Below are positions 1 through 57,621 of a stretch of DNA of 57,621 bases, piece after piece. This stretch comes from an uncultured Draconibacterium sp. (lineage in GTDB: Bacteria; Bacteroidota; Bacteroidia; Bacteroidales; Prolixibacteraceae). Location: contig NZ_CAJXTC010000034.1 in assembly GCF_913060805.1 (NCBI RefSeq), positions 1 through 57,621 of the forward strand, given 5' to 3'. The position numbers and the translations under genes are program-made. A model generated the notes under the pieces. It saw only the letters and a program-made list of their open reading frames with translations, was not told the DNA's origin and searched no databases. Position 1 is the first letter of the stretch. Every line of letters begins with the position of its first letter.

Positions 1-1232
1 TCCGCCCCGGAAAAGTTCCGGCAGGCCTTATCAAGAAAAGATTTGGAACAGCTGTTTTGGTTGAAGAGGTAAATAAATTGATCTCTCAAAACCTGTCGAA
101 ATACATGATTGATGAAAAACTTCCTGTACTTGGCGAACCAATGCCAAACGAGGAAAAACAAAAACCAATCGACTGGGAAAAAGACGAGTCGTTTGAGTTT
201 GCTTTCGACGTTGCTTTAGCTCCTGAAGTGAAAGTTTCGCTCGACAAACGCAACAAATACACTTACTACAACATTGCTGTTTCTGACGAAATGGTTCAGC
301 AACAGGTTGACATGGCAGCTTCTCAACTGGGAGAAAACGTTCCTGCCGAAGAAGCAAAAGAAGACAGCACTGTTCGCGGTAACTTTGTTCAGCTCGATGC
401 TGAAGGTAACGAAGTTGAAGGCGGAATTGCTCCGGAAGGAGTGCTTTTAGCTGTTGACAAAATCAAAGACGAAGAAGTTAAAAATGCATTTGTTGGTTGT
501 AAAAAAGACGACATCATCGTTTTCAACCCGATAAAAGCTTTCGAAAATAACCACGAAGTTTCGCACATGCTGAACATCAAGCATGAAGAAGCCGATACCT
601 TGGAAAGCGACTTCAGATACACAGTTACTGAAATTCTTAATTTCGAAAAAGCTGAATTGAACGAAGAGTTGTTCAAAAAAGTTTACGGCGAAGAAACTGA
701 GGTGAAAACGCTTGAAGATTTCAAAGCAAAAATTAAAGAAGACCTGGGCAAAAACCTGGTATTCTCATCTGATCATAAATTTGCATTAGACACCCGCGAC
801 GCGTTGGTTGAAAAAACGGATCTGGAAATGCCGGAGGAGTTTTTGAAGCGTTGGTTGGTGGCTGTAAACAAAGAATTAACACAGGAGCAAATCGATAACG
901 AATTCCCTGCATTTATTCTTGATTTGAAATGGCAATTGATTAAAGATACGATAGCAAAAGAAAACGAACTGACAGTTGAAGCTGAAGAAGCTGAAGCGTT
1001 TGCCAAGCAAATGGCGGCGGCACAGTTCCAACAGTACGGAATCAACAATGCACCTGAGGAGCAGCTGGAATCGTTTGCTAAAATGATGCTTGAAAAACCT
1101 GAAGAAAAAGAACGCATCTACAAAAAATTGTTGGAAGACAAAGTAGTGGAAGTAGTGAAAGAAAAAGTTACTATTCAGGAAGAAGAAGTATCGCAGGAAA
1201 AATTCAACGAAATGATGCAAGCCGCTCAATAA
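1..1232 (+). CDS. tig: Trigger factor, ribosome-associated chaperone (5' end outside window)
   Basis: The reading frame is open from the first bases of the window, so the gene starts upstream. About 409 residues are visible and roughly 45 N-terminal residues are missing. The first codons encode R-P-G-K-V-P, the end of the ribosome-docking loop of trigger factor (GFRxGKVP in the family). The middle part fits the divergent PPIase domain of Bacteroidota homologues. The Glu/Lys-rich C-terminal half fits the helical substrate-binding arms. The protein binds nascent chains at the ribosome exit tunnel in the cytoplasm. It lies directly upstream of clpP and clpX, the common tig-clpP-clpX order. The TTG at 57 is internal and is not a start. 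Confidence 0.95.
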   Translation, partial: RPGKVPAGLIKKRFGTAVLVEEVNKLISQNLSKYMIDEKLPVLGEPMPNEEKQKPIDWEKDESFEFAFDVALAPEVKVSLDKRNKYTYYNIAVSDEMVQQQVDMAASQLGENVPAEEAKEDSTVRGNFVQLDAEGNEVEGGIAPEGVLLAVDKIKDEEVKNAFVGCKKDDIIVFNPIKAFENNHEVSHMLNIKHEEADTLESDFRYTVTEILNFEKAELNEELFKKVYGEETEVKTLEDFKAKIKEDLGKNLVFSSDHKFALDTRDALVEKTDLEMPEEFLKRWLVAVNKELTQEQIDNEFPAFILDLKWQLIKDTIAKENELTVEAEEAEAFAKQMAAAQFQQYGINNAPEEQLESFAKMMLEKPEEKERIYKKLLEDKVVEVVKEKVTIQEEEVSQEKFNEMMQAAQ

Positions 1233-1351
1233 GCGCTGTAATCATCTGAAAATATTTTGCTGAGTGCATCAGCATGAATCTTTTTTATAACTTTGTGAAT
1301 CGTGATAAACGTATTTGCAAAGTTATTTTTTTACACAAGCACTTATAAAAA

Positions 1352-2026
1352 ATGGACAACAACGAATTTAGAAAATACGCAACTAAGCATGCTGGCATCA
1401 GCAGCTTAACAATGGACAGATACACATCGGCATACGGCAATTATATTTCGCCAACAATTATCGAAGAGCGCCAGTTAAACGTAGCATCAATGGATGTGTT
1501 TTCGCGTTTGATGATGGACCGTATTATTTTCCTTGGCGTACCAATCGACGATACTGTAGCTAACATTATTCAGGCACAATTGCTGTTCCTCGAGTCAACC
1601 GATCCGTCGAAAGACATTCAGATCTATTTTAACTCGCCCGGAGGTTCTGTTTATGCAGGTTTAGGTATTTACGATACCATGCAATACATTTCGGCCGATG
1701 TGGCTACAATCTGTACTGGTATGGCAGCCTCAATGGCCGCTGTGTTGATGACAGCCGGACAAAAAGGAAAACGTTCGGCGTTAACACATTCTCGTATAAT
1801 GATTCACCAACCGATGGGTGGTGCTCAGGGACAGGCTTCTGATATTGAAATTACAGCTCGCGAGATCCTGAAGATCAAAAAAGAATTGTATACTATTATT
1901 GCTAACCACTCGGGACAAACATTAGAACAAATTGAAAAAGACTCAGACCGTGACTACTGGATGACCGCACAGGAAGCAGTTGATTATGGTATGATTGATG
2001 AAATTTTAGTTAGAAATAACAAATAA
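1352..2026 (+). CDS. clpP: ATP-dependent Clp protease proteolytic subunit
   Basis: A 224-residue serine peptidase of family S14, the barrel-shaped proteolytic core that works with ClpX. The catalytic triad is visible: Ser127 in G-M-A-A-S-M, His152 in I-M-I-H-Q-P, and Asp201 in D-R-D-Y-W-M. The 25 and 49 residue spacings equal those of E. coli ClpP. The first ~30 residues are likely a processed propeptide. It follows tig by about 120 bp and its stop codon overlaps the clpX start by one base (TAATG), so clpP and clpX are translationally coupled. Confidence 0.97.
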
Positions 2027-3258
2027 TGTCAAATAAAGAAAAGATGGACAAGTGTTCGTTTTGCGGACGGGAAAAGAAAGAAGTGAATCTTCTGATTGCA
2101 GGGATTGACGGACACATTTGCGACCGTTGTGCCGAGCAGGCTCATTCAATTATCCAGGAAGAGGTGAAAACTTCAAGCTCTTTCGATTTGGATGACATCA
2201 AGCTGCTTAAGCCAAAAGAGATCAAGGACTTTCTTGATCAATACGTTATCGGGCAAGATCGCGCCAAACGTGTGCTTTCGGTTTCGGTTTACAATCATTA
2301 CAAACGACTGACACAAAAAGTCGATGATGATGAGACCGAGATTGAAAAGTCGAACATCATCATGGTTGGCGAAACAGGTACCGGGAAAACGCTTTTGGCA
2401 CGCACAATTGCAAAAATGTTGCATGTTCCGTTTACTATTGTTGATGCAACCGTGCTTACCGAAGCCGGTTATGTTGGCGAAGACATTGAAAGTTTGTTAA
2501 CACGCTTATTACAAGCTGCCGACTACAATGTTGAAGCTGCCGAGCGCGGAATTGTATTTGTTGACGAAATTGATAAGATCGCACGTAAAAGTGATAATCC
2601 ATCGATAACACGCGATGTTTCAGGCGAAGGTGTTCAGCAAGGTTTGTTAAAACTGCTGGAAGGTTCGATTGTAAACGTTCCGCCGCAGGGAGGACGTAAA
2701 CACCCGGAACAAAAGCTGATTCCTGTTGATACCAGAAATATCTTGTTTGTTTGTGGTGGCGCATTTGATGGTATTGAACGCAAAATTGCCAACCGATTGA
2801 ATACAAAAGTTATTGGTTACAGCGCTGCTAAAGATGCCGACCGCATCGAGCGCGAAAACCTGCTTCAATATGTTTCGCCACAGGATTTAAAATCATTCGG
2901 TTTGATTCCCGAGATCATCGGTCGTTTGCCGGTGCTTACTTACCTCAACCCGTTAGACAAAGAAACACTGCGTAACATTTTAACTGAACCTAAAAACTCG
3001 GTTATCAAGCAGTACAAAAAGTTGTTTAAACTGGATGAGATTGAGTTGGAATTTGATGAAGAAGCTTTGGAATACATCGTTGACAAGGCAATTGAGTTTA
3101 AACTCGGTGCTCGTGGTTTACGTTCGATTTGTGAAAACATTATGAACGACGCCATGTTTGATGCTCCTTCTGATGAAATTTCAGAATTGCGCATCACCAA
3201 AGAATACGCCGAAAGTCAGATTGACAAATCGGGTATCCGACGATTAAAAGCAAGCTAA
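2026..3258 (+). CDS. clpX: ATP-dependent Clp protease ATP-binding subunit ClpX
   Basis: A 410-residue AAA+ unfoldase that feeds substrates to ClpP. The N-terminal zinc-binding domain has Cys10, Cys13, Cys32 and Cys35. Walker A is GETGTGKT at 115-122 and Walker B is VFVDEIDK at 177-184. The pore loop GYVG is at 148-151 and the RKH loop is near 224-226. An I-G-Y tripeptide near 263-265 matches the ClpP-docking IGF loop. A GARGLR sensor-2 motif lies near the C-terminus. Length and order are those of normal full-length ClpX. A strong hairpin terminator follows the stop codon. Confidence 0.97.
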
Positions 3259-3279
3259 TAGCTTATAAGATATAGTATT

Positions 3280-3309
3280 AAAAGCCGGACTTTTCAGTTC
3301 GGCTTTTTT
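3280..3309 (+). terminator. Rho-independent terminator after clpX
   Basis: An 11-bp stem (3280-3290 with 3297-3307, one G-T wobble) with a 6-nt loop runs into a run of T at 3304-3309. It sits 21 bp past the clpX stop and should end the tig-clpP-clpX transcript. Confidence 0.85.
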
Positions 3310-3365
3310 ATGCCTACAACCCAAGTGATGGTCTCACTCTAAGTGAGGCTATCACTAACGAAGTT

Positions 3366-3455
3366 GATCGGAACGCTGATAACACCGATTCGGCTGATTT
3401 ACACTGAAAAGAAATTGCTCGCAGATTACGTGGATTAACACAGAATGATTTTCGG
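3366..3455. repeat. Composite dispersed repeat, modules A and B
   Basis: Module A (about 3370-3409) has the phrase GGAACGCTGAT followed by CGATT, GCTGATT and CACTGAA steps. It recurs at 40385-40426. Module B (about 3416-3453) begins TTGCTCGCAGAT and ends AATGATTTT, and recurs at 12576-12612. Only here do the two modules sit side by side. Bacteroidota genomes often carry such non-coding repeats, but the function is unknown. Confidence 0.55.
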
Positions 3456-3491
3456 GGTCAGCGGTTTGTAACCGCTGTCAATTTATGCCCC
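3454..3491. repeat. REP-like hairpin
   Basis: CAGCGGTT (3459-3466) pairs with AACCGCTG (3470-3477) across a 3-nt loop. GGGG and CCCC flank the unit at 3454-3457 and 3488-3491. The design matches short palindromic REP-like units found elsewhere in the window (35137, 40336, 40432, 41250, 41981, 43536). Confidence 0.5.
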
Positions 3492-3494
3492 AAA

Positions 3495-3541
3495 AAGAGT
3501 CCAGGGCTGTATATACTTAATGTATACAGCCCCGGACTTTT
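3495..3541. repeat. Long inverted repeat ending CAGCCCCGGACT
   Basis: Two 19-nt arms (3495-3513 and 3523-3541) pair with two mismatches around a 9-nt loop. One side carries a run of A and the other TTTT, so it could terminate transcription in both directions. The right arm shares the string CAGCCCCGGACT with the hairpin at 49054-49088. Confidence 0.6.
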
Positions 3542-3575
3542 GAGTTTACACCCCAAAAGAACAGCTTTACTTTTT

Positions 3576-3614
3576 CAGCCTTGTAGGCTGAGGCACGATT
3601 TACAAAATCGCGCC
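3576..3614. repeat. Pair of small hairpins in the clpX-fasciclin gap
   Basis: CAGCC-TTGTA-GGCTG (3576-3590) is followed at once by GGCACGATTT-ACA-AAATCGCGCC (3592-3614). The rest of the 3311-3822 gap is AT-rich and holds no credible reading frame. It probably includes the promoter for the next gene, but no confident box could be assigned. Confidence 0.45.
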
Positions 3615-3822
3615 AGCTGGGTTGATTCGAACATTACATCAAAATTCTTTTTAACTTTTATTAACACATAGCCATAAACCCTTACAGAAAGCCACATCTA
3701 AGACATATATTGATTTAAATATCAAGTTTTTGTTTACCCTTTTAACTTTTTTATTAAACATTATTTAAAGAATTACTGTTTTTCAGATAAATACTTTTTA
3801 AAACTCATTAAAATCTACAACA

Positions 3823-4500
3823 ATGAAAACAGTAAATTTGAAAAACATGTTGAACTTAAGAAGTTTGGCTATCGCCGCAGCAATAATTGTAAGTATGGCA
3901 TTTGTTAGTTGCGAAAAAGAAAACGATGATTACATCTCTAACTCTTCAGAAGAGGTTGAGTTAAAATCATCGAAAGCAGTAAAAAAGAGTGGAAGTACAA
4001 TAACCGAAACTGCAATAGCCTTGGCTACAGCAAATGAAGGTGCAGAGTTCACTCAACTAGTTGCTGCTCTATCTTACGTTTCGGAATACTACGAAGACGA
4101 AAATGGTATGGGCCTTGATTTGGTCGCCTTTTTTAATGGAACCGACCAATACACCGTATTTGCACCAACTGACGCAGCTTTTCAGGCATTGTATGACAAC
4201 GCCGATTTGGAGAACTTGTTAGGATATCCAGTGACCGGAATTATGGATATTCCTGTAGGAATTGTAAAGGATGTACTTCTATATCATGTTACCGAAGGTC
4301 GTCGGGCAGCAAACAGTGTAGTGCCGAAAAATAGTCCTCGAATGATAGAAACTCTTCTTGGAGCAAGTTTTTCAGTAGACAATGAAGGGAAAATTTGGGC
4401 CGTTGGAAATGAGGCGATGATTACCGGAGGAAACGCAGTATCAGCATCAAATGGAATTGTGCATGTTATAAACGCGGTAATTCTGCCAATTGAGTTGTGA
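3823..4500 (+). CDS. Fasciclin (FAS1) domain lipoprotein
   Basis: A 225-residue secreted lipoprotein. The N-terminus is a lipoprotein signal peptide whose lipobox F-V-S-C puts the lipidated cysteine at residue 30. A single FAS1 domain follows, shown by Y-T-V-F-A-P-T-D-A-A-F (first conserved block), the central L-Y-H-V and the closing G-I-V-H-V-I-N-A-V-I-L-P block. FAS1 domains act in cell adhesion and matrix binding. The ligand here is unknown. It appears monocistronic, with its own perfect-palindrome terminator downstream and a long repeat-rich gap upstream. Confidence 0.9.
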   Translation: MKTVNLKNMLNLRSLAIAAAIIVSMAFVSCEKENDDYISNSSEEVELKSSKAVKKSGSTITETAIALATANEGAEFTQLVAALSYVSEYYEDENGMGLDLVAFFNGTDQYTVFAPTDAAFQALYDNADLENLLGYPVTGIMDIPVGIVKDVLLYHVTEGRRAANSVVPKNSPRMIETLLGASFSVDNEGKIWAVGNEAMITGGNAVSASNGIVHVINAVILPIEL

Positions 4501-4534
4501 TAGAAAATAATTTGAAACGCCATGAATACTGAAA

Positions 4535-4569
4535 AGAAGCGACCTGTACAGGTCGCTTCTTTTTTTTTG
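4535..4569 (+). terminator. Terminator after fasciclin gene
   Basis: A perfect 26-nt palindrome (4535-4560, core GCGACCTGTACAGGTCGC) is followed by nine T residues (4561-4569). It is a textbook intrinsic terminator 34 bp past the stop. Confidence 0.9.
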
Positions 4570-4669
4570 TTGACGCAAATTAGTGTTAATCTTTCTTCAA
4601 AAACCTTAAACAGTAGGTTAAGCCTTATATTTTTTCTATTTTTCCGAGTATTTTTTCGAAAACAAGAAA

Positions 4670-6145
4670 ATGAGCAATTTATCACGCAGAAAATTTATAG
4701 GCACAACAGCAACGAGTATTGCTGCAGCCACTATTCTTCCCTCGAATGTTATCGCAGGTTTGGGGCATAAAGCTCCAAGCGACAAACTCAACATTGCCGG
4801 AATTGGCGTTGGCGGAAAAGGTTTCACCAACCTGAAATTTATGGAGACCGAAAATATCGTTGCCTTATGCGACGTGGATTGGGAATACGCCGGGCGGAAT
4901 GCTTTTGAGCGCTGGTACCGGGCCAAGCAATACAAAGATTTCAGGGTGATGCTGGAAGAGCAAAAAGATATTGACGCCGTGATGATTGCGACTCCGGATC
5001 ATACACACGCCCTGCCGGCATTGATGGCCATGCGCGAAGGCAAACACGTTTTTCTGCAAAAACCATTAACGCATTCGGTTTATGAGTCTCGGATTATGAC
5101 CGAAACAGCAGCACGATACGGCGTTGCCACACAAATGGGTAACCAGGGAAACTCTGCTGACGGAATCCGCCAGATTTGCGAATGGATTTGGGCCGGAACA
5201 ATTGGCGAAGTTACTCATGTGGATACCTGGACGAACCGTCCGATTTGGCCGCAAGGATTAACACGTCCCGAAAAAGGGAAACGAGTACCGAAAACTTTAG
5301 ACTGGGATTTATTTATCGGGCCGGCAAAATTTACCGAATACAACCCGATTTACCACCCGTGGAACTGGCGTGGCTGGTGGGATTTTGGAACCGGAGCACT
5401 CGGCGATATGGGATGCCATATTCTTGATCCTGTTTTTAAAGCACTGAATTTACAATATCCGAAAACGGTTGAAGGCAGTTCTACGCCTTTTAACAACGAC
5501 TCGGCACCTAATGCAGAGTTTGTTCGCTACGAATTCGATCGTCGCGACAACCTGCCAAAAGTTGCCATGCCCGAAGTTACCGTACACTGGTACGACGGTG
5601 GTTTTATGCCTCCCCGACCCGATGAATTAAAAGACGGAGAACAAATGGGCGATGATGGCGGCGGTTGTGTTTTCTACGGAACCCGTGGAAAAATCATGTG
5701 TGGCACTTACGCGGCAAATCCAACGTTGTTGCCAACTTCGGAGATGGCACATTTCCAGGAACCGGACAAAACCATTCGACGTATTTCGAATGCCATGGAA
5801 GGCGGGCACGAACAAGACTGGATACGTGCTTGTAAAGAAAGTAAAGACGCACGTGTTGAAGCCTCTTCGAACTTTTCATACGCCGGACCACTGAACGAAA
5901 TGGTTGTTATGGGAGTACTGGCCGTTCGATTGCAAAGTCTTCAGCGCAAACTGGAATGGGACGGCCCGAATATGCGTTTTACAAATATCAGCCCGTCGGA
6001 TACGATTCGCGTATTGAAAAAAGACAATTTTGAGGTGATAAACGGCGATCCTACATTTGACAAAGAATACGAAACTTTACCGGCACAAAAAATGGCCGAA
6101 GAATGGATCAGACACACTTACCGAAAAGGTTGGGAACAGATATAA
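4670..6145 (+). CDS. Gfo/Idh/MocA family oxidoreductase with Tat signal
   Basis: A 491-residue NAD(P)-dependent oxidoreductase, probably acting on a sugar or sugar derivative in the periplasm. The N-terminus carries the twin-arginine motif S-R-R-K-F-I-G and a hydrophobic stretch, so it should be exported folded with its cofactor. The Rossmann motif G-I-G-V-G-G-K-G lies around residues 45-52. In the family's E-K-P signature the Glu is replaced by Gln (Q-K-P-L-T-H-S). D-H-T-H-A and W-N-W-R-G-W-W-D-F-G-T-G-A motifs are typical of this Bacteroidota subgroup. The substrate cannot be told from sequence, and no sugar-utilisation genes lie next to it. A GTCA-type repeat starts directly after its stop codon. 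Confidence 0.88.
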   Translation: MSNLSRRKFIGTTATSIAAATILPSNVIAGLGHKAPSDKLNIAGIGVGGKGFTNLKFMETENIVALCDVDWEYAGRNAFERWYRAKQYKDFRVMLEEQKDIDAVMIATPDHTHALPALMAMREGKHVFLQKPLTHSVYESRIMTETAARYGVATQMGNQGNSADGIRQICEWIWAGTIGEVTHVDTWTNRPIWPQGLTRPEKGKRVPKTLDWDLFIGPAKFTEYNPIYHPWNWRGWWDFGTGALGDMGCHILDPVFKALNLQYPKTVEGSSTPFNNDSAPNAEFVRYEFDRRDNLPKVAMPEVTVHWYDGGFMPPRPDELKDGEQMGDDGGGCVFYGTRGKIMCGTYAANPTLLPTSEMAHFQEPDKTIRRISNAMEGGHEQDWIRACKESKDARVEASSNFSYAGPLNEMVVMGVLAVRLQSLQRKLEWDGPNMRFTNISPSDTIRVLKKDNFEVINGDPTFDKEYETLPAQKMAEEWIRHTYRKGWEQI

Positions 6146-6207
6146 CGTCACCCTGAATCTACTTCAGGCTCTGCATAGAAAGATTCTGAAACAAGTTCAG
6201 AATGACG
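6146..6207. repeat. GTCA-family imperfect palindrome, copy 1
   Basis: The 62-bp unit begins CGTCA and ends ATGACG. The left arm (CCTGAATCTACTTCAGG core) and the right arm (TTCTGAAACAAGTTCAGAA core) are inverted relatives. It starts at the first base after the oxidoreductase stop codon. Related units lie at 27137-27202, 29458-29590 and 31894-31973, with single arms at 34021 and 34224. Confidence 0.6.
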
Positions 6208-6216
6208 ACAAAAACA

Positions 6217-6250
6217 AAAAGGGATGCCGATAAACGACATCCCTTCTTTA
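6217..6250. terminator. Bidirectional terminator between convergent genes
   Basis: AAGGGATG (6219-6226) pairs with CATCCCTT (6238-6245). A-rich sequence on the left and T-rich sequence on the right let it serve both the plus-strand oxidoreductase and minus-strand pyrF. A second inverted repeat (6260-6288, GCGCTAAGCGG with CCGCTAAGCGC, one mismatch) follows. Confidence 0.75.
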
Positions 6251-6302
6251 TGCTTTTATGCGCTAAGCGGCTTTGAACCGCTAAGCGCTTAGCGAATTAT
6301 CT

Positions 6303-7136
6303 TTAAATCAATCCTGCTTCTTGCAAAAGCACTTCCATTTCTTGCTGAACTTCTTCAGCTGCAGCACCGGCTTTTTCTGCAAAATCAGCTTCCGACGATG
6401 CATAAATGATTCCACGTGATGAATTTACCAACAAACCACATTTGCTGTTCATTCCGTTTTTAGCCACTTCCTGCAAGCTGCCACCCTGCGCACCAACGCC
6501 GGGTACCAACAAAAAGTGATCAGGAACGATCTCGCGAATTTCTTTCAGTTTCTCTGCTTTTGTAGCGCCAACCACGTACATCAGGTTTTCTGTAGTTCCC
6601 CAGTTTTGAGATGTTTTCAGAACAGTTTCAAACAACTTGTCGCCTGTTTCTTTGTCTTCAATAAACTGAAAATCGTAAGCTCCTTTATTCGATGTCAATG
6701 CCAAAAGAATCACCCATTTATCAAGGTACGTCATAAATGGCTTTACTGAATCTTCGCCCATGTATGGAGCAACTGTTACCGCATCAAAATCCTGGTGATC
6801 GAAAAATGCACGTGCATATAAATTCGATGTGTTACCTATATCGCCACGTTTGGCATCGGCAATCACAAAAATCTCAGGGTATTTCGATTTTACATACATT
6901 ACCGTTTTTTCCAGGCTTTCCAGTCCTTTCGATCCCAAACTTTCGTAAAACGCCAGGTTGGGTTTGTACGCCACCGAAAATTCGGCAGTGGCATCAATAA
7001 TTTCTTTATTGAATGAAAAGATCGGATCTGAAGTATCTTTCAGGTGTTGCGGGATTTTTTGAATATCGGTATCCAAACCAACACACAGGAAACTGCGCTT
7101 TTTTTGGATCTGCTCAAATAGTTGCTGTTGATTCAT
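6303..7136 (-). CDS. pyrF: Orotidine 5'-phosphate decarboxylase
   Basis: A 277-residue cytoplasmic enzyme for the last step of UMP synthesis, decarboxylating OMP. It belongs to the longer (type 2) OMP decarboxylases. The signature [10 protein letters not shown] at 94-103 carries the catalytic Lys96 and Asp residues. S-F-L-C-V-G-L-D near the N-terminus and the V-P-G-V-G-A-Q-G-G phosphate loop are also visible. It follows prfA by 56 bp and purM lies upstream of prfA, so all three are probably one minus-strand transcript linking translation termination and nucleotide synthesis. Confidence 0.96.
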
Positions 7137-7192
7137 GATAAAAAAGTCGGAAGCCGGAAGACCAAAGTCCGAAGACTCCCATTTTATTGTTT

Positions 7193-8278
7193 TTAAATTT
7201 CTGCTTCTTTTAGTTTTGCGGCGTTCTCTTCAATCATCAGTTTTTCAATGATCTCATCGATTTCGCCATTGATAATTGCCTGCAGGTTATACAACGTAAG
7301 GTTGATACGGTGATCAGTTACACGTCCTTGCGGCCAGTTGTACGTACGGATTTTTGCCGAACGGTCGCCGGTAGAAACCATCGTTTTACGTTTCGACGAA
7401 ATCTCGTCGATGTATTTCTGGTACTCCATATTGTACAAACGCGTACGCAATTCTGCCATCGCTTTATCGAGGTTTTTCAGCTTCGATTTCTGATCCTGAC
7501 AAGTCACCACAATTCCGGTTGGAATGTGTGTTAATCGAATTGCCGAATAGGTAGTGTTCACCGACTGTCCACCAGGTCCCGACGAACAGTACTCATCACG
7601 ACGGATATCTTCTGTTTTCAATTCCACGTCAAACTCATCAGCTTCCGGTAAAACCGCCACTGTTGCTGCCGAAGTATGCACACGCCCCTGCGTTTCAGTT
7701 TGTGGCACACGCTGCACACGGTGCACTCCCGATTCGTATTTCATAACACCGTAAACACCTTCGCCGGTAATGTTGGCCACGATTTCTTTAAAACCGCCAG
7801 CTGTTCCTTCGTTGGCATTGGTCACTTCCATGCGCCAGCCCTTTTGCTCGCAAAACTTGGTGTACATGCGGAAAAGGTCGCCGGCAAAAATACTTGCCTC
7901 GTCGCCACCGGTTCCGGCACGGATTTCAAGAATTGCATTTTTGGCATCTTCCGGATCAGCCGGAACAAGCAGCATTTTAATTTCCTGCTGAATCTCAGGA
8001 ATGCGCTTTTCCGATTCTTCGATTTCCTCGCGCGCCATTTCGCGCATTTCCTCATCGCTTTCCTCAGCAAGCATTTCTTTCCCGGTCTCGATATTATCTA
8101 CCAGGTTTTTATATTCCTGAAATTTAGCCACCAACTTCTGCAGGTTTTTATATTCCTGGTTCAGTTTTACGTAACGCTTCATATCAGCGATCACCTCAGG
8201 GTCGGTAATCTGCTGCTCTACTTCCGAGAAGCGGTGCTTTATCGATTCAAATTTTTCTAATAATGCGTATTCTGCCAT
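7193..8278 (-). CDS. prfA: Peptide chain release factor 1
   Basis: A 361-residue class I release factor that reads UAA and UAG. The universal G-G-Q motif is at 236-238 within [10 protein letters not shown]. The stop-codon recognition tripeptide is P-Q-T at 192-194, fitting the RF1 P-x-T pattern (PAT in E. coli) rather than the RF2 SPF. The length is normal and no frameshift is present, unlike many RF2 genes. It starts 8 bp after the purM stop codon and precedes pyrF, the conserved Bacteroidota order. Confidence 0.97.
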
Positions 8279-8286
8279 GGTTTTCT

Positions 8287-9456
8287 TTAATAAATGAACT
8301 CGCCTTTCTCCGACTTAATTGTTAATTTCTTACCGTCGAAAGGTTCAACTTTTCCAATAATTTGTGCGTCGATGTTAAACGATTTCGAGATTTCGATGAT
8401 CTCTTCGGCCACATCGGCACTGCAGTATATTTCGTATCGGTGCCCCATGTTGAACACCTTGTACATTTCTTTCCAGTCGGTTCCCGATTGCTCCTGAATT
8501 AATTTAAAGAGCGGTGGTACTGGGAACATATTATCTTTAATCACATGAACACTGTCGACAAAGTGCAGCACTTTTGTTTGCGCTCCACCCGAACAATGAA
8601 TCATGCCCGAAATTTTTGAGCGGTATGTATCCAGCACTTTTTTGATTACCGGAGCATAAGTTCGTGTTGGCGAAAGTACCAGTTTCCCTGCGTCAATATC
8701 CAAACCTTCAACAGCCTCAGTTAATTTCTTTCCACCAGAATAAACCAAATCTGCAGGCACTGCAGGATCAAAACTTTCAGGATATTTCTCGGCCAGGTAA
8801 TTGGCAAAAACATCGTGGCGTGCAGAAGTCAATCCGTTGCTTCCCATTCCGCCATTGTATTCTGTTTCGTACGTTGCGGTTCCCGATGATGACAAACCAA
8901 CAATAACATCGCCGGCAGCAATTTTATCGGCCGAAACCACATCGGCTTTTTTCATTCGGCAGGTAACAGTTGAGTCAACAATAATGGTACGAACCAAATC
9001 GCCAACGTCGGCAGTTTCGCCACCGGTTGAATAAATGCTCACTCCCATTTCGCGGAGATTGGCCAGCAATTCTTCTGTTCCGTTAATAATGGCTGCGATA
9101 ACCTCGCCAGGAATGTTGTTTTTGTTGCGGCCAATAGTCGACGACACCAAAATATTATCGGTGGCTCCCACACAAAGCAGGTCGTCAACATTCATGATAA
9201 GTGCATCCTGTGCAATTCCTTTCCACACCGAAACGTCGCCGGTTTCTTTCCAGTACATGTACGCCAATGCCGACTTTGTTCCTGCCCCATCGGCGTGCAT
9301 AATATTGCACCATTCGTCGTCGCCCCCTAAAATATCGGGAACGATCTTACAGAATGCCTTTGGAAAAAGACCTTTATCCACATTCTTAATCGCTTCATGC
9401 ACATCTTCTTTCGAGGCCGAAACACCCCTCGCACTGTATCTTGATTCCGTTACCAT
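8287..9456 (-). CDS. purM: Phosphoribosylformylglycinamidine cyclo-ligase (AIR synthase)
   Basis: A 389-residue PurM/SelD-superfamily ATP-grasp-like enzyme closing the imidazole ring in purine synthesis. Visible hallmarks are S-A-R-G-V-S-A-S near the N-terminus, H-A-D-G-A-G-T-K-S in the substrate/ATP loop, and the long D-D-L-L-C-V-G-A-T-D helix. The sequence is the divergent Bacteroidota form and differs clearly from E. coli PurM. It is the first gene of the purM-prfA-pyrF unit. A TACTTTTG -7 box lies about 25 bp upstream of the ATG. Confidence 0.88.
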   Translation of the reverse strand: MVTESRYSARGVSASKEDVHEAIKNVDKGLFPKAFCKIVPDILGGDDEWCNIMHADGAGTKSALAYMYWKETGDVSVWKGIAQDALIMNVDDLLCVGATDNILVSSTIGRNKNNIPGEVIAAIINGTEELLANLREMGVSIYSTGGETADVGDLVRTIIVDSTVTCRMKKADVVSADKIAAGDVIVGLSSSGTATYETEYNGGMGSNGLTSARHDVFANYLAEKYPESFDPAVPADLVYSGGKKLTEAVEGLDIDAGKLVLSPTRTYAPVIKKVLDTYRSKISGMIHCSGGAQTKVLHFVDSVHVIKDNMFPVPPLFKLIQEQSGTDWKEMYKVFNMGHRYEIYCSADVAEEIIEISKSFNIDAQIIGKVEPFDGKKLTIKSEKGEFIY

Positions 9457-9479
9457 TTACTACGTGATTTTTGTGGCTA

Positions 9480-9487
9480 CAAAAGTA
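9480..9487 (-). promoter_or_regulatory. Putative -7 box for purM
   Basis: The minus strand reads TACTTTTG, an exact match to the Bacteroidota -7 consensus TAnnTTTG, 23 bp upstream of the purM ATG. No clear -33 TTTG is seen at the right distance, so the call rests on one element. Confidence 0.35.
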
Positions 9488-9531
9488 ACAAATTCTAATA
9501 GATTGTCCCGAATTATTCTATTTGCACCTAC

Positions 9532-9567
9532 AAAAAAAGGAAAGACTTTACAAGACTTTCCCTTTTT
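9532..9567. terminator. Terminator after acyl-CoA ligase gene
   Basis: GGAAAG (9539-9544) pairs with CTTTCC (9556-9561), with an inner CTT/AAG pairing. Runs of A on the left (T on the minus strand, 9532-9538) and T on the right give a bidirectional hairpin. It most likely ends the minus-strand ligase transcript, keeping it separate from purM. Confidence 0.7.
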
Positions 9568-9584
9568 ATTAAATATCGTGATTG

Positions 9585-11249
9585 CTAAGCGTATAAAAAG
9601 CGCTTAATCTTTCGTGTTGGCGTACGTTCAAACGGATTTGGCTGCAACACCACCTGGTTGATCCGTGAAAATTTATTTACTTCCTGGTTCACTTTCTTCA
9701 TGATCTCCTGAAGAATTTCATCCGACCGCTCAGCAATAAACTGTTGAGCTTCCTCTTTTAAGTGTTTGAAATGCTCATCAATTTCCTCGGTGTTCAAGTG
9801 GATCATCGCAACCAGTTTACCTTTTTTCTCCACTACCAGTGACTCCAATACAAAACGCATTTTGTTGATCACTGATTCAATTTCTTCCGGGTAGATATTT
9901 TCGCCGCTAGCTCCAACGATCATTGTTTTTATGCGGCCTTTAATGTGCAACAAATTGTTTTTGTCAAACATTCCACGGTCGCCGGTACGGAACCAGCCAT
10001 CTTCGGTAAACACGTCTTTTGTAATGTCCGGAGCTTTGTAATAACCTTTCATTACATTTTCGCCTAAGGCCTGAATTTCGCCCTCGCCGGTTGCAGGATC
10101 GGGATTTGCAATACGCAGCGAAACGCCTTTCATAGCAATTCCGGTTGAACCTACTTTGCGGTTTTTCCCAACTGCTCCGGCCAATAGCGGTGCGGTTTCT
10201 GTTAAACCGTAACCAATGGCGTATGGAAATCCTCCTTCAAAAAGGAAGCGTTCAACAGTTGGGTCGAGTTTTGCTCCTCCGATACCGAAAAAGCGCAATT
10301 CGCCACCAAATGTTTTATGCAATTTTTTCGCTGCAACTTTGTGCAACAATTTGCGTGTTGGTGCAAACGACGTTAAAAAGCGCATCGTTCCGCTTTTCTC
10401 GAAAGTCGGCTGAATTTTTCCTTTGTATACTTTTTCTATAATCAGCGGCACCGACAACATTATAGTTGGTTTCACCTGTTGCAATGCGGGCATTAATACC
10501 GACGCTACCGGCGGTTTACGCAGGTAATGCACCGATGCACCGTACATCATTGGCAACAAAAATCCGACTGTATTTTCGAGCGTATGCGACAATGGCAGAA
10601 TCGAGATAAAACGGTCGTCAGGAGTAATTTCCTGCAGCGTGCGGCTTTGTTGTGCTGTCCACGCAAGGTTTTTGTGCGTTAACATCACTCCTTTCGAACT
10701 TCCTGTAGTTCCCGATGTATAAATTATCGATGCCAGTTCTTCTTCCTCCACATTTACCGGCAAAAATTTCCGGGTTGTTTGTGGCACCGAAGAAGTTAGC
10801 TTCTTTAAATGATCGGCCGGAGTTTCTTTTGGAATAACCGCAAAATTATCCACCAAAATCATGTGTTCAACAATTGCTGCAACTCCCGGACTCACCGATT
10901 TATACAAACCTTCGGAAACAAAAAGTAATTTTGATTCTGAATGTTCTATAATCGTTTCAATTTCGTTCGAATGAAAATCGGGTAAAATCGGAACAGCAAC
11001 GGCACCAATCACCGAAACTGCGAAAAAGGCTTTTCCCCAATTGGGCATGTTGGCGCTTAAAATGGCCACCTTATCGCCTTTTCCAATGCCTAACTCTACT
11101 AAAAGTTCGGCCAAAAGTTCCACATCCTCTCCCATTTGCCTGTAGGTGAAATCCTCCTCACCGACAAATTTTATCGAAGTATTATTCGCAAATTTCTCCA
11201 CCGAATTGTAAAACAATGCCGGCAAAGTCAATCTTGTTTTGTCAATCAT
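9585..11249 (-). CDS. AMP-forming long-chain acyl-CoA ligase
   Basis: A 554-residue ANL-superfamily enzyme that activates a carboxylic acid, probably a fatty acid, as an acyl-adenylate and then CoA thioester. The ATP-binding loop reads Y-T-S-G-T-T-G-S-S-K-G. The adenylation motif is Y-G-L-T-E-T-A-P and the hinge region G-W-F-R-T-G-D-R-G. The chosen start (ATG at 11249) is where homology begins (M-I-D-K-T-R-L-T). A longer frame reaches 11351, but its extra 34 residues look non-coding and contain a TATTTTTG -7 box at 11299-11306. The acid substrate is not evident. It is isolated from other lipid genes. Confidence 0.88.
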   Translation of the reverse strand: MIDKTRLTLPALFYNSVEKFANNTSIKFVGEEDFTYRQMGEDVELLAELLVELGIGKGDKVAILSANMPNWGKAFFAVSVIGAVAVPILPDFHSNEIETIIEHSESKLLFVSEGLYKSVSPGVAAIVEHMILVDNFAVIPKETPADHLKKLTSSVPQTTRKFLPVNVEEEELASIIYTSGTTGSSKGVMLTHKNLAWTAQQSRTLQEITPDDRFISILPLSHTLENTVGFLLPMMYGASVHYLRKPPVASVLMPALQQVKPTIMLSVPLIIEKVYKGKIQPTFEKSGTMRFLTSFAPTRKLLHKVAAKKLHKTFGGELRFFGIGGAKLDPTVERFLFEGGFPYAIGYGLTETAPLLAGAVGKNRKVGSTGIAMKGVSLRIANPDPATGEGEIQALGENVMKGYYKAPDITKDVFTEDGWFRTGDRGMFDKNNLLHIKGRIKTMIVGASGENIYPEEIESVINKMRFVLESLVVEKKGKLVAMIHLNTEEIDEHFKHLKEEAQQFIAERSDEILQEIMKKVNQEVNKFSRINQVVLQPNPFERTPTRKIKRFLYA

Positions 11250-11298
11250 ATTTTTTCTGTCCCTCTTAAAGCAAGTCTGTCTGCTCAAATAAACGCGG

Positions 11299-11306
11299 CA
11301 AAAATA
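11299..11306 (-). promoter_or_regulatory. Putative -7 box for acyl-CoA ligase
   Basis: The minus strand reads TATTTTTG, an exact TAnnTTTG match about 50 bp upstream of the proposed ATG at 11249. This supports the shorter gene model. Confidence 0.4.
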
Positions 11307-11461
11307 GCAAAAAAACAATTGTTCTATGTGACTTCGATAACTAAGCACCAAAACACACCCTTTTGCAACATGCTGATTTAACGAATGTTGCGAAATTCAA
11401 AATGAATTATTAACGTTTTTTATGGTTTAAAACATTAGTTTTAACAGCTAAAATTCGAATT

Positions 11462-12118
11462 ATGGGGTCTAATATTCCACAAAAAGAGCTGATTTCAGCC
11501 ACGGAAAACTTTATAAAACAGCACTTTGCAGATGATAGCTCGGGGCACGACTGGTGGCATATTCACCGGGTACGAAATATGGCAGTTCACCTGGCAAAAA
11601 AGGAAGGTGGCGATCTTTTTCTGATTGAAATGGCAGCTTTGCTTCACGATCTCGACGACTGGAAACTGAGCGACGGAGAAAACACTTCGAAAACAAAAAG
11701 CTGGCTAAATCAGATTGGCCTTGCGAAAAATGACATCGAAAAGATTGAAGAAATCATTGAGCAGGTATCGTTTAAAGGAGCCGGCGTAGAAACAAAAGCG
11801 GTTAGTCTTGAGGCTCAAATCGTTCAGGATGCCGACCGGCTGGATGCCATTGGCGCCATCGGAATTGCACGAACATTCGCTTACGGAGGCAACAAAGGGC
11901 GTTTGCTCCATCATCCGGACATCGAACCACAACTTCACAACAGTTTTGAAGAGTATAAAAAAACCACAGCGCCAACCATCAATCATTTCTACGAAAAATT
12001 GCTGTTGCTGAAAGACCGTATGAATACGAAAGTCGCGCAGGAAATTGCTGAAGAACGCCATCGTTTTATGGAGGATTTTCTGGCGCAGTTTTTTTTCGAA
12101 TGGGACTGTAAAAAATAA
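11462..12118 (+). CDS. HD-domain phosphohydrolase (YedJ/YpgQ-like)
   Basis: A 218-residue cytoplasmic metal-dependent phosphohydrolase. Metal ligands of the HD fold are visible: His33 in H-D-W-W-H-I-H-R-V, the doublet His62-Asp63 in L-L-H-D-L-D-D, and a third Asp in Q-D-A-D-R-L-D-A-I-G. The motif A-D-R-L-D-A-I-G-A-I-G-I-A-R-T-F is characteristic of the YedJ/YpgQ subgroup, reported to act on nucleotides or related phosphates. The natural substrate is not certain. A VOC gene follows 63 bp downstream on the same strand. Confidence 0.88.
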   Translation: MGSNIPQKELISATENFIKQHFADDSSGHDWWHIHRVRNMAVHLAKKEGGDLFLIEMAALLHDLDDWKLSDGENTSKTKSWLNQIGLAKNDIEKIEEIIEQVSFKGAGVETKAVSLEAQIVQDADRLDAIGAIGIARTFAYGGNKGRLLHHPDIEPQLHNSFEEYKKTTAPTINHFYEKLLLLKDRMNTKVAQEIAEERHRFMEDFLAQFFFEWDCKK

Positions 12119-12181
12119 CCGTAGCTATTGTTTTTTAACCGTTTGCTTTCGTAAATTTATGAAGCCTAAAAACAATTATGT

Positions 12182-12571
12182 ATGAAAGTAGAACATCTTG
12201 CCATCTGGACTTATAACCTCGAAGGAATGCGCAGTTTTTACATGCATTATTTCGATGCTTCGTCGGGCGACGTTTACCACAACCACAGCCGCGAATACCG
12301 TTCTTATTTTCTGTCGTTTAATGGCGATTGCCGCATTGAATTGATGGAAATGCCGGGTATTCCGAAATCGAAAGATAATCCGCTAAAACAGTTTACCGGC
12401 CTTATTCATTTTGCCATAAAAGTGGGTTCAAGAAACAGCGTAAATGAGCTGACCGAAACCCTTCGGAAGGATGGATATAAAATAATCAGTGAGCCGCGTT
12501 CGACCGGTGACGGGTATTACGAAAGTATAATTTTGGATCCGGACGGTAACCGCGTGGAAATTATGGCGTAA
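12182..12571 (+). CDS. VOC (glyoxalase/bleomycin resistance) family protein
   Basis: A 129-residue single-domain vicinal-oxygen-chelate protein with two beta-alpha-beta-beta-beta modules. Candidate metal ligands are His5, Glu53 or Glu56, His76 and Glu126, in H-L-A-I-W-T, R-I-E-L-M-E, L-I-H-F-A-I and N-R-V-E-I-M-A. The full set suggests an active metalloenzyme of the lactoylglutathione-lyase-like type. The substrate is not predictable. The start ATG at 12182 has no alternative in frame nearby. Confidence 0.85.
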   Translation: MKVEHLAIWTYNLEGMRSFYMHYFDASSGDVYHNHSREYRSYFLSFNGDCRIELMEMPGIPKSKDNPLKQFTGLIHFAIKVGSRNSVNELTETLRKDGYKIISEPRSTGDGYYESIILDPDGNRVEIMA

Positions 12572-12574
12572 AAA

Positions 12575-12612
12575 AGTTGCTCGCAGATATCGCAGAGTTG
12601 CGCAAATGATTT
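12575..12612. repeat. Dispersed repeat, module B copy
   Basis: TTGCTCGCAGAT...CGCAGAG...CGCAAATGATTTT matches module B at 3416-3453. It lies directly after the VOC stop codon. Confidence 0.5.
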
Positions 12613-12652
12613 TACTGTATTTCGATTAAAAAACAAAACTCGATAAATATTA

Positions 12653-12988
12653 TCAATCCAGTTCATCACCACACTGCCAAATCAGAATCGGGCGGTGTTT
12701 GTTGGCATCAAAATCAGCAGGATCGACTGTAACGCCCCACTCAACAAGTGTTCCATCGTAGTGGTACACTTCGCAATTGGAGCACGACCAGTAATCGCAG
12801 TACAGGTGATAGAAATATTCTTCGTTGTAAGTCCAGCGCTGCACCCGGCAACCGTAACAACTGTCTGAGTTTTCCAACTCAACCAGACGTGGTTTTATCC
12901 AGTTGGGTACAATTATTGGCTCCGGCTCACGGTCTTCGCAGGCCAGCAAGGCAACAACAAAAAGTGCTATGTAGAAAAGTTTTCGCAT
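12653..12988 (-). CDS. Small Cys-rich lipoprotein, function unknown
   Basis: A 111-residue predicted lipoprotein: a short hydrophobic signal with lipobox L-L-A-C (Cys17), then a 95-residue domain. That domain has seven further cysteines, including C-Y-G-C and the C-D-Y-W-S-C-S-N-C cluster, and many aromatic residues. The pattern suggests disulphides or a metal site in the periplasm or on the surface. I do not recognise the family. It is the last minus-strand gene after the assembly-system locus, 57 bp behind the preceding gene. It could belong to that transcript or be independent. Confidence 0.65.
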   Translation of the reverse strand: MRKLFYIALFVVALLACEDREPEPIIVPNWIKPRLVELENSDSCYGCRVQRWTYNEEYFYHLYCDYWSCSNCEVYHYDGTLVEWGVTVDPADFDANKHRPILIWQCGDELD

Positions 12989-13045
12989 GTGATCGGTACT
13001 TTTTTCACGTCCGTTTTAAGGAAGAACGTTTTTCATCCAATAAAG

Positions 13046-13540
13046 TTAATCATCGTAAATGGTAAAAACCACATCGGCTTCAAATTCGTTGGCTCCCAAC
13101 GACAACGACAGTTCATTGATTCGAAAGTCCAGCGGGATGTTTGAGATCAATCCCATTCCCCGGAAAAAATAAGTAGGATTGTCTTTTATTTCCGCAAAAG
13201 TTGATCCGTCGTGAACGTTGCCGCCGCCCTTTTTATTTAGCTTATCGCCATCGCCCTGGCGCCTAACTTCCAGCTTAATATCATCGGCCCACTCTACATT
13301 TGTTTTATGCACATAAATGCGCCATTTTTCATTTTTTTGCTCCCAATAATTCAGCGATTCAACGGAAAGCTGAACACCCGAATTGGCAGTAATTACGGCT
13401 TCAATATCTTCGCCGGGATCGCTGACATTTATCTGCACCTCGTTAAAAGTTACCATGCCTGTTAACGACAACTGCAATCCCTGGGCACGACTGCCGAGAG
13501 CGAAAAAACATAGCAATATAAAAAAGGTATATCGTTTCAT
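13046..13540 (-). CDS. Secreted beta-rich protein, divergent member of the subunit-like family
   Basis: A 164-residue protein with a cleavable signal peptide ending near A-L-G-S-R-A-Q. The mature part is predicted beta-rich. It ends A-D-V-V-F-T-I-Y-D-D, recalling the Y-T-(L/I)-T-D ends of its three larger neighbours. It lacks their W-x-N-Y-S and G-S-x-Y-T-G blocks, so relatedness is a weak inference. It starts one base after the stop codon of the gene at 13542, so the two are tightly coupled. It may be a minor or adaptor subunit of the neighbouring barrel/chaperone system. Confidence 0.7.
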   Translation of the reverse strand: MKRYTFFILLCFFALGSRAQGLQLSLTGMVTFNEVQINVSDPGEDIEAVITANSGVQLSVESLNYWEQKNEKWRIYVHKTNVEWADDIKLEVRRQGDGDKLNKKGGGNVHDGSTFAEIKDNPTYFFRGMGLISNIPLDFRINELSLSLGANEFEADVVFTIYDD

Positions 13541-13541
13541 A

Positions 13542-14105
13542 TTAGTTGTCGGTTAAGGTATACATAATGGTAAAATCGTGTGCTCCGCTTGCCGACACCT
13601 TCTCCATCTGGCTGATATCGATCTCGAAATTTAGTTGGTGCCCATTACCAATTCCATTGCCCGTGTAAGCACTTCCAATACCGGTTATTATTGGCCGGGG
13701 ATCGCTCCCAACCTTCACTTTTCCAACCGACGCTCCGGTTTTTCCTTCTCCGTTTCCCGAATAATCGGTGGCTTGAATGTACAATTCCAAACCTTCGGGC
13801 AGTGTTCCTCCCGAAATTTGAGCAACAATTGAACGATCGGGACTGAATTTACCCAATGCTGATGAATAATTGATCCAGAATTCCTGCGATGTTAACTGAC
13901 GAACTACCGGCGATCCTCCTGATTCGGCTGACGGAGAAAGTTCGAATTCGATCGTTCCGTTTCCAATGTATTCAACATCCATTAAAGCCACTTCGGGAAG
14001 CGAAAATCCAATATGAACAGTTTCCTCATCAAGCTGGGCACTGGCCTGTTGACACAGCACCAGACTCATTAACAAAGTCGCCAATATGGTAGTTATAATC
14101 TTCAT
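13542..14105 (-). CDS. Secreted subunit-like paralogue C of the barrel/chaperone locus
   Basis: A 187-residue secreted protein. The start is placed at 14105 (M-K-I-I-T-T), where a proper signal peptide begins. The longer frame to 14168 adds 21 residues with no signal character and overlaps the upstream gene. Shared blocks with the proteins at 17973 and 18657 are F-W-I-N-Y-S-S, I-G-S-A-Y-T-G-N-G...N-G-H-Q-L-N, and the C-terminus Y-T-L-T-D-N. The final block resembles the W-T-L-T-D-A-P end of Gram-positive WxL domains. No lipobox and no T9SS sorting domain are present. It lies 10 bp downstream of the barrel gene in one operon. A role as an assembled surface or fibre subunit is inference. Confidence 0.75.
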   Translation of the reverse strand: MKIITTILATLLMSLVLCQQASAQLDEETVHIGFSLPEVALMDVEYIGNGTIEFELSPSAESGGSPVVRQLTSQEFWINYSSALGKFSPDRSIVAQISGGTLPEGLELYIQATDYSGNGEGKTGASVGKVKVGSDPRPIITGIGSAYTGNGIGNGHQLNFEIDISQMEKVSASGAHDFTIMYTLTDN

Positions 14106-14115
14106 TTCTCCTGTC

Positions 14116-17100
14116 CTACTTTTGGTACTGGTACAAGTTAAAAACCTGCCCCTTATCAAATACAACAATAAACAAATTATTGAATTTAAGCTTTAAGCGT
14201 TCATACTCTTTTTTCGCTGTTTCTTCATCCGGATAGCGCCCGATATAATATTTGTGTAAGTTATCAATTTGTTTCTCGAAATAAAACTGCTCATCCTGAA
14301 AAAACGGATCTCCCTCAGGAATCTTCCGGCTAAATGCCCCAACCTGAACACTATAGAACGTTTCCGCCGTTGAAACTTCAGTTTCTTTCTTTTTCGTAGT
14401 GGACTTTAGCTTTAATCCCAAACCACTTTTAAGCGTTGTATTTCCTGCCGGTTTAAAAATAATATTGTTCTTTTTGGTTGGCAGTACAATATCCAATTCT
14501 TTAATTTCCCCTTCGGTAAGCGAAAACTTGTATTCCGACTGGTCGATTTTATACCCGCCCGGAATTGAATTGGCGTAAATCTTAAAAGTAAACTCACCTG
14601 GTTTTAACAACGGAAATGCAAACGATCCATCTTTTTCGGTTGTTATCCGGTATTCATCCAACGCCGATTTTGCCTCGATAATGATATTCGCCGGAGTGGC
14701 ATTCTCATCTGCTGCAGCCTTTAACTTTGCTTCCTCCAACACAATTTTCCCCTTCAGCACGGCACCTTTTAAAATTCGCACATCGATCGTTGACACCTGA
14801 TCTTCAAAAACATTTACCTCAACCGGATTGGGAATATTCGTTAATTCATCGAGCTGAAAATTACTTTCATCAAACGAAACCAGATGCGTTCCGGGGCGCA
14901 CCAAATCGAATGAATAATCGCCGTTTTTTTCGGTAACCGTTGTTTGATTTAACAGCCTCACCCAAACACCCTCAACCGGCTCGCCCTGCTCGTTGCTTAC
15001 CTTTCCACTGATAACACCGGCTTTTATTACCTGCTTTAACGGCACACCGAATTTATAGGCATACGTGGCCGAAAGGGTAAACTCGGCCTCTTCCAGCTCG
15101 GTTTTAAAAATGGTGTAAAAACTGCGCAGCGAAATACTGTGACTTTTCAGGAAATTATAATTCAGGCTCAGCTGCATCAGGTTACGGTTTTTATAATAAT
15201 CGTCGATATCATAGGCATTTTGCACGTAAAAATTGGCATTGAAATTATCTGATATCTGACTTGATGCAGACAAACCCGCTGTGAGATTTTGCTGCTTCCC
15301 CGACACAAATTCGTTGATATTCGACCAGGTTCCAAAAGCGCTGATGTAATGCCGCGAATTGATTTTGATAGTAAAATCACCTGTTCCACGGAAACTGTTT
15401 TGTTCATTCTCGCCGGGATCGAGTAAAAAGTTGGTTGTTTTTCCGGCCTCCCCGGTTAAACTGTACCTGAACCAACGGTATTTCTGGCTGAAACGAATAT
15501 TTGCTGAGCGAGTTTTATAATGAAATTTGTTAAAACTCAGGCGGTCTTTTCGCTCGTACTGCCGCACAAAAAGTTTCAAATTGCTCTGCAAGCCTACTTT
15601 GTAATCAACACTTCCCTGGTACGATTCAGTAATCGGTGCCGTTGCAAAGAAAGTGTCGAGCTGCGCATTCATAAAATCGCGCCGGGCGTAAACACTTAAA
15701 TTCAATTTCTTGCTCACCCGGGCCGAAACATTGGCCGAATAAAACTTTGAGTTATTGTAATAACCCGGATAATTCTTCCCGGCATTGTAGTAGTTTCCGG
15801 AAACATTAAACACCGAAAACTGCGAGTTGATATTCAGCCGGTAAGCATTGTCGGCATCATTATTAAAATAACCGCGCGAAAGTTCCAGTTCAACATCAGT
15901 ACCTTTAAACGGCGAAAACTCCGACATCAAACTCACCAACTGCGCCCGATCGTCGCTAACCGCAAATTGTTTCGAGATATAATACGCCTCAACTTTATTA
16001 TCCTCATTAAAATGATAACCCAGCACACCAGCCATTTCATCCTTTATCTCTTCAAAAAATCGCGGATCGACATAGGTAAATCCTAACTCCAAACCACTAT
16101 TTAGCCGCACCCTGCTTTCAACTCCCATTCCGTATCGGGAAGACTCAGTTAACGGCGTGAACATATAATTCTTCTGCCCCCCGAAAAGCATAAAATTCGG
16201 ATTTTGGTACATCACATAATACTGGTCGTACAACCCGAGGTAGCTCAAATCGTTACTGCTTGGGCCGCGCGCCAGAAACTCCAGCTGATGTTTCCCTGAT
16301 TCATCCAAAGCTCCCTGGCCCTGAACCTGCAGCTGGTAAGTCGACTCATATTTTTCGTCCCTGTTAACTGCCAAATAAGTTCCCGATACCGAAACCGGAA
16401 ACCGAAGAAACAGGTCCTTTTTCATGTTCTTCGACGGGAACACCTGCGACCAATTATTAACGCTTTGCAACACGCGATTTCCGGCATTTACCCGAATGGT
16501 ATAATATTCCCGCTCGCTATTGATCAATTCTTCAGAAGTGGATTTTACAACCGTTATGGTTTTCGACTCGCCAACTTTAAGGCGAACTTCTGCCCCGCCT
16601 TCCACCTCGCAATTCTGGGTTTCTATAAAAAAGCTTTTATCGGTATTCCCCAGGTTTTGCAACAAATAGCTGGCGCGAATTTCTTCGCCGGCATAAACAT
16701 AGTCGGGTTTGTCCAGTTTTTGGACATCTATTTTTTCGACCTCCAAAACCTGCACTTTTACGGAATCTCGTTGCAGAACATCTCCGTTTTCTGCCGAGAT
16801 AAATTCTGCCCGAACCGTATAATTTCCCACGGCATAAGTTTCGGGAATTTGCAACGAAAGAATAAGAAATTTTTTTTCAGATGGTTTTAGCTGAATAGTA
16901 CTGGTTTGGGTCACCAGTTTCCACCCGTCAGGCAAAGTATAATCAGGTGTCGTTTGCAGCTCACTTTCCGAATTGTTCTGAATAAAAAAGGCCAGATTAC
17001 AAACTTTCCCCGGCTCGGATTGGGCTTGTTTTTTTACGAAAGTTGTTTGTACAATTTGCTGCGCCAGCAACTCAAGAGGCAAAGTCAGAAATAATAAAAA

Positions 17101-17124
17101 GATCAGCTTTGTCCCCAAGCGCAT
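14116..17124 (-). CDS. Usher-like outer-membrane barrel with Ig-like and SPOR domains
   Basis: A 1002-residue exported protein. After the signal peptide come two Ig-like, NEW3-type beta domains (about 30-125 and 135-235). A long run of alternating amphipathic strands (about 240-700) reads as an outer-membrane barrel. Two carboxypeptidase-regulatory-like Ig domains follow (about 701-785 with G-K-V-S-N-E-Q-G-E-P-V-E-G, and 786-885), then a Lys-rich linker. A C-terminal SPOR domain (about 923-1002, F-Y-S-V-Q-V-G-A-F and Y-Y-I-G-R-Y-P) should bind peptidoglycan, placing the C-terminus in the periplasm. N-domain, barrel and two C-terminal Ig domains mirror the layout of chaperone-usher ushers, without recognisable usher sequence. 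It sits 2 bp after the chaperone-like gene. The transport role is inferred. Confidence 0.8.
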   Translation of the reverse strand: MRLGTKLIFLLFLTLPLELLAQQIVQTTFVKKQAQSEPGKVCNLAFFIQNNSESELQTTPDYTLPDGWKLVTQTSTIQLKPSEKKFLILSLQIPETYAVGNYTVRAEFISAENGDVLQRDSVKVQVLEVEKIDVQKLDKPDYVYAGEEIRASYLLQNLGNTDKSFFIETQNCEVEGGAEVRLKVGESKTITVVKSTSEELINSEREYYTIRVNAGNRVLQSVNNWSQVFPSKNMKKDLFLRFPVSVSGTYLAVNRDEKYESTYQLQVQGQGALDESGKHQLEFLARGPSSNDLSYLGLYDQYYVMYQNPNFMLFGGQKNYMFTPLTESSRYGMGVESRVRLNSGLELGFTYVDPRFFEEIKDEMAGVLGYHFNEDNKVEAYYISKQFAVSDDRAQLVSLMSEFSPFKGTDVELELSRGYFNNDADNAYRLNINSQFSVFNVSGNYYNAGKNYPGYYNNSKFYSANVSARVSKKLNLSVYARRDFMNAQLDTFFATAPITESYQGSVDYKVGLQSNLKLFVRQYERKDRLSFNKFHYKTRSANIRFSQKYRWFRYSLTGEAGKTTNFLLDPGENEQNSFRGTGDFTIKINSRHYISAFGTWSNINEFVSGKQQNLTAGLSASSQISDNFNANFYVQNAYDIDDYYKNRNLMQLSLNYNFLKSHSISLRSFYTIFKTELEEAEFTLSATYAYKFGVPLKQVIKAGVISGKVSNEQGEPVEGVWVRLLNQTTVTEKNGDYSFDLVRPGTHLVSFDESNFQLDELTNIPNPVEVNVFEDQVSTIDVRILKGAVLKGKIVLEEAKLKAAADENATPANIIIEAKSALDEYRITTEKDGSFAFPLLKPGEFTFKIYANSIPGGYKIDQSEYKFSLTEGEIKELDIVLPTKKNNIIFKPAGNTTLKSGLGLKLKSTTKKKETEVSTAETFYSVQVGAFSRKIPEGDPFFQDEQFYFEKQIDNLHKYYIGRYPDEETAKKEYERLKLKFNNLFIVVFDKGQVFNLYQYQK

Positions 17125-17126
17125 AA

Positions 17127-17930
17127 TTATAGCTCTAGTGTTAAGTTTGTTCCAAAGATGTTATCCTCATCACAATCAGCGATCAGTACTGCAGCATATT
17201 CGCCGGGTTTTACTCCTTCCAGCGGCAACGACAACAAAACAGAAGTAGTTGGATAAGTTTTTCGGCGTTCTGCTTTAAAAACGCCTATCGATTCTCCTTC
17301 AGCGTTAAATAACTCAAGATTTAGTTCCGGTTTTAAAATTCGTTCGCCGGTATTTTCGATGGCCACATTTAACACCTGTGTTTCATTCTCATTGGAGGTA
17401 AGTTCCATCCCCAAAAACTGGAGATCGCGCTTCCCTGTATTTCCAATATTGGTAATTACCTGCACAGCATAACGAATGGCGGTATGAATTTTTACACCCG
17501 ATGATGCAGCTGTATCTTCCGGTTGTATTCCTTCCACCATAATCACGCTCCAGTAAGTTCCTTTCAGTGTGTCATCGGCCGGAACGCTCACTTCGAAATC
17601 GATCATTGCAGTTTCGTTGGGTTGCAGCGTAAGCAAAGTCGGACTGTATTTTATCCAGGCTGCATTCGATCGTGCCAGCGTGCCGGCTTCATCGTGGCGG
17701 CTTTCGCCCGAAAATGCATACCAGTAATCGCGTTGATACACTTTTACACTTTGCGGCTCGGTTCCAGCATTCTGCACCTGAATAGCTCCCCGGTATCCTT
17801 CTCCGGCCTCCGCTATGTTTTCGTGTGTTAAGCCGTTAAGCACAACGATATTCGCATAACTTCGATTCGAAAAAATGCTTGTAATAAATAATAATGGTAT
17901 AAAAAAGAGGAAAAACCTTTTCACTGACAT
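17127..17930 (-). CDS. Periplasmic two-Ig-domain chaperone-like protein (DUF916/PapD-like)
   Basis: A 267-residue exported protein with a signal peptide and no lipobox. The first domain (about 30-160) has Q-V-Q-N-A-G, W-I-K-Y-S-P, L-Q-P-N-E-T and L-K-G-T-Y-W-S-V-I-M, the spacing seen in PapD-type pilus chaperones. The same features occur in DUF916 proteins, the partners of WxL proteins in Gram-positive bacteria. A second Ig-like domain (about 170-267) has I-E-N-T-G and G-E-Y-A-A-V-L. The gene order subunit-like, chaperone-like, barrel, subunit-like strongly suggests it handles the small secreted proteins. Which of the two families it belongs to cannot be settled by eye. Confidence 0.75.
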   Translation of the reverse strand: MSVKRFFLFFIPLLFITSIFSNRSYANIVVLNGLTHENIAEAGEGYRGAIQVQNAGTEPQSVKVYQRDYWYAFSGESRHDEAGTLARSNAAWIKYSPTLLTLQPNETAMIDFEVSVPADDTLKGTYWSVIMVEGIQPEDTAASSGVKIHTAIRYAVQVITNIGNTGKRDLQFLGMELTSNENETQVLNVAIENTGERILKPELNLELFNAEGESIGVFKAERRKTYPTTSVLLSLPLEGVKPGEYAAVLIADCDEDNIFGTNLTLEL

Positions 17931-17972
17931 ATTAGCTGCTTATAAGTTTCGGCTAAAAATACTAATGAAAAA

Positions 17973-18536
17973 CTAATTGTCGTCGGTTAATGTGTACAAT
18001 ATTTGCAGGGAAGTTTCCGACTGCTTCAATTTGGCGTACTGATCAGCTTCATCATCCAGCTCAATTTTATAGCTCAGCAAGTGGCCATTTTGAGCTCCGC
18101 GCCCGGTATAGCAACTCCCGATATTCGAGATTACATCAACCGAACCATTCCTGAGCGACACCCACGATAACGACTCGCCTAATTTTCCTTTTCCGTCTCC
18201 TCTACTTTCCGAAGCTTTAACTTTCAGAGTCATTCCTTGCGGTATCTCGCCGACAACCGTTGCTGTAACTTTTCGTTTATGGTTTTCTCTTACAATCGAA
18301 GAATAGTTAACCCAGATTCCCGACTGCTCTTCTTTGTTTGTTTTGATTTGCTGACCGGCAGTATTTGGCGGTGTAGCATGAAGATTTAAATCGGAACTAT
18401 TTTCCGCTTGCAAAGCCAACAGTGCCACCTCCGGAACGTCAATCCCAAGATTATGGCTGGTACTTTCCTGCGCACCCGCAGCCAATGAAAACAGCGCCAG
18501 AAAAAGAAAACATGATATTGCGTCCAACAACTTCAT
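17973..18536 (-). CDS. Secreted subunit-like paralogue B
   Basis: A 187-residue secreted protein with a signal peptide ending near A-G-A-Q. Diagnostic blocks are I-W-V-N-Y-S-S, I-G-S-C-Y-T-G-R-G...N-G-H-L-L-S-Y, and the C-terminal L-Y-T-L-T-D-D-N. The N-terminal strand after the signal (G-I-D-V-P-E-V-A-L-L) closely matches paralogue C (G-F-S-L-P-E-V-A-L-M). It lies 42 bp upstream of the chaperone-like gene and 120 bp downstream of paralogue A, with a terminator-like hairpin between A and B. Function is unknown. It is proposed as a minor subunit or cell-surface anchor in the same system. Confidence 0.75.
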   Translation of the reverse strand: MKLLDAISCFLFLALFSLAAGAQESTSHNLGIDVPEVALLALQAENSSDLNLHATPPNTAGQQIKTNKEEQSGIWVNYSSIVRENHKRKVTATVVGEIPQGMTLKVKASESRGDGKGKLGESLSWVSLRNGSVDVISNIGSCYTGRGAQNGHLLSYKIELDDEADQYAKLKQSETSLQILYTLTDDN

Positions 18537-18590
18537 GCATTAAATCTACGGCGAAATCTGCGAAAAAGAAATAGCTGAGCAAAAAATCAG

Positions 18591-18626
18591 CAAAAAAGAA
18601 CGGGCCAATCAGTAGATTGACCCGTT
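18591..18626 (-). terminator. Terminator or attenuator between paralogues A and B
   Basis: AACGGGCCAATC (18599-18610) pairs with GATTGACCCGTT (18615-18626), with one mismatch and a 4-nt loop. On the minus strand it runs into TTCTTTTTT. It follows the paralogue A stop by about 30 bp, so A could be expressed much more strongly than the genes behind it. Confidence 0.75.
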
Positions 18627-18656
18627 CGCCCCTTATTGTTTATCTCTGTCCCTTTA

Positions 18657-19262
18657 TTAATTCTCGTCTGTAATTGTGTAAGTCACGATTAAACTTGGAC
18701 TGCTCGCTGCAATATCACCATAATTGTCCTCGTTCGCAGACACACTGTAAGTCAATTCGTGTCCCAGTTCTTCTCCTGCTCCTGTATAACAGCTACCAAT
18801 TCCTGTTACTACATCACTTTCAGTTGAAGTTAGAATTATTTCACCAGCACCTGTTCCTGTTTCACCTGCTCCTCCAGTTGATGCTGAACTTACATTAACT
18901 TTAACATCCAGACCGTCATGGGCGTCACCAGTTACCTTTGCCGTTACTTTATAAGTATTTTCACCTTCTGCAATTGCAGAATAATTTAACCACAAAGAAG
19001 TTGAACCACTTGACTGTGTGAAAACCACCTTATCTCCGGCAACTTCCGCTGCACTTGCTTCAAACGCAAGAGCTTGATTTGATCCGGCCAAACCGATCAT
19101 AGAGTATGATGAAATACTAATGTTCAAAGCATGAGCTGCTGTTGGATCTTCTTGCGCAGGAGAATTACCATTACCGTTGCCATTACCATTATTTTGCGCT
19201 TTGGCAATACTTGAAACCCCCAGAACTAAAATCGCTGCTAATAAAAATGTTACTTTTTTCAT
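18657..19262 (-). CDS. Secreted subunit-like paralogue A, candidate major subunit
   Basis: A 201-residue secreted protein. The start at 19262 gives a typical signal peptide ending S-I-A-K-A-Q. The longer frame to 19373 runs through the promoter and leader. A short N-G repeat tract opens the mature protein. Family blocks are L-W-L-N-Y-S-A, T-G-I-G-S-C-Y-T-G-A-G...G-H-E-L-T-Y, and the C-terminal V-T-Y-T-I-T-D-E-N. The middle is rich in Gly, Ser and Thr. It has its own promoter-like region, a structured leader and a strong terminator. This pattern is typical of an abundant structural subunit ahead of its assembly genes. Confidence 0.78.
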   Translation of the reverse strand: MKKVTFLLAAILVLGVSSIAKAQNNGNGNGNGNSPAQEDPTAAHALNISISSYSMIGLAGSNQALAFEASAAEVAGDKVVFTQSSGSTSLWLNYSAIAEGENTYKVTAKVTGDAHDGLDVKVNVSSASTGGAGETGTGAGEIILTSTESDVVTGIGSCYTGAGEELGHELTYSVSANEDNYGDIAASSPSLIVTYTITDEN

Positions 19263-19386
19263 GATGTTGTGTTGTTTATTTGTTTGTAATTTTTTCTTCA
19301 AAAAGCTGTTGTATCCTTTAGGGTCAGATACGCCTTTTAATAAACAACACTGATGCCCAAATATGCCAATCACTGATTGTCAACAA
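19263..19386 (-). promoter_or_regulatory. Putative promoter and structured leader of paralogue A
   Basis: On the minus strand, CATATTTG (19365-19358) resembles the -7 box TAnnTTTG, and a TTG lies 18 nt upstream at 19386-19384. Transcription would start near 19351, just at GTGTTGTTTA (19350-19341). This pairs perfectly with TAAACAACAC (19278-19269), which ends 6 nt before the ATG. A smaller GTATC/GATAC hairpin (19331-19327 with 19315-19311) lies inside. The leader could stabilise the mRNA or control translation. Confidence 0.4.
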
Positions 19387-19415
19387 CTTAGCATTCGTGC
19401 CAAAATAAAATCACA

Positions 19416-19468
19416 TCCCACGCTGGGACAACAATTAACCAATTGGGACACTTCGGTATTTTGGGACA
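19416..19468. promoter_or_regulatory. Three TGGGACA direct repeats upstream of paralogue A
   Basis: TGGGACA occurs at 19424-19430, 19444-19450 and 19462-19468, at 20- and 18-bp spacing, close to two helical turns. An inverted TCCCA lies at 19416-19420. The array would sit about 70-115 bp upstream of the proposed start, as expected for an activator site. The regulator is unknown. Confidence 0.45.
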
Positions 19469-19513
19469 ATTAAGGCTGAATAAAATTAATTGGGAATCCT
19501 CCTACGAAAAAGG

Positions 19514-20113
19514 CTATTTCCCGGACAGAATATAGTCGGCTGCAATTTCGAGCTCTTTGTACCACTCGGCACCATATTTTGCAGTCAACGGCTCTTTTAA
19601 GAATCTGTATAGCGGAAGTTTTTCTGATGCACCACATTTACGCCCGGGCTTACAAATATCAAGCTCCTGGTAGTTCACAGCATCAAAACGTTTGTATTCG
19701 GTAATACGAATGGGGAATAAATGACACGACAAAGGTTTGCGGAATTTGGTCTTTCCTTCGAAATGAGCCTTTTCGATGGCACATTTTAAAATACCCTGTT
19801 TATTATAGTAAGAGTACACACATTGACGATCGTCAACAAGTGGCGTTACCAAATCGCCGTCACTGTCAATTACAGAGAAACCTTGTTTCTCCACCTCGCG
19901 TTTGTGTTTTTTGGGAAGCAGATCTTCAAAAGTGTGATAATCTTTCTCTATAAGAATAGCCTCTTCATCAGTAAGCGGAGCACCCGAATCTCCCTCAATA
20001 CAACAAGCCCCTTTGCATTTTAGAATATCACAAAGGAAATGCTTCTCAAAAACATCACGACTTACTATGGCACGACCAATCTCAATCACGTCTTTTAAAT
20101 TTATGTGGTACAA
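19514..20113 (-). CDS. DUF3109 family protein
   Basis: A 199-residue cytoplasmic protein of the widespread Bacteroidota DUF3109 family. It contains many conserved cysteines: F-L-C-D-I-L-K-C-K-G-A-C-C near the N-terminus, R-Q-C-V-Y, K-C-A-I-E, L-S-C-H-L-F-P and I-C-K-P-G-R-K-C. These suggest a zinc or iron-sulphur site. E-G-D-S-G-A-P-L is a family signature. No biochemical role is established as far as I know. It lies on the opposite side of the gpmI terminator and is probably expressed on its own. Confidence 0.85.
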   Translation of the reverse strand: MYHINLKDVIEIGRAIVSRDVFEKHFLCDILKCKGACCIEGDSGAPLTDEEAILIEKDYHTFEDLLPKKHKREVEKQGFSVIDSDGDLVTPLVDDRQCVYSYYNKQGILKCAIEKAHFEGKTKFRKPLSCHLFPIRITEYKRFDAVNYQELDICKPGRKCGASEKLPLYRFLKEPLTAKYGAEWYKELEIAADYILSGK

Positions 20114-20118
20114 ATATT

Positions 20119-20154
20119 AAAAAACAAACCTTACTTGCAACACAAGTAAGGTTT
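20119..20154 (-). terminator. Terminator of gpmI
   Basis: AAACCTTACTTG (20126-20137) pairs perfectly with CAAGTAAGGTTT (20143-20154). On the minus strand it runs into GTTTTTT. It lies 23 bp past the gpmI stop codon. Confidence 0.9.
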
Positions 20155-20177
20155 GAAATTCTATATAAAGTATATTC

Positions 20178-21710
20178 TTATTTCTTAATAAGATTTTTAC
20201 CGGTCATTTCAGCAGGAACTTCAAGTCCCATGTCGGCCAACAAGGTTGGAGCAACATCAGCCAAAATACCGTTATCCAATGTTACGCCTTCTTTTTCGGT
20301 TACGAAAATACAAGGAACAGGATTCAGCGAGTGAGCAGTGTTTTCTGATCCGTCAGCATTTACTGCATTGTCGGCATTACCGTGGTCAGCAATGATCATT
20401 ACATCGTAACCACCTTTTTGAGCGGCAGTAACAACATCTTTTGCACAATCATCGACAGCCTGAACTGCTTTGTAAACCGCTTCGTAAACACCGGTGTGAC
20501 CAACCATATCGCCGTTGGCAAAGTTCAGACAAACAAAGTCTGCCTCGCCATTTTCCAATTTAGGGACAATAGCATCTCTCACTTCAGGAGCCGACATTTC
20601 CGGCTGATGATCGTAAGTAGGAACTTTTGGCGAAGGAATCAAGATACGGCTCTCACCATCGAATTCTGCCTCGCGGCCACCGCTAAAGAAGAAAGTTACG
20701 TGAGCGTATTTTTCAGTCTCAGCAATACGAATTTGTTTTTTACCAGCCTTTTCAATGATCTCGCCCATTGTATTGGTTACGTTCTCTTTTTCGAAGATTA
20801 CGTTAATACCTTTAAAATCGGCTTTATAAGTTGTCATGGTATACCATTGCAAATTCATGGTGTGCATGTCGTATTCATGCTTGTCCTCTTGAGTAAATGC
20901 AATAGTTGTCTGACGCAAACGGTCGGTACGGAAGTTAAAGCAGATCACTACATCATCTTCCTCGATTTTTGCCAGTGGCTCACCGGCTTCGTCAACCATT
21001 ACAACCGGTTTCAGGAATTCGTCTGTAACACCAGCTTCGTACGATGCTTTCATTGAAGCCAGTATATCAGTCGATTTTTCACCTTTACCTTGTGTATACA
21101 AATCGTAAGCTAATTTCAAACGATCGTAGTTATTGTCGCGGTCCATTCCGTAGTAACGACCAATCAACGATGCAAATTTACCAACTGTTCCTTCCAGCGC
21201 TTTCAAGTCGTTTTCAATAAAACCGTAACCTGAACGCGGGTCAGTATCACGACCGTCAGTTAAACCATGAATGAAAACATCTTCCAGTCCCATATCGGTA
21301 GCAATCTGACAAAGCGCTACCATGTGCGAACTTAAAGCATGAACTCCACCAGGGCCAATTAAACCAATCAGGTGAACTTTCTTTTTATTGTCTTTTGCGT
21401 AGTTGTACGCTTTTAAAATTTGCGGATGCTGCCACAACGACTTGTCTTTTATGGCACGTGTAATTTTTACCATATCCTGGTACAAAACACGTCCTGCACC
21501 AATGTTAAGGTGACCCACTTCCGAGTTACCCATCTGCCCGTCAGGCAAACCAACATTTTCGCCACTTGCCAACAATTGCGAGTGTGGGTATTTTTCCATT
21601 AACGAATCAATAAAAGGAGTTGGAGCAGTTGCTACAATGTCACTTTTCGATCCATCACCGATTCCCCATCCATCGAGAATCATCAATAAAGTCTTCTGAT
21701 TATCAGCCAT
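20178..21710 (-). CDS. gpmI: 2,3-bisphosphoglycerate-independent phosphoglycerate mutase
   Basis: A 510-residue cytoplasmic glycolytic enzyme interconverting 3- and 2-phosphoglycerate, using two Mn2+ ions and a phosphoserine intermediate. The metal ligand Asp13 lies in I-L-D-G-W-G. The nucleophile Ser63 is in G-Q-M-G-N-S-E-V-G-H. The second metal cluster is seen in F-A-N-G-D-M-V-G-H-T-G and I-A-D-H-G-N-A-D-N. Length matches the family. A TATTTTTG -7 box lies about 40 bp upstream and a perfect hairpin terminator follows, so it is probably transcribed alone. Confidence 0.97.
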   Translation of the reverse strand: MADNQKTLLMILDGWGIGDGSKSDIVATAPTPFIDSLMEKYPHSQLLASGENVGLPDGQMGNSEVGHLNIGAGRVLYQDMVKITRAIKDKSLWQHPQILKAYNYAKDNKKKVHLIGLIGPGGVHALSSHMVALCQIATDMGLEDVFIHGLTDGRDTDPRSGYGFIENDLKALEGTVGKFASLIGRYYGMDRDNNYDRLKLAYDLYTQGKGEKSTDILASMKASYEAGVTDEFLKPVVMVDEAGEPLAKIEEDDVVICFNFRTDRLRQTTIAFTQEDKHEYDMHTMNLQWYTMTTYKADFKGINVIFEKENVTNTMGEIIEKAGKKQIRIAETEKYAHVTFFFSGGREAEFDGESRILIPSPKVPTYDHQPEMSAPEVRDAIVPKLENGEADFVCLNFANGDMVGHTGVYEAVYKAVQAVDDCAKDVVTAAQKGGYDVMIIADHGNADNAVNADGSENTAHSLNPVPCIFVTEKEGVTLDNGILADVAPTLLADMGLEVPAEMTGKNLIKK

Positions 21711-21748
21711 TATATTCTGTTTTTATTAAATAACAATTTTAGAACGGA

Positions 21749-21756
21749 CAAAAATA
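21749..21756 (-). promoter_or_regulatory. Putative -7 box for gpmI
   Basis: The minus strand reads TATTTTTG, exactly TAnnTTTG, 38 bp upstream of the gpmI ATG. No convincing -33 element is visible. Confidence 0.4.
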
Positions 21757-21815
21757 TCCTTTTTTAAATCATTAAGGAAATTACAGCCGATATGTTCAGG
21801 TTGATTTAACAATCT

Positions 21816-21864
21816 TTTGGAATTAATTGTCACTATTAATTTAATTTTGCAAAGTGCGCTTTGC
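21816..21864 (+). promoter_or_regulatory. Putative promoter with overlapping palindrome for the hybrid kinase
   Basis: TTTG (21816-21819) and TAATTTTG (21842-21849), 22 nt apart, fit the Bacteroidota -33/-7 pattern. The hairpin GCAAAG-TGCG-CTTTGC (21849-21864) covers the expected start site and could be an operator. The kinase ATG is at 21944. Confidence 0.4.
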
Positions 21865-21943
21865 GAAACTTTGTTCACTACTATTTGTTTTGCGCATGCA
21901 ACTTCTAAAGCCTGAATCCGTTTTAGTTGTGAAGTAGCCTTTT

Positions 21944-24346
21944 ATGAAACGAATTAAAATTGAAATACCGGTTATTCTGCTTACCATCGTAATCATCTCG
22001 TTGCTTGGATTTTCGGGGAATTTTGTGTACAAAAGTTTATCCGAAATTGTCAATTCAATGCTTTCGGAATCAAAACCCGACAACACGCTCATTTTGGTAA
22101 AAGATGTGGCGATGGATTTGAACGAGACCGAGAACATGGTGAGACTTTATTCGTTGAGTAACGACAACGATTACCTCGAAAATTACAGAAGCGTAAATGA
22201 ATCGCTCGAAACAAAATTTGAAGAATTACAAAGCATTTACAATCCAGATAGCAGCCGGCAAATATTGGTTGATTCGGTACTGATTCTGGCCCAGCAAAAG
22301 GTCGTGGTTTGGGAAAAGATTTTAAACCTTCACTTTTCGCGCGGGAATGAGCACGAAGCTTTTAACCAATACGTTGAAACGCTCGACACTGTATTAACGG
22401 TGCAGGATACCATACATTTTGAAGAGCCTGAAAAACGAGGCTTTTTCAAACGCCTTCTTGGGAAAAAGCAGGAACCGCCCGAGCCAATAATTGTTGACCG
22501 CACCGTGGAAAAACAGCGTCTGCAACAAGAAATTGCAACTCTTGAAAAGGAGCTGAAGCAACGTAATCAACGAATGAGTTCGGCCGAAGCGGTTTACATG
22601 CGCAAAAACTTTGAGATCAGCGAAAATCTATCACAAATTATTACCGAACTGGAACGGCAGGAAGAGGAAAGTTTTCTGCAGCAATCGCAGGAAGCCGAGC
22701 TGTTGGCAAACGAAACTTACGAACGCTTATCGTACTTCGCCTTATCGGTATTCTTGTTGATGCTTTTGGTTTTGATATTGTTTTTCCGCGACCTGCGAAA
22801 ATCGCGCTCGCATCAAAAAGTGCTGAAAAAAGCTAAAACACACGCCGAAAATCTGGCACGCACCAAAGAACTATTCGTGGCCACAGTTAGTCACGAAATG
22901 CGCACGCCTGTTAATGCCATTTACGGATTGAGCGAACAGTTGCTGCAAAAACAACACGACGAAAAAACACAGGAAGATCTGCGAGTGATCTTCGACTCCA
23001 CCAAACATTTGGCGGAACTGGTAAATGACACTTTCGATTTTTCACGACTTGAAAAACAAAACATTCAATTGATTCCGGTGCATTTTTCGCTGGAAGATCT
23101 GCTTCACAAAATTGAGCTGTACAACAAACCAAGTGCAGAGGCTAAAAACATCAGTTTTAAAATTGAGAATAATGTAGAAAACGAGCTGGTGCTGTTTGGC
23201 GACGAAGGCCGGCTAAAACAGATATTAAACAATTTACTTACCAACGCACTGAAATTCACTGACTCGGGAGAAGTTAAATTAGCCGTTACCGCCAAAGAAC
23301 AGAAAAAACAGATCCTCCTCGACTTTGAAATCTCGGACACGGGAATTGGCATACCAAAAGAAAGTCAGGACAAGATATTTGATGATTTTGTACAACTGGA
23401 TACCGACATCAATAAAAAAGCAGGTGGAACCGGTCTCGGACTTTACATTGTAAAAAAACTGGTTGATTTGCTTGGTGGCAAAATATCAGTTGAGAGTGAA
23501 GTCGATAAGGGAACACACTTTTTTGTTTCAGTTCCACTAGAAAAAGGTGACAGCGAGAAACTTCAGCAAATCTTTAAAAGTTTCGACACACCTGAAGTAT
23601 TAAAAGACAAAGCGGTACTAATTGTAGACGACGAAGCTTTCAACCGCCACTTGCTTAAAAGCATTTTCACCAAGTGGGAAGTTGATTTTGACGAAGCAGA
23701 AAACGGACAGGAAGCAGTTACTTTGGCGGCACAAAATAACTACGCACTAATTCTTATGGACATCCGAATGCCTGTGATGAACGGAATAGAAGCTATTCAT
23801 AAGATTAAACAAACAGGACACAAAGCGCGAATCATTTCTTTGTCTGCAAATTCTGATTCTACAAATCCCGACGAAAAAAGTGCTTTTGACAGCGCGCTGA
23901 AAAAACCTTTTGACGAAGCTGCATTGTACAATATTATCTGCAACACCGTGGAAGAAAAACCTGCACAAGAAAACACGAAACAGGAAACAACTTTGATTTA
24001 TCGCCCTGACCTCAGCGAACTAAAACGAATGGGAAATGGCGATCCCGAATTCCTGAAAGAAATGATCGACTTGTTTTTAAAAACCAGCGCTGCCAGCATG
24101 CAGTCGATCGACGAAAACCTTGAAAGTAAAAATTACGACGCTATCGGCGAGCTGGCACATAAACTGGCATCTCCGGTAAAATACATGAATGTAACGGGAG
24201 TTTACAACACAATTAAAGAGTTGGAGAGGCTTGCAAAAGAAGGAAACGATTCAACGAAAATCGAAGAAAAAGCGGCTCAGTTGCATACAGAAATTGCAGC
24301 GCTGAACGAAGAACTTGAAGCACTTCTCAACGAAAAGTTCGAATAA
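21944..24346 (+). CDS. Hybrid sensor histidine kinase with receiver and HPt domains
   Basis: An 800-residue inner-membrane phosphorelay kinase. TM1 lies at about 8-30, followed by a periplasmic helical, coiled-coil-prone sensor region of about 230 residues, and TM2 at about 262-282. HisKA has the phosphoacceptor His317 in S-H-E-M-R-T-P. HATPase_c is shown by D-T-G-I-G-I-P and G-G-T-G-L-G-L. A receiver domain carries Asp606 in L-M-D-I-R-M-P, and a C-terminal HPt domain has His739 in L-A-H-K-L. The internal relay is complete, so it can pass phosphate to a separate regulator. The NtrC-type regulator two genes downstream is the natural candidate. The sensed signal is unknown. Confidence 0.93.
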   Translation: MKRIKIEIPVILLTIVIISLLGFSGNFVYKSLSEIVNSMLSESKPDNTLILVKDVAMDLNETENMVRLYSLSNDNDYLENYRSVNESLETKFEELQSIYNPDSSRQILVDSVLILAQQKVVVWEKILNLHFSRGNEHEAFNQYVETLDTVLTVQDTIHFEEPEKRGFFKRLLGKKQEPPEPIIVDRTVEKQRLQQEIATLEKELKQRNQRMSSAEAVYMRKNFEISENLSQIITELERQEEESFLQQSQEAELLANETYERLSYFALSVFLLMLLVLILFFRDLRKSRSHQKVLKKAKTHAENLARTKELFVATVSHEMRTPVNAIYGLSEQLLQKQHDEKTQEDLRVIFDSTKHLAELVNDTFDFSRLEKQNIQLIPVHFSLEDLLHKIELYNKPSAEAKNISFKIENNVENELVLFGDEGRLKQILNNLLTNALKFTDSGEVKLAVTAKEQKKQILLDFEISDTGIGIPKESQDKIFDDFVQLDTDINKKAGGTGLGLYIVKKLVDLLGGKISVESEVDKGTHFFVSVPLEKGDSEKLQQIFKSFDTPEVLKDKAVLIVDDEAFNRHLLKSIFTKWEVDFDEAENGQEAVTLAAQNNYALILMDIRMPVMNGIEAIHKIKQTGHKARIISLSANSDSTNPDEKSAFDSALKKPFDEAALYNIICNTVEEKPAQENTKQETTLIYRPDLSELKRMGNGDPEFLKEMIDLFLKTSAASMQSIDENLESKNYDAIGELAHKLASPVKYMNVTGVYNTIKELERLAKEGNDSTKIEEKAAQLHTEIAALNEELEALLNEKFE

Positions 24347-24420
24347 CTGATATATATTACTTCCGAATCCGGGCAGATTCAATACATTTGTTTTTTACTG
24401 AAAACCAAATCAGAATTTAT

Positions 24421-25698
24421 ATGCACGAAAAACAAGTTACAATACCAGGATGGCTGCGTTGGGTAGCTCTGGTAGCCGTTAGCCTTACCATGTTCGGGAG
24501 CTACTATATGTACGACAGCGTTGCCTATGTAGCCAAAGATTTTATTGAATTACTGGGTTTTAGCCAAACGAACATCGGCCAGTTATATACCATGTATAGT
24601 ATTGCTGCGGTGATCGTTCTTTTTTTCAGCGGCGTTTTTATCGACAAATACGGCACACGTGTTTCCATGGTGTTGTTTGGTGCTATTTGCAGTTTGGCCG
24701 GTTTTGTTACGGCTTTTAGCGACAATTTAACCATTATATTAATCGGCAGATTTATTTTAGGATTTGGAAGCGAACCCTTAATTGTGGCGCTAACGGTGGC
24801 ACTGGCAAAATGGTTTAAAGGAAAAGAGCTTGGTTTTGCACTAGGCATCAACCTGCTTATTGGCCGGGGCGGATCTTATTTTGTTGACCGCTCGAATACC
24901 TGGGCCAGCTCGATTTACGACATGGGATGGCAACCGGTATTATACCTTGCCGCCGGAATCGGATTACTCTGCTTCGTTGGTGGTGTTATCTATTATTTTA
25001 TCGAACGCTGGACACAAAAACGATATGTACTTGGCAAAGCTGACGAAACTGAAAAGCTCGATTTCAAAGGTTTATTTAAATACAGCCCTTCGTTTTGGTA
25101 TGTGGTAATTCTTTGTTTAACATTCTATTCGGCTATATTCCCGTTCCGCGGATTTGCTCCTACTTTTTATCAGGATGCCCACGGTGTTTCAGAGCAAATG
25201 GCTGGGAAACTTAATAGCGTTCTCATTATGGCAACTATGTTTGCCACTCCGGTCATCGGATTGCTTATCGACAAAATCGGACGCCGCGCATTGATGATGC
25301 TAATCGGTTCAATAATCATACTCCCGGTATATTTGATGTTCTCCTATGGAAACATGTCGTTATACATTCCCGTAACGTTAATGGGAATTTCGTTTTCGCT
25401 GATACCGGCGGTTATGTGGCCTTCGGTGGCATACATTGTTGAAGAGAGCAAACTGGGAACTGCTTATGCATTAATGACCTTATTGCAGCAACTTGGAGTA
25501 GCAGCAATGGCATGGTTAATTGGTGTTACCAACGACATTTCGGGAGCATCGGCAACTAATCCGGAAGGTTATATTCCCGGCATGTGGATATTCAGCATAC
25601 TTGGTTTTGTTGGTTTGTTATTCAGTTTTCTGTTGCGCCGGGCCGAAACAGGACCAAAAGGCCACGGACTGGAAGAACCAAGCGGCAGCAAAGAATAA
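24421..25698 (+). CDS. MFS transporter
   Basis: A roughly 425-residue inner-membrane transporter of the major facilitator superfamily with about 12 hydrophobic segments. The start is set at ATG 24421 (M-H-E-K-Q); an upstream ATG at 24388 adds 11 residues without support. The loop after TM2 contains G-V-F-I-D-K-Y-G-T-R, the classical MFS motif. The second half repeats it as G-L-L-I-D-K-I-G-R-R. The substrate is not evident. It lies between a hybrid kinase and an NtrC-type regulator on one strand with short gaps (74 and 67 bp). It may be part of the sensory pathway or an output of it. Confidence 0.88.
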   Translation: MHEKQVTIPGWLRWVALVAVSLTMFGSYYMYDSVAYVAKDFIELLGFSQTNIGQLYTMYSIAAVIVLFFSGVFIDKYGTRVSMVLFGAICSLAGFVTAFSDNLTIILIGRFILGFGSEPLIVALTVALAKWFKGKELGFALGINLLIGRGGSYFVDRSNTWASSIYDMGWQPVLYLAAGIGLLCFVGGVIYYFIERWTQKRYVLGKADETEKLDFKGLFKYSPSFWYVVILCLTFYSAIFPFRGFAPTFYQDAHGVSEQMAGKLNSVLIMATMFATPVIGLLIDKIGRRALMMLIGSIIILPVYLMFSYGNMSLYIPVTLMGISFSLIPAVMWPSVAYIVEESKLGTAYALMTLLQQLGVAAMAWLIGVTNDISGASATNPEGYIPGMWIFSILGFVGLLFSFLLRRAETGPKGHGLEEPSGSKE

Positions 25699-25765
25699 TT
25701 ATAAGCGAACAATACAAAATTCGATATTGAGTTTAGAACTACAGAAAAGTAGTAAGTAGCCAAAG

Positions 25766-27109
25766 ATGGAAGTTAAGAACATTAAAATATTTGTTGTTGA
25801 GGATGATGAATGGTACCGTCGTTTGCTGGTACACAATCTTTCGCTGAACCCGGATTACGAAATACAAGCTTTCGGAACCGGGAAAGAATGCCTGAGCAAT
25901 TTACACGAACTTCCTGATGTTGTTACGCTTGATTACCGCCTGCCCGATATGAAAGGACTCGAAGTGCTTAAGCAGATTAAAGCAATTAACGAGGACATTC
26001 AGGTTATTCTCATTTCGGAACAGGACGATATTGAGGTGGTGGTTGACCTGCTAAAACATGGCGCCTACGATTACATTGTAAAATCGAAAGATATTCGCGA
26101 GCGCCTGCTGAACACCGTAAATAATATTAGCAAGGAATTTAAACTCAAAGATGAAATCCGTTCGCTGCGCCAGGAAGTAAAACAAAAATACAGTTACGAC
26201 AATACCATTGTGGGCAACAGTCCGGCTACGCAAAAGATTTATAACCTGATTGAAAAAGCTACCCGTACCAATGTTACCGTATCAATAAGTGGCGAAACCG
26301 GAACCGGAAAAGAACTGGTTGCCAAAGCCATTCATTACAATTCGTCGCGAGCCAAACAACCGTTTGTACCGGTAAACATGGCAGCCATTCCGAATGAACT
26401 GATCGAGAGTGAACTTTTTGGACACGAGAAAGGTGCTTTTACAGGAGCCGCTGCACGGCGCATCGGAAAATTCGAAGAAGCACACTCGGGCACCTTGTTC
26501 CTCGACGAAATTGCTGAAATGGATATTTCGCTACAGGCTAAGCTTTTACGGGCTCTACAGGAAAAAGAAATTATACGAATTGGAAGCAACAAAGCGGTAA
26601 AAATTGATTGCCGCATAATTATTGCCACCAACAAAAACCTGTTGGAAGAAGTAAAAAAAGGCAACTTCCGACAAGACCTTTATTATCGTTTTTACGGCTT
26701 GCCGATCGATCTTCCACCGTTGCGCGACAGAGGAAATGATGTTATCGTACTGGCAAAAAGTTTCATTCAGCAGTTTTGCAAAGAGAATAAACTGGAGCAA
26801 AAACTACTGTCTCCGTCTGCCAGTAAAAAGCTGCTGGCCTACCCTTTCCCGGGTAACGTGCGCGAGTTAAAATCGGTTATTGAACTGGCAGCAACGCTTG
26901 CCGATGATAAGGAAATTACTGCTGACCATTTACTCCTCGAAGACGCAGAAAACATTGAAGGTCTGCTAACGGAAGAACTAACCTTGCGCGAATATAACCT
27001 CCGACTGGTAAAACGCATGCTCGAAAAATACGATAACAAACCCAAAGTGGTTGCTGATAAATTAGATATTGGCGTTGCTACTATTTATCGTATGCTTAAA
27101 GAAGACTAG
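25766..27109 (+). CDS. NtrC-family sigma-54-dependent response regulator
   Basis: A 447-residue transcriptional activator. The receiver domain carries the phosphoacceptor Asp56 in T-L-D-Y-R-L-P. The AAA+ domain has Walker A G-E-T-G-T-G-K-E at 176-183, the sigma-54 contact loop G-A-F-T-G-A at 223-228, and Walker B L-F-L-D-E-I-A-E at 244-251. A Fis-type helix-turn-helix ends the protein (N-K-P-K-V-V-A-D-K-L-D-I-G-V-A-T-I-Y-R). All parts needed to activate RpoN promoters are intact. Downstream lie two matching inverted repeats and a sigma-54-like promoter, the likely target. The hybrid kinase at 21944 is the likely partner. Confidence 0.95.
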   Translation: MEVKNIKIFVVEDDEWYRRLLVHNLSLNPDYEIQAFGTGKECLSNLHELPDVVTLDYRLPDMKGLEVLKQIKAINEDIQVILISEQDDIEVVVDLLKHGAYDYIVKSKDIRERLLNTVNNISKEFKLKDEIRSLRQEVKQKYSYDNTIVGNSPATQKIYNLIEKATRTNVTVSISGETGTGKELVAKAIHYNSSRAKQPFVPVNMAAIPNELIESELFGHEKGAFTGAAARRIGKFEEAHSGTLFLDEIAEMDISLQAKLLRALQEKEIIRIGSNKAVKIDCRIIIATNKNLLEEVKKGNFRQDLYYRFYGLPIDLPPLRDRGNDVIVLAKSFIQQFCKENKLEQKLLSPSASKKLLAYPFPGNVRELKSVIELAATLADDKEITADHLLLEDAENIEGLLTEELTLREYNLRLVKRMLEKYDNKPKVVADKLDIGVATIYRMLKED

Positions 27110-27136
27110 AGTAGAGTCAATTATAATTAGTCTTTC

Positions 27137-27202
27137 CGTCATGCTGAATTTATTTCAGCATCTCTCCTTTTGAAAAGATTCCGAAATAAATTCGGAATGA
27201 CG
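27137..27202. repeat. GTCA-family imperfect palindrome, copy 2
   Basis: The unit begins CGTCAT and ends ATGACG. The internal hairpins GCTGAATTTATTTCAGC and TCCGAAATAAATTCGGA are inverted relatives, so the 66-bp element folds on itself. It sits between the regulator gene and the operator/promoter region. Confidence 0.6.
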
Positions 27203-27248
27203 AAGCTATATTTTAGGCGCAGCAGGAAACGAATACTACATTCCCGAA

Positions 27249-27284
27249 ATTATCATTTTGATAATCCCCCTATCATATTGATAG
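27249..27284. promoter_or_regulatory. Paired inverted-repeat operators, likely activator binding sites
   Basis: ATTATCA-TTT-TGATAAT (27249-27265) and CTATCA-TAT-TGATAG (27270-27284) are perfect inverted repeats sharing TATCA-N3-TGATA. Their centres are 20 bp apart, two helical turns, and lie about 75-95 bp upstream of the sigma-54-like promoter. This is the arrangement of NtrC-type enhancer sites. The adjacent regulator gene is the obvious candidate protein. Confidence 0.7.
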
Positions 27285-27349
27285 ACTTCTGAATTCCTCC
27301 CATTTCATTTACCCCTCACAATCAGCTAATTATGAATTTCAAATTTTAA

Positions 27350-27364
27350 TGGCACAGCAATTGG
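27350..27364 (+). promoter_or_regulatory. Sigma-54-like promoter
   Basis: TGGCAC (27350-27355), 5 nt, then TTGG (27361-27364). The consensus is TGGCAC-N5-TTGC, so only the last base differs. Spacing of the GG and the -12 doublet is correct. Transcription would start about 12 bp downstream, near 27375, before the gene at 27416, which has a strong GGAGGAG ribosome-binding site at 27403-27409. Confidence 0.65.
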
Positions 27365-27415
27365 CTATTAAGAGGCAGATTATTCATAAAAAAACTAATT
27401 ACGGAGGAGATAATC

Positions 27416-28330
27416 ATGAAAACGAATAGAAAAATACAAAATGCAATAAGCATTGTTTTAGTGGCGATAATAGTTGTTGCTGCTTTGGTTGGTATTTCAA
27501 CTTACACCCAGAAGAAAACTGAGATAACTGACCTGCAAAGCCAAAACGCGAACATTAACCAGGAGCTACAAGAACGCGACTCTATGGTAAATGAGCTGGT
27601 TGGTGCTTTCGATGAAATTGAGCAGAACCTGAAATTTATTAAAGAGAAACGTCAGGTTTTATCAGTAGAGTCACAGAAAGAAGGCAACTACGACAGAAAA
27701 CAAGCGATTGTTGAAGACATCACCCTGATGAATGAAATGCTGGAAAAAAGCAGCGATCACATTGCAGAGTTGGAACGTAAACTGAAAAACTCAGGTTTCC
27801 AGATCAGCTCTTTCAAAAAGAAAATTGCTGCGCTTAATGCAAGCATCGATGAGCAGAATACACAAATTGTGGCACTTCAGCAGCAAATTGAAGAGCGCGA
27901 TGTAATGCTGGCCGATATGTCGCAAACAATCGACACAATGCAAATCGTTCTTCAGTCGAAACAAGATACTTTACTTCAGCAACAACAGCTGATCGACGAA
28001 AAAATTTACCAGTTAAACAAAGGTTTTGTTGCCTACGGAACTTACAAGGAGCTGGAAGAACATAATGTCTTGACAAAAGGCGGTGGTTTCCTGGGATTGG
28101 GAAAACAAGTGAAGCTTAAACGTAATCTTGACCAAGACTATTTTACCGAGCTTGACATTCAAGACACTAAAAGTATTCCATTGTTCTCGAACGAAGCTAC
28201 AATCATCTCGGAACACCCGGATAGTTCATACTCATTTGTTGAGCAAGACGGTGTAATCGCCTACCTGAACATTGATAATCCGGACGAATTCTGGAAGATC
28301 TCGAAATACGCGGTAATAGAAATTAAATAA
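27416..28330 (+). CDS. Membrane-anchored coiled-coil protein, likely sigma-54 output
   Basis: A 304-residue protein with one N-terminal transmembrane segment (about 12-32) and a long Gln/Glu/Lys-rich coiled coil (about 35-205). A C-terminal globular part includes G-G-G-F-L-G-L-G-K. I do not recognise a characterised family, but similar coiled-coil proteins occur in Bacteroidota. The good Shine-Dalgarno, rare in this phylum, and the sigma-54-like promoter suggest tightly controlled, strong expression. It is probably the main target of the upstream NtrC-type regulator. An envelope-stress or structural role is a guess. Confidence 0.8.
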   Translation: MKTNRKIQNAISIVLVAIIVVAALVGISTYTQKKTEITDLQSQNANINQELQERDSMVNELVGAFDEIEQNLKFIKEKRQVLSVESQKEGNYDRKQAIVEDITLMNEMLEKSSDHIAELERKLKNSGFQISSFKKKIAALNASIDEQNTQIVALQQQIEERDVMLADMSQTIDTMQIVLQSKQDTLLQQQQLIDEKIYQLNKGFVAYGTYKELEEHNVLTKGGGFLGLGKQVKLKRNLDQDYFTELDIQDTKSIPLFSNEATIISEHPDSSYSFVEQDGVIAYLNIDNPDEFWKISKYAVIEIK

Positions 28331-28342
28331 TATAGGTTTGCT

Positions 28343-28390
28343 GAAAGCAGAAGCGCGTGCAACAGAGGTTGTTCCCTTCTGCTTTCGTTT
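28343..28390 (+). terminator. Hairpin terminator after the coiled-coil gene
   Basis: GAAAGCAGAAG (28343-28353) pairs perfectly with CTTCTGCTTTC (28376-28386), followed by GTTTT. The loop of 22 nt is long for a terminator, so efficiency is uncertain. Confidence 0.6.
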
Positions 28391-28461
28391 TAACGCACAA
28401 ACTCCCACACCAACGACAGGAAAACAAACAACTTTTACAGGAAAACACAAACAGAAAAGTA

Positions 28462-29325
28462 ATGAAGAAAATTGGATTAGCACTTACGACGATTGTATTT
28501 GGAATTTTAATGATGGTGGCTTGTACCGACGACAACGGAACCACAAATTTTGCGGAGGGAAACGGCAAAGTTAACGTCTATCTTACCGACGCACCCTTCC
28601 CTATAGGGCTGGTGTCTCAAACCATTGTAACAATCGACAAAGTTGAAATTAGAAAACAGGAAAACGATACAACCGGGGCTTCGTTCATTACCATTATGGA
28701 GGAACCTTTTGAAATTGATTTGCTGAGCCTTTCGAACGGAATTACCGAGCAACTGGCATCTATTGAACTGGAAGCCGGAAGTTACGATATGATGCGAATG
28801 CATGTTACCGATTCGAAGGTTATTTTGACCGACGGAACAGAATTCGACCTGAAAATACCAAGTGGATCAAGCAGTGGTTTAAAAATTAAAATAGAGCCGG
28901 CATTAACTATTGAAAGTGGCCAAACTTCTGATGTATTGCTCGACTTCGATGTAAGCAAATCGTTTGTAGCAAAAGGAAACTGGAAAGGCGGCGACATTAA
29001 AGGCTTTAACTTTAAACCGGTTGTGCGCTGCGTGTTGCTCGACCGTGCCGGAAGAATTGTGGGATCTGTTAGCGACACAGCTAGTGTTCTTTTACCTAAT
29101 TCGGCTGTAAATCTTTGGACAGAAGTTAACGACATTGAAGAAGACAGTTTAATTACCACTGCCTTTACCAATGAGATGGGCGAGTATCTGCTAATTGGAA
29201 TACCAGAAGGAACTTATTATATGATTGCGGAACAGGATAGTTTCCTGACCGATACGATTTGGAATGTGGATGTATTAAAAGGAGAGTCAACCCAGATTGA
29301 CTTTATGTTGACTCCTGAACCTTAA
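28462..29325 (+). CDS. DUF4382 domain lipoprotein
   Basis: A 287-residue lipoprotein. The start at ATG 28462 gives the lipobox M-V-A-C; the longer frame from 28357 has no signal. The DUF4382 domain (about 30-195) is shown by G-K-V-N-V-Y-L-T-D-A-P-F and the K-V-E-I-R stretch. The C-terminal 85 residues look like a carboxypeptidase-regulatory Ig domain (G-S-V-S-D-T-A...N-E-M-G-E-Y-L-L-I-G-I-P-E-G-T-Y). DUF4382 proteins are surface or periplasmic lipoproteins of unknown role. A hairpin precedes it and a good terminator follows, so it is probably expressed alone. Confidence 0.88.
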   Translation: MKKIGLALTTIVFGILMMVACTDDNGTTNFAEGNGKVNVYLTDAPFPIGLVSQTIVTIDKVEIRKQENDTTGASFITIMEEPFEIDLLSLSNGITEQLASIELEAGSYDMMRMHVTDSKVILTDGTEFDLKIPSGSSSGLKIKIEPALTIESGQTSDVLLDFDVSKSFVAKGNWKGGDIKGFNFKPVVRCVLLDRAGRIVGSVSDTASVLLPNSAVNLWTEVNDIEEDSLITTAFTNEMGEYLLIGIPEGTYYMIAEQDSFLTDTIWNVDVLKGESTQIDFMLTPEP

Positions 29326-29393
29326 ATGGTTGCAAGAGTGAGGATCATACTGTAATCAATCAGTTTGGTTAAGCTTAGTGGTTTTCAAGTATG

Positions 29394-29423
29394 GGCTGTC
29401 CGTTAATTCGGGCAGCCTTTTTT
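29394..29423 (+). terminator. Terminator after DUF4382 gene
   Basis: GGCTGTCCG (29394-29402) pairs with CGGGCAGCC (29409-29417), with one G-T wobble and a 6-nt loop, followed by six T residues. Confidence 0.85.
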
Positions 29424-29457
29424 CATGTTTAAAAGTTAGACTTCATTAAATGGTGCT

Positions 29458-29590
29458 GAGATTGCTTCGCACTGCTCGCAATTACAGGCATCATTATTAA
29501 TTAGGGGTTGGCTGGCGGCAAAGCCGCTAGCCAACCCCTCTCCCTAAATGTTCATGAGCCAGAGTCATTGCGAACGAAGTGAAGCAATCT
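29458..29590. repeat. GTCA-type arms flanking a 17-bp-stem hairpin
   Basis: An inverted arm (29458-29485, ATTGCTTCGCACTGCTCGCAAT core) and a forward arm (29564-29590, GTCATTGCGAACGAAGTGAAGCAATCT) bracket about 78 bp. Inside is a near-perfect hairpin, AGGGGTTGGCTGGCGGC (29503-29519) with its complement at 29523-29539, one mismatch. The whole has the look of a small non-autonomous mobile element. Confidence 0.55.
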
Positions 29591-29645
29591 TTATTTGCAA
29601 TTTCTATTTTATAAGACCTACTAAATAATAACACCCTGTCAGCCT

Positions 29646-29716
29646 ACAATTCATCCCACAAATTCCACAGTTCGGTAAAGCAAATTTCATGACTTGGTGT
29701 TTTCGCCGGAATTTTG
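29646..29716 (+). promoter_or_regulatory. LytTR-type binding site and promoter of the TonB-type receptor
   Basis: ACAATTCAT (29646-29654), a 12-nt spacer, then ACAGTTCGG (29667-29675). The second half-site matches the published LytTR consensus [TA][AC][CA]GTTN[AG][TG] fully and the first has one mismatch. A TTTTG -7-like box follows exactly 36 nt later (29712-29716). The arrangement is repeated at 31988-32058. Confidence 0.7.
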
Positions 29717-29743
29717 AAGCAGAAAACAAAACAAAAACAAGTC

Positions 29744-31876
29744 ATGAAAACAATTATTACAATCTGCTTCATTTTTATATCTGCGCTTGCCTTTGCGCAG
29801 GTAACCATTTCCGGAAAAGTAGTTACCAAAAACGGCGAGCCCATTCCGGGAGTGAACATTTACATTGAAAACACTTACGACGGAGCCAGCTCGGATAGCG
29901 AAGGAAATTTTAGCTTCGAAACAACGGAAAACGGACAACAAACACTTGTCGCTTCTTTTATTGGCTATAAAACCTGGAGCGAAACTATCGATTTGCAAAA
30001 TGATGTGACTCTGCAAATTGAATTACAGGAAAGCGTAAACAGCATTGATGCTGTTACCATTACTGCAGGAAGTTTTGCCGCCGATGATGAATCGCGGGCA
30101 TCGGTTATGAAATCGCTGGATGTGTACACTACGCCAAGTGCCAACGGCGATGTAATGGCAGCCATTCGCACGATGCCGGGCACACAGGCTTCTGCCGACG
30201 ACGGGCGTTTACTGGTGCGCGGTGGCGATGCCTATGAGACTTCAACCTACATCGACGGGCTGGTTGCTTCAAAACCTTATTATTCCAAAACTCCTGATGT
30301 AGCTACCCGCGGACGATTCGCACCATCATTATTCAACGGTGTACAATTTAACACAGGAGGTTACTCAGCTGAATATGGACAGGCACTATCTTCGGTTTTG
30401 GTGTTAAAATCTACCGATCTTGCTGAAGCTGATAACACCGGTATTTCGTTAATGACCATTGGCGCCGAGGCAAACCGCACCGAACGCTGGGAAAATACCT
30501 CGCTAAATGTGTCGGGTGGTTATACCAACCTGAGTTTATACGATAAGGTATTTAAAAGTAATGTTGACTGGGAGAAACCTGTTGAATCGGTAAACGGAAC
30601 TGCAGTTTTTCGTCACAAAACAAGCTCAAGTGGTATGTTTAAAGCCTACGCTACTGCCGATTATGGCGACCTCGCTTACCTCGTTCCGGCCGGTAACGAC
30701 GGAGAAAACATGAAGATCAGCAGCAAAGGAGGAACCGTTTATTCCAATCTCTCGTACCGCGACTGCTTTTCAGAAAAATCGTGCTATCGTATCGGAGTTT
30801 CTTCCACTTATCAGGATAACCGTTTGGGATTGGGATCCGACGATGTGAACACCAAAGAGCTCAATGTTGAATCTCGCTTTGCCATTGTACACGATATTTC
30901 AGAAGGCATAAAATTAACCTGGGGAGCGAACGAAACTTATAACAAATACGATCAGGATTATATAGAAAATGAAGGTGCAACATACAATGGTTCTTTCGAC
31001 GACCATTTGTTGGGTGCTTTTATCGAGCCGGAGATCAAATTCACAAAAAACTTTGGTATCCGCCCGGGATTTCGCACCGAATACTCGTCGGTGATTAATA
31101 AATGGAATGTAGCTCCACGTTTTGCACTGGCGTTGAAAACAGGAGAAAAAGCACAACTGGCCGGAGCATGGGGCTTGTATCATCAAACGCCACAGGCCGA
31201 CTACCTGAAAATAAACACCGATCTCGATTTTGAACAGGCCACGCATTATATCCTCAGCTACCAGTTTGGCGACAACTCAGAACGTTTGTTCCGTACCGAA
31301 GCTTACTACAAAAAATACAGCGACCTCATAACATATTCGGTGGGTGAAAACGGATTACCGGAGAATCTGCAAAACGATGGAAGCGGTTATGCCGCCGGTT
31401 TCGATATCTTTTGGCGCGATCAAAAAAGTATAAAAGGATTCGACTACTGGATTACCTACTCGTACATCGATACCAAACGAAAATACCAGTACTACCCTGA
31501 AAAGGCCACGCCTTACTTTATCTCCGACCATAATTTTTCGGTGGTAGGAAAATATTGGGTGAATAAAATAAACACACAGTTTGGCGCTTCGTTTACTGCC
31601 GCCAGCGGTCGTCCGTTCAATGATCCTAACTCTCCAAAGTTCAACAGCGAGCGCACAGAAATGTATTCCGACCTGAGTCTGAACATGAGCCATGTCTTTT
31701 ACATTGGAAATCAATATTCAGTGCTGTACTGCTCGGTAAACAATGTGTTGGGAAATGACAATGTGCTGAGCTACCGCCCTACAAACGTTGCCGATGCCCA
31801 GGGAAATTACTCACTCGTTCCGGTAAAACGCGACATGAAACGATTTGTTTTTATCGGTTTGTTCCTTAATTTTTAA
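29744..31876 (+). CDS. TonB-dependent-receptor-like outer-membrane protein
   Basis: A 710-residue outer-membrane protein. The start is ATG 29744 (M-K-T-I-I-T), giving a signal peptide; the TTG at 29714 is not used. An N-terminal carboxypeptidase-regulatory-like domain (about 20-100, V-T-I-S-G-K-V-V-T-K-N-G-E-P-I-P-G-V-N) is followed by a plug domain with L-V-R-G-G-D-A-Y-E-T. A beta-barrel ends in an aromatic-rich strand (F-V-F-I-G-L-F-L-N-F). No SusD partner lies next to it, so a glycan-uptake role is not implied. It shares a LytTR-type promoter with the gene at 32105 and is probably controlled by the LytS/LytTR pair downstream. Confidence 0.9.
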   Translation: MKTIITICFIFISALAFAQVTISGKVVTKNGEPIPGVNIYIENTYDGASSDSEGNFSFETTENGQQTLVASFIGYKTWSETIDLQNDVTLQIELQESVNSIDAVTITAGSFAADDESRASVMKSLDVYTTPSANGDVMAAIRTMPGTQASADDGRLLVRGGDAYETSTYIDGLVASKPYYSKTPDVATRGRFAPSLFNGVQFNTGGYSAEYGQALSSVLVLKSTDLAEADNTGISLMTIGAEANRTERWENTSLNVSGGYTNLSLYDKVFKSNVDWEKPVESVNGTAVFRHKTSSSGMFKAYATADYGDLAYLVPAGNDGENMKISSKGGTVYSNLSYRDCFSEKSCYRIGVSSTYQDNRLGLGSDDVNTKELNVESRFAIVHDISEGIKLTWGANETYNKYDQDYIENEGATYNGSFDDHLLGAFIEPEIKFTKNFGIRPGFRTEYSSVINKWNVAPRFALALKTGEKAQLAGAWGLYHQTPQADYLKINTDLDFEQATHYILSYQFGDNSERLFRTEAYYKKYSDLITYSVGENGLPENLQNDGSGYAAGFDIFWRDQKSIKGFDYWITYSYIDTKRKYQYYPEKATPYFISDHNFSVVGKYWVNKINTQFGASFTAASGRPFNDPNSPKFNSERTEMYSDLSLNMSHVFYIGNQYSVLYCSVNNVLGNDNVLSYRPTNVADAQGNYSLVPVKRDMKRFVFIGLFLNF

Positions 31877-31893
31877 ACAGTCTCAAAAAAGCT

Positions 31894-31973
31894 GTCATTC
31901 CGACGAAGAATGAGGAGGAATCTCATGATTGAAACAGATTTCTCACACCTCGTGCCTCGGTATTCGAAATGAC
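31894..31973. repeat. GTCA-family palindrome, copy 4
   Basis: It begins GTCATTCCGACGAAG and ends with CTTCG-like, CGAAATGAC sequence. The arms GAGGAGGAATCT and AGATTTCTC pair in part. It lies between the receptor stop codon and the next LytTR-type site and could also act as a terminator. Confidence 0.55.
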
Positions 31974-31987
31974 AAAAAAAGAAACCT

Positions 31988-32058
31988 ACAATTCATCCTA
32001 AAGAATCAACAGTTCGGTAAGGAAGAATTTCAAAAATGCCCGTTTCAGCGGAACTTTG
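31988..32058 (+). promoter_or_regulatory. LytTR-type binding site and promoter of the TPR-like gene
   Basis: ACAATTCAT (31988-31996), a 12-nt spacer, ACAGTTCGG (32009-32017), 36 nt, then CTTTG (32054-32058). Half-sites, spacer length and distance to the -7-like box are identical to those at 29646-29716, although spacer sequences have diverged. Confidence 0.7.
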
Positions 32059-32104
32059 AATCAGCAAATAAATCAAACAGTAATAATCATTAATACTCAA
32101 AGTC

Positions 32105-32743
32105 ATGAAAACAATTATCACCATCTTACTCGTAGCAATTTCAACTACCGTTTTTTCTTCGAAGTACGAAGAAACCATGAAAACAAACATCGACAAATTG
32201 TACCAGTTGCACACTTCTGCCGAACTAAAGTCTCTAGCCAACCAGTTTGAACGTATTGGCAATGCCGAACAAGACAAATGGCTGCCCAACTATTATGCAG
32301 CGTATTGTTTTATCCGCTCTACCTTTTTTGATGAAATGGATGCCGATGCCAAACATGCCCAATTAGACAAAGCGCAGGCTTTGGTGGATCAACTGATGAA
32401 AACCAACGATGACGAATCAGAGATCTATGCATTGCAGGCTTTGTTGTTCCAAATCAGGATTACCGACATGAGCAAAGGTGCCCAATATTCGATGAAAGCT
32501 GCCGACGCCATTAAACAGGCAGAACGATTAAATCCGGAGAATCCTCGGGTATATTACCTGCGCGGAAGCAATACTTTTCATACACCTAAATTCTTTGGTG
32601 GTGGTTCCGAAAAAGCCAAACCCGACCTGGAAAAAGCTGCCGAAATGTTTGAATCAGCGCAACAAAGCAATCCGTTACTACCAACCTGGGGAAACGTTCA
32701 TAATGCGCAGTTGCTTAGCCAGTGTGAGGAGCAGGCTGAATAG
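32105..32743 (+). CDS. Secreted TPR-like protein
   Basis: A 212-residue exported protein: signal peptide (M-K-T-I-I-T-I-L-L-V-A-I), then a helical domain with tetratricopeptide-like repeats (A-Y-C-F-I-R-S-T-F, A-L-Q-A-L-L-F-Q-I, A-E-R-L-N-P-E-N-P-R-V-Y-Y-L). A Gly-rich loop F-F-G-G-G-S-E-K-A is typical of similar Bacteroidota proteins. TPR folds mediate protein contacts; the partner is unknown. Its first codons and upstream region closely match those of the TonB-type receptor gene. The two were probably co-opted or duplicated into one regulon and may work together at the outer membrane. Confidence 0.8.
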   Translation: MKTIITILLVAISTTVFSSKYEETMKTNIDKLYQLHTSAELKSLANQFERIGNAEQDKWLPNYYAAYCFIRSTFFDEMDADAKHAQLDKAQALVDQLMKTNDDESEIYALQALLFQIRITDMSKGAQYSMKAADAIKQAERLNPENPRVYYLRGSNTFHTPKFFGGGSEKAKPDLEKAAEMFESAQQSNPLLPTWGNVHNAQLLSQCEEQAE

Positions 32744-32884
32744 ATTGAAAAAAGATTGAAGAGATTGATGGAGATTGAGGTAATTTACTTCGCTCCATCT
32801 TTCTTTTCCGTTTAACAATATTATCTTCAACTCATTCGTAATTTTACTATCTTGAAAACTCAAAAATCAAATAAAACAAGCTAC

Positions 32885-33922
32885 ATGCGTAAGCGCGTAA
32901 TCATTAACTGGCTGGTAGCCATCGTCGTTTCCATTCTCATTGGTATGGTTACAACTGTTTTAATGGGCGGCTCGTTAAAAGTTCCTTTTATGCAGTTTGT
33001 GTGGAATGCCGGTTATTCTTTAAGTCTCGGACTTCCGTTGTTTGCCAACGGGTACCTGTTTAACTGGTACGAAAAACGTTTTATCGACTGGGTAAACCGA
33101 CCGATTACAAGTGTTGTTCGTGCCTTGCTGATGCATATTTTTTATTCCAGTTTTGTCATCTGGACCGTCAACTGGTTCTGGTTTATAAAAGTTATGGATC
33201 GTGAATGGGAGTCATTTCTGGAATATAACCGCGGCACCATCATTTCCGAGTATATCATTTTTATCATTATTGCATCGATCATTTATGCCATTTCGTTTTT
33301 TAAAGCCTGGCGCACGGAAGTTCGCCAAAAGGAAGAGGTGAAACGCGAATCGCTGGCCCTGCAATACAAAGTACTGCAGGATCAGATCAATCCGCATTTT
33401 CTTTTTAACAGTCTGAATGTGCTGGGCAGCCTCATTGATATAGATGTGGAAAAAGCCAAACAGTTTACGCGCGAACTCTCGAAATTTTACCGCGATGTGC
33501 TGCAGTTTAAAGACCTCGACATTATATCGCTGAAAGAAGAGATCGATTTTGTGATGAAATACATTTACCTGCAACAAATTCGTTTTGGCGAGGCGCTTCA
33601 GGTGGATATTATTGCCAACGAAAAGGTGGAAGGGAAAGTTATTCCGTTGTCGGTGCAGGCACTGGTGGAAAATGCGATTAAACACAACGAAATATCGAAG
33701 GCTAATCCGCTAAAGATTTTGGTGGCTATTTCCGACGATTATGAATTGGTGGTAGAGAATAACCTTCAGCCAATAAAGCAGACAGAAGACAGCAGCAAAA
33801 CAGGCCTAAAAAACCTGGCAGGACGCTATGAATACCTTACCGGAAAACAAATGGTCGTGTCGAAAAACGGCGGTTACTTTCGGGTTAGCGTTCCGCTGAT
33901 AAGAGTTGAGGGAGGAAATTAG
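32885..33922 (+). CDS. LytS-type sensor histidine kinase
   Basis: A 345-residue membrane kinase of the His_kinase (PF06580) class. The start is placed at ATG 32885 (M-R-K-R-V); a TTG at 32852 is less likely. Four transmembrane helices lie in residues 8-140, followed by a short coiled coil. The phosphoacceptor His171 is in Q-I-N-P-H-F-L-F-N-S-L-N, and the ATPase N-box reads A-L-V-E-N-A-I-K-H-N. This class pairs with LytTR regulators, and one follows at 34340. The signal is unknown and is probably perceived within the membrane. Confidence 0.93.
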   Translation: MRKRVIINWLVAIVVSILIGMVTTVLMGGSLKVPFMQFVWNAGYSLSLGLPLFANGYLFNWYEKRFIDWVNRPITSVVRALLMHIFYSSFVIWTVNWFWFIKVMDREWESFLEYNRGTIISEYIIFIIIASIIYAISFFKAWRTEVRQKEEVKRESLALQYKVLQDQINPHFLFNSLNVLGSLIDIDVEKAKQFTRELSKFYRDVLQFKDLDIISLKEEIDFVMKYIYLQQIRFGEALQVDIIANEKVEGKVIPLSVQALVENAIKHNEISKANPLKILVAISDDYELVVENNLQPIKQTEDSSKTGLKNLAGRYEYLTGKQMVVSKNGGYFRVSVPLIRVEGGN

Positions 33923-33973
33923 TGAATGAGGGATTGAAGAAGTGAGGAAATGGAATTTCGATTGAAGAATGAT

Positions 33974-34251
33974 GATTAACGATTTTAGATTTTGAAAGTT
34001 TTCAGTCGCAGTTTACAGAACGTCATCATGAGCGGAGTCGAAGAATAGACGAAGAATAAACTTAGCGAGACTTTGTGAGTACTTAGTGGTCTTTGTGGTT
34101 AAGAATTAAACCTCAAAGTTTCTCAAAGAAGGCACAAAGGAACACAAAGAAAGACTGAATTTTGAATGAGGAATGTTGGTTAACGATTGTAGATTGAAGG
34201 TTTACAGTCGCAGTTTACTGAAAGTCATCCTGAGCGGAGTCGAAGGATGGG
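33974..34251. repeat. Intergenic direct repeat with GTCAT arms and CACAAAG palindrome
   Basis: The 417-bp gap between kinase and regulator holds two ~75-bp direct copies (33974-34048 and 34178-34251). Each contains TTAACGATT, CAGTCGCAGTTTAC and GTCATC(A/C)TGAGCGGAGTCGA. Between them lies a degenerate inverted repeat (34066-34156) built from CTTTGTG and CACAAAG words. The flanks (33923-33970, 34252-34330) are low-complexity GAATGAGG/GATTGAGG runs. No coding capacity is evident. Confidence 0.55.
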
Positions 34252-34339
34252 AGGAATGAGTGATTGAGGAATTGAGGTGGTGAGTTATTGAGTTATTGAG
34301 GAAAAGCTCGAAGCTCGTGACTCGTAACTTGAAGAAAAA

Positions 34340-35107
34340 ATGAAAATACTGATAGTAGAAGACGAACCATTGGCAGCGGCACAACTGGCTGCACATATTT
34401 CTGCTTTGCAACCGGAGGCGCAGATCCTGGCGGTGTGCGATACGGTAAAAGCTACGGTTGATTGGTTGCAAAACAACGAAGCGCCTGAACTGGCGTTTTT
34501 TGACATTCAGCTGGGCGACGGACTGAGTTTTGAGATATTTGAGCAGACGAACTTTAACCAGCCCGTAATTTTTACCACCGCTTACGACGATTATGCCATT
34601 CGTGCTTTTAAAGTGAACAGCGTGGATTATTTATTAAAACCCATTGAACGCACTGAACTAAAAAAAGCACTCGATAAGTTTGAGCAAATGGCCAAACCGG
34701 CAACCTCTTCTTTTACTCCCGATATTCTGCACGAGGTAGTAGCCTCGCTGAAAAAGAAAAATTACAAAGAACGTTTTTTGGTGAAAGTGGGTATACACCT
34801 TCGCGTAATTGAAACCTCCGAAGTGTTGTATTTCTACAGTTTTGAAAAAGGCACTTACGCCAAACTTTTGGATGGGAAAGATTACCTGCTCGACCAAAGT
34901 CTGGAACTGGTGGAAGCGATGATCGATCCGAATGTGTTTTTCCGTATTAACCGCAAATATCTGGTTGCCTTAAAAAGCATCAGCGATGTTATTGCCTACA
35001 GTAACTCTCGTTTAAAACTAAAAGTACAACATGCCAACGAAGATGATTTCCTGGTGGCCCGCGAAAAAGTAAAAAGCTTTAAGAGTTGGCTGGAAGGTGA
35101 TGATTAG
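34340..35107 (+). CDS. LytTR-family response regulator
   Basis: A 255-residue transcription factor. The receiver domain carries Asp55 in F-F-D-I-Q-L-G-D, Thr in F-T-T-A-Y, and Lys in L-L-K-P. A LytTR DNA-binding domain occupies about 145-250 (F-L-V-K-V-G, E-V-L-Y-F-Y-S, F-F-R-I-N-R-K-Y-L-V). The LytS kinase gene precedes it, separated by a repeat-filled gap, so they probably form one pair despite the distance. Two LytTR-consensus sites occur nearby at 29646 and 31988, upstream of the receptor and TPR-like genes. Confidence 0.95.
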   Translation: MKILIVEDEPLAAAQLAAHISALQPEAQILAVCDTVKATVDWLQNNEAPELAFFDIQLGDGLSFEIFEQTNFNQPVIFTTAYDDYAIRAFKVNSVDYLLKPIERTELKKALDKFEQMAKPATSSFTPDILHEVVASLKKKNYKERFLVKVGIHLRVIETSEVLYFYSFEKGTYAKLLDGKDYLLDQSLELVEAMIDPNVFFRINRKYLVALKSISDVIAYSNSRLKLKVQHANEDDFLVAREKVKSFKSWLEGDD

Positions 35108-35136
35108 TTGGCAGTTTTCAGTCGCAGTAGACAGTT

Positions 35137-35173
35137 TTGCTGCCGCACCCCAAAGCTTCGGGGCGCGATTGCA
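35137..35173. repeat. REP-like hairpin (CCCCAAAGCTTCGGGG type)
   Basis: TGCTGCCGCACCCC and GGGGCGCG flank an AAGCTT core. Similar CCAAAG(C/T)TTCGGG units lie at 40346, 40443 and 43553, always between genes. Confidence 0.5.
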
Positions 35174-35205
35174 GATTTCCATTTTTTGTTCGGGAAACTT
35201 TGCTC

Positions 35206-36417
35206 TCAAAACAAGGTGTATCCGAGCGAAACTGAGAACGCTTCATACTTCCCGTACCAAATTGTATAGCCGTTTAAAATATCGCGCGTTGTATAATACC
35301 GAAATGTCAGATCAATCTTATCTTTAAATTTATAACCTAATCCAAATGCAATATTCGAACTCGATTCTATATCAAGGTTATTCTGATAGTTCGAAAAATC
35401 AACATAAGAGTCCAAAGCAAAATCCATAACCAAGGCCATATCTACGAAAATCTTTGAAACATCATTCAGGTACATATGGTACCTTAAACCTATTGGCATT
35501 TCTATCGATTCATATTTAACTTCTCCTTCGATAACTCCTGCAGGCCAGCGGGCCGGATTAACCTTTACAGATGATTCGGAATTATATTTTTGGTAGGTCG
35601 GTTCAACAAAAAAGCTCCATTTATACTTTTTTATCGGAAGTAAAAATTCTGCCTCAACTCCTAACCTAAAATTTGTCTTATTGTCGAATTCCGCCCTTTC
35701 AACCAAACTATTGGGATTCGTTACCGTAAAGCTGTTTGCATTAATTCCGGGTTTTATCGACATATGAACCTTCAGTTTCTTTTTCATTTCAAGTTCATTA
35801 TAATCGGCGTTTGTGCTCTTATGATAGGTTATAAATAGCTTTTTCAAATCACTTCTGAAATAATCGGTCCCGGCTACGTTTTGCTGAGTTATTTCATCAC
35901 ACTTAAGAATTGATGACAGCTGGTTTCTGAAATAATTGTTTTCAGCTACCTTATCGTTGGTCATATACCGTTTATAAACCAACTGAACGACATCATCATT
36001 TAAGCCATAAAAATACCGGGTTAAAGTCCGGTCTTTATACTCGAATAAAGATGGCTGCCCTTCAAGAATTACTTTAAGAAATAATTGCTTTTCCTGATAT
36101 TCGGGATTTCGTACCAGGCTAAGTTCATTTTGTTTATCGGGCGAGGTATCAATTTCAACGTCCAACCTTTTGTATTTTACACTCCCGGGAATGCCAAACT
36201 CCTTTACATTTTGAATCGTTGCAGTCTCTACAGGGGCATTGTCATTTTTTTTGTATTTAAAACTTGATGGTGTAATTACCCATCCCTCATTTTTAATGAG
36301 ACATTGAATTTTTTGATTGGAATTGTCGATAAAATAACCTGTTTCGAATTTAATTTGTGCGAATGTCGTTACACAAACAGACATAATTAGGGCAACAAAG
36401 AAGATCTTTTTAAGCAT
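35206..36417 (-). CDS. Outer-membrane beta-barrel protein, function unknown
   Basis: A 403-residue exported protein with a clear signal peptide (ending V-T-T-F-A-Q). An N-terminal beta-rich domain of about 190 residues precedes a C-terminal barrel of about 200 residues with alternating strands (G-V-E-A-E-F-L-L-P, I-G-L-R-Y-H-M-Y, I-A-F-G-L-G-Y-K-F). The final strand is Y-E-A-F-S-V-S-L-G-Y-T-L-F, with a terminal aromatic as in outer-membrane proteins. The barrel resembles the PorT/OMP_b-brl class. The substrate or partner is unknown. It converges on the LytTR regulator gene and stands alone. Confidence 0.8.
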   Translation of the reverse strand: MLKKIFFVALIMSVCVTTFAQIKFETGYFIDNSNQKIQCLIKNEGWVITPSSFKYKKNDNAPVETATIQNVKEFGIPGSVKYKRLDVEIDTSPDKQNELSLVRNPEYQEKQLFLKVILEGQPSLFEYKDRTLTRYFYGLNDDVVQLVYKRYMTNDKVAENNYFRNQLSSILKCDEITQQNVAGTDYFRSDLKKLFITYHKSTNADYNELEMKKKLKVHMSIKPGINANSFTVTNPNSLVERAEFDNKTNFRLGVEAEFLLPIKKYKWSFFVEPTYQKYNSESSVKVNPARWPAGVIEGEVKYESIEMPIGLRYHMYLNDVSKIFVDMALVMDFALDSYVDFSNYQNNLDIESSSNIAFGLGYKFKDKIDLTFRYYTTRDILNGYTIWYGKYEAFSVSLGYTLF

Positions 36418-36686
36418 AATAATCTTGTATTGAAAATTGATTTAATGATTTTTGGTTTATCCTAAAATTTATATTCGGGATTTAAAAAGATACCTAGCCT
36501 ATTTAACCCGGTTTTCGGCCAAATGTATTTATTTTTTTGTTTCCCTGAATCAATCTTTCGCCCTTTTTGTTGGCAAAAAATAAGTAGTAAAAAAGGGATT
36601 AAATGGGTGCATTTTTAAACTACTGTATTTGTGTATGGTGTGGCTTTTCCCTTTTCTTTTCCCATACGAAACTATTTTCGCAAAAG

Positions 36687-36896
36687 CTGCTGCTGAGGCT
36701 TTAAGCAACATTGCTTCATCAATATTTTCTATGGAATTATCTTGCTGCTATTTGGAATATCTATGATTCCATAAGGAATTATGTCTCGGAGACCGTGCTA
36801 AGGCTTTCGGCAACATTGCATTATCGATATTCTCTATGGAATTACTCTTCTGACGTTTGGAATCTCTATCATTCTCGTTGGAATTGTCCTTCGGAG
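36687..36896. repeat. Tandem duplication, two 105-bp copies
   Basis: Matching words recur at a constant 105-bp offset: GCTGAGGCTT/GCTAAGGCTT (36692/36797), ATTGCTTC/ATTGCATT (36710/36815), TTTGGAAT (36751/36856) and GGAATT (36775/36880). No indels separate the copies. Each copy also holds a TATGGAATT word that can pair with ATTCC words. No reading frame of note is present. Confidence 0.65.
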
Positions 36897-36957
36897 TTGG
36901 AGCTTTATGGCTATTCCTTTTGGTTTTACACGTGGAATCCGTGTTGTACCGGTTTTC

Positions 36958-37079
36958 CGTGATGCCGAAGGCATCAAATGTTTATAGAACTTGTTTGAAT
37001 ATGAATATGCGACTCCGGCCGGAGTCGTATTTGTTTCCAATCTGTCTTTCTATAACTATTCGAATCCTCCGGATTCTTT
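36958..37079. repeat. Series of three short perfect palindromes
   Basis: GATGCC-GAA-GGCATC (36961-36975), CGACTCCGGCCGGAGTCG (37010-37027) and GAATCCTCCGGATTC (37062-37076) are about 50 bp apart. Phrases such as TTTATAGAA and TTTCTATAA lie between them in opposite orientation. They fill the 3' gap before aguB. This looks like a non-coding repeat array of unknown role. Confidence 0.5.
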
Positions 37080-37103
37080 GCAAACCAAGAATGGAGCTCT
37101 TTC

Positions 37104-37988
37104 TTAATCGCGGTAACGTTTCAAAAGATCGTTGTAGGCATCAATGCGGCGGTCGCGGAGGAAAGGCCAGATACGGCGTACATCTTCGGTGCGTTTCCGG
37201 TCGATTTCCACCACTTCTATTTGCTCGTCGTGGGCAGACAGTTGTTTGATAAATTCACCTTGCGGACCTGCAACAAAAGAATTCCCCCAAAACTCGATGC
37301 CATTTCCCATTCCGGTAACATCGGGTTCAAAACCGGTACGGTTAACACTGATTACGGGCAGGCCGTTTGCAACAGCATGTCCGCGTTGCGAAATGATCCA
37401 CGCATCCAGCTGGCGGGCTTTTTCATCGTCGGTATCGGCCGGATCCCAACCAATTGCGGTAGGATAAATAAGCATTTCTGCTCCGCCCAATGCCATTAAG
37501 CGCGCTCCTTCCGGATACCACTGATCCCAGCACACCAACAATCCCAATCGACCAACAGAAGTATTGATGGGTTCAAAACCCATATCGCCGGGAGTGAAAT
37601 AGAACTTTTCGTAAAAGCCGGGATCGTCGGGAATGTGCATTTTTCGGTATTTACCTGCCATCGATCCGTCTTTCTCAAAAACCACGGCAGTATTGTGGTA
37701 CAGTCCGGCAGCACGTTTTTCGAAAAGCGAAGTAACCAAAACAACGTTATTCTCTTTCGCGGCTGCGGCAAATATTTCAGTATCCTTTCCCGGAATCGGT
37801 TCAGCCAAATCAAATAGATCTACATCCTCAATCTGACAAAAATAGAGACTGGCATGCAGCTCCTGCAACACCACCAATTCAGCTCCCATTTCGGCACATT
37901 TTTTAATGGCCGCCAAACTGTTTTGCGTGTTCTCGTCTTTGTTGCCCGAACGTTTTTGCTGTATGATACCTACTTTCAATTTGCTCAT
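37104..37988 (-). CDS. aguB: N-carbamoylputrescine amidase
   Basis: A 294-residue nitrilase-superfamily enzyme that hydrolyses N-carbamoylputrescine to putrescine, CO2 and ammonia in the cytoplasm. The Glu-Lys-Cys triad is visible: Glu43 in L-Q-E-L-H, Lys116 in Y-R-K-M-H-I-P, and Cys153 in L-V-C-W-D-Q-W-Y-P-E. The sequence around D-D-P-G-F-Y-E-K-F-Y-F is typical of AguB. It starts 5 bp after the agmatine deiminase stop, so both steps of agmatine-to-putrescine conversion are co-transcribed. Confidence 0.95.
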   Translation of the reverse strand: MSKLKVGIIQQKRSGNKDENTQNSLAAIKKCAEMGAELVVLQELHASLYFCQIEDVDLFDLAEPIPGKDTEIFAAAAKENNVVLVTSLFEKRAAGLYHNTAVVFEKDGSMAGKYRKMHIPDDPGFYEKFYFTPGDMGFEPINTSVGRLGLLVCWDQWYPEGARLMALGGAEMLIYPTAIGWDPADTDDEKARQLDAWIISQRGHAVANGLPVISVNRTGFEPDVTGMGNGIEFWGNSFVAGPQGEFIKQLSAHDEQIEVVEIDRKRTEDVRRIWPFLRDRRIDAYNDLLKRYRD

Positions 37989-37993
37989 GATCT

Positions 37994-39037
37994 TTAATTT
38001 TCAATGTTTAACCCAACCGCTTCCGGATACTGCATGGTTACGCAGTGCAACGATCCGTGTTGTTCGATCAATACCCTGCAATTTATTGGAATTATTTCTT
38101 TTTCGGGAAAAATCCGCTGCAAAATATCGACGGCCTCAGCATCTTGTTTTAATCCGTAAACCGGAAGCAGCACCGCACCGTTGATAATGGTAAAATTTGC
38201 ATAGGTTGCCGGCAAACGGTTTCCTTCGTCATCGAAACAAGGATCGGCAAACGGAAGTTCAACCAGATTGTAAGGTGTTCCGTCTTCGGTAGTAAACTGT
38301 TGCAGTTCGGCTTTCATTTTTTGCAGCGCCTCGAAATGCTCATCTTCCGGATTGTTACAGCCAACGTAAGCAATCGTATTCTCGTTACACAAACGAGCAA
38401 TTGTATCGATATGCGAATCGGTGTCGTCGCCGGCCAAATAACCGCTGTTGAGCCACAAAATACGTTTCGCTCCAAAGTTCTGTTTCAGAATATCCTCAAT
38501 TTCCTCTTGAGTATATTGCGGGTTGCGGTTTTCTTCCAGCAAACATTCTGTAGTGGTAAGAATCGTACCTAAACCATCGCTTTCAATGGAGCCGCCTTCC
38601 AATACAAAGTCGAAACTTTTTAGTTTGGCATGCTGAAGAAAACCCTGATCGAACAAACTTTTTGTGATCTGATTATCCAATCCTGCTTCGAATTTTTTCC
38701 CCCAACCGTTAAAAATATAATCCTGAACAACGGCTTCCCCATTCTCTATAACGGTGATTCCACTGTGGTCTCGCGCCCAGGTGTCGTTCGACGGAGCTTC
38801 GGCAAAATAAACATTCGTCGTATTTCTGAAATAAGCACGAACACGTTTTACATCGTCGCAAACCACCAATACTTTCTGAAAGCGGGCGGCGGCCTCAATG
38901 ATATCGACAAAACATGCACTGGCTTCCTCTAAAAGATAAGCCCAATCGCTGTCGGGATGTGGAAACGTAAGTTGTAAAAACGACTGCGGCTCCCACTCAG
39001 CGGGCAAACGCAAACTTTTATCGGACGAATTATTCAT
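37994..39037 (-). CDS. aguA: Agmatine deiminase
   Basis: A 347-residue guanidino-group-modifying enzyme (peptidyl-arginine-deiminase family) converting agmatine to N-carbamoylputrescine and ammonia. Catalytic residues are Cys332 in G-S-L-H-C-V-T-M-Q-Y-P, His209 in D-S-H-I-D, Asp90 in W-A-R-D-H, and the E-G-G-S-I-E motif at 147-152. It is first in a two-gene unit with aguB. A TATTTTTG -7 box lies about 25 bp upstream. Confidence 0.95.
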   Translation of the reverse strand: MNNSSDKSLRLPAEWEPQSFLQLTFPHPDSDWAYLLEEASACFVDIIEAAARFQKVLVVCDDVKRVRAYFRNTTNVYFAEAPSNDTWARDHSGITVIENGEAVVQDYIFNGWGKKFEAGLDNQITKSLFDQGFLQHAKLKSFDFVLEGGSIESDGLGTILTTTECLLEENRNPQYTQEEIEDILKQNFGAKRILWLNSGYLAGDDTDSHIDTIARLCNENTIAYVGCNNPEDEHFEALQKMKAELQQFTTEDGTPYNLVELPFADPCFDDEGNRLPATYANFTIINGAVLLPVYGLKQDAEAVDILQRIFPEKEIIPINCRVLIEQHGSLHCVTMQYPEAVGLNIEN

Positions 39038-39062
39038 GCTTCTTTCTAAGTTCTTTCGGCTT

Positions 39063-39070
39063 CAAAAATA
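39063..39070 (-). promoter_or_regulatory. Putative -7 box for aguA-aguB
   Basis: The minus strand reads TATTTTTG, an exact TAnnTTTG match 25 bp upstream of the aguA ATG. No -33 TTTG was found at the usual distance. Confidence 0.4.
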
Positions 39071-39310
39071 AAACGAAATTACATTGTTTCAGCTATTGGG
39101 TAAAAGTTTCTCCAATCTTGCACGGGCAACATTCATATTCGTAATGATCAGCTATTTGAAATGCTGCTCCCGATCATAATCAAAACGATGATTTATAACA
39201 GGTTGAAGAGGAGTAGGTTTTTTGAGAAAATGAATTAACTTTTAAACCGTAAAATTAAAGAGCCAGGAACAGAAGACCAATAAAATTGATACTAACCTTA
39301 ATACTAAATT

Positions 39311-39694
39311 ATGCGAATAAACATCGTTAGCTGGGTTGAAATTCCGGTAAAACAAATGGCACGCGCCATTAATTTTTACGAAACAGTTTTTAGTGTTGGA
39401 TTGGAAAAAAATCATGGCAGAGAGTTCGACATGGCGTGGTTCCCCTACTCCGAAGGTAAATACGGATCGGGGGCGGCACTGGTTCTCCACAAAGAGTTCT
39501 ACCAACCTTCGCCGAACGGAGTGGTTGTTTACCTGGCTTCGCCTGCAGGAGATGTAAATGTGGAATTGGAGCGGGTTGAAGATGCCGGAGGAAAGATACT
39601 TCAACGCAAAAACAAAATTTCCGACGAATATGGATTTTTGGCTGTTATCCTCGATACCGAAGGAAACAGGGTTGCGTTGCATTCGAAAGAATAA
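39311..39694 (+). CDS. VOC family protein
   Basis: A 127-residue single-domain vicinal-oxygen-chelate protein. The opening W-V-E-I-P-V-K-Q-M-A-R-A-I-N-F-Y-E and the closing L-D-T-E-G-N-R-V-A-L-H-S are typical of a common Bacteroidota subgroup. The usual first metal His is absent (S-W-V-E) and the terminal Glu is replaced (V-A-L-H). It may therefore bind small molecules without metal catalysis. No substrate can be given. It is an isolated gene followed by low-complexity DNA. Confidence 0.82.
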   Translation: MRINIVSWVEIPVKQMARAINFYETVFSVGLEKNHGREFDMAWFPYSEGKYGSGAALVLHKEFYQPSPNGVVVYLASPAGDVNVELERVEDAGGKILQRKNKISDEYGFLAVILDTEGNRVALHSKE

Positions 39695-39749
39695 GGGATT
39701 TCTTTCCAGATGCTGGATACCCCGAATCGATGGCCTGGATTGCGTTTCG

Positions 39750-39854
39750 CTTAACTGGTTGCTGGTTGCTGCATACTCGTTACTGGTTACTGGATACTGG
39801 ATATTTGTGACTTGTAGCTTGAAACTTGCAGCTAGTGGCTAGTGGCTAGTGGCT
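39750..39854. repeat. Low-complexity TACTGG/GGCTAGT region
   Basis: Tandem variants of TGGTTGC, TACTGGTTAC and TACTGGATACTGG pass into GGCTAGTGGCTAGTGGCTAGTGGC. The last repeats overlap the 3' end and stop codon of the gene at 39839, so repeat expansion or contraction would change that protein's C-terminus. Confidence 0.6.
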
Positions 39855-40297
39855 AAAATTCCATCAATTTTTGATTTTACTATTGAACACCCAATAAAAT
39901 ACATAATTGCCGAAAACAGTAATCCAATAATCGTTGAGATTAGTATCATCGAACTGGCCAATAGAGCAATCAATCCGAATAGAAGTCCAATTGAGATGGA
40001 TAAAAACACTAATGCATCCAACTTAACTTCCCAAAATATTCTGATTTTCTTTGTACCTACTCTTTCAATTCGAATTAAGCCTTCCCGTACTAATTTCATC
40101 GCTTCGATTTTATTCCGACCGGAATGCGTTGTAATTCTCACAATTCTTTTGAATGTAATCGTATCGTTTTCAATTTCTGATTGGGCGTCAAAGTTTCTTA
40201 ATGCTTCCTGAATTATTTTCTTGAAAGAATCAATATATACATCCGGATTTACCTGAATTGACCTTTCTTCTGTGCTCGAATATTTTAGTAAGCTCAT
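39839..40297 (-). CDS. Small membrane protein, function unknown
   Basis: A 152-residue protein with a soluble N-terminal part (about 1-90) containing a compact beta-alpha pattern (F-K-K-I-I-Q-E-A-L, I-T-F-K-R-I-V-R-I). Two adjacent transmembrane helices follow at about 95-140 (L-D-A-L-V-F-L-S-I-S-I-G and I-L-I-S-T-I-I-G-L-L-F). Its last residues A-T-S-H and its TAG stop are made by the GGCTAGT repeat, so the natural C-terminus may have been altered. No family recognised. Confidence 0.7.
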   Translation of the reverse strand: MSLLKYSSTEERSIQVNPDVYIDSFKKIIQEALRNFDAQSEIENDTITFKRIVRITTHSGRNKIEAMKLVREGLIRIERVGTKKIRIFWEVKLDALVFLSISIGLLFGLIALLASSMILISTIIGLLFSAIMYFIGCSIVKSKIDGILATSH

Positions 40298-40335
40298 ATA
40301 CTTTCACTATTTAGATTGACTTGAAATTTTTCCCC

Positions 40336-40476
40336 TTGTTGCCATGTCCCAAAGTTTCGGGAGGTGTTAGCGGAGAATTGATATTGGAACGCTGATGACG
40401 CTGATTTTGCTGATTATCGCTGAATTTGTTTACCACGCGAAAGCCCAAAACTTCGGGGGCGCGGTGGCGGAGAGCG
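40336..40476. repeat. REP-like units and module A copy
   Basis: Two units, TCCCAAAGTTTCGGGA (about 40347-40362) and CCCAAAACTTCGGGGG (about 40443-40458), are bounded by GTTGCC/GGTGTTAGCGGAG and ACCACGCG/GCGCGGTGGCGGAG. Between them is a copy of module A (40385-40426) matching 3370-3409. Confidence 0.5.
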
Positions 40477-40482
40477 GTGAAA

Positions 40483-40638
40483 CTATTTCGAATCCATTCT
40501 TTTAATTATTTCTTTTAGCAGCTCGTTATGTTCCTGTTTTAGTTGAATAAAAGTATTTACCCATTTAAAAATGAAATACAAAATGGTAACTACAAGTGCT
40601 ACATAAATAAGAATTGGAAGAAAAATTAGTGGTGCCAT
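40483..40638 (-). CDS. 51-residue small membrane protein
   Basis: A short frame from ATG 40638 to TAG 40483. It encodes one strong N-terminal hydrophobic helix (residues 3-25, L-I-F-L-P-I-L-I-Y-V-A-L-V-V) and a polar helical tail ending K-R-M-D-S-K (Q-E-H-N-E-L-L-K-E-I-I-K). The single-helix, charged-tail design is typical of small bacterial membrane proteins. It lies in a repeat-rich gap between a membrane protein and an lspA-like gene. Codon use looks normal, but no homology can be checked here. Confidence 0.5.
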   Translation of the reverse strand: MAPLIFLPILIYVALVVTILYFIFKWVNTFIQLKQEHNELLKEIIKRMDSK

Positions 40639-40712
40639 TTTTTTGTTTTATTGTTTTTGAATTGTATTTGTTGTGTTTTGTTGTTACAAACGATAGCTTG
40701 TTTTACCCTTCG

Positions 40713-41223
40713 TTACAAACGAGGGGAAGTTAAGGTGGATTCTTTACTAAATAAGTTGTCTAAAATTGGTTTAAAATCTTTCCATTGAATGATAATAAGC
40801 CAGACTCCAATGTTTACTATAACATCTGCTACATTAAAAACCGGAAAATTATATTCATAGAAATAGTGAACATGAAAGAAGTCGGTTACAAAGCCATTTA
40901 ACATCCGATCCAGAATATTTCCATAGGCACCGCCAATCAAAATAAAAAAGGGAAGCAATAATCTGAATTTCTTATTCCTGATCTTCCAAACCATTACGAA
41001 AGCAAATAGTGTTGCAGAAATAGTCAGAAGGTAGATTAACGGAAGTCGGATACTTTTTTCAATTGACCCCAGAAATCCAAAAGCAACTGAGTGATTCTCC
41101 ACATATCGAAGATCAAAAGCATTTTCAATCAAAACTATTGATTTCTTTGGTTTTTAAATCAGCGGAACATCCAGAAATCATAAATGCTATTAAAATCAAG
41201 TATTTTAGTATTGCTTTTCTCAT
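40713..41223 (-). pseudogene. LspA-like signal peptidase II gene with N-terminal frameshift
   Basis: The frame at 40713-41132 encodes the body of a signal peptidase II: V-E-N-H-S-V-A-F-G-F-L, G-G-A-Y-G-N-I-L-D-R with one catalytic Asp, and F-N-V-A-D with the other. It lacks the first transmembrane helix. That helix, with a C-S-A-D-L-K-T-K segment matching the family's D-x-x-T-K motif, is encoded from ATG 41223 but in another frame that stops at 41125. The whole span is 511 nt, not a multiple of three, and about ten residues usual between the two motifs are missing. A small deletion explains this. Alternatively, a TTG start at 41132 makes a shortened protein. It would not be the main lspA. Confidence 0.65.
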
Positions 41224-41249
41224 GTTATATTATTTGTGTTTTTCCTGCG

Positions 41250-41323
41250 TTGCCGCACGATTCTATCGTGTAGCTTTTAGCTTTATCTTTTACCACGCTA
41301 AAGAATTCGCGCGGTAGCGGGGA
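41250..41323. repeat. REP-like hairpin pair
   Basis: TTGCCGCACGAT-TCT-ATCGTGTAGC (about 41250-41275) and ACCACGCTAAAGAATTCGCGCGGTAGCGG (about 41292-41320) are small palindromes of the same design as those at 35137 and 40432. Confidence 0.45.
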
Positions 41324-41334
41324 AGAGTATGTTT

Positions 41335-41919
41335 CTAATATCTCTTTAGTTCATAACTGATTAAAACCATGTGTTCTATATTCTCTAAAGATTTGTTTTT
41401 CATATCTCTTCCAACGGATTCGCCCCAACAAAACCGACGAATCTTCCTTCCCTGTAGTTCAGCTTCCCATGCCTGCCCGTAAAAAAACAGCGGTGTTTTC
41501 TTTTCATACTCTATTTTTCCCTGCTCTATTTCCATCCAGTAATGTGCATTTCTGAATTCAGGCGCAACATCAACGCGGGTTACTATTTGCATTTTCGGAT
41601 GAATCAGGTTTAACCAATAGGTTTGGGCAGTGTCAGCACTTACCTTCGATATCAATTCAAATTCCTTATTCTCGAGTTCTTGGTTCCACGAGCCAAAATT
41701 ATACGGCTTAGAACTCACAAGCGAATCCTTGTTGTATTCATCGACAAAAATGGTAAGACCGCAATCCGGTTCTACATCAGAAAAGTCGTACTTAAAAACT
41801 TCAATTCCCAGAAGTTTTAATGATGACCGGAGATCTTTACTGTTTAATTCGGTTATTGATTTCTGACCAAAACCAAGTAGCGGACTAAGAATAGTTAGAA
41901 TGAAGAGGATTTTTTTCAT
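41335..41919 (-). CDS. Secreted protein, function unknown
   Basis: A 194-residue exported protein with signal peptide M-K-K-I-L-F-I-L-T-I-L-S-P-L-L-G-F-G-Q. The mature part is mixed alpha/beta with several Trp/Tyr-rich stretches (F-G-S-W-N-Q-E, Y-W-L-N-L, H-Y-W-M-E-I-E-Q-G) and two Cys (P-D-C-G, R-F-C-W-G). I do not recognise a family. It lies between two REP-like clusters and probably has its own promoter. Confidence 0.65.
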   Translation of the reverse strand: MKKILFILTILSPLLGFGQKSITELNSKDLRSSLKLLGIEVFKYDFSDVEPDCGLTIFVDEYNKDSLVSSKPYNFGSWNQELENKEFELISKVSADTAQTYWLNLIHPKMQIVTRVDVAPEFRNAHYWMEIEQGKIEYEKKTPLFFYGQAWEAELQGRKIRRFCWGESVGRDMKNKSLENIEHMVLISYELKRY

Positions 41920-41980
41920 AACTGATTTTTTAATGTTTTGATATACGGTGATTGTTTTATAATCATTTGCTTTGCCTCTG

Positions 41981-42020
41981 CTGGTGCGGATTTGTAATCC
42001 GGCCCCCGGCCATAGGCCAA
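41981..42020. repeat. REP-like hairpin (GGATTTGTAATCC)
   Basis: GTGCGGATT-TGT-AATCCGGCC followed by GGCCATAGGCC. The GGATTTGTAATCC core is close to the GGTTTGTAACC core at 3463-3473. Confidence 0.5.
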
Positions 42021-42061
42021 CAAGTTTTTTTCAATTCTTTAGAATTGCCCTAATATCCTAG

Positions 42062-43330
42062 TTACAACTTCGCTTCCAGAATGTCCCTTACATCATCGGC
42101 CGAAGGATCGAGCGCCAGCACTTTCCCTGTATTATCCACCAGTATCGTTTTGCCGCCTTCCAGTTCAGTTCCGTAATGTTCGTTTATGCGCGAATCTATT
42201 TCCGGTTTATCCAGCAGGCTTAGCCAAGGATACTTATCAGTATCGAGGCGTTCACTTACACTGGCCGTATCGACGTATTTAGTTACAATTCCCACAACCG
42301 TAAAGCCTTTGTCGCTGTATTCGTCGTAAACAGGCATCATGGCGCGGCTCTTGGTTATACACGGTCCGCACCAAGGCGCCCAGATATCGATCAGTGCATA
42401 TTTCCCGGCTATTTCTTCCGAAAGCGTATGTTCCTCGCCGTTCAGGTCGGGCAAGGTACAGTCGAAATATACACCACCGGGTTTCAGATTCTCGAAGCGC
42501 CAGGCAATCTCGTTACTGTATGTTGTGTACGAATGCTTTTTAAATTTCTGAGCGTAGATTTTTTGAACGGCCATCAATTCGTCCTGATCATATGATTCGT
42601 GGGAATACTCCGAGTTTTTCATATCACGGATATGCGAATAGTAATTCGGGATCGAAAGATGCTCTTTCCTGTACTGAAATTCTTTTGCCTTCTGGATCTT
42701 CACAACAGAACTACGTTCAGAATTCAGTTTCTTCGCTGCTTCACTAAGTCCTTCCCCTGAATTATTCAATCTGGCCATCTCCACATATAATTTTGCTTTC
42801 TCTTCCTGCGTTTCTGCCTTCTCAATAGCGTCAAATACCGCCTTCATTTTTTCGCTTTCGTACTCATTGTTATCCATTAAAGTCTGAATCCTTTCGGTAT
42901 TTGATTTTAACTTTTCCTCCAATGCATCAGACTCTTTCTTTTCGTGTGCTAAAAATTCATCATTCATTTCTCCGCCCGAAACGGTGTTCTTTTTGTACTC
43001 CTCCATCGGGTACAACTCAAACTCTATAGTATCGGAGTCTAAGAAAAAAGTAACGGGTCGCCAACGGGCATGGTTATATTCATCTTCAAAGATCAACTGA
43101 TAGGCCTCATTCTCGGTGTACGCCAGTTCGTAATAAAACGCGCTGTTCTCTATTTGAATCATTACCGGCTCTCCCGCACGATCGTCTTCAAATGGTTTCG
43201 AAAGCATCAGTTGTGTGCTTTGTGGCCGATTGACCACTTTCCCTTTAATGACACAGATTTTTTCTTTTTGTGTGCATGCTGAAAAAACAATGCCGAGGCA
43301 AATCGATAGGAGAAGGATTTTACTTTTCAT
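42062..43330 (-). CDS. TlpA-like thioredoxin lipoprotein with DUF4369-type N-domain
   Basis: A 422-residue periplasmic lipoprotein, lipobox V-F-S-A-C (Cys19). The N-terminal beta domain (about 25-120, I-K-G-K-V-V-N-R-P) fits DUF4369. A Glu/Lys-rich helical linker (about 130-260) leads to a C-terminal thioredoxin/TlpA domain with the redox motif W-C-G-P-C at 320-324 and the cis-Pro region G-G-K-T-I-L. Such proteins reduce or exchange disulphides in envelope proteins. The partner is unknown. It is flanked by repeats and stands alone. Confidence 0.9.
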   Translation of the reverse strand: MKSKILLLSICLGIVFSACTQKEKICVIKGKVVNRPQSTQLMLSKPFEDDRAGEPVMIQIENSAFYYELAYTENEAYQLIFEDEYNHARWRPVTFFLDSDTIEFELYPMEEYKKNTVSGGEMNDEFLAHEKKESDALEEKLKSNTERIQTLMDNNEYESEKMKAVFDAIEKAETQEEKAKLYVEMARLNNSGEGLSEAAKKLNSERSSVVKIQKAKEFQYRKEHLSIPNYYSHIRDMKNSEYSHESYDQDELMAVQKIYAQKFKKHSYTTYSNEIAWRFENLKPGGVYFDCTLPDLNGEEHTLSEEIAGKYALIDIWAPWCGPCITKSRAMMPVYDEYSDKGFTVVGIVTKYVDTASVSERLDTDKYPWLSLLDKPEIDSRINEHYGTELEGGKTILVDNTGKVLALDPSADDVRDILEAKL

Positions 43331-43535
43331 AACTGTTTTCGTTTTATGGTATCTAGTTCTGAATTAGGAATAGCAATACGAAAGTGAATTCTGTTGTAAT
43401 AAAATAGCAATCAACAGCCATTCAGGTTTCATTAAATATCCAGGGTGAAAATCTCTCGCTGCTAATCGTTCTGGGTGTCACCGGATTATGGGCATCTAAT
43501 TTAACAAAAATAATGTTAAGATGAAATTCTAGTGT

Positions 43536-43597
43536 AGGGGCGTCGAATTTTTCCCGAAGTTACAAAGCTTCGGTAGGTGGGTTTGCCGGATTATAGT
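43536..43597. repeat. REP-like unit in the TlpA-response regulator gap
   Basis: CCCGAAGTTACAAAGCTTCGG (about 43553-43573) is a hairpin of the family seen at 35137 and 40346, followed by TTTGCCGGATTATAG. The remainder of the 43331-43617 gap shows nothing coding. Confidence 0.45.
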
Positions 43598-43617
43598 CTT
43601 GGAATTAGCGGGAATTT

Positions 43618-44001
43618 TTAATTACCGGCAACACCGTTAACATGCTTTAGAATTAATTCCTCGATTGCGCCTTTGTTAAAGGGTTTCATTAAATATTCAA
43701 CGATTTCGCCATTATCCAATGCCGATAAAATTTCGGGACTTTGCTGGTAGCCCGACAATATGCTGCAGGGAATATGCTCGCATACATTTTTAATTTTCCG
43801 GATAAACTCCAGCCCGTTCATGGCGGGCATTCTCATATCCGAGATTACAAATTTTATGTCGGGATCGCTGTTAAATATCTCCACGCCTTTCGCGCCGCTG
43901 TCGGCAGTTAATACCTCAAAAACTTTTGAGAAGGTCAATTGAAAAACGGTGATATTAATTTCCTCATCGTCCACATAAAGTATTTTGGGTTTGTTACTCA
44001 T
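43618..44001 (-). CDS. Single-domain response regulator
   Basis: A 127-residue CheY-like receiver with no output domain. Acidic pocket D11-D12, phosphoacceptor Asp55 in I-S-D-M-R-M-P, and L-M-K-P near the C-terminus are intact. It overlaps the upstream kinase gene by 8 nt (ATGAGTAA), so they are translationally coupled. With no DNA-binding domain, it must act through protein contacts or as a phosphate relay or sink. Confidence 0.93.
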   Translation of the reverse strand: MSNKPKILYVDDEEINITVFQLTFSKVFEVLTADSGAKGVEIFNSDPDIKFVISDMRMPAMNGLEFIRKIKNVCEHIPCSILSGYQQSPEILSALDNGEIVEYLMKPFNKGAIEELILKHVNGVAGN

Positions 44002-45532
44002 GTTTTATTCCTTTTTGTGGTAGTATAACTGTTACAGTTGTTCCTTTGTTTACTTCCGACTCAAATTCGAGGCTGCCTCCGTGATCCTTAATTATGCCGA
44101 AAGCAATCGACAGGCCTAAACCTGTTCCTTTCCCCGGGTCTTTGGTCGTATAAAACGGGTCGGTAATCTTCGTTAGTTCGTCCTTTTCAATTCCTTTGCC
44201 GGTATCGGAAATAGCAATGATTAAATGGTTGTCCTTTTTCGATGTTTTTATGGCTATCTCCCCTGCCCCTTCGATGGCCTGCTCGGCATTGGAAAGAATA
44301 TTCAGAAATACCTGATGAATATTTCCAACATTACCAAAAGTAATAAATGTTTCGTTTGAATAGTTCTTATGAACCTGAATTCTATTTTTTAATTGACTTT
44401 GTAACATTACAAGGCTGTCGTTGAGTATTTCATGGATGTTACATTCTTCGTTATCCGACGGTGTATTGCGGCTAAACTGGTTGAGGCTTTTTACAATACC
44501 TGTTACACGATCGGCCCCGGTTTTAATGGCATTTAACAGCGTTTCAACATCTTCGTCGCCGGCATGTATTCCCTGCAATTTTAATCCTTCGTAAGCGCCA
44601 ATAATGTAGTTTAACGGATTGTTAATTTCGTGGGCAACTCCGGCAGTAAGCACACCCAGCGAAGCCATTTTTTCGGCCTGAAACAGCTGTGCCTGTGTTT
44701 CTTTTAAGTCGTTAAGAGCGCTTATTAACTTCGAGTTCTGCTCGTTAATTATGGTGTTTTTTTCTTGTAAGGCATCGTTTATTATCTGCAACTCGGCATT
44801 GGCCGTTTTTAGCTCCGTTGTACGTTTGTCTACAATGTCTTCCAGGTTCTTTTTGTGTTTCTCCAGCTCCAGCCTCGTCGATTTTACCTCGGTAATATCG
44901 CGCCCCTCGCCAATTAAATAAATCAGATTATCGTGCGAATCGTGAATCGGTTTTAACGAAAGGTCGATGTAACGAATATTTCCATCTTTGTCGATATTGG
45001 TGGTTTCGAATCGGACGGTTTTTCCCAGCCGGGCCTTTTCAATCGCCACGGTCAGTTTCTCTCTTTCTTCGGCCGAATGTTTCCACCATCGGGTTTCGGG
45101 GAATAATAAGCCCTTGTATTCATCTTTTCGATACCCGATAAATTCGCAGGCGGTTGAGTTGGCTTCCAGCAGTCGTCCTTCACCATCAAGCAAACCAACA
45201 AACGAAAATGTCTGGTCAAAAATACCTTTAAACTTCTGCTCACTTTTTATACGGTTGCGCAGCTGTTCGCCAATGATACTTTCGTAAATGGCAAATATTA
45301 AAATGGGCAGAAAAAGGATGCTTAGAATCTGTTCAAATTCTTCGGCATTTTCCTGAACTGTTGTGTGCTGATAAATATTGATGATAGAGCCGGCCAGCAA
45401 AATGAGCAAGGCAACGCCAAATAATATTTTGTATTGAACCCGGTTGCGATAGAGCCGCACAAAAACAATTACTGCCGAAAGCGAAAGAATAAGTGCTGAT
45501 AATATGTTTACGGTTACAATATAATTTTCCAT
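43994..45532 (-). CDS. PAS-domain sensor histidine kinase
   Basis: A 512-residue membrane kinase. Two to three transmembrane helices (about 8-26, 35-53, 68-86) are followed by a PAS/PAC domain (about 98-216, ending G-E-G-R-D-I-T) and a coiled coil (220-285). HisKA carries His301 in G-V-A-H-E-I-N-N-P-L-N-Y. HATPase_c has D-T-G-K-G-I and G-T-G-L-G-L-S. The G-V-A-H-E-I-N-N-P form is typical of NtrB-like kinases. Its start shares one base with the stop of the upstream 84-residue gene, and its end overlaps the receiver gene. Confidence 0.93.
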   Translation of the reverse strand: MENYIVTVNILSALILSLSAVIVFVRLYRNRVQYKILFGVALLILLAGSIINIYQHTTVQENAEEFEQILSILFLPILIFAIYESIIGEQLRNRIKSEQKFKGIFDQTFSFVGLLDGEGRLLEANSTACEFIGYRKDEYKGLLFPETRWWKHSAEEREKLTVAIEKARLGKTVRFETTNIDKDGNIRYIDLSLKPIHDSHDNLIYLIGEGRDITEVKSTRLELEKHKKNLEDIVDKRTTELKTANAELQIINDALQEKNTIINEQNSKLISALNDLKETQAQLFQAEKMASLGVLTAGVAHEINNPLNYIIGAYEGLKLQGIHAGDEDVETLLNAIKTGADRVTGIVKSLNQFSRNTPSDNEECNIHEILNDSLVMLQSQLKNRIQVHKNYSNETFITFGNVGNIHQVFLNILSNAEQAIEGAGEIAIKTSKKDNHLIIAISDTGKGIEKDELTKITDPFYTTKDPGKGTGLGLSIAFGIIKDHGGSLEFESEVNKGTTVTVILPQKGIKHE

Positions 45533-45786
45533 TACAGCTCCCTTTTTACGATACTTATAAATAAAAAGACACAGGCAATGAAAAAGAAGGTGTGCTCGAC
45601 GATATTAATTTCGGTGGAAAAAATAAGCCCTTCCAGCACACTGTTTACTTTCGAGAATAAAACAAAAACGACGCCCCAAAACCAGTAAGACCGCTGGTAG
45701 TTGGTGCTTTTGCCAATTAGTGTTAACAGGTAAAGAAAAAGTAAGGTGCTAATCGAAAAGTCGAGTATTTCGCTAACATTTTGCAT
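45532..45786 (-). CDS. 84-residue membrane protein coupled to the PAS kinase
   Basis: A small protein of about three transmembrane helices (residues 10-25, 33-52, 60-80), e.g. L-L-F-L-Y-L-L-T-L-I-G and F-F-F-I-A-C-V-F-L-F-I. The stop overlaps the kinase ATG (TAATG), so its synthesis is tied to the kinase. It may be a sensory or stabilising partner in the membrane. No family recognised. Confidence 0.7.
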   Translation of the reverse strand: MQNVSEILDFSISTLLFLYLLTLIGKSTNYQRSYWFWGVVFVLFSKVNSVLEGLIFSTEINIVEHTFFFIACVFLFISIVKREL

Positions 45787-45938
45787 AAAAATCGGAAAAA
45801 TAAAAGCAAAGATATTAAATCTCGTATTACAGGTTTGAATTATGCTACTTTATTACTTGCTAACTGACATTAGTTAGCCTTTTTAGCTGAATGAGTTTTG
45901 TTGTTGCACTCAATTTTGCCGCTTACAATTTCGAATTA

Positions 45939-46352
45939 TTAGTGTGAGGATTTATTCAAAATCTCCATCATATTACCGGGCTTTTGCAAGGGTGCAAATC
46001 CAAATTGTTTGTACAGCCCGTGTGCATCGTCGGTTCCCAATCCCCAGCGGCGCAGTCCCTGCAAATCGGGATGTGTCATTATGGCTTCCACTAACTTTTT
46101 ACCGTAACCTTTTCCCTGGTATTCGGGAAGGATAAAAACATCGAGCAGCCAGGCAAAAACGGCATAATCGGTAATTACCCGCGCAAATCCAACCTGCTTG
46201 TTCTCGCTGTAAATCCCAAAACACAGTGAATTTTCGATGGAACGCCTTACGGTTTCCAACGAACGACCTTTTGCCCAATACGATTCGTTCGACAAATAAT
46301 TGTGAATAACCTGAATGTTGAGCTTTGCCTTATCCGTTGAAATTTCAATCAT
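45939..46352 (-). CDS. GNAT family N-acetyltransferase
   Basis: A 137-residue cytoplasmic acetyltransferase. The acetyl-CoA-binding motif is visible as L-D-V-F-I-L-P-E-Y-Q-G-K-G-Y-G-K-K (Q-x-x-G-x-G). The C-terminal G-L-Y-K-Q-F-G-F matches the last conserved GNAT strand and helix. The acceptor is unknown. It starts 22 bp after the DJ-1/PfpI stop codon and is likely co-transcribed with it. Confidence 0.9.
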   Translation of the reverse strand: MIEISTDKAKLNIQVIHNYLSNESYWAKGRSLETVRRSIENSLCFGIYSENKQVGFARVITDYAVFAWLLDVFILPEYQGKGYGKKLVEAIMTHPDLQGLRRWGLGTDDAHGLYKQFGFAPLQKPGNMMEILNKSSH

Positions 46353-46374
46353 CGTTTTCTGCTTTTGCGGGGTT

Positions 46375-46950
46375 TTAAAATCCCATTAACTGCCGCACTT
46401 TTTCAACATTCTCTTTGTTGGTTAACAACTCCAGCAGCAAAAAAGCCACACCAGCAGCAGTGGATGGATTCCACGAAGTAATTATATTATCGTCGATAAC
46501 AATGGGCTGATCGAGTACATTTACGCCAAAATTTTTCAATGCCTCGCGCCGCACTTCACTTCGGTAGGTCGTTCCGTTTTTACCTTTTAAAATACCACTT
46601 TTACCCAGTGGCAGAGCGCCCGCACAAATGGATGCAATAAATTTACCGTTTGCCTTGAAATCCTGTATCAACTTGGTAAATTTATTGCTGTAGGCATCGT
46701 TGTAAAAATCGTACACCTCAAAACCTCCGGGAATTGCCAGCGCATCAAAATCGTTTACATCAACCTCATCAATAAGGTAGTCGGCAATTAATTTATGACC
46801 GAAAGCGCTCTTAATTTCTTTCGTTACGCCGCAGGTGTACAGTTTTGTTGAACAATCGCCTTCCTCCATGTTCCAGCCGATAACATCGATAAATACACTT
46901 GCTTCGAAAAATTCGAATCCGTTGGCCAATAACAGTAATACTTTTTTCAT
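46375..46950 (-). CDS. DJ-1/PfpI family protein
   Basis: A 191-residue cytoplasmic protein of the DJ-1/PfpI glutamine-amidotransferase-like superfamily. The start is at ATG 46950 (M-K-K-V-L-L-L-L); the longer frame to 47049 adds non-homologous residues. The nucleophile-elbow Cys109 is in I-A-S-I-C-A-G-A, and the supporting Glu near residue 16 lies in G-F-E-F-F-E-A. Members act as chaperones, glyoxalase/deglycase-like enzymes or proteases. Which applies here cannot be told. It is followed by a GNAT gene. Confidence 0.9.
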   Translation of the reverse strand: MKKVLLLLANGFEFFEASVFIDVIGWNMEEGDCSTKLYTCGVTKEIKSAFGHKLIADYLIDEVDVNDFDALAIPGGFEVYDFYNDAYSNKFTKLIQDFKANGKFIASICAGALPLGKSGILKGKNGTTYRSEVRREALKNFGVNVLDQPIVIDDNIITSWNPSTAAGVAFLLLELLTNKENVEKVRQLMGF

Positions 46951-47103
46951 GGGTTTAACTTTTGGTATGAGTTGACTTATAATCCGTGGAGACTTTCGCC
47001 CGCTACTTATCCACATGAGGCTCACCGGGATATGGTGCGAATTTAACAAAATTATCAGGATAAAGGTGCTGATAGAATCAATGTTAAATCAGCTCACAAA
47101 GTA

Positions 47104-48339
47104 TTATGCTCGTGCCGGAGCCAGTCTTCTTCGAGTTCCCAAATTCAGCATATAAATAGTAATTATCAGCAACATCCCGCTGATTACGGAAAGCAGTACA
47201 AAGTCGAACTGATCGAGCAGAAAACCGTAAAGCGCAAAAGCAATGGGCAGCGTAATATCGCCCACCAAAGCAGAAATAGCTGCAACACGGCCCAGTTTTT
47301 CGGGTGGGGTATCAAGCTGTATAAAGGTTTTCCAATTGATGGAAGCATAAACGATACAGTAACCGATAACAAAAACAGGAAGGGCAAATAAGAAAAGCGG
47401 CAAACTTTTGAAAAAAGCGATAACGCCAATAGTTATTATACTAAATCCCACAACGATAAAAATCTTTGGTAACGCATCAATTCTGAACGTCTCCTCGCTC
47501 CTGCGGCTCAACAGTAAAGCTCCTAAAACAAATCCTGCTCCTAAAACGGTTTCTAAAATTCCGAGCAAGTTGAGGTTATCATCCGACACAAATTTGGCCA
47601 TAACCGGAAGCATTACCGATAAAGCACCAATAAATAAATGTGCTGCAAAAATGTAGAACAAGAGGTTCAGCAAGCGGGTATTTGATAACACATATTGTAG
47701 TCCGTTTTGTATGTCGTTGATTAGAGCCTTACTTCTGTTCCATTTGTTTTCGTTTCTTTTTCGCCAGATCGAATGGGTATGGGAATAAGAAATAAATCCT
47801 TCGAAAAAAGCAGAGAGCAAAAAAGATATCCCGTTTATAAAAAACGCGCCTACATAACCTGTTGCTGCAACAATTGCCACACCTGCAAAAGGTCCGGCAA
47901 CCTTAGCTAATCCATCAACCAGTTGAATAAGGGAATTGGCTTTCCCGTACTTGCCTTTTGGTACAATGTGCGGAACAATACTGGTAACTGCCGGATTAAA
48001 AAATGCCGACGCCAGCGATACCACCACCGTAATACCAAAAACCCAAACGGGCGTTAGCAATTCCTCCAGGTAGAGTAAACCCAATACTGTTATTCCAATG
48101 CCACGCACCACATCGGCAACCACCAATACGCGTTTTAAATTCGAGTTATCGATTACCGCTCCGGCTACAATTCCCATCAGCACCGTCGGCAAAGTGGCTG
48201 CCAGCAGATACAATCCCATCATGGTGGGCGAATTCGTTACTTCAAGTATCCACCAAGCAATAGCGATAGCATACATTTTATCTCCTAAAGCCGATACCAG
48301 TTTGCCGGTCCACAGCAGCATCAAATTTTTGTTTTGCAT
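47104..48339 (-). CDS. MFS transporter, probable drug/metabolite exporter
   Basis: A 411-residue inner-membrane protein with about 12 hydrophobic helices. The N-terminal part L-M-L-L-W-T-G-K-L-V-S-A-L-G-D-K-M and G-A-V-I-D-N-S-N-L-K-R fit the MFS_3/enterobactin-exporter-like group. A Crp-family regulator gene precedes it by 53 bp on the same strand, suggesting one transcript and control of the exporter by that regulator. The substrate is unknown. Confidence 0.88.
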   Translation of the reverse strand: MQNKNLMLLWTGKLVSALGDKMYAIAIAWWILEVTNSPTMMGLYLLAATLPTVLMGIVAGAVIDNSNLKRVLVVADVVRGIGITVLGLLYLEELLTPVWVFGITVVVSLASAFFNPAVTSIVPHIVPKGKYGKANSLIQLVDGLAKVAGPFAGVAIVAATGYVGAFFINGISFLLSAFFEGFISYSHTHSIWRKRNENKWNRSKALINDIQNGLQYVLSNTRLLNLLFYIFAAHLFIGALSVMLPVMAKFVSDDNLNLLGILETVLGAGFVLGALLLSRRSEETFRIDALPKIFIVVGFSIITIGVIAFFKSLPLFLFALPVFVIGYCIVYASINWKTFIQLDTPPEKLGRVAAISALVGDITLPIAFALYGFLLDQFDFVLLSVISGMLLIITIYMLNLGTRRRLAPARA

Positions 48340-48392
48340 TCTTCTTGTTGATTAATTTACAGATGCAAAGAAACCAACCAGCGCAAAGCTTT

Positions 48393-48911
48393 TCATTTAC
48401 ATTTGTTGATAAAATCCTTCCGTGCCCGGCTTAATTGTGTGGGTGTAATTCCTAAAAAATTGGCAATATGATAGTGAGGTATTCGGTTGATCAGCCCCGG
48501 AAATTCGCTCAGGAAAAGTTCGTATTTCTCCAACGAATTGAGGTTTAACAGAGCTACGAGCCTCGATTGTAACTGTTTGTTCAGTTGCTCAAAAGCTTCA
48601 GTGATCACCTTGGTTATTTCCCGGTCTTTGTTTACGTGTGCCATTATGGTGGCGTAATCGGCTACCGATAGTTCGCAATCATCAAGGGCCTGAATACTCA
48701 TTTGTGTTTGCACATTTGGAATATAGCTGCCAATAACCATGTCGCCTTCGCAATAAAAGTGGGTGGTTATTTCGTTTCCATCAACATCGAGCACAAAGCC
48801 TCTCATCACGCCTTTTACAAGACGTCCTATTTTACGGCAATGACTTTCCTCTTTTAAGAAGAAATCGCCACTTTTTAACCGTTCTGTATCGTGTAAGGAA
48901 TCAATCAGCAT
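48393..48911 (-). CDS. Crp/Fnr family transcriptional regulator
   Basis: A 172-residue regulator: cyclic-nucleotide-binding-like beta roll (about 10-100), dimerisation helix, and a short C-terminal helix-turn-helix (I-A-N-F-L-G-I-T-P-T-Q-L-S-R-A-R). It lacks the R-S-A motif that binds cAMP, as is usual in the Bacteroidota group, so its ligand is unknown. The start may lie a few codons further upstream, as the first helix is short. It is probably co-transcribed with the MFS gene. Confidence 0.9.
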   Translation of the reverse strand: MLIDSLHDTERLKSGDFFLKEESHCRKIGRLVKGVMRGFVLDVDGNEITTHFYCEGDMVIGSYIPNVQTQMSIQALDDCELSVADYATIMAHVNKDREITKVITEAFEQLNKQLQSRLVALLNLNSLEKYELFLSEFPGLINRIPHYHIANFLGITPTQLSRARKDFINKCK

Positions 48912-49046
48912 ATTCTGAAACGTTGATATTCATGAACTCTATCTCTACGAAACTAATCAAAAAATATGGTTGTAACGCATAAAATATCGCCGGCTTCATA
49001 AGCAGAAAAAAGTGATATCGAAACTCCTGATCAATTCTAATGGCAT

Positions 49047-49082
49047 AAAAAAAGGGCTGAATTCATTTTACAAATTCAGCCC
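49047..49082 (-). terminator. Terminator after the GPH-GH43 unit
   Basis: GGGCTGAATT (49054-49063) pairs with AATTCAGCCC (49073-49082); on the minus strand it is followed by seven T residues (49053-49047). The string CAGCCCCGGACT (49077-49088) is shared with the hairpin at 3495-3541. Confidence 0.85.
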
Positions 49083-49121
49083 CGGACTCTGGTTTTACCT
49101 TTCGGTATATCATCATTTCAA

Positions 49122-50123
49122 CTAAAACTCAAATACAGGTCTCCCGTCAGCATCAAATTTAACTTCCATAACGCGTGCATGACGGTTTGGATCATACAAC
49201 GGGTCTTCAACAATTTCTTCCAGCGGTCGTTTATCGCTTGCGGGAACAACTGCAGGATCGCCAACAGCCTTCTCATAATCGCGGGCATGGTAAATGCACA
49301 GTGGCGTTTTATCATCTTCAGCCACGGTAAAACAGTTGTGCCCCGGGCCGTATATTTTCTTTTCGTAATCGGTTTCCAAAACCGGGTACCTTGATTTCTT
49401 CCATGAATTACGATCCAGCAGATCGGCATTCTCATCGGCTTCCATCAATCCCATACAATAGCAGGCGCCGGTGGCACTTGCCGAAAATGTAATATAAATT
49501 TTGCCATTGTTTTTAATGGCTGCCGGTCCTTCATTTACCCAGAAACCGATTCTTTCCCAATCGTAATCGGGAGTGGTAAGCATAAACTGTACAGTTTTTA
49601 ACTTAACCGGAGTTTCCATTTCTGCCAGGTAAAGATTTGATGCAGCAAACTGTCCGCCGGTTTTTTCGGCCCAGCAAAAATAACGCTTACCGTTATTTTC
49701 GAATACTGTTCCATCCAGCGAGAAGTCGATGAATGTTTTTTCATCGCCATCGGCAGGCTGCATTTGTCCCAGCTCAATCCACTCGTCGTTTAACGGATCC
49801 TGACCGGTACATTCCAAAACATAAGGTCGTAACGCCCAAATGTCTTCTTCTTCGCTGGCAGCAAAGTAAACATACCATTTGCCATCGAGGTAATGAATTT
49901 CAGGAGCCCAGATATGACGGCTCATTGGGCCGGTTTCGTGTTTAAACCACACATCAAAAGTTTCAGCCTCTTTTAAGCCCGCAATCGTTTTACTTTTTCG
50001 TAATTCAATACGATCGTAAGTTGGCACCGAGCCGGTGAAATAGTAGTAACCATCAGTATGTTTGTACACAAACGGATCGGCGCGCTGCTCAACCAATGGC
50101 GCATTTTTATCTGTAGTGTCCAT
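49122..50123 (-). CDS. Glycoside hydrolase family 43 enzyme (cytoplasmic)
   Basis: A 333-residue five-bladed beta-propeller glycosidase of GH43 type, acting on arabino- or xylo-configured sugars. The probable catalytic base is Asp16 in R-A-D-P-F-V, the pKa modulator Asp137 in S-L-D-G-T-V-F, and the acid Glu198 in V-N-E-G-P-A. H-I-W-A-P-E-I-H is the typical blade motif. No signal peptide is present. It starts one base after a GPH symporter gene, so imported oligosaccharides or glycosides are probably cleaved in the cytoplasm. Confidence 0.9.
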   Translation of the reverse strand: MDTTDKNAPLVEQRADPFVYKHTDGYYYFTGSVPTYDRIELRKSKTIAGLKEAETFDVWFKHETGPMSRHIWAPEIHYLDGKWYVYFAASEEEDIWALRPYVLECTGQDPLNDEWIELGQMQPADGDEKTFIDFSLDGTVFENNGKRYFCWAEKTGGQFAASNLYLAEMETPVKLKTVQFMLTTPDYDWERIGFWVNEGPAAIKNNGKIYITFSASATGACYCMGLMEADENADLLDRNSWKKSRYPVLETDYEKKIYGPGHNCFTVAEDDKTPLCIYHARDYEKAVGDPAVVPASDKRPLEEIVEDPLYDPNRHARVMEVKFDADGRPVFEF

Positions 50124-50124
50124 C

Positions 50125-51471
50125 TTAAATATGAATTTTTGCTTTTATCGTTTCGTAAAATTTGTCGGTGATTTTGTAGCGGTAGATCAACATACCATTG
50201 AGCACATGAAAAACACCCGGAATTAGAGTTAGCATCAGTGCAAGCCCGATAAGTGCTGTTTTTGATTGAACAGCATCAGGAATGTATCCGAATGCATCAA
50301 GCAACAAACCAACCACGGCTCCGGCAACTCCCATTCCTGCTTTTTGTGCAAAAGAAATACCTCCGAATGCCAATCCTGAAACACGTTTTCCGGTTTCAGC
50401 ATGACCATGATCCACGGCTTCAGCAATAGCCGACCAAAATACCGGGGCATGTACATCAACCACTAACGATAGAATAAAATAAAGTACGTAAGCCAACAAC
50501 ACACTATCGGGTTGTGGTTTCACCAAAACAAACATCAGCACGCTAAGCACTCCCACACCAAACTGCGACATCCAGAACAGTTTTACTTTGCAAAAACGTT
50601 TGGTGATAAGCGTTGACAAAGGCATGGCCAAAATAGCCGCTGCAACACCGGTTCCCATAAAAGTGGATTGCATTCCGGCATCTCCGCCCAGGTAATATTT
50701 TGCATAGAAGATAGCCACCGAACTGCGGATTACATAACCAACAGTACCCGACAGGCAAGATCCCCATAAAATAAGCCACTGGTCGTTTTTTACCAGGTAC
50801 CTTAACTGCTGAAAAAATGGTGTTTTATCTACTACGTGTTCGATTCGCTCGCGGGTAGTAAAATAGCTGAACAAGAACAACAAAGTTCCCATCAACGCCA
50901 TTAGTCCCATAGCCAGTTGATATCCTCTTCCCATGTCATCGCGACCTAGTTTTTCGGCAAGAATCGGAACAACGATCGACACCATAAAAGCAGCCACCTT
51001 TGCAAAGAAAAGGCGGTAACCGTTTGCCGACAGACGTTCCTGCGGATCGTTAGTCAACACCCCGATTAGCGAAATGTATGGAATGGTGACCGATGTGAAC
51101 ATCAGCGTTACAAAAATATAGGTAATGTATGCGTAAATCAGTTTTCCGGCATAATCGAAACCAGGTGTGGTAAACGTTAAGAATACCGAGATTCCGAAAG
51201 GAACCGAGAGAAATAAAAAGTAAGGACGGAACCGGCCTCCTTTAAATTTATATTTGTCTGTTATCAACCCCATCAAGGGATCGCTGACAGCGTCGATCAG
51301 TCGAACCAGTAAAAACATAAGGGCAACATCTTTGGGCTTTAGTCCAAAAATATCAGTATAAAAATAAGTGATGATAAGGAACATGGAAGATATAACCACG
51401 TTTACGGCAGCATCTCCCGATCCATAGCCGATCTTTTCAAGTACGGTTAGCTTTTGAGCTTTAGAGTTCAT
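50125..51471 (-). CDS. GPH-family sugar:cation symporter
   Basis: A 448-residue inner-membrane transporter of the glycoside-pentoside-hexuronide family (MelB/XynP/YicJ-like). Signs are E-K-I-G-Y-G-S-G-D-A-A-V-N at the N-terminus, the family motif R-L-I-D-A-V-S-D-P-L-M-G after TM2, and G-G-R-F-R-P-Y. About 12 transmembrane helices are present. It is first in a two-gene unit with a cytoplasmic GH43 enzyme, and is divergent from an extracytoplasmic GH43-like lipoprotein gene, which fits pentoside uptake. Confidence 0.93.
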   Translation of the reverse strand: MNSKAQKLTVLEKIGYGSGDAAVNVVISSMFLIITYFYTDIFGLKPKDVALMFLLVRLIDAVSDPLMGLITDKYKFKGGRFRPYFLFLSVPFGISVFLTFTTPGFDYAGKLIYAYITYIFVTLMFTSVTIPYISLIGVLTNDPQERLSANGYRLFFAKVAAFMVSIVVPILAEKLGRDDMGRGYQLAMGLMALMGTLLFLFSYFTTRERIEHVVDKTPFFQQLRYLVKNDQWLILWGSCLSGTVGYVIRSSVAIFYAKYYLGGDAGMQSTFMGTGVAAAILAMPLSTLITKRFCKVKLFWMSQFGVGVLSVLMFVLVKPQPDSVLLAYVLYFILSLVVDVHAPVFWSAIAEAVDHGHAETGKRVSGLAFGGISFAQKAGMGVAGAVVGLLLDAFGYIPDAVQSKTALIGLALMLTLIPGVFHVLNGMLIYRYKITDKFYETIKAKIHI

Positions 51472-51666
51472 TGATTTAAATTAAAGTTTGATCTTCTATT
51501 GTTTGAGCCAATTCATTCGATCCATGTTGCACGAAGCTTTATGTGGATATTCTGCTCGATGCAAATATAGGTGCTATTGCGGAAATCAGGTGGAGTTTTG
51601 AATATATGAGGTGGACATATTGTATTATCGCCCGGAGATCAATACTGCTGAATCGAAAAGCTTCTT

Positions 51667-51674
51667 TATTTTTG
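51667..51674 (+). promoter_or_regulatory. Putative -7 box for the GH43-like lipoprotein
   Basis: TATTTTTG matches TAnnTTTG, 15 bp upstream of the ATG at 51690, which would give a very short leader. The 218-bp divergent gap shows no other clear signal. Confidence 0.35.
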
Positions 51675-51689
51675 TGGCAAACAACCATT

Positions 51690-52637
51690 ATGAAACAACT
51701 GCTTCTTTTTATCGCCGTACTCACCCTGTTTGCAGGATGTGCTCCAAAAACAAACCCGCCAAAAGTATATCTGTTTTCGTATTTTAAAGACAACGGACAA
51801 GATGGTTTGCACCTTGCTTATAGTAAAGACGGGTATCATTTTCATGCGCTGAACAACGATTCTTCCCTACTCGCACCACAAGTTGCCGACGATAAATTAA
51901 TGCGCGATCCGTGTATTATTGAGGGGCCGGATAATCGTTTTCATATGGTTTGGACGGTTAGCTGGAACGACAGAGGAATTGGATATGCTTCGTCGGAAGA
52001 TCTGATCAACTGGTCGGAGCAACAATTTGTGCCGGTGATGCAACACGAACCTACTGCCAGAAACTGCTGGGCGCCTGAGATTATTTATGATGATGAAAAG
52101 GAGCAATACATGATTTACTGGGCCACCACAATTCCCGGACGTTTTGAAGCCGGCGAAACACAGGGCGACAGCGAATACAACCACCGCATGTATTACACCA
52201 CCACAAAAGATTTTGAGGAATTTACGACCACAAAACTATTGTACGACGAAGGCTTTAATGTAATTGATGCGGTTATAAAAAAGATAAACGACGAGTACCT
52301 GATGTTTTTAAAAGACGAAACCCGTTATCCACCAAAAAAACACATTCGTATTGCCAAAAGCAATTCGCTTTACGGCGGATATAAACTTGCTTCTGAAGCC
52401 ATTTCTCCCGATTGGGTGGAAGGCCCAACAGTTGCACAGGTAAACGATGCGTGGGTGCTTTATTACGACGAATATACCCGACACCACATGGGCGCCATGC
52501 GATCGACCGACCTAATCAACTGGGAAGTTATAAACGACAGCATCAGCTTTCCCGAAGGAACGCGCCACGGTACTATTTTCAAAGTTGACGAATCGGTTTT
52601 AAACAATTTACTGAATGAGTTTGAAGCAACGAATTAG
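51690..52637 (+). CDS. GH43-like glycosidase lipoprotein
   Basis: A 315-residue lipoprotein (lipobox F-A-G-C, Cys17) with a five-bladed beta-propeller fold of the GH43/GH117-like clan. Propeller motifs are M-R-D-P-C-I-I-E-G, N-C-W-A-P-E-I-I-Y and W-V-E-G-P-T-V. The start at 51690 gives the lipoprotein signal; the longer frame to 51543 adds non-signal residues. It would act in the periplasm or on the surface, cutting side chains before uptake by the divergent GPH symporter. The precise sugar is unknown. Confidence 0.85.
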   Translation: MKQLLLFIAVLTLFAGCAPKTNPPKVYLFSYFKDNGQDGLHLAYSKDGYHFHALNNDSSLLAPQVADDKLMRDPCIIEGPDNRFHMVWTVSWNDRGIGYASSEDLINWSEQQFVPVMQHEPTARNCWAPEIIYDDEKEQYMIYWATTIPGRFEAGETQGDSEYNHRMYYTTTKDFEEFTTTKLLYDEGFNVIDAVIKKINDEYLMFLKDETRYPPKKHIRIAKSNSLYGGYKLASEAISPDWVEGPTVAQVNDAWVLYYDEYTRHHMGAMRSTDLINWEVINDSISFPEGTRHGTIFKVDESVLNNLLNEFEATN

Positions 52638-52640
52638 TTA

Positions 52641-54962
52641 TTATTTCGTTGCCTGATCGCTCATTTCAAATACCAAATCTCCTCCTTTTATTAAATCGAA
52701 ATGTGAGATTTTTGTGCCGTCAATTTCATGACCGTTCAACGTAACTTTACTAACGTACACATTTTCTTCGCTTTGATTTTTGGCTGTTATTGTAAGCTGG
52801 TTTCCATTTTCAAACGAAACGACTGCTTTTTTCACCGAAGGACTCCCCAATTCGTAGTATTCCGATCCCGGCGCCAGCGGATAAAAACCAAGGCTATTAA
52901 AAATGTACCACGCACTCATTTGGCCGGCATCGTCGTTACCACACAAACTGTTTACCTCGGCACCATACATGGTTTTCATGATCATGCGCACGCGGCTTTG
53001 GGTTTTGTGTAGCTCGTCGGTGTAGTTGTACAAAAACGGAATATGATGTCCCGGTTCGTTACCATGCACATAATTACCGATCATTCCGTCGCGGGTAATA
53101 TCCTCGTTCTTCTCAATGTATTTATCGGCCAACTCCATGGTAAACAACGAATCCAACATCCCCGACAGACGTTTTTTACCGCCCATCAGCTGAACCATAT
53201 CTTCCACCTGATGCGGCACATACAAACCGTAATTCCAGGCATTGCCTTCAATAAATCCCTGTCCGTGTGTATCCAGCGGATCGAATTCTTTTCTGAACTC
53301 GCCATTTGATAGTTTCGGACGCATAAAACCAATCGAAGGATCGTAAACTTTTTTATAGGCGTTCGAACGTTCCAGGAACTCTTTTTCGGTAGCTGCATCG
53401 CCGGTGTTTTTGGCAATCTGCGCAATACACCAGTCGTCGAAAGCATATTCCAGCGTTTTCGACACCGAGTACGAACTTTTGTCTTCGGGCACAAAACCGT
53501 ATTTCATATAATCGCCAACGCCATGAAAATAGGGAACTTTTGCCGTTGTAACTGCAGCTTCCAAAGCCCGTTTTCGATCGAAATCGCCAACTCCTTTTAC
53601 TACAGCATCGGCCAAAACTGTTGTTGAGTGATAGCCGATCATACACCAGTTTTCGTTGGCATAGTGGCTCCAAACCGGTAACATGTGGTGCACACTCTGG
53701 TCGTAATGCGCCAACATCGACTTAATCATGTCGTTATTACGCGACGGCTGAATAAGGTTAAAGAAAGGATGCAAAGCGCGGTAGGTATCCCACAACGAAA
53801 AAATTGTGTAGTTGGTAAAACCTTCCGACTGGTGAATATTCTGATCGAGTCCACGGTAACTGCCATCTACATCTTCGTACACAATCGGACTCAGGAAAGT
53901 GTGATACAGCGCTGTGTAAAATGTTTTTTTGTCGTCATCAGAAATACTTTCTACCTCTATTTTTGCCAGTTCGTTGTTCCATTTCTGTTGTGTTTCGGCT
54001 TTTACACGTTCAAAATCCCAATCCGGAATTTCGGCCTCCAGGTTTTTTTGTGCACCCTCCATACTTACCGGCGACAGGGCAAATTTTACTTTTAGCTTTT
54101 CGTTATCGGCAGTATCGAAATTAAAATACGCCCTGATATTTCGTCCGGCCATTTCCGGGAAATTATTCTCCTGGTCAAAATACCGGTAATGCCCATCATA
54201 GTTATCCGCGTCGTATTTTTTATGCCCGTAACTTTTAAACGGTTTTGAAAACTGCATGGCAAAAAATACTTTTCGCGTACGCCCCCACCCTTTCGTTTGG
54301 CGGTAACCGGTAATCAGCGAATCGTTCTCAACGCGCAAAAATGTCCACACGTTTTTCTCATCGTAATGGTAAATGTTATAAACCAGATCAAGAATTATGT
54401 GCGCGTCATCTGATTTCGGGAATGTATATTGATGAAATCCGACCCTTTCCGATGCGGTTAATTCAGCATTTATATTGTAATCGTCGAGTTTTACGCTGTA
54501 AAACCCGGGTGCTGCCTTTTCGCTTTCGTGCGAGAAAACCGAATAAAAACCTTTGTTTCCATCATCGTTTTTTATGGGGTCGAGCACCAAATCGCCGGTG
54601 GTTGGCATCACCAGAAAATCTCCCAGATCGGAGTGACCGGTACCACTAAAATTGGTGTGTGCAAAGCCAATTATCGTGGTGTCGCGATACTGGTAACCGG
54701 CACAATATTCGTACGTTTTTTTATTGTAGCTGCCATCTGGATTAAAATACGGCTGCATATCGGTTTGCGGCCCCAGCTGCACCATTCCAAAAGGAGCAGT
54801 AGCTCCGGGAAATGTATGGCCCATAGTGCTTGTTCCAACCATCGGGTTTACATACTGGCAATAATTTTCGGAAGAACTGCTAACTGCAGGATTCTTTTCA
54901 CTCTGATTTTGACAAGAAATGAACAGCACCAAAAGTACGGCGCAATGAAGTAGTGGTTTCAT
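52641..54962 (-). CDS. GH92 family alpha-mannosidase lipoprotein
   Basis: A 773-residue lipoprotein (lipobox F-I-S-C, Cys17). The N-terminal beta-sandwich opens V-N-P-M-V-G-T-S-T-M-G-H-T-F-P-G-A-T-A-P-F-G-M. The (alpha/alpha)6 catalytic domain contains G-N-E-P-G-H-H (about 633) and G-N-D-D-A-G-Q-M-S-A-W (about 676), the Ca-dependent active-site blocks of GH92. Family members are exo-acting alpha-mannosidases on N-glycans or mannans. It converges on the GH43-like gene with 3 bp between stops. No SusC/SusD pair is in the window. Confidence 0.95.
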   Translation of the reverse strand: MKPLLHCAVLLVLFISCQNQSEKNPAVSSSSENYCQYVNPMVGTSTMGHTFPGATAPFGMVQLGPQTDMQPYFNPDGSYNKKTYEYCAGYQYRDTTIIGFAHTNFSGTGHSDLGDFLVMPTTGDLVLDPIKNDDGNKGFYSVFSHESEKAAPGFYSVKLDDYNINAELTASERVGFHQYTFPKSDDAHIILDLVYNIYHYDEKNVWTFLRVENDSLITGYRQTKGWGRTRKVFFAMQFSKPFKSYGHKKYDADNYDGHYRYFDQENNFPEMAGRNIRAYFNFDTADNEKLKVKFALSPVSMEGAQKNLEAEIPDWDFERVKAETQQKWNNELAKIEVESISDDDKKTFYTALYHTFLSPIVYEDVDGSYRGLDQNIHQSEGFTNYTIFSLWDTYRALHPFFNLIQPSRNNDMIKSMLAHYDQSVHHMLPVWSHYANENWCMIGYHSTTVLADAVVKGVGDFDRKRALEAAVTTAKVPYFHGVGDYMKYGFVPEDKSSYSVSKTLEYAFDDWCIAQIAKNTGDAATEKEFLERSNAYKKVYDPSIGFMRPKLSNGEFRKEFDPLDTHGQGFIEGNAWNYGLYVPHQVEDMVQLMGGKKRLSGMLDSLFTMELADKYIEKNEDITRDGMIGNYVHGNEPGHHIPFLYNYTDELHKTQSRVRMIMKTMYGAEVNSLCGNDDAGQMSAWYIFNSLGFYPLAPGSEYYELGSPSVKKAVVSFENGNQLTITAKNQSEENVYVSKVTLNGHEIDGTKISHFDLIKGGDLVFEMSDQATK

Positions 54963-55242
54963 GAATACAATTTTTGTGGTTTGCCGAAAACAAAAACGCT
55001 TTCATTCCCGGCTTTGCAAAACCGGTTAAGCTTTGCAATAAATTTAGTTGCTGGTTAAAGGCTGCTAAAATAAAAGATTTCGGGGGATAAACGTGCCACT
55101 ACGTCCAATTTATGCGATGTTTAATTAATGGAGCTCAATATCCGGCAATAATCGCACCGCATTCCGGAAAATTAAACAAAGCGCTGCAATTCACTGTAAA
55201 AGCGATTAAAATTGGGGGAAGAACAAACAAATGAGTAGCTGA
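54963..55242. other. Intergenic region between GH92 and DUF4270 genes
   Basis: This 280-bp gap has no reading frame, repeat or clear terminator. It should contain the GH92 promoter at its left end, but no TAnnTTTG box stands out. Confidence 0.4.
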
Positions 55243-56613
55243 TTAATCCAAAAATTTTGAATACGTGATCCTCATATCAACGCCATCTTGTTTTGCCCCT
55301 TTAAGAATTACGCGGTTGGCAATATCGGCACGACGACCTGTTGTCAGGTAAAAGCCCTGGTTTCCAACAAAATCATCGTCATCAGGATCGGTTACATCGA
55401 TAATACGCTGAACATGCTGCGTAATATTAAAGGTATACGTGTAATCGCTGGTATCTAGAACACCGCCGTAAAACAACGGATTAAAGAAATAATCAATCGG
55501 GCGGTATTCCTCTTCGTCGGGCGCCACAAACGTAAACAACAGCTCGCTTGGCGGCGGATAATTATGAATATCGCTTGCAATGGTATCAACATGGAAAATG
55601 ATCTCCGCTTTATTGATACCCATATTTGTTGAATCTTTCCAGCTTTCAAGACCGGAAACTGTAATACGTGATTTTAATCCTCCGGTTGGCTGTACATAAA
55701 TCAGGTCGCTTTCCTCTTCTTCCTGATCAAGATCAGCTAAAAACGGCGCTCCGGTGTAATCGTGTTTAAATTCGCTAACACGAGCACTGAATTCAGTAAT
55801 CAGATAGGCTTGCGATAAAGTATCCGGATCTTCGTCCTCTTCAAGCAATATGGTATTTTCGTCGTTGTTATAATACACCAACAAGGCCGATCCCTGGAAC
55901 GAACTGCTTGCTGCCGTATGTAAAGTTACCAATGAACCTTCGCCGGAAACATCAGCACTTTCGAGTAAAAGTCCTTTAAAATACTGAAGAAAAACATCGT
56001 TGTTCACCATATCGAGCGAATCGGCACTGATCAGCTTTTCGCCCAAAGCAATATCCAACGGAATCGTCAACATCTGGTAGTTGGTATCCTGTGATGCAGA
56101 ATCCAACACCACTTTTGGCGTGTAATCAAACTCGGCAAGCGGAATATCAGATGCCATCGATTTCAAATCAATATCCTGGGTGTATTCAGCATCCGGATCA
56201 AGCAACGTTTCCATTTCGTACACTTTAATGTGCTGAGTTGTAATTGTGTCGCCGTAAATGTTTCGGTAAAACAGGTACAAACGAACCGAGTCAACAACGG
56301 TATTGGTTCCAAAATCAGGAAACGAAGTTAAACGGAACTGCGTTGCATAATTTGCAGTTGTTTTCCCAAAAACCGGATCGTTCAGTGTTCCCAACAGGTT
56401 CGTTGTCGACTTGTTGGAAATAATTCCATTTTCAGTAAAAGTGTAAGATGCAATTTTATCCGAAACAGAAATATTCCGAACATTAATCAAGTCTTCGTCC
56501 GGAAGAATGCCTAATCCCAAATCGTTTTGCTCGCTATTGCAGGCAACCAAAATGTTCAACAGAACAAACAAACCTCCAAATATCTTTAACAACTGCGCTG
56601 TATTGTATTTCAT
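55243..56613 (-). CDS. DUF4270 domain lipoprotein
   Basis: A 456-residue lipoprotein (lipobox L-V-A-C near residue 25) of the Bacteroidota DUF4270 family. The opening N-D-L-G-L-G-I-L-P-D and Y-A-T-Q-F-R-L-T are family hallmarks. The body is beta-rich with repeated V-D-S-V-R-L-Y-L type strands. Its role is not established. It follows the short GT5 glycogen synthase-like gene on the same strand (about 200 bp gap), a linkage seen widely in the phylum. Confidence 0.9.
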   Translation of the reverse strand: MKYNTAQLLKIFGGLFVLLNILVACNSEQNDLGLGILPDEDLINVRNISVSDKIASYTFTENGIISNKSTTNLLGTLNDPVFGKTTANYATQFRLTSFPDFGTNTVVDSVRLYLFYRNIYGDTITTQHIKVYEMETLLDPDAEYTQDIDLKSMASDIPLAEFDYTPKVVLDSASQDTNYQMLTIPLDIALGEKLISADSLDMVNNDVFLQYFKGLLLESADVSGEGSLVTLHTAASSSFQGSALLVYYNNDENTILLEEDEDPDTLSQAYLITEFSARVSEFKHDYTGAPFLADLDQEEEESDLIYVQPTGGLKSRITVSGLESWKDSTNMGINKAEIIFHVDTIASDIHNYPPPSELLFTFVAPDEEEYRPIDYFFNPLFYGGVLDTSDYTYTFNITQHVQRIIDVTDPDDDDFVGNQGFYLTTGRRADIANRVILKGAKQDGVDMRITYSKFLD

Positions 56614-56814
56614 GTCAACTATTCCAATTTATTTTAGGAAGCTTACCTACTGTAACCTAAGCAAATTAGCCTATTTAAACAGTCTGGATTACTTCTTCAA
56701 TTTTCTGATTTCCGAAAAATTACACAAACATAGAAAATTACAACGAGAGCTATTCTGAAATCGGAGTAAAATTGAACTTTTTAAATTTAATTTTGATTCT
56801 TTAACACCGAAGCC

Positions 56815-57615
56815 TTACACTTTATCGTAAAACTCGTTGTAGGCATCAATGTATGTTTCTTTTGGTTGGAAATCGAGGAATAACTTTTCGCTATCCTTAA
56901 TATAATTTTTAACGTCAGCGTTAATATTTTCAGCTCCCTGAATAACCGCATCCGAATAATCGACAGCCATTTTGCTAACATTGGCAAAAGTTGGTTCTTC
57001 TATCGTTTTCACATCGTCGGTTGTAATACCTTCGAGCAACAGTTTTTCGTTAAACTTGCTATCGAGTGGTTGTTTAAAATCATCGTCGTAAACCGAATAA
57101 ACCAGTTTCGAGTTCTGAAATAACGGATCGTTATAATAGTACTTTTTAATGTATAAAGGCACTAACGAAGTTAACCAGCCATGGCAGTGAATAATATCGG
57201 GTGCCCAGCGTAACTTAATTACAGTTTCGAGCACACCGCGGGCAAAAAATACCGCACGTTCGTCGTTATCTTCAAACTCTTTGCCGTCATCATCGTGCAA
57301 AACGGCTTTGCGTTGAAAATAATCTTCATTATCGATAAAATAAACCTGCATACGAGCAGCTTGTATCGAAGCTACTTTTATGATAAGTGGGTGATCCGCA
57401 TCGTTAATCACCAGGTTCATACCCGACAAGCGGATTACCTCGTGTAACTGATTTCTACGCTCGTTTACGCAGCCATACCGCGGCATAAATGTTCTAATCT
57501 CTCTCCCTTTCTCCTGAACGCCCTGTGGCAGGTAACGTCCGATTTCCGACATTTCGCTTTCTGGTAAATAAGGGGTAATCTCCTGTGAAATATAAAGGAT
57601 TCTTTTCTTTTCCAT
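56815..57615 (-). CDS. Short glycogen synthase-like protein (GT5 N-terminal domain only)
   Basis: A 266-residue protein that is complete within the window (ATG at 57615, stop at 56815). It matches only the N-terminal Rossmann domain of glycogen/starch synthase: the opening L-Y-I-S-Q-E-I-T-P-Y, R-T-F-M-P-R-Y-G, and D-I-I-H-C-H-G-W-L-T-S-L-V. The C-terminal GT1-type nucleotide-binding half is absent. The K-x-G-G-L-like acceptor loop is replaced by S-E-I-G-R-Y-L-P. Such half-length proteins are common in Bacteroidota. Whether they are catalytic is uncertain. Confidence 0.88.
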   Translation of the reverse strand: MEKKRILYISQEITPYLPESEMSEIGRYLPQGVQEKGREIRTFMPRYGCVNERRNQLHEVIRLSGMNLVINDADHPLIIKVASIQAARMQVYFIDNEDYFQRKAVLHDDDGKEFEDNDERAVFFARGVLETVIKLRWAPDIIHCHGWLTSLVPLYIKKYYYNDPLFQNSKLVYSVYDDDFKQPLDSKFNEKLLLEGITTDDVKTIEEPTFANVSKMAVDYSDAVIQGAENINADVKNYIKDSEKLFLDFQPKETYIDAYNEFYDKV

Positions 57616-57621
57616 GAACCT

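Follow-up and report, generated by a model that had tools for sequence, protein, structure and literature searches.

The gene cluster described here, which lies in a window of 57,621 nucleotides (the whole stretch of DNA analysed) of a Draconibacterium-like bacterium, probably encodes a chaperone-usher-like assembly line (our estimate is roughly 0.7), in which a chaperone like the Gram-positive WxL-interacting protein (WxLIP), small secreted subunits and a predicted 26-strand outer-membrane barrel would together build a surface fibre. Chaperone-usher pili are a textbook system of surface assembly. A first-pass annotation had proposed that the locus is a counterpart either of these pili or of the WxL clusters, and the evidence supports this, in a sense for both: the chaperone family is related to WxLIP, the modelled chaperone fold is found in WxLIP and in usher pathways alike, the barrel protein has ushers as its best Foldseek matches, and the gene order is similar to that of a chaperone-usher operon. 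The six open reading frames of that annotation were all found on the minus strand, including a two-domain exported protein and a beta-rich protein of 1002 residues (Table 1). Pfam and NCBIfam scans of the cluster's seven proteins returned no system name and assigned none of the genes to an unrelated pathway; among the matches listed, relatives of the cluster proteins are mostly named hypothetical.

Table 1. Features of the cluster, with positions in the window
Feature	Positions	Strand	Basis or remark
Gene cluster	12653..19468	minus	ORFs read from sequence
subA, 201-aa secreted subunit paralogue	18657..19262	minus	signal peptide end AKAQ; C-terminus YTITDEN
subB, 187-aa secreted subunit paralogue	17973..18536	minus	C-terminus YTLTDDN
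subB residues 24-36, candidate N-terminal donor strand	18429..18467	minus	column counts, DSSP/pLDDT
Chaperone-like two-Ig protein, 267 aa, WxLIP-related family (DUF916-DUF3324)	17127..17930	minus	signal peptide; no C-terminal membrane helix
Chaperone residues 146-158, candidate G1 donor strand	17457..17495	minus	strand in model and column counts
Usher-like protein, 1002 aa	14116..17124	minus	ORF, model, structure matches
Usher-like residues 25-214, two N-terminal beta domains (predicted)	16483..17052	minus	DSSP; weak NPCBM_assoc match at residues 51-107
Usher-like residues 239-698, predicted 26-strand beta barrel	15031..16410	minus	DSSP; structure matches
Usher-like residues 703-881, two predicted C-terminal beta-sandwich domains (CarboxypepD_reg/SpaA-like)	14482..15018	minus	Pfam, model
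Usher-like residues 922-1002, SPOR domain	14119..14361	minus	Pfam below cut-off; model
subC, 187-aa secreted subunit paralogue, after usher-like gene	13542..14105	minus	C-terminus YTLTDN
164-aa secreted protein	13046..13540	minus	ends F-E-A-D-V-V-F-T-I-Y-D-D
111-aa cysteine-rich putative lipoprotein	12653..12988	minus	lipobox-like LLAC

Small secreted proteins of the cluster

The three small secreted proteins are true paralogues, as had been claimed. Their BLASTP identities are 33% for subA and subB (E 7e-29), 31% for subB and subC (E 4e-26) and 30% for subA and subC (E 3e-15), and when 40 members of the family are aligned, W75, N77, Y78, G140, T144-G145, G151-H152, Y181-T182 and T184-D185 are invariant, the subunit motifs being W-x-N-Y-S and Y-T-L-T-D. 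The start of subA is the ATG at 19262 rather than the GTG of the longest open reading frame, and subC starts at 14105. SubA belongs to subunit family A2 (E 6.9e-52 in its own genome), and subB has 259 relatives at E<=0.001. The signal peptides of the three subunits end with AGAQ, AKAQ and ASAQ and are not followed by a lipobox cysteine; the earlier statement that the locus lacks a lipobox thus holds for subA, subB and subC, but not for the 111-aa protein within its span.

The structure model of subB is predicted to be beta-rich. In all 40 subunits the chain ends 1-3 residues past Y-T-[LI]-T, and residues 24-36 of subB form an alternating segment, S-H-x-L-x-I-x-V-P-E, which is conserved and yet unstructured in the model as judged by DSSP and pLDDT. 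A conserved C-terminal strand at the chain end together with an unstructured alternating N-terminal segment fits donor-strand exchange. Run against the PDB sequences, the subunit profile gave matches at chance level only (best E 0.16).

Homologues of the 164-aa protein were found in 14 of the 40 compared loci, and this protein is likely a tip or minor subunit, the latter in our reading of the present cluster; the same is likely for a 477-aa protein encoded at a Chryseobacterium locus. For the 111-aa protein, with a homologue in 8 of the 40, it is uncertain whether it belongs to the system.

The two-Ig protein and the usher-like barrel

By sequence the two-Ig family is a relative of WxLIP: its profile matches the WxLIP structure 9i25_C with E 6.7e-7 over positions 36-261. 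The search for DUF916 relatives, which the first-pass annotation had suggested, was positive for the family, with Pfam PGBD matched in 14 and HBD in 15 of 35 close relatives and PGBD in 21 of 28 diverse ones; the window's own protein stays below both cut-offs (14.9 and 13.8 bits, respectively). The corresponding search for PapD yielded no match over the cut-off. PapD_N (PF00345) was matched neither by the window's chaperone nor, at E<=0.1, by the 35 close members, and weakly by 5 of the 28 diverse ones (best E 0.00034). In the model the protein has two Ig domains with the fold of WxLIP and of the chaperones of chaperone-usher pathways (PapD/CfaA fold), the VIA structure comparison of the fused model covering residues 226-469 only. 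Docking of the subunit on the chaperone is also predicted.

Residues 146-158 of the chaperone, V-K-I-H-T-A-I-R-Y-A-V-Q-V, form a long predicted strand (348-364 of the fused model) with alternating hydrophobic residues. Positions 146, 148, 152, 154, 156 and 158 are hydrophobic in 35/35 close relatives, as are 155 and 159, and in 21, 28, 14, 27, 28 and 28, respectively, of the 28 diverse ones; R153 is invariant among the close relatives. None of the 35 close and none of the 28 diverse sequences exceeds a mean hydropathy of 1.6 in its last 60 residues and thus none has a C-terminal membrane helix, in contrast to two Enterococcus WxLIPs with values of 2.0 and 2.4. The chaperone is probably soluble in the periplasm.

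For the 1002-aa protein the first-pass annotation had given the order Ig, barrel, Ig, Ig, SPOR. The structure models agree with this order, but SPOR scores 18.6 bits in the window's protein against a Pfam cut-off of 21, and the two C-terminal domains match CarboxypepD_reg, SdrD_B, SpaA and fn3_3 models, i.e., prealbumin-like or related sandwiches. SPOR is listed for many relatives; in 18 diverse barrel proteins it was matched in 2 (among the matches listed). The barrel itself is predicted by the model, with 26 strands in residues 239-698, a largest inter-strand gap of 15 residues and no plug-sized insertion. The best Foldseek matches of the whole model are the ushers FimD and PapC, and the VIA alignment to FimD covers model residues 240-882; structure matches of the barrel include FimD, PapC, MtrB and a TonB receptor, and when the barrel is taken alone its likeness to large porins such as MtrB is equal to or above that to ushers.

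A FimD profile search, also suggested earlier, remained negative: in the 18 barrel proteins nothing was found for PF00577 below E 0.08 (best 25 of 30 families). CooC_C was weakly matched in 2 of the 18 (among the matches listed). FimD, EcpC and HtrE gave probabilities of 0.15-14 against the family profiles, and no significant sequence-profile link was seen either between EcpB, FimC or YadV and the chaperone family. As far as sequence comparison reaches, the barrel and the small proteins have no detectable family in common with the pilus parts of E. coli.

Relation to known systems and alternative readings

In the model the chaperone has the same fold as those of the alternative and archaic pathways (CfaA of CFA/I, CsuC of Csu, EcpABCD), the barrel protein has the order of ushers (N-terminal domains, barrel, two C-terminal domains), and the operon order pilin-chaperone-usher-large adhesin is that of ecpABCD in E. 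coli K-12. Ushers have a 24-strand barrel with an inserted plug domain. The modelled protein differs from a classic usher in having 26 strands, no plug insertion, all-beta N-terminal domains and, in its own lineage, SPOR. A published list places archaic systems in Proteobacteria, Cyanobacteria and Deinococcus-Thermus; the accessible part of that article contains no word starting with "Bacteroid" (PMC4654587). A literature search of titles and abstract beginnings found no chaperone-usher systems of Bacteroidota.

In WxLIP clusters, too, a two-Ig protein related by sequence and structure is encoded alongside small secreted partners that end in an aromatic-T-L strand. According to the accessible part of the WxLIP report, AlphaFold2 predicts that the sandwich of WxL is completed by a strand from WxLIP (PMC10599100), which is like the chaperone-subunit pairing proposed here. 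Unlike WxLIP, the present chaperone lacks the C-terminal helix, and unlike the Gram-positive clusters the locus encodes an additional outer-membrane barrel protein and its hosts are diderms. The earlier WxL comparison is supported for the two-Ig family; the subunits lack a WxL profile match and the pair of W-x-L motifs: WxL (PF13731) was not matched in the own genome at E<=1 nor in the 40 subunits, SCPU likewise gave nothing over cut-off, and two WxL proteins from Enterococcus, compared with the subunit profiles by hhalign, gave probabilities of 0.2-7. Since neither a WxL nor a pilin profile matches, the WxL likeness of the subunits rests mainly on the C-terminal Y-T-L-T-D.

If the cluster is an assembly line, exported subunits would have their beta-sandwich completed by chaperone strand 146-158, the chaperone holding the C-terminal strand at the very end of the subunit (Y-T-L-T-D). 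At the periplasmic side of the barrel the N-terminal S-H-x-[IL]-x-[IV]-x-[IV]-P-E of the next subunit would then replace the chaperone strand, and the growing chain would leave through the barrel without an outside source of energy. In the present lineage the SPOR domain may tie the barrel to peptidoglycan.

It is conceivable, though unlikely, that the proteins instead form a non-polymerising WxL-type complex of diderms, with the WxLIP-like and small proteins fixed at the surface or to peptidoglycan and the barrel-SPOR protein as mere anchor. WxLIP is the nearest relative of the two-Ig family by sequence and structure and, as proposed in PMC10599100, the two would stay together at the cell wall once WxLIP has bound WxL; SPOR hints at a connection to peptidoglycan; and in an hmmsearch of 13 sequences with the loose subunit profile A6 an E. 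faecium WxL protein ranked first, if weakly (11.7 bits, E 0.00015). Against such a complex speak the missing membrane helix and WxL match, the rarity of SPOR among the diverse barrel proteins, and the subunit gene arrays of Chryseobacterium, whose products are mostly 82-100% identical to one another and look like major fibre subunits. Slightly less probable still is an outer-membrane pore exporting a few adhesins in a two-partner-like manner, with the two-Ig protein as holdase and no fibre. The MtrB-like barrel would suit it, and so would loci with few subunit genes (L085 and L086, one before and one after); against it, the strand end common to all 40 subunits and the N-terminal segment fit donor-strand exchange, and the C-terminal beta domains stand in the order of an usher.

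We consider it very improbable that the cluster is a system already described by a different name, be it type V pili, T9SS or the archaic pili of the SCPU family. Type V pilins are lipoproteins. Type V pili (FimA/Mfa1) are also surface fibres of Bacteroidota, for which, in the accessible parts of two reports, a donor-strand mechanism has been proposed (PMC4789730, PMC5789003); the present subunits differ in having ordinary signal peptides, and the cluster in having a dedicated two-Ig chaperone and a barrel. The chaperone of D. deserti is annotated as FimB/Mfa2 fimbrial subunit and just exceeds the Pfam Mfa2 cut-off (21.7 versus 21.2 bits), but the match spans 58 of 277 model positions and is shown by 1 of 35 close members, with E 0.091. 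Between SCPU proteins and the subunits, C-termini such as G-T-Y-T-Q-T-V-T-Y look alike. SCPU (PF05229) was over cut-off in 0/28 genomes, and the six weaker matches that were listed all lie away from a chaperone locus. DUF4402 (PF14352), the UniRef name of two relatives, was over cut-off in 0/28 genomes and absent from the own genome; a literature search yielded nothing on it.

Distribution and significance

The linkage of the genes, which the first-pass annotation had proposed to check, is kept elsewhere in Bacteroidota. In 395 genomes sampled across the phylum, 85 have a chaperone match, some of them weak and partial, and 28 of the 31 barrel-family genes in the same genomes lie within 5 kb of one; the cluster is therefore not due to chance. 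The chaperone family occurs in diderms, namely Bacteroidota and Deinococcota.

If the assembly-line reading is true, a common Bacteroidota operon with mostly hypothetical-named products makes surface fibres in a way related to that of chaperone-usher pili, and the proposed role of Gram-positive WxLIP should be rethought as donor-strand chaperoning. It is in our view an even bet whether the cluster represents a third class of chaperone-usher machine that extends across phyla (Bacteroidota, Deinococcota) and has a soluble WxLIP as its chaperone. If it does, WxLIP and the usher-pathway chaperones would form one superfamily of donor-strand chaperones, WxL clusters would be related to pilus systems but lack an usher, and the 26-strand barrel without a plug would have been recruited as an usher independently.

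It should be noted that the linkage was determined with profile A9 (barrel and N-domain). Profile A3, built on the full barrel protein, was unsuitable for this purpose, as it also matches the window's ORF 29714-31876 (E 9e-6), probably via a common CarboxypepD_reg domain; such an A3 match on another ORF is present in 34 of the 40 loci and absent in 6.

The predicted subunit-chaperone pair

Read most simply, the minus-strand cluster would encode a chaperone-usher-like line whose chaperone is of the WxLIP type. Its open reading frames agree with the first-pass annotation apart from two start codons, those of subA and subC, which are corrected to 19262 and 14105; the other genes stand as given. 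The small secreted proteins subA, subB and subC had been taken for three paralogues, which BLASTP bears out (E 7e-29 to 3e-15). SubB is 87% identical to a protein of Draconibacterium sediminis and the two-Ig chaperone 82–84% identical to its nearest named relatives; these identities point to a Draconibacterium-like member of the Prolixibacteraceae as the source of the window. At the thresholds used, searches of the 79 contigs of the same genome matched the chaperone once, the subunits three times and the barrel once, always within the cluster.

SubB and the chaperone gene are separated by 42 bases and share a reading frame, so that read-through would yield a single chain with both proteins. 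For the fused chain, AlphaFold2 with a stacked alignment gave a mean pLDDT of 79.7 and a pTM of 0.71. Since the 241 chaperone residues alone would limit pTM to about 0.51, the predicted position of the subunit relative to the chaperone is held with some confidence, in a single model without a non-cognate control. Outside its signal peptide, subB is predicted to be all beta but for a single short helix; the final strand (175–186) stops one residue short of the C-terminus, and residues 20–36, ahead of the first strand, are unstructured in the model. This segment is still conserved, with H28 in 38 of 40 family members and hydrophobic positions at 30, 32 and 34, and in all 40 the C-terminus lies 1–3 residues past Y-T-[LI]-T. 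The small protein adjoining the chaperone in D. deserti has a similar G-V-S-H-T-V-T-L-S near its start and ends in I-T-V-T-Y-V-L-A-D-E.

In PMC10599100, an AlphaFold2 model shows a WxLIP strand completing the WxL sandwich, which we read as donor-strand complementation; that paper itself proposes peptidoglycan and host binding. From chaperoned subunit to fibre, we infer every intermediate step. The barrel of the usher-like protein is predicted to have 26 strands and no usher plug.

Comparison with known systems

The chaperone-usher pathway is defined by PF00345 and PF00577, families to which the proteins described here do not belong, and by these defining sequence families the system lies outside that pathway. 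It has neither a WxL domain nor a membrane helix and, judged in the same way, is not a WxL cluster. On the evidence, it works like the chaperone-usher pathway, with a chaperone related to a WxL-cluster protein. DUF3324 stands in the UniRef names of two chaperone relatives, so that automatic annotation already shows the WxLIP link; among the literature matches listed, no text was found that draws this conclusion. Nor was a prior description found among the matches listed for chaperone-usher or usher in Bacteroidota, Deinococcus, Chryseobacterium and flavobacteria, for WxL or for DUF4402, where subscription papers and preprints are sparsely covered. The silence of PMC4793230 is uninformative, because by its own statement its survey omits the chaperone-usher pathway.

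Distribution and gene order

The class sample of 295 genomes includes 25 with a chaperone match and the family sample of 140 includes 39; a broader profile matches in 85 of 395 genomes across the phylum, weak partial matches included. Applied to these 395 genomes, the barrel-plus-N-domain profile finds 31 genes, spread over 27 genomes (of 34 rows, three were second rows for the same genes and were left out). A chaperone match lies within 5 kb of 28 of these 31 genes and within 200 bp of 16, on the same strand in 26; the three unlinked matches cover just 85–151 model positions in frames of 391–541 aa. Conversely, of 41 strong chaperone genes at least 28 lie close to a barrel match; the scoring of no more than two candidates per genome makes this figure a minimum.

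Among 40 loci compared, relatives were recognisable for the subunits in 17, the 164-aa protein in 14 and the lipoprotein in 8. Of 14 close-type Prolixibacteraceae loci, 12 were examined for order and show one to three subunits, chaperone, barrel, subunit, followed in 10 of the 12 by the 164-aa relative, which is missing from L085 and L086; in L087 an additional 153-aa ORF separates the first two subunit genes. More distant loci differ in order: L082–L084, for example, have subunit, barrel, chaperone, protein of about 380 aa, and L062, L067 and L068 chaperone, two small proteins, barrel. The 111-aa lipoprotein, a possible candidate for an assembly or disulfide factor, lies near the operon end in its 8 loci (66–90% identity). 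ORFs resembling response regulators, as judged on sequence beginnings alone, adjoin the module in several lineages, upstream in L061 and L085 and downstream in L149, L156, L164, L178 and L192.

Coordinates of features in the window and in homologous loci fetched from other genomes or plasmids (L numbers)
Feature	Location	Remark
Cysteine-rich putative lipoprotein, 111 aa	window 12653-12988	LLAC
Usher-like protein, residues 25-214	window 16483-17052	two N-terminal domains
ORF of 800 aa	window 21944-24346	kinase and receiver-like sequence
Tandem subunit array, 5-7 genes	L156:1667-6920	upstream of Chryseobacterium chaperone
Tandem subunit array, 5-7 genes	L164:3095-6919	upstream of Chryseobacterium chaperone
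Tandem subunit array, 5-7 genes	L192:3520-6920	upstream of Chryseobacterium chaperone
Chaperone WP_012695199.1, D. deserti plasmid 2	L129:7944-8714	labelled 'FimB/Mfa2 family fimbrial subunit'

Chryseobacterium and Deinococcus relatives

One Chryseobacterium-type chaperone served to fetch 51 loci; in every one a separate barrel gene begins 6–33 bp past the chaperone gene, and 49 of the 51 have an ORF of 400–600 aa with a C-terminal Y-Y-S-F plus a few residues. Six of the 51 were examined for order: 2–7 tandem genes (180–193 aa), chaperone, barrel and a 476–478-aa protein, the same arrangement as in ecpABCD of E. coli K-12, where the pilin gene is followed by those for chaperone, usher and large adhesin. 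The C-terminus of the last protein (e.g., T-T-Y-S-I-N-V-Y-Y-S-F-T-A-I) resembles that of the subunit, G-T-Y-T-Q-T-V-T-Y-T-A-T-A-L. The first subunit gene is 53–59% identical to the rest of the array (four arrays compared), and the remaining copies in the three larger arrays are 82–100% identical to one another, which suggests that the main subunit expanded recently.

When a Bacteroidota chaperone was compared with plasmids by tblastn (E up to 10), 26 records were obtained (19 Enterococcus, 4 Deinococcus, 2 Clavibacter, 1 Arthrobacter); in the best 20 of the 26, E was 1e-6 to 7e-11 for Deinococcus and 0.01 to 7 for Enterococcus. Plasmid 2 of D. deserti carries a 164-aa protein, a chaperone and an 839-aa barrel relative side by side, the last beginning 1 bp downstream of the chaperone gene. 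By hhalign, this chaperone scores 99.9 against the chaperone-family profile A1 (30% identity over 246 columns) and the 839-aa protein 98.6 against the full barrel profile A3 over 709 columns; a 1013-aa protein from the plasmid of Deinococcus sp. NW-56 reaches 96.7 against A3 over just 202 N-terminal columns. The FimB/Mfa2 label of the D. deserti chaperone is not followed here, as hhalign puts that protein in the WxLIP-like chaperone family; a marginal Mfa2 match (21.7 bits versus a cut-off of 21.2, over 58 residues) is probably behind the label. Of four profile comparisons with Deinococcus proteins, three matched in the two N-terminal domains of the usher-like protein, and these domains may for this reason be the chaperone-docking site.
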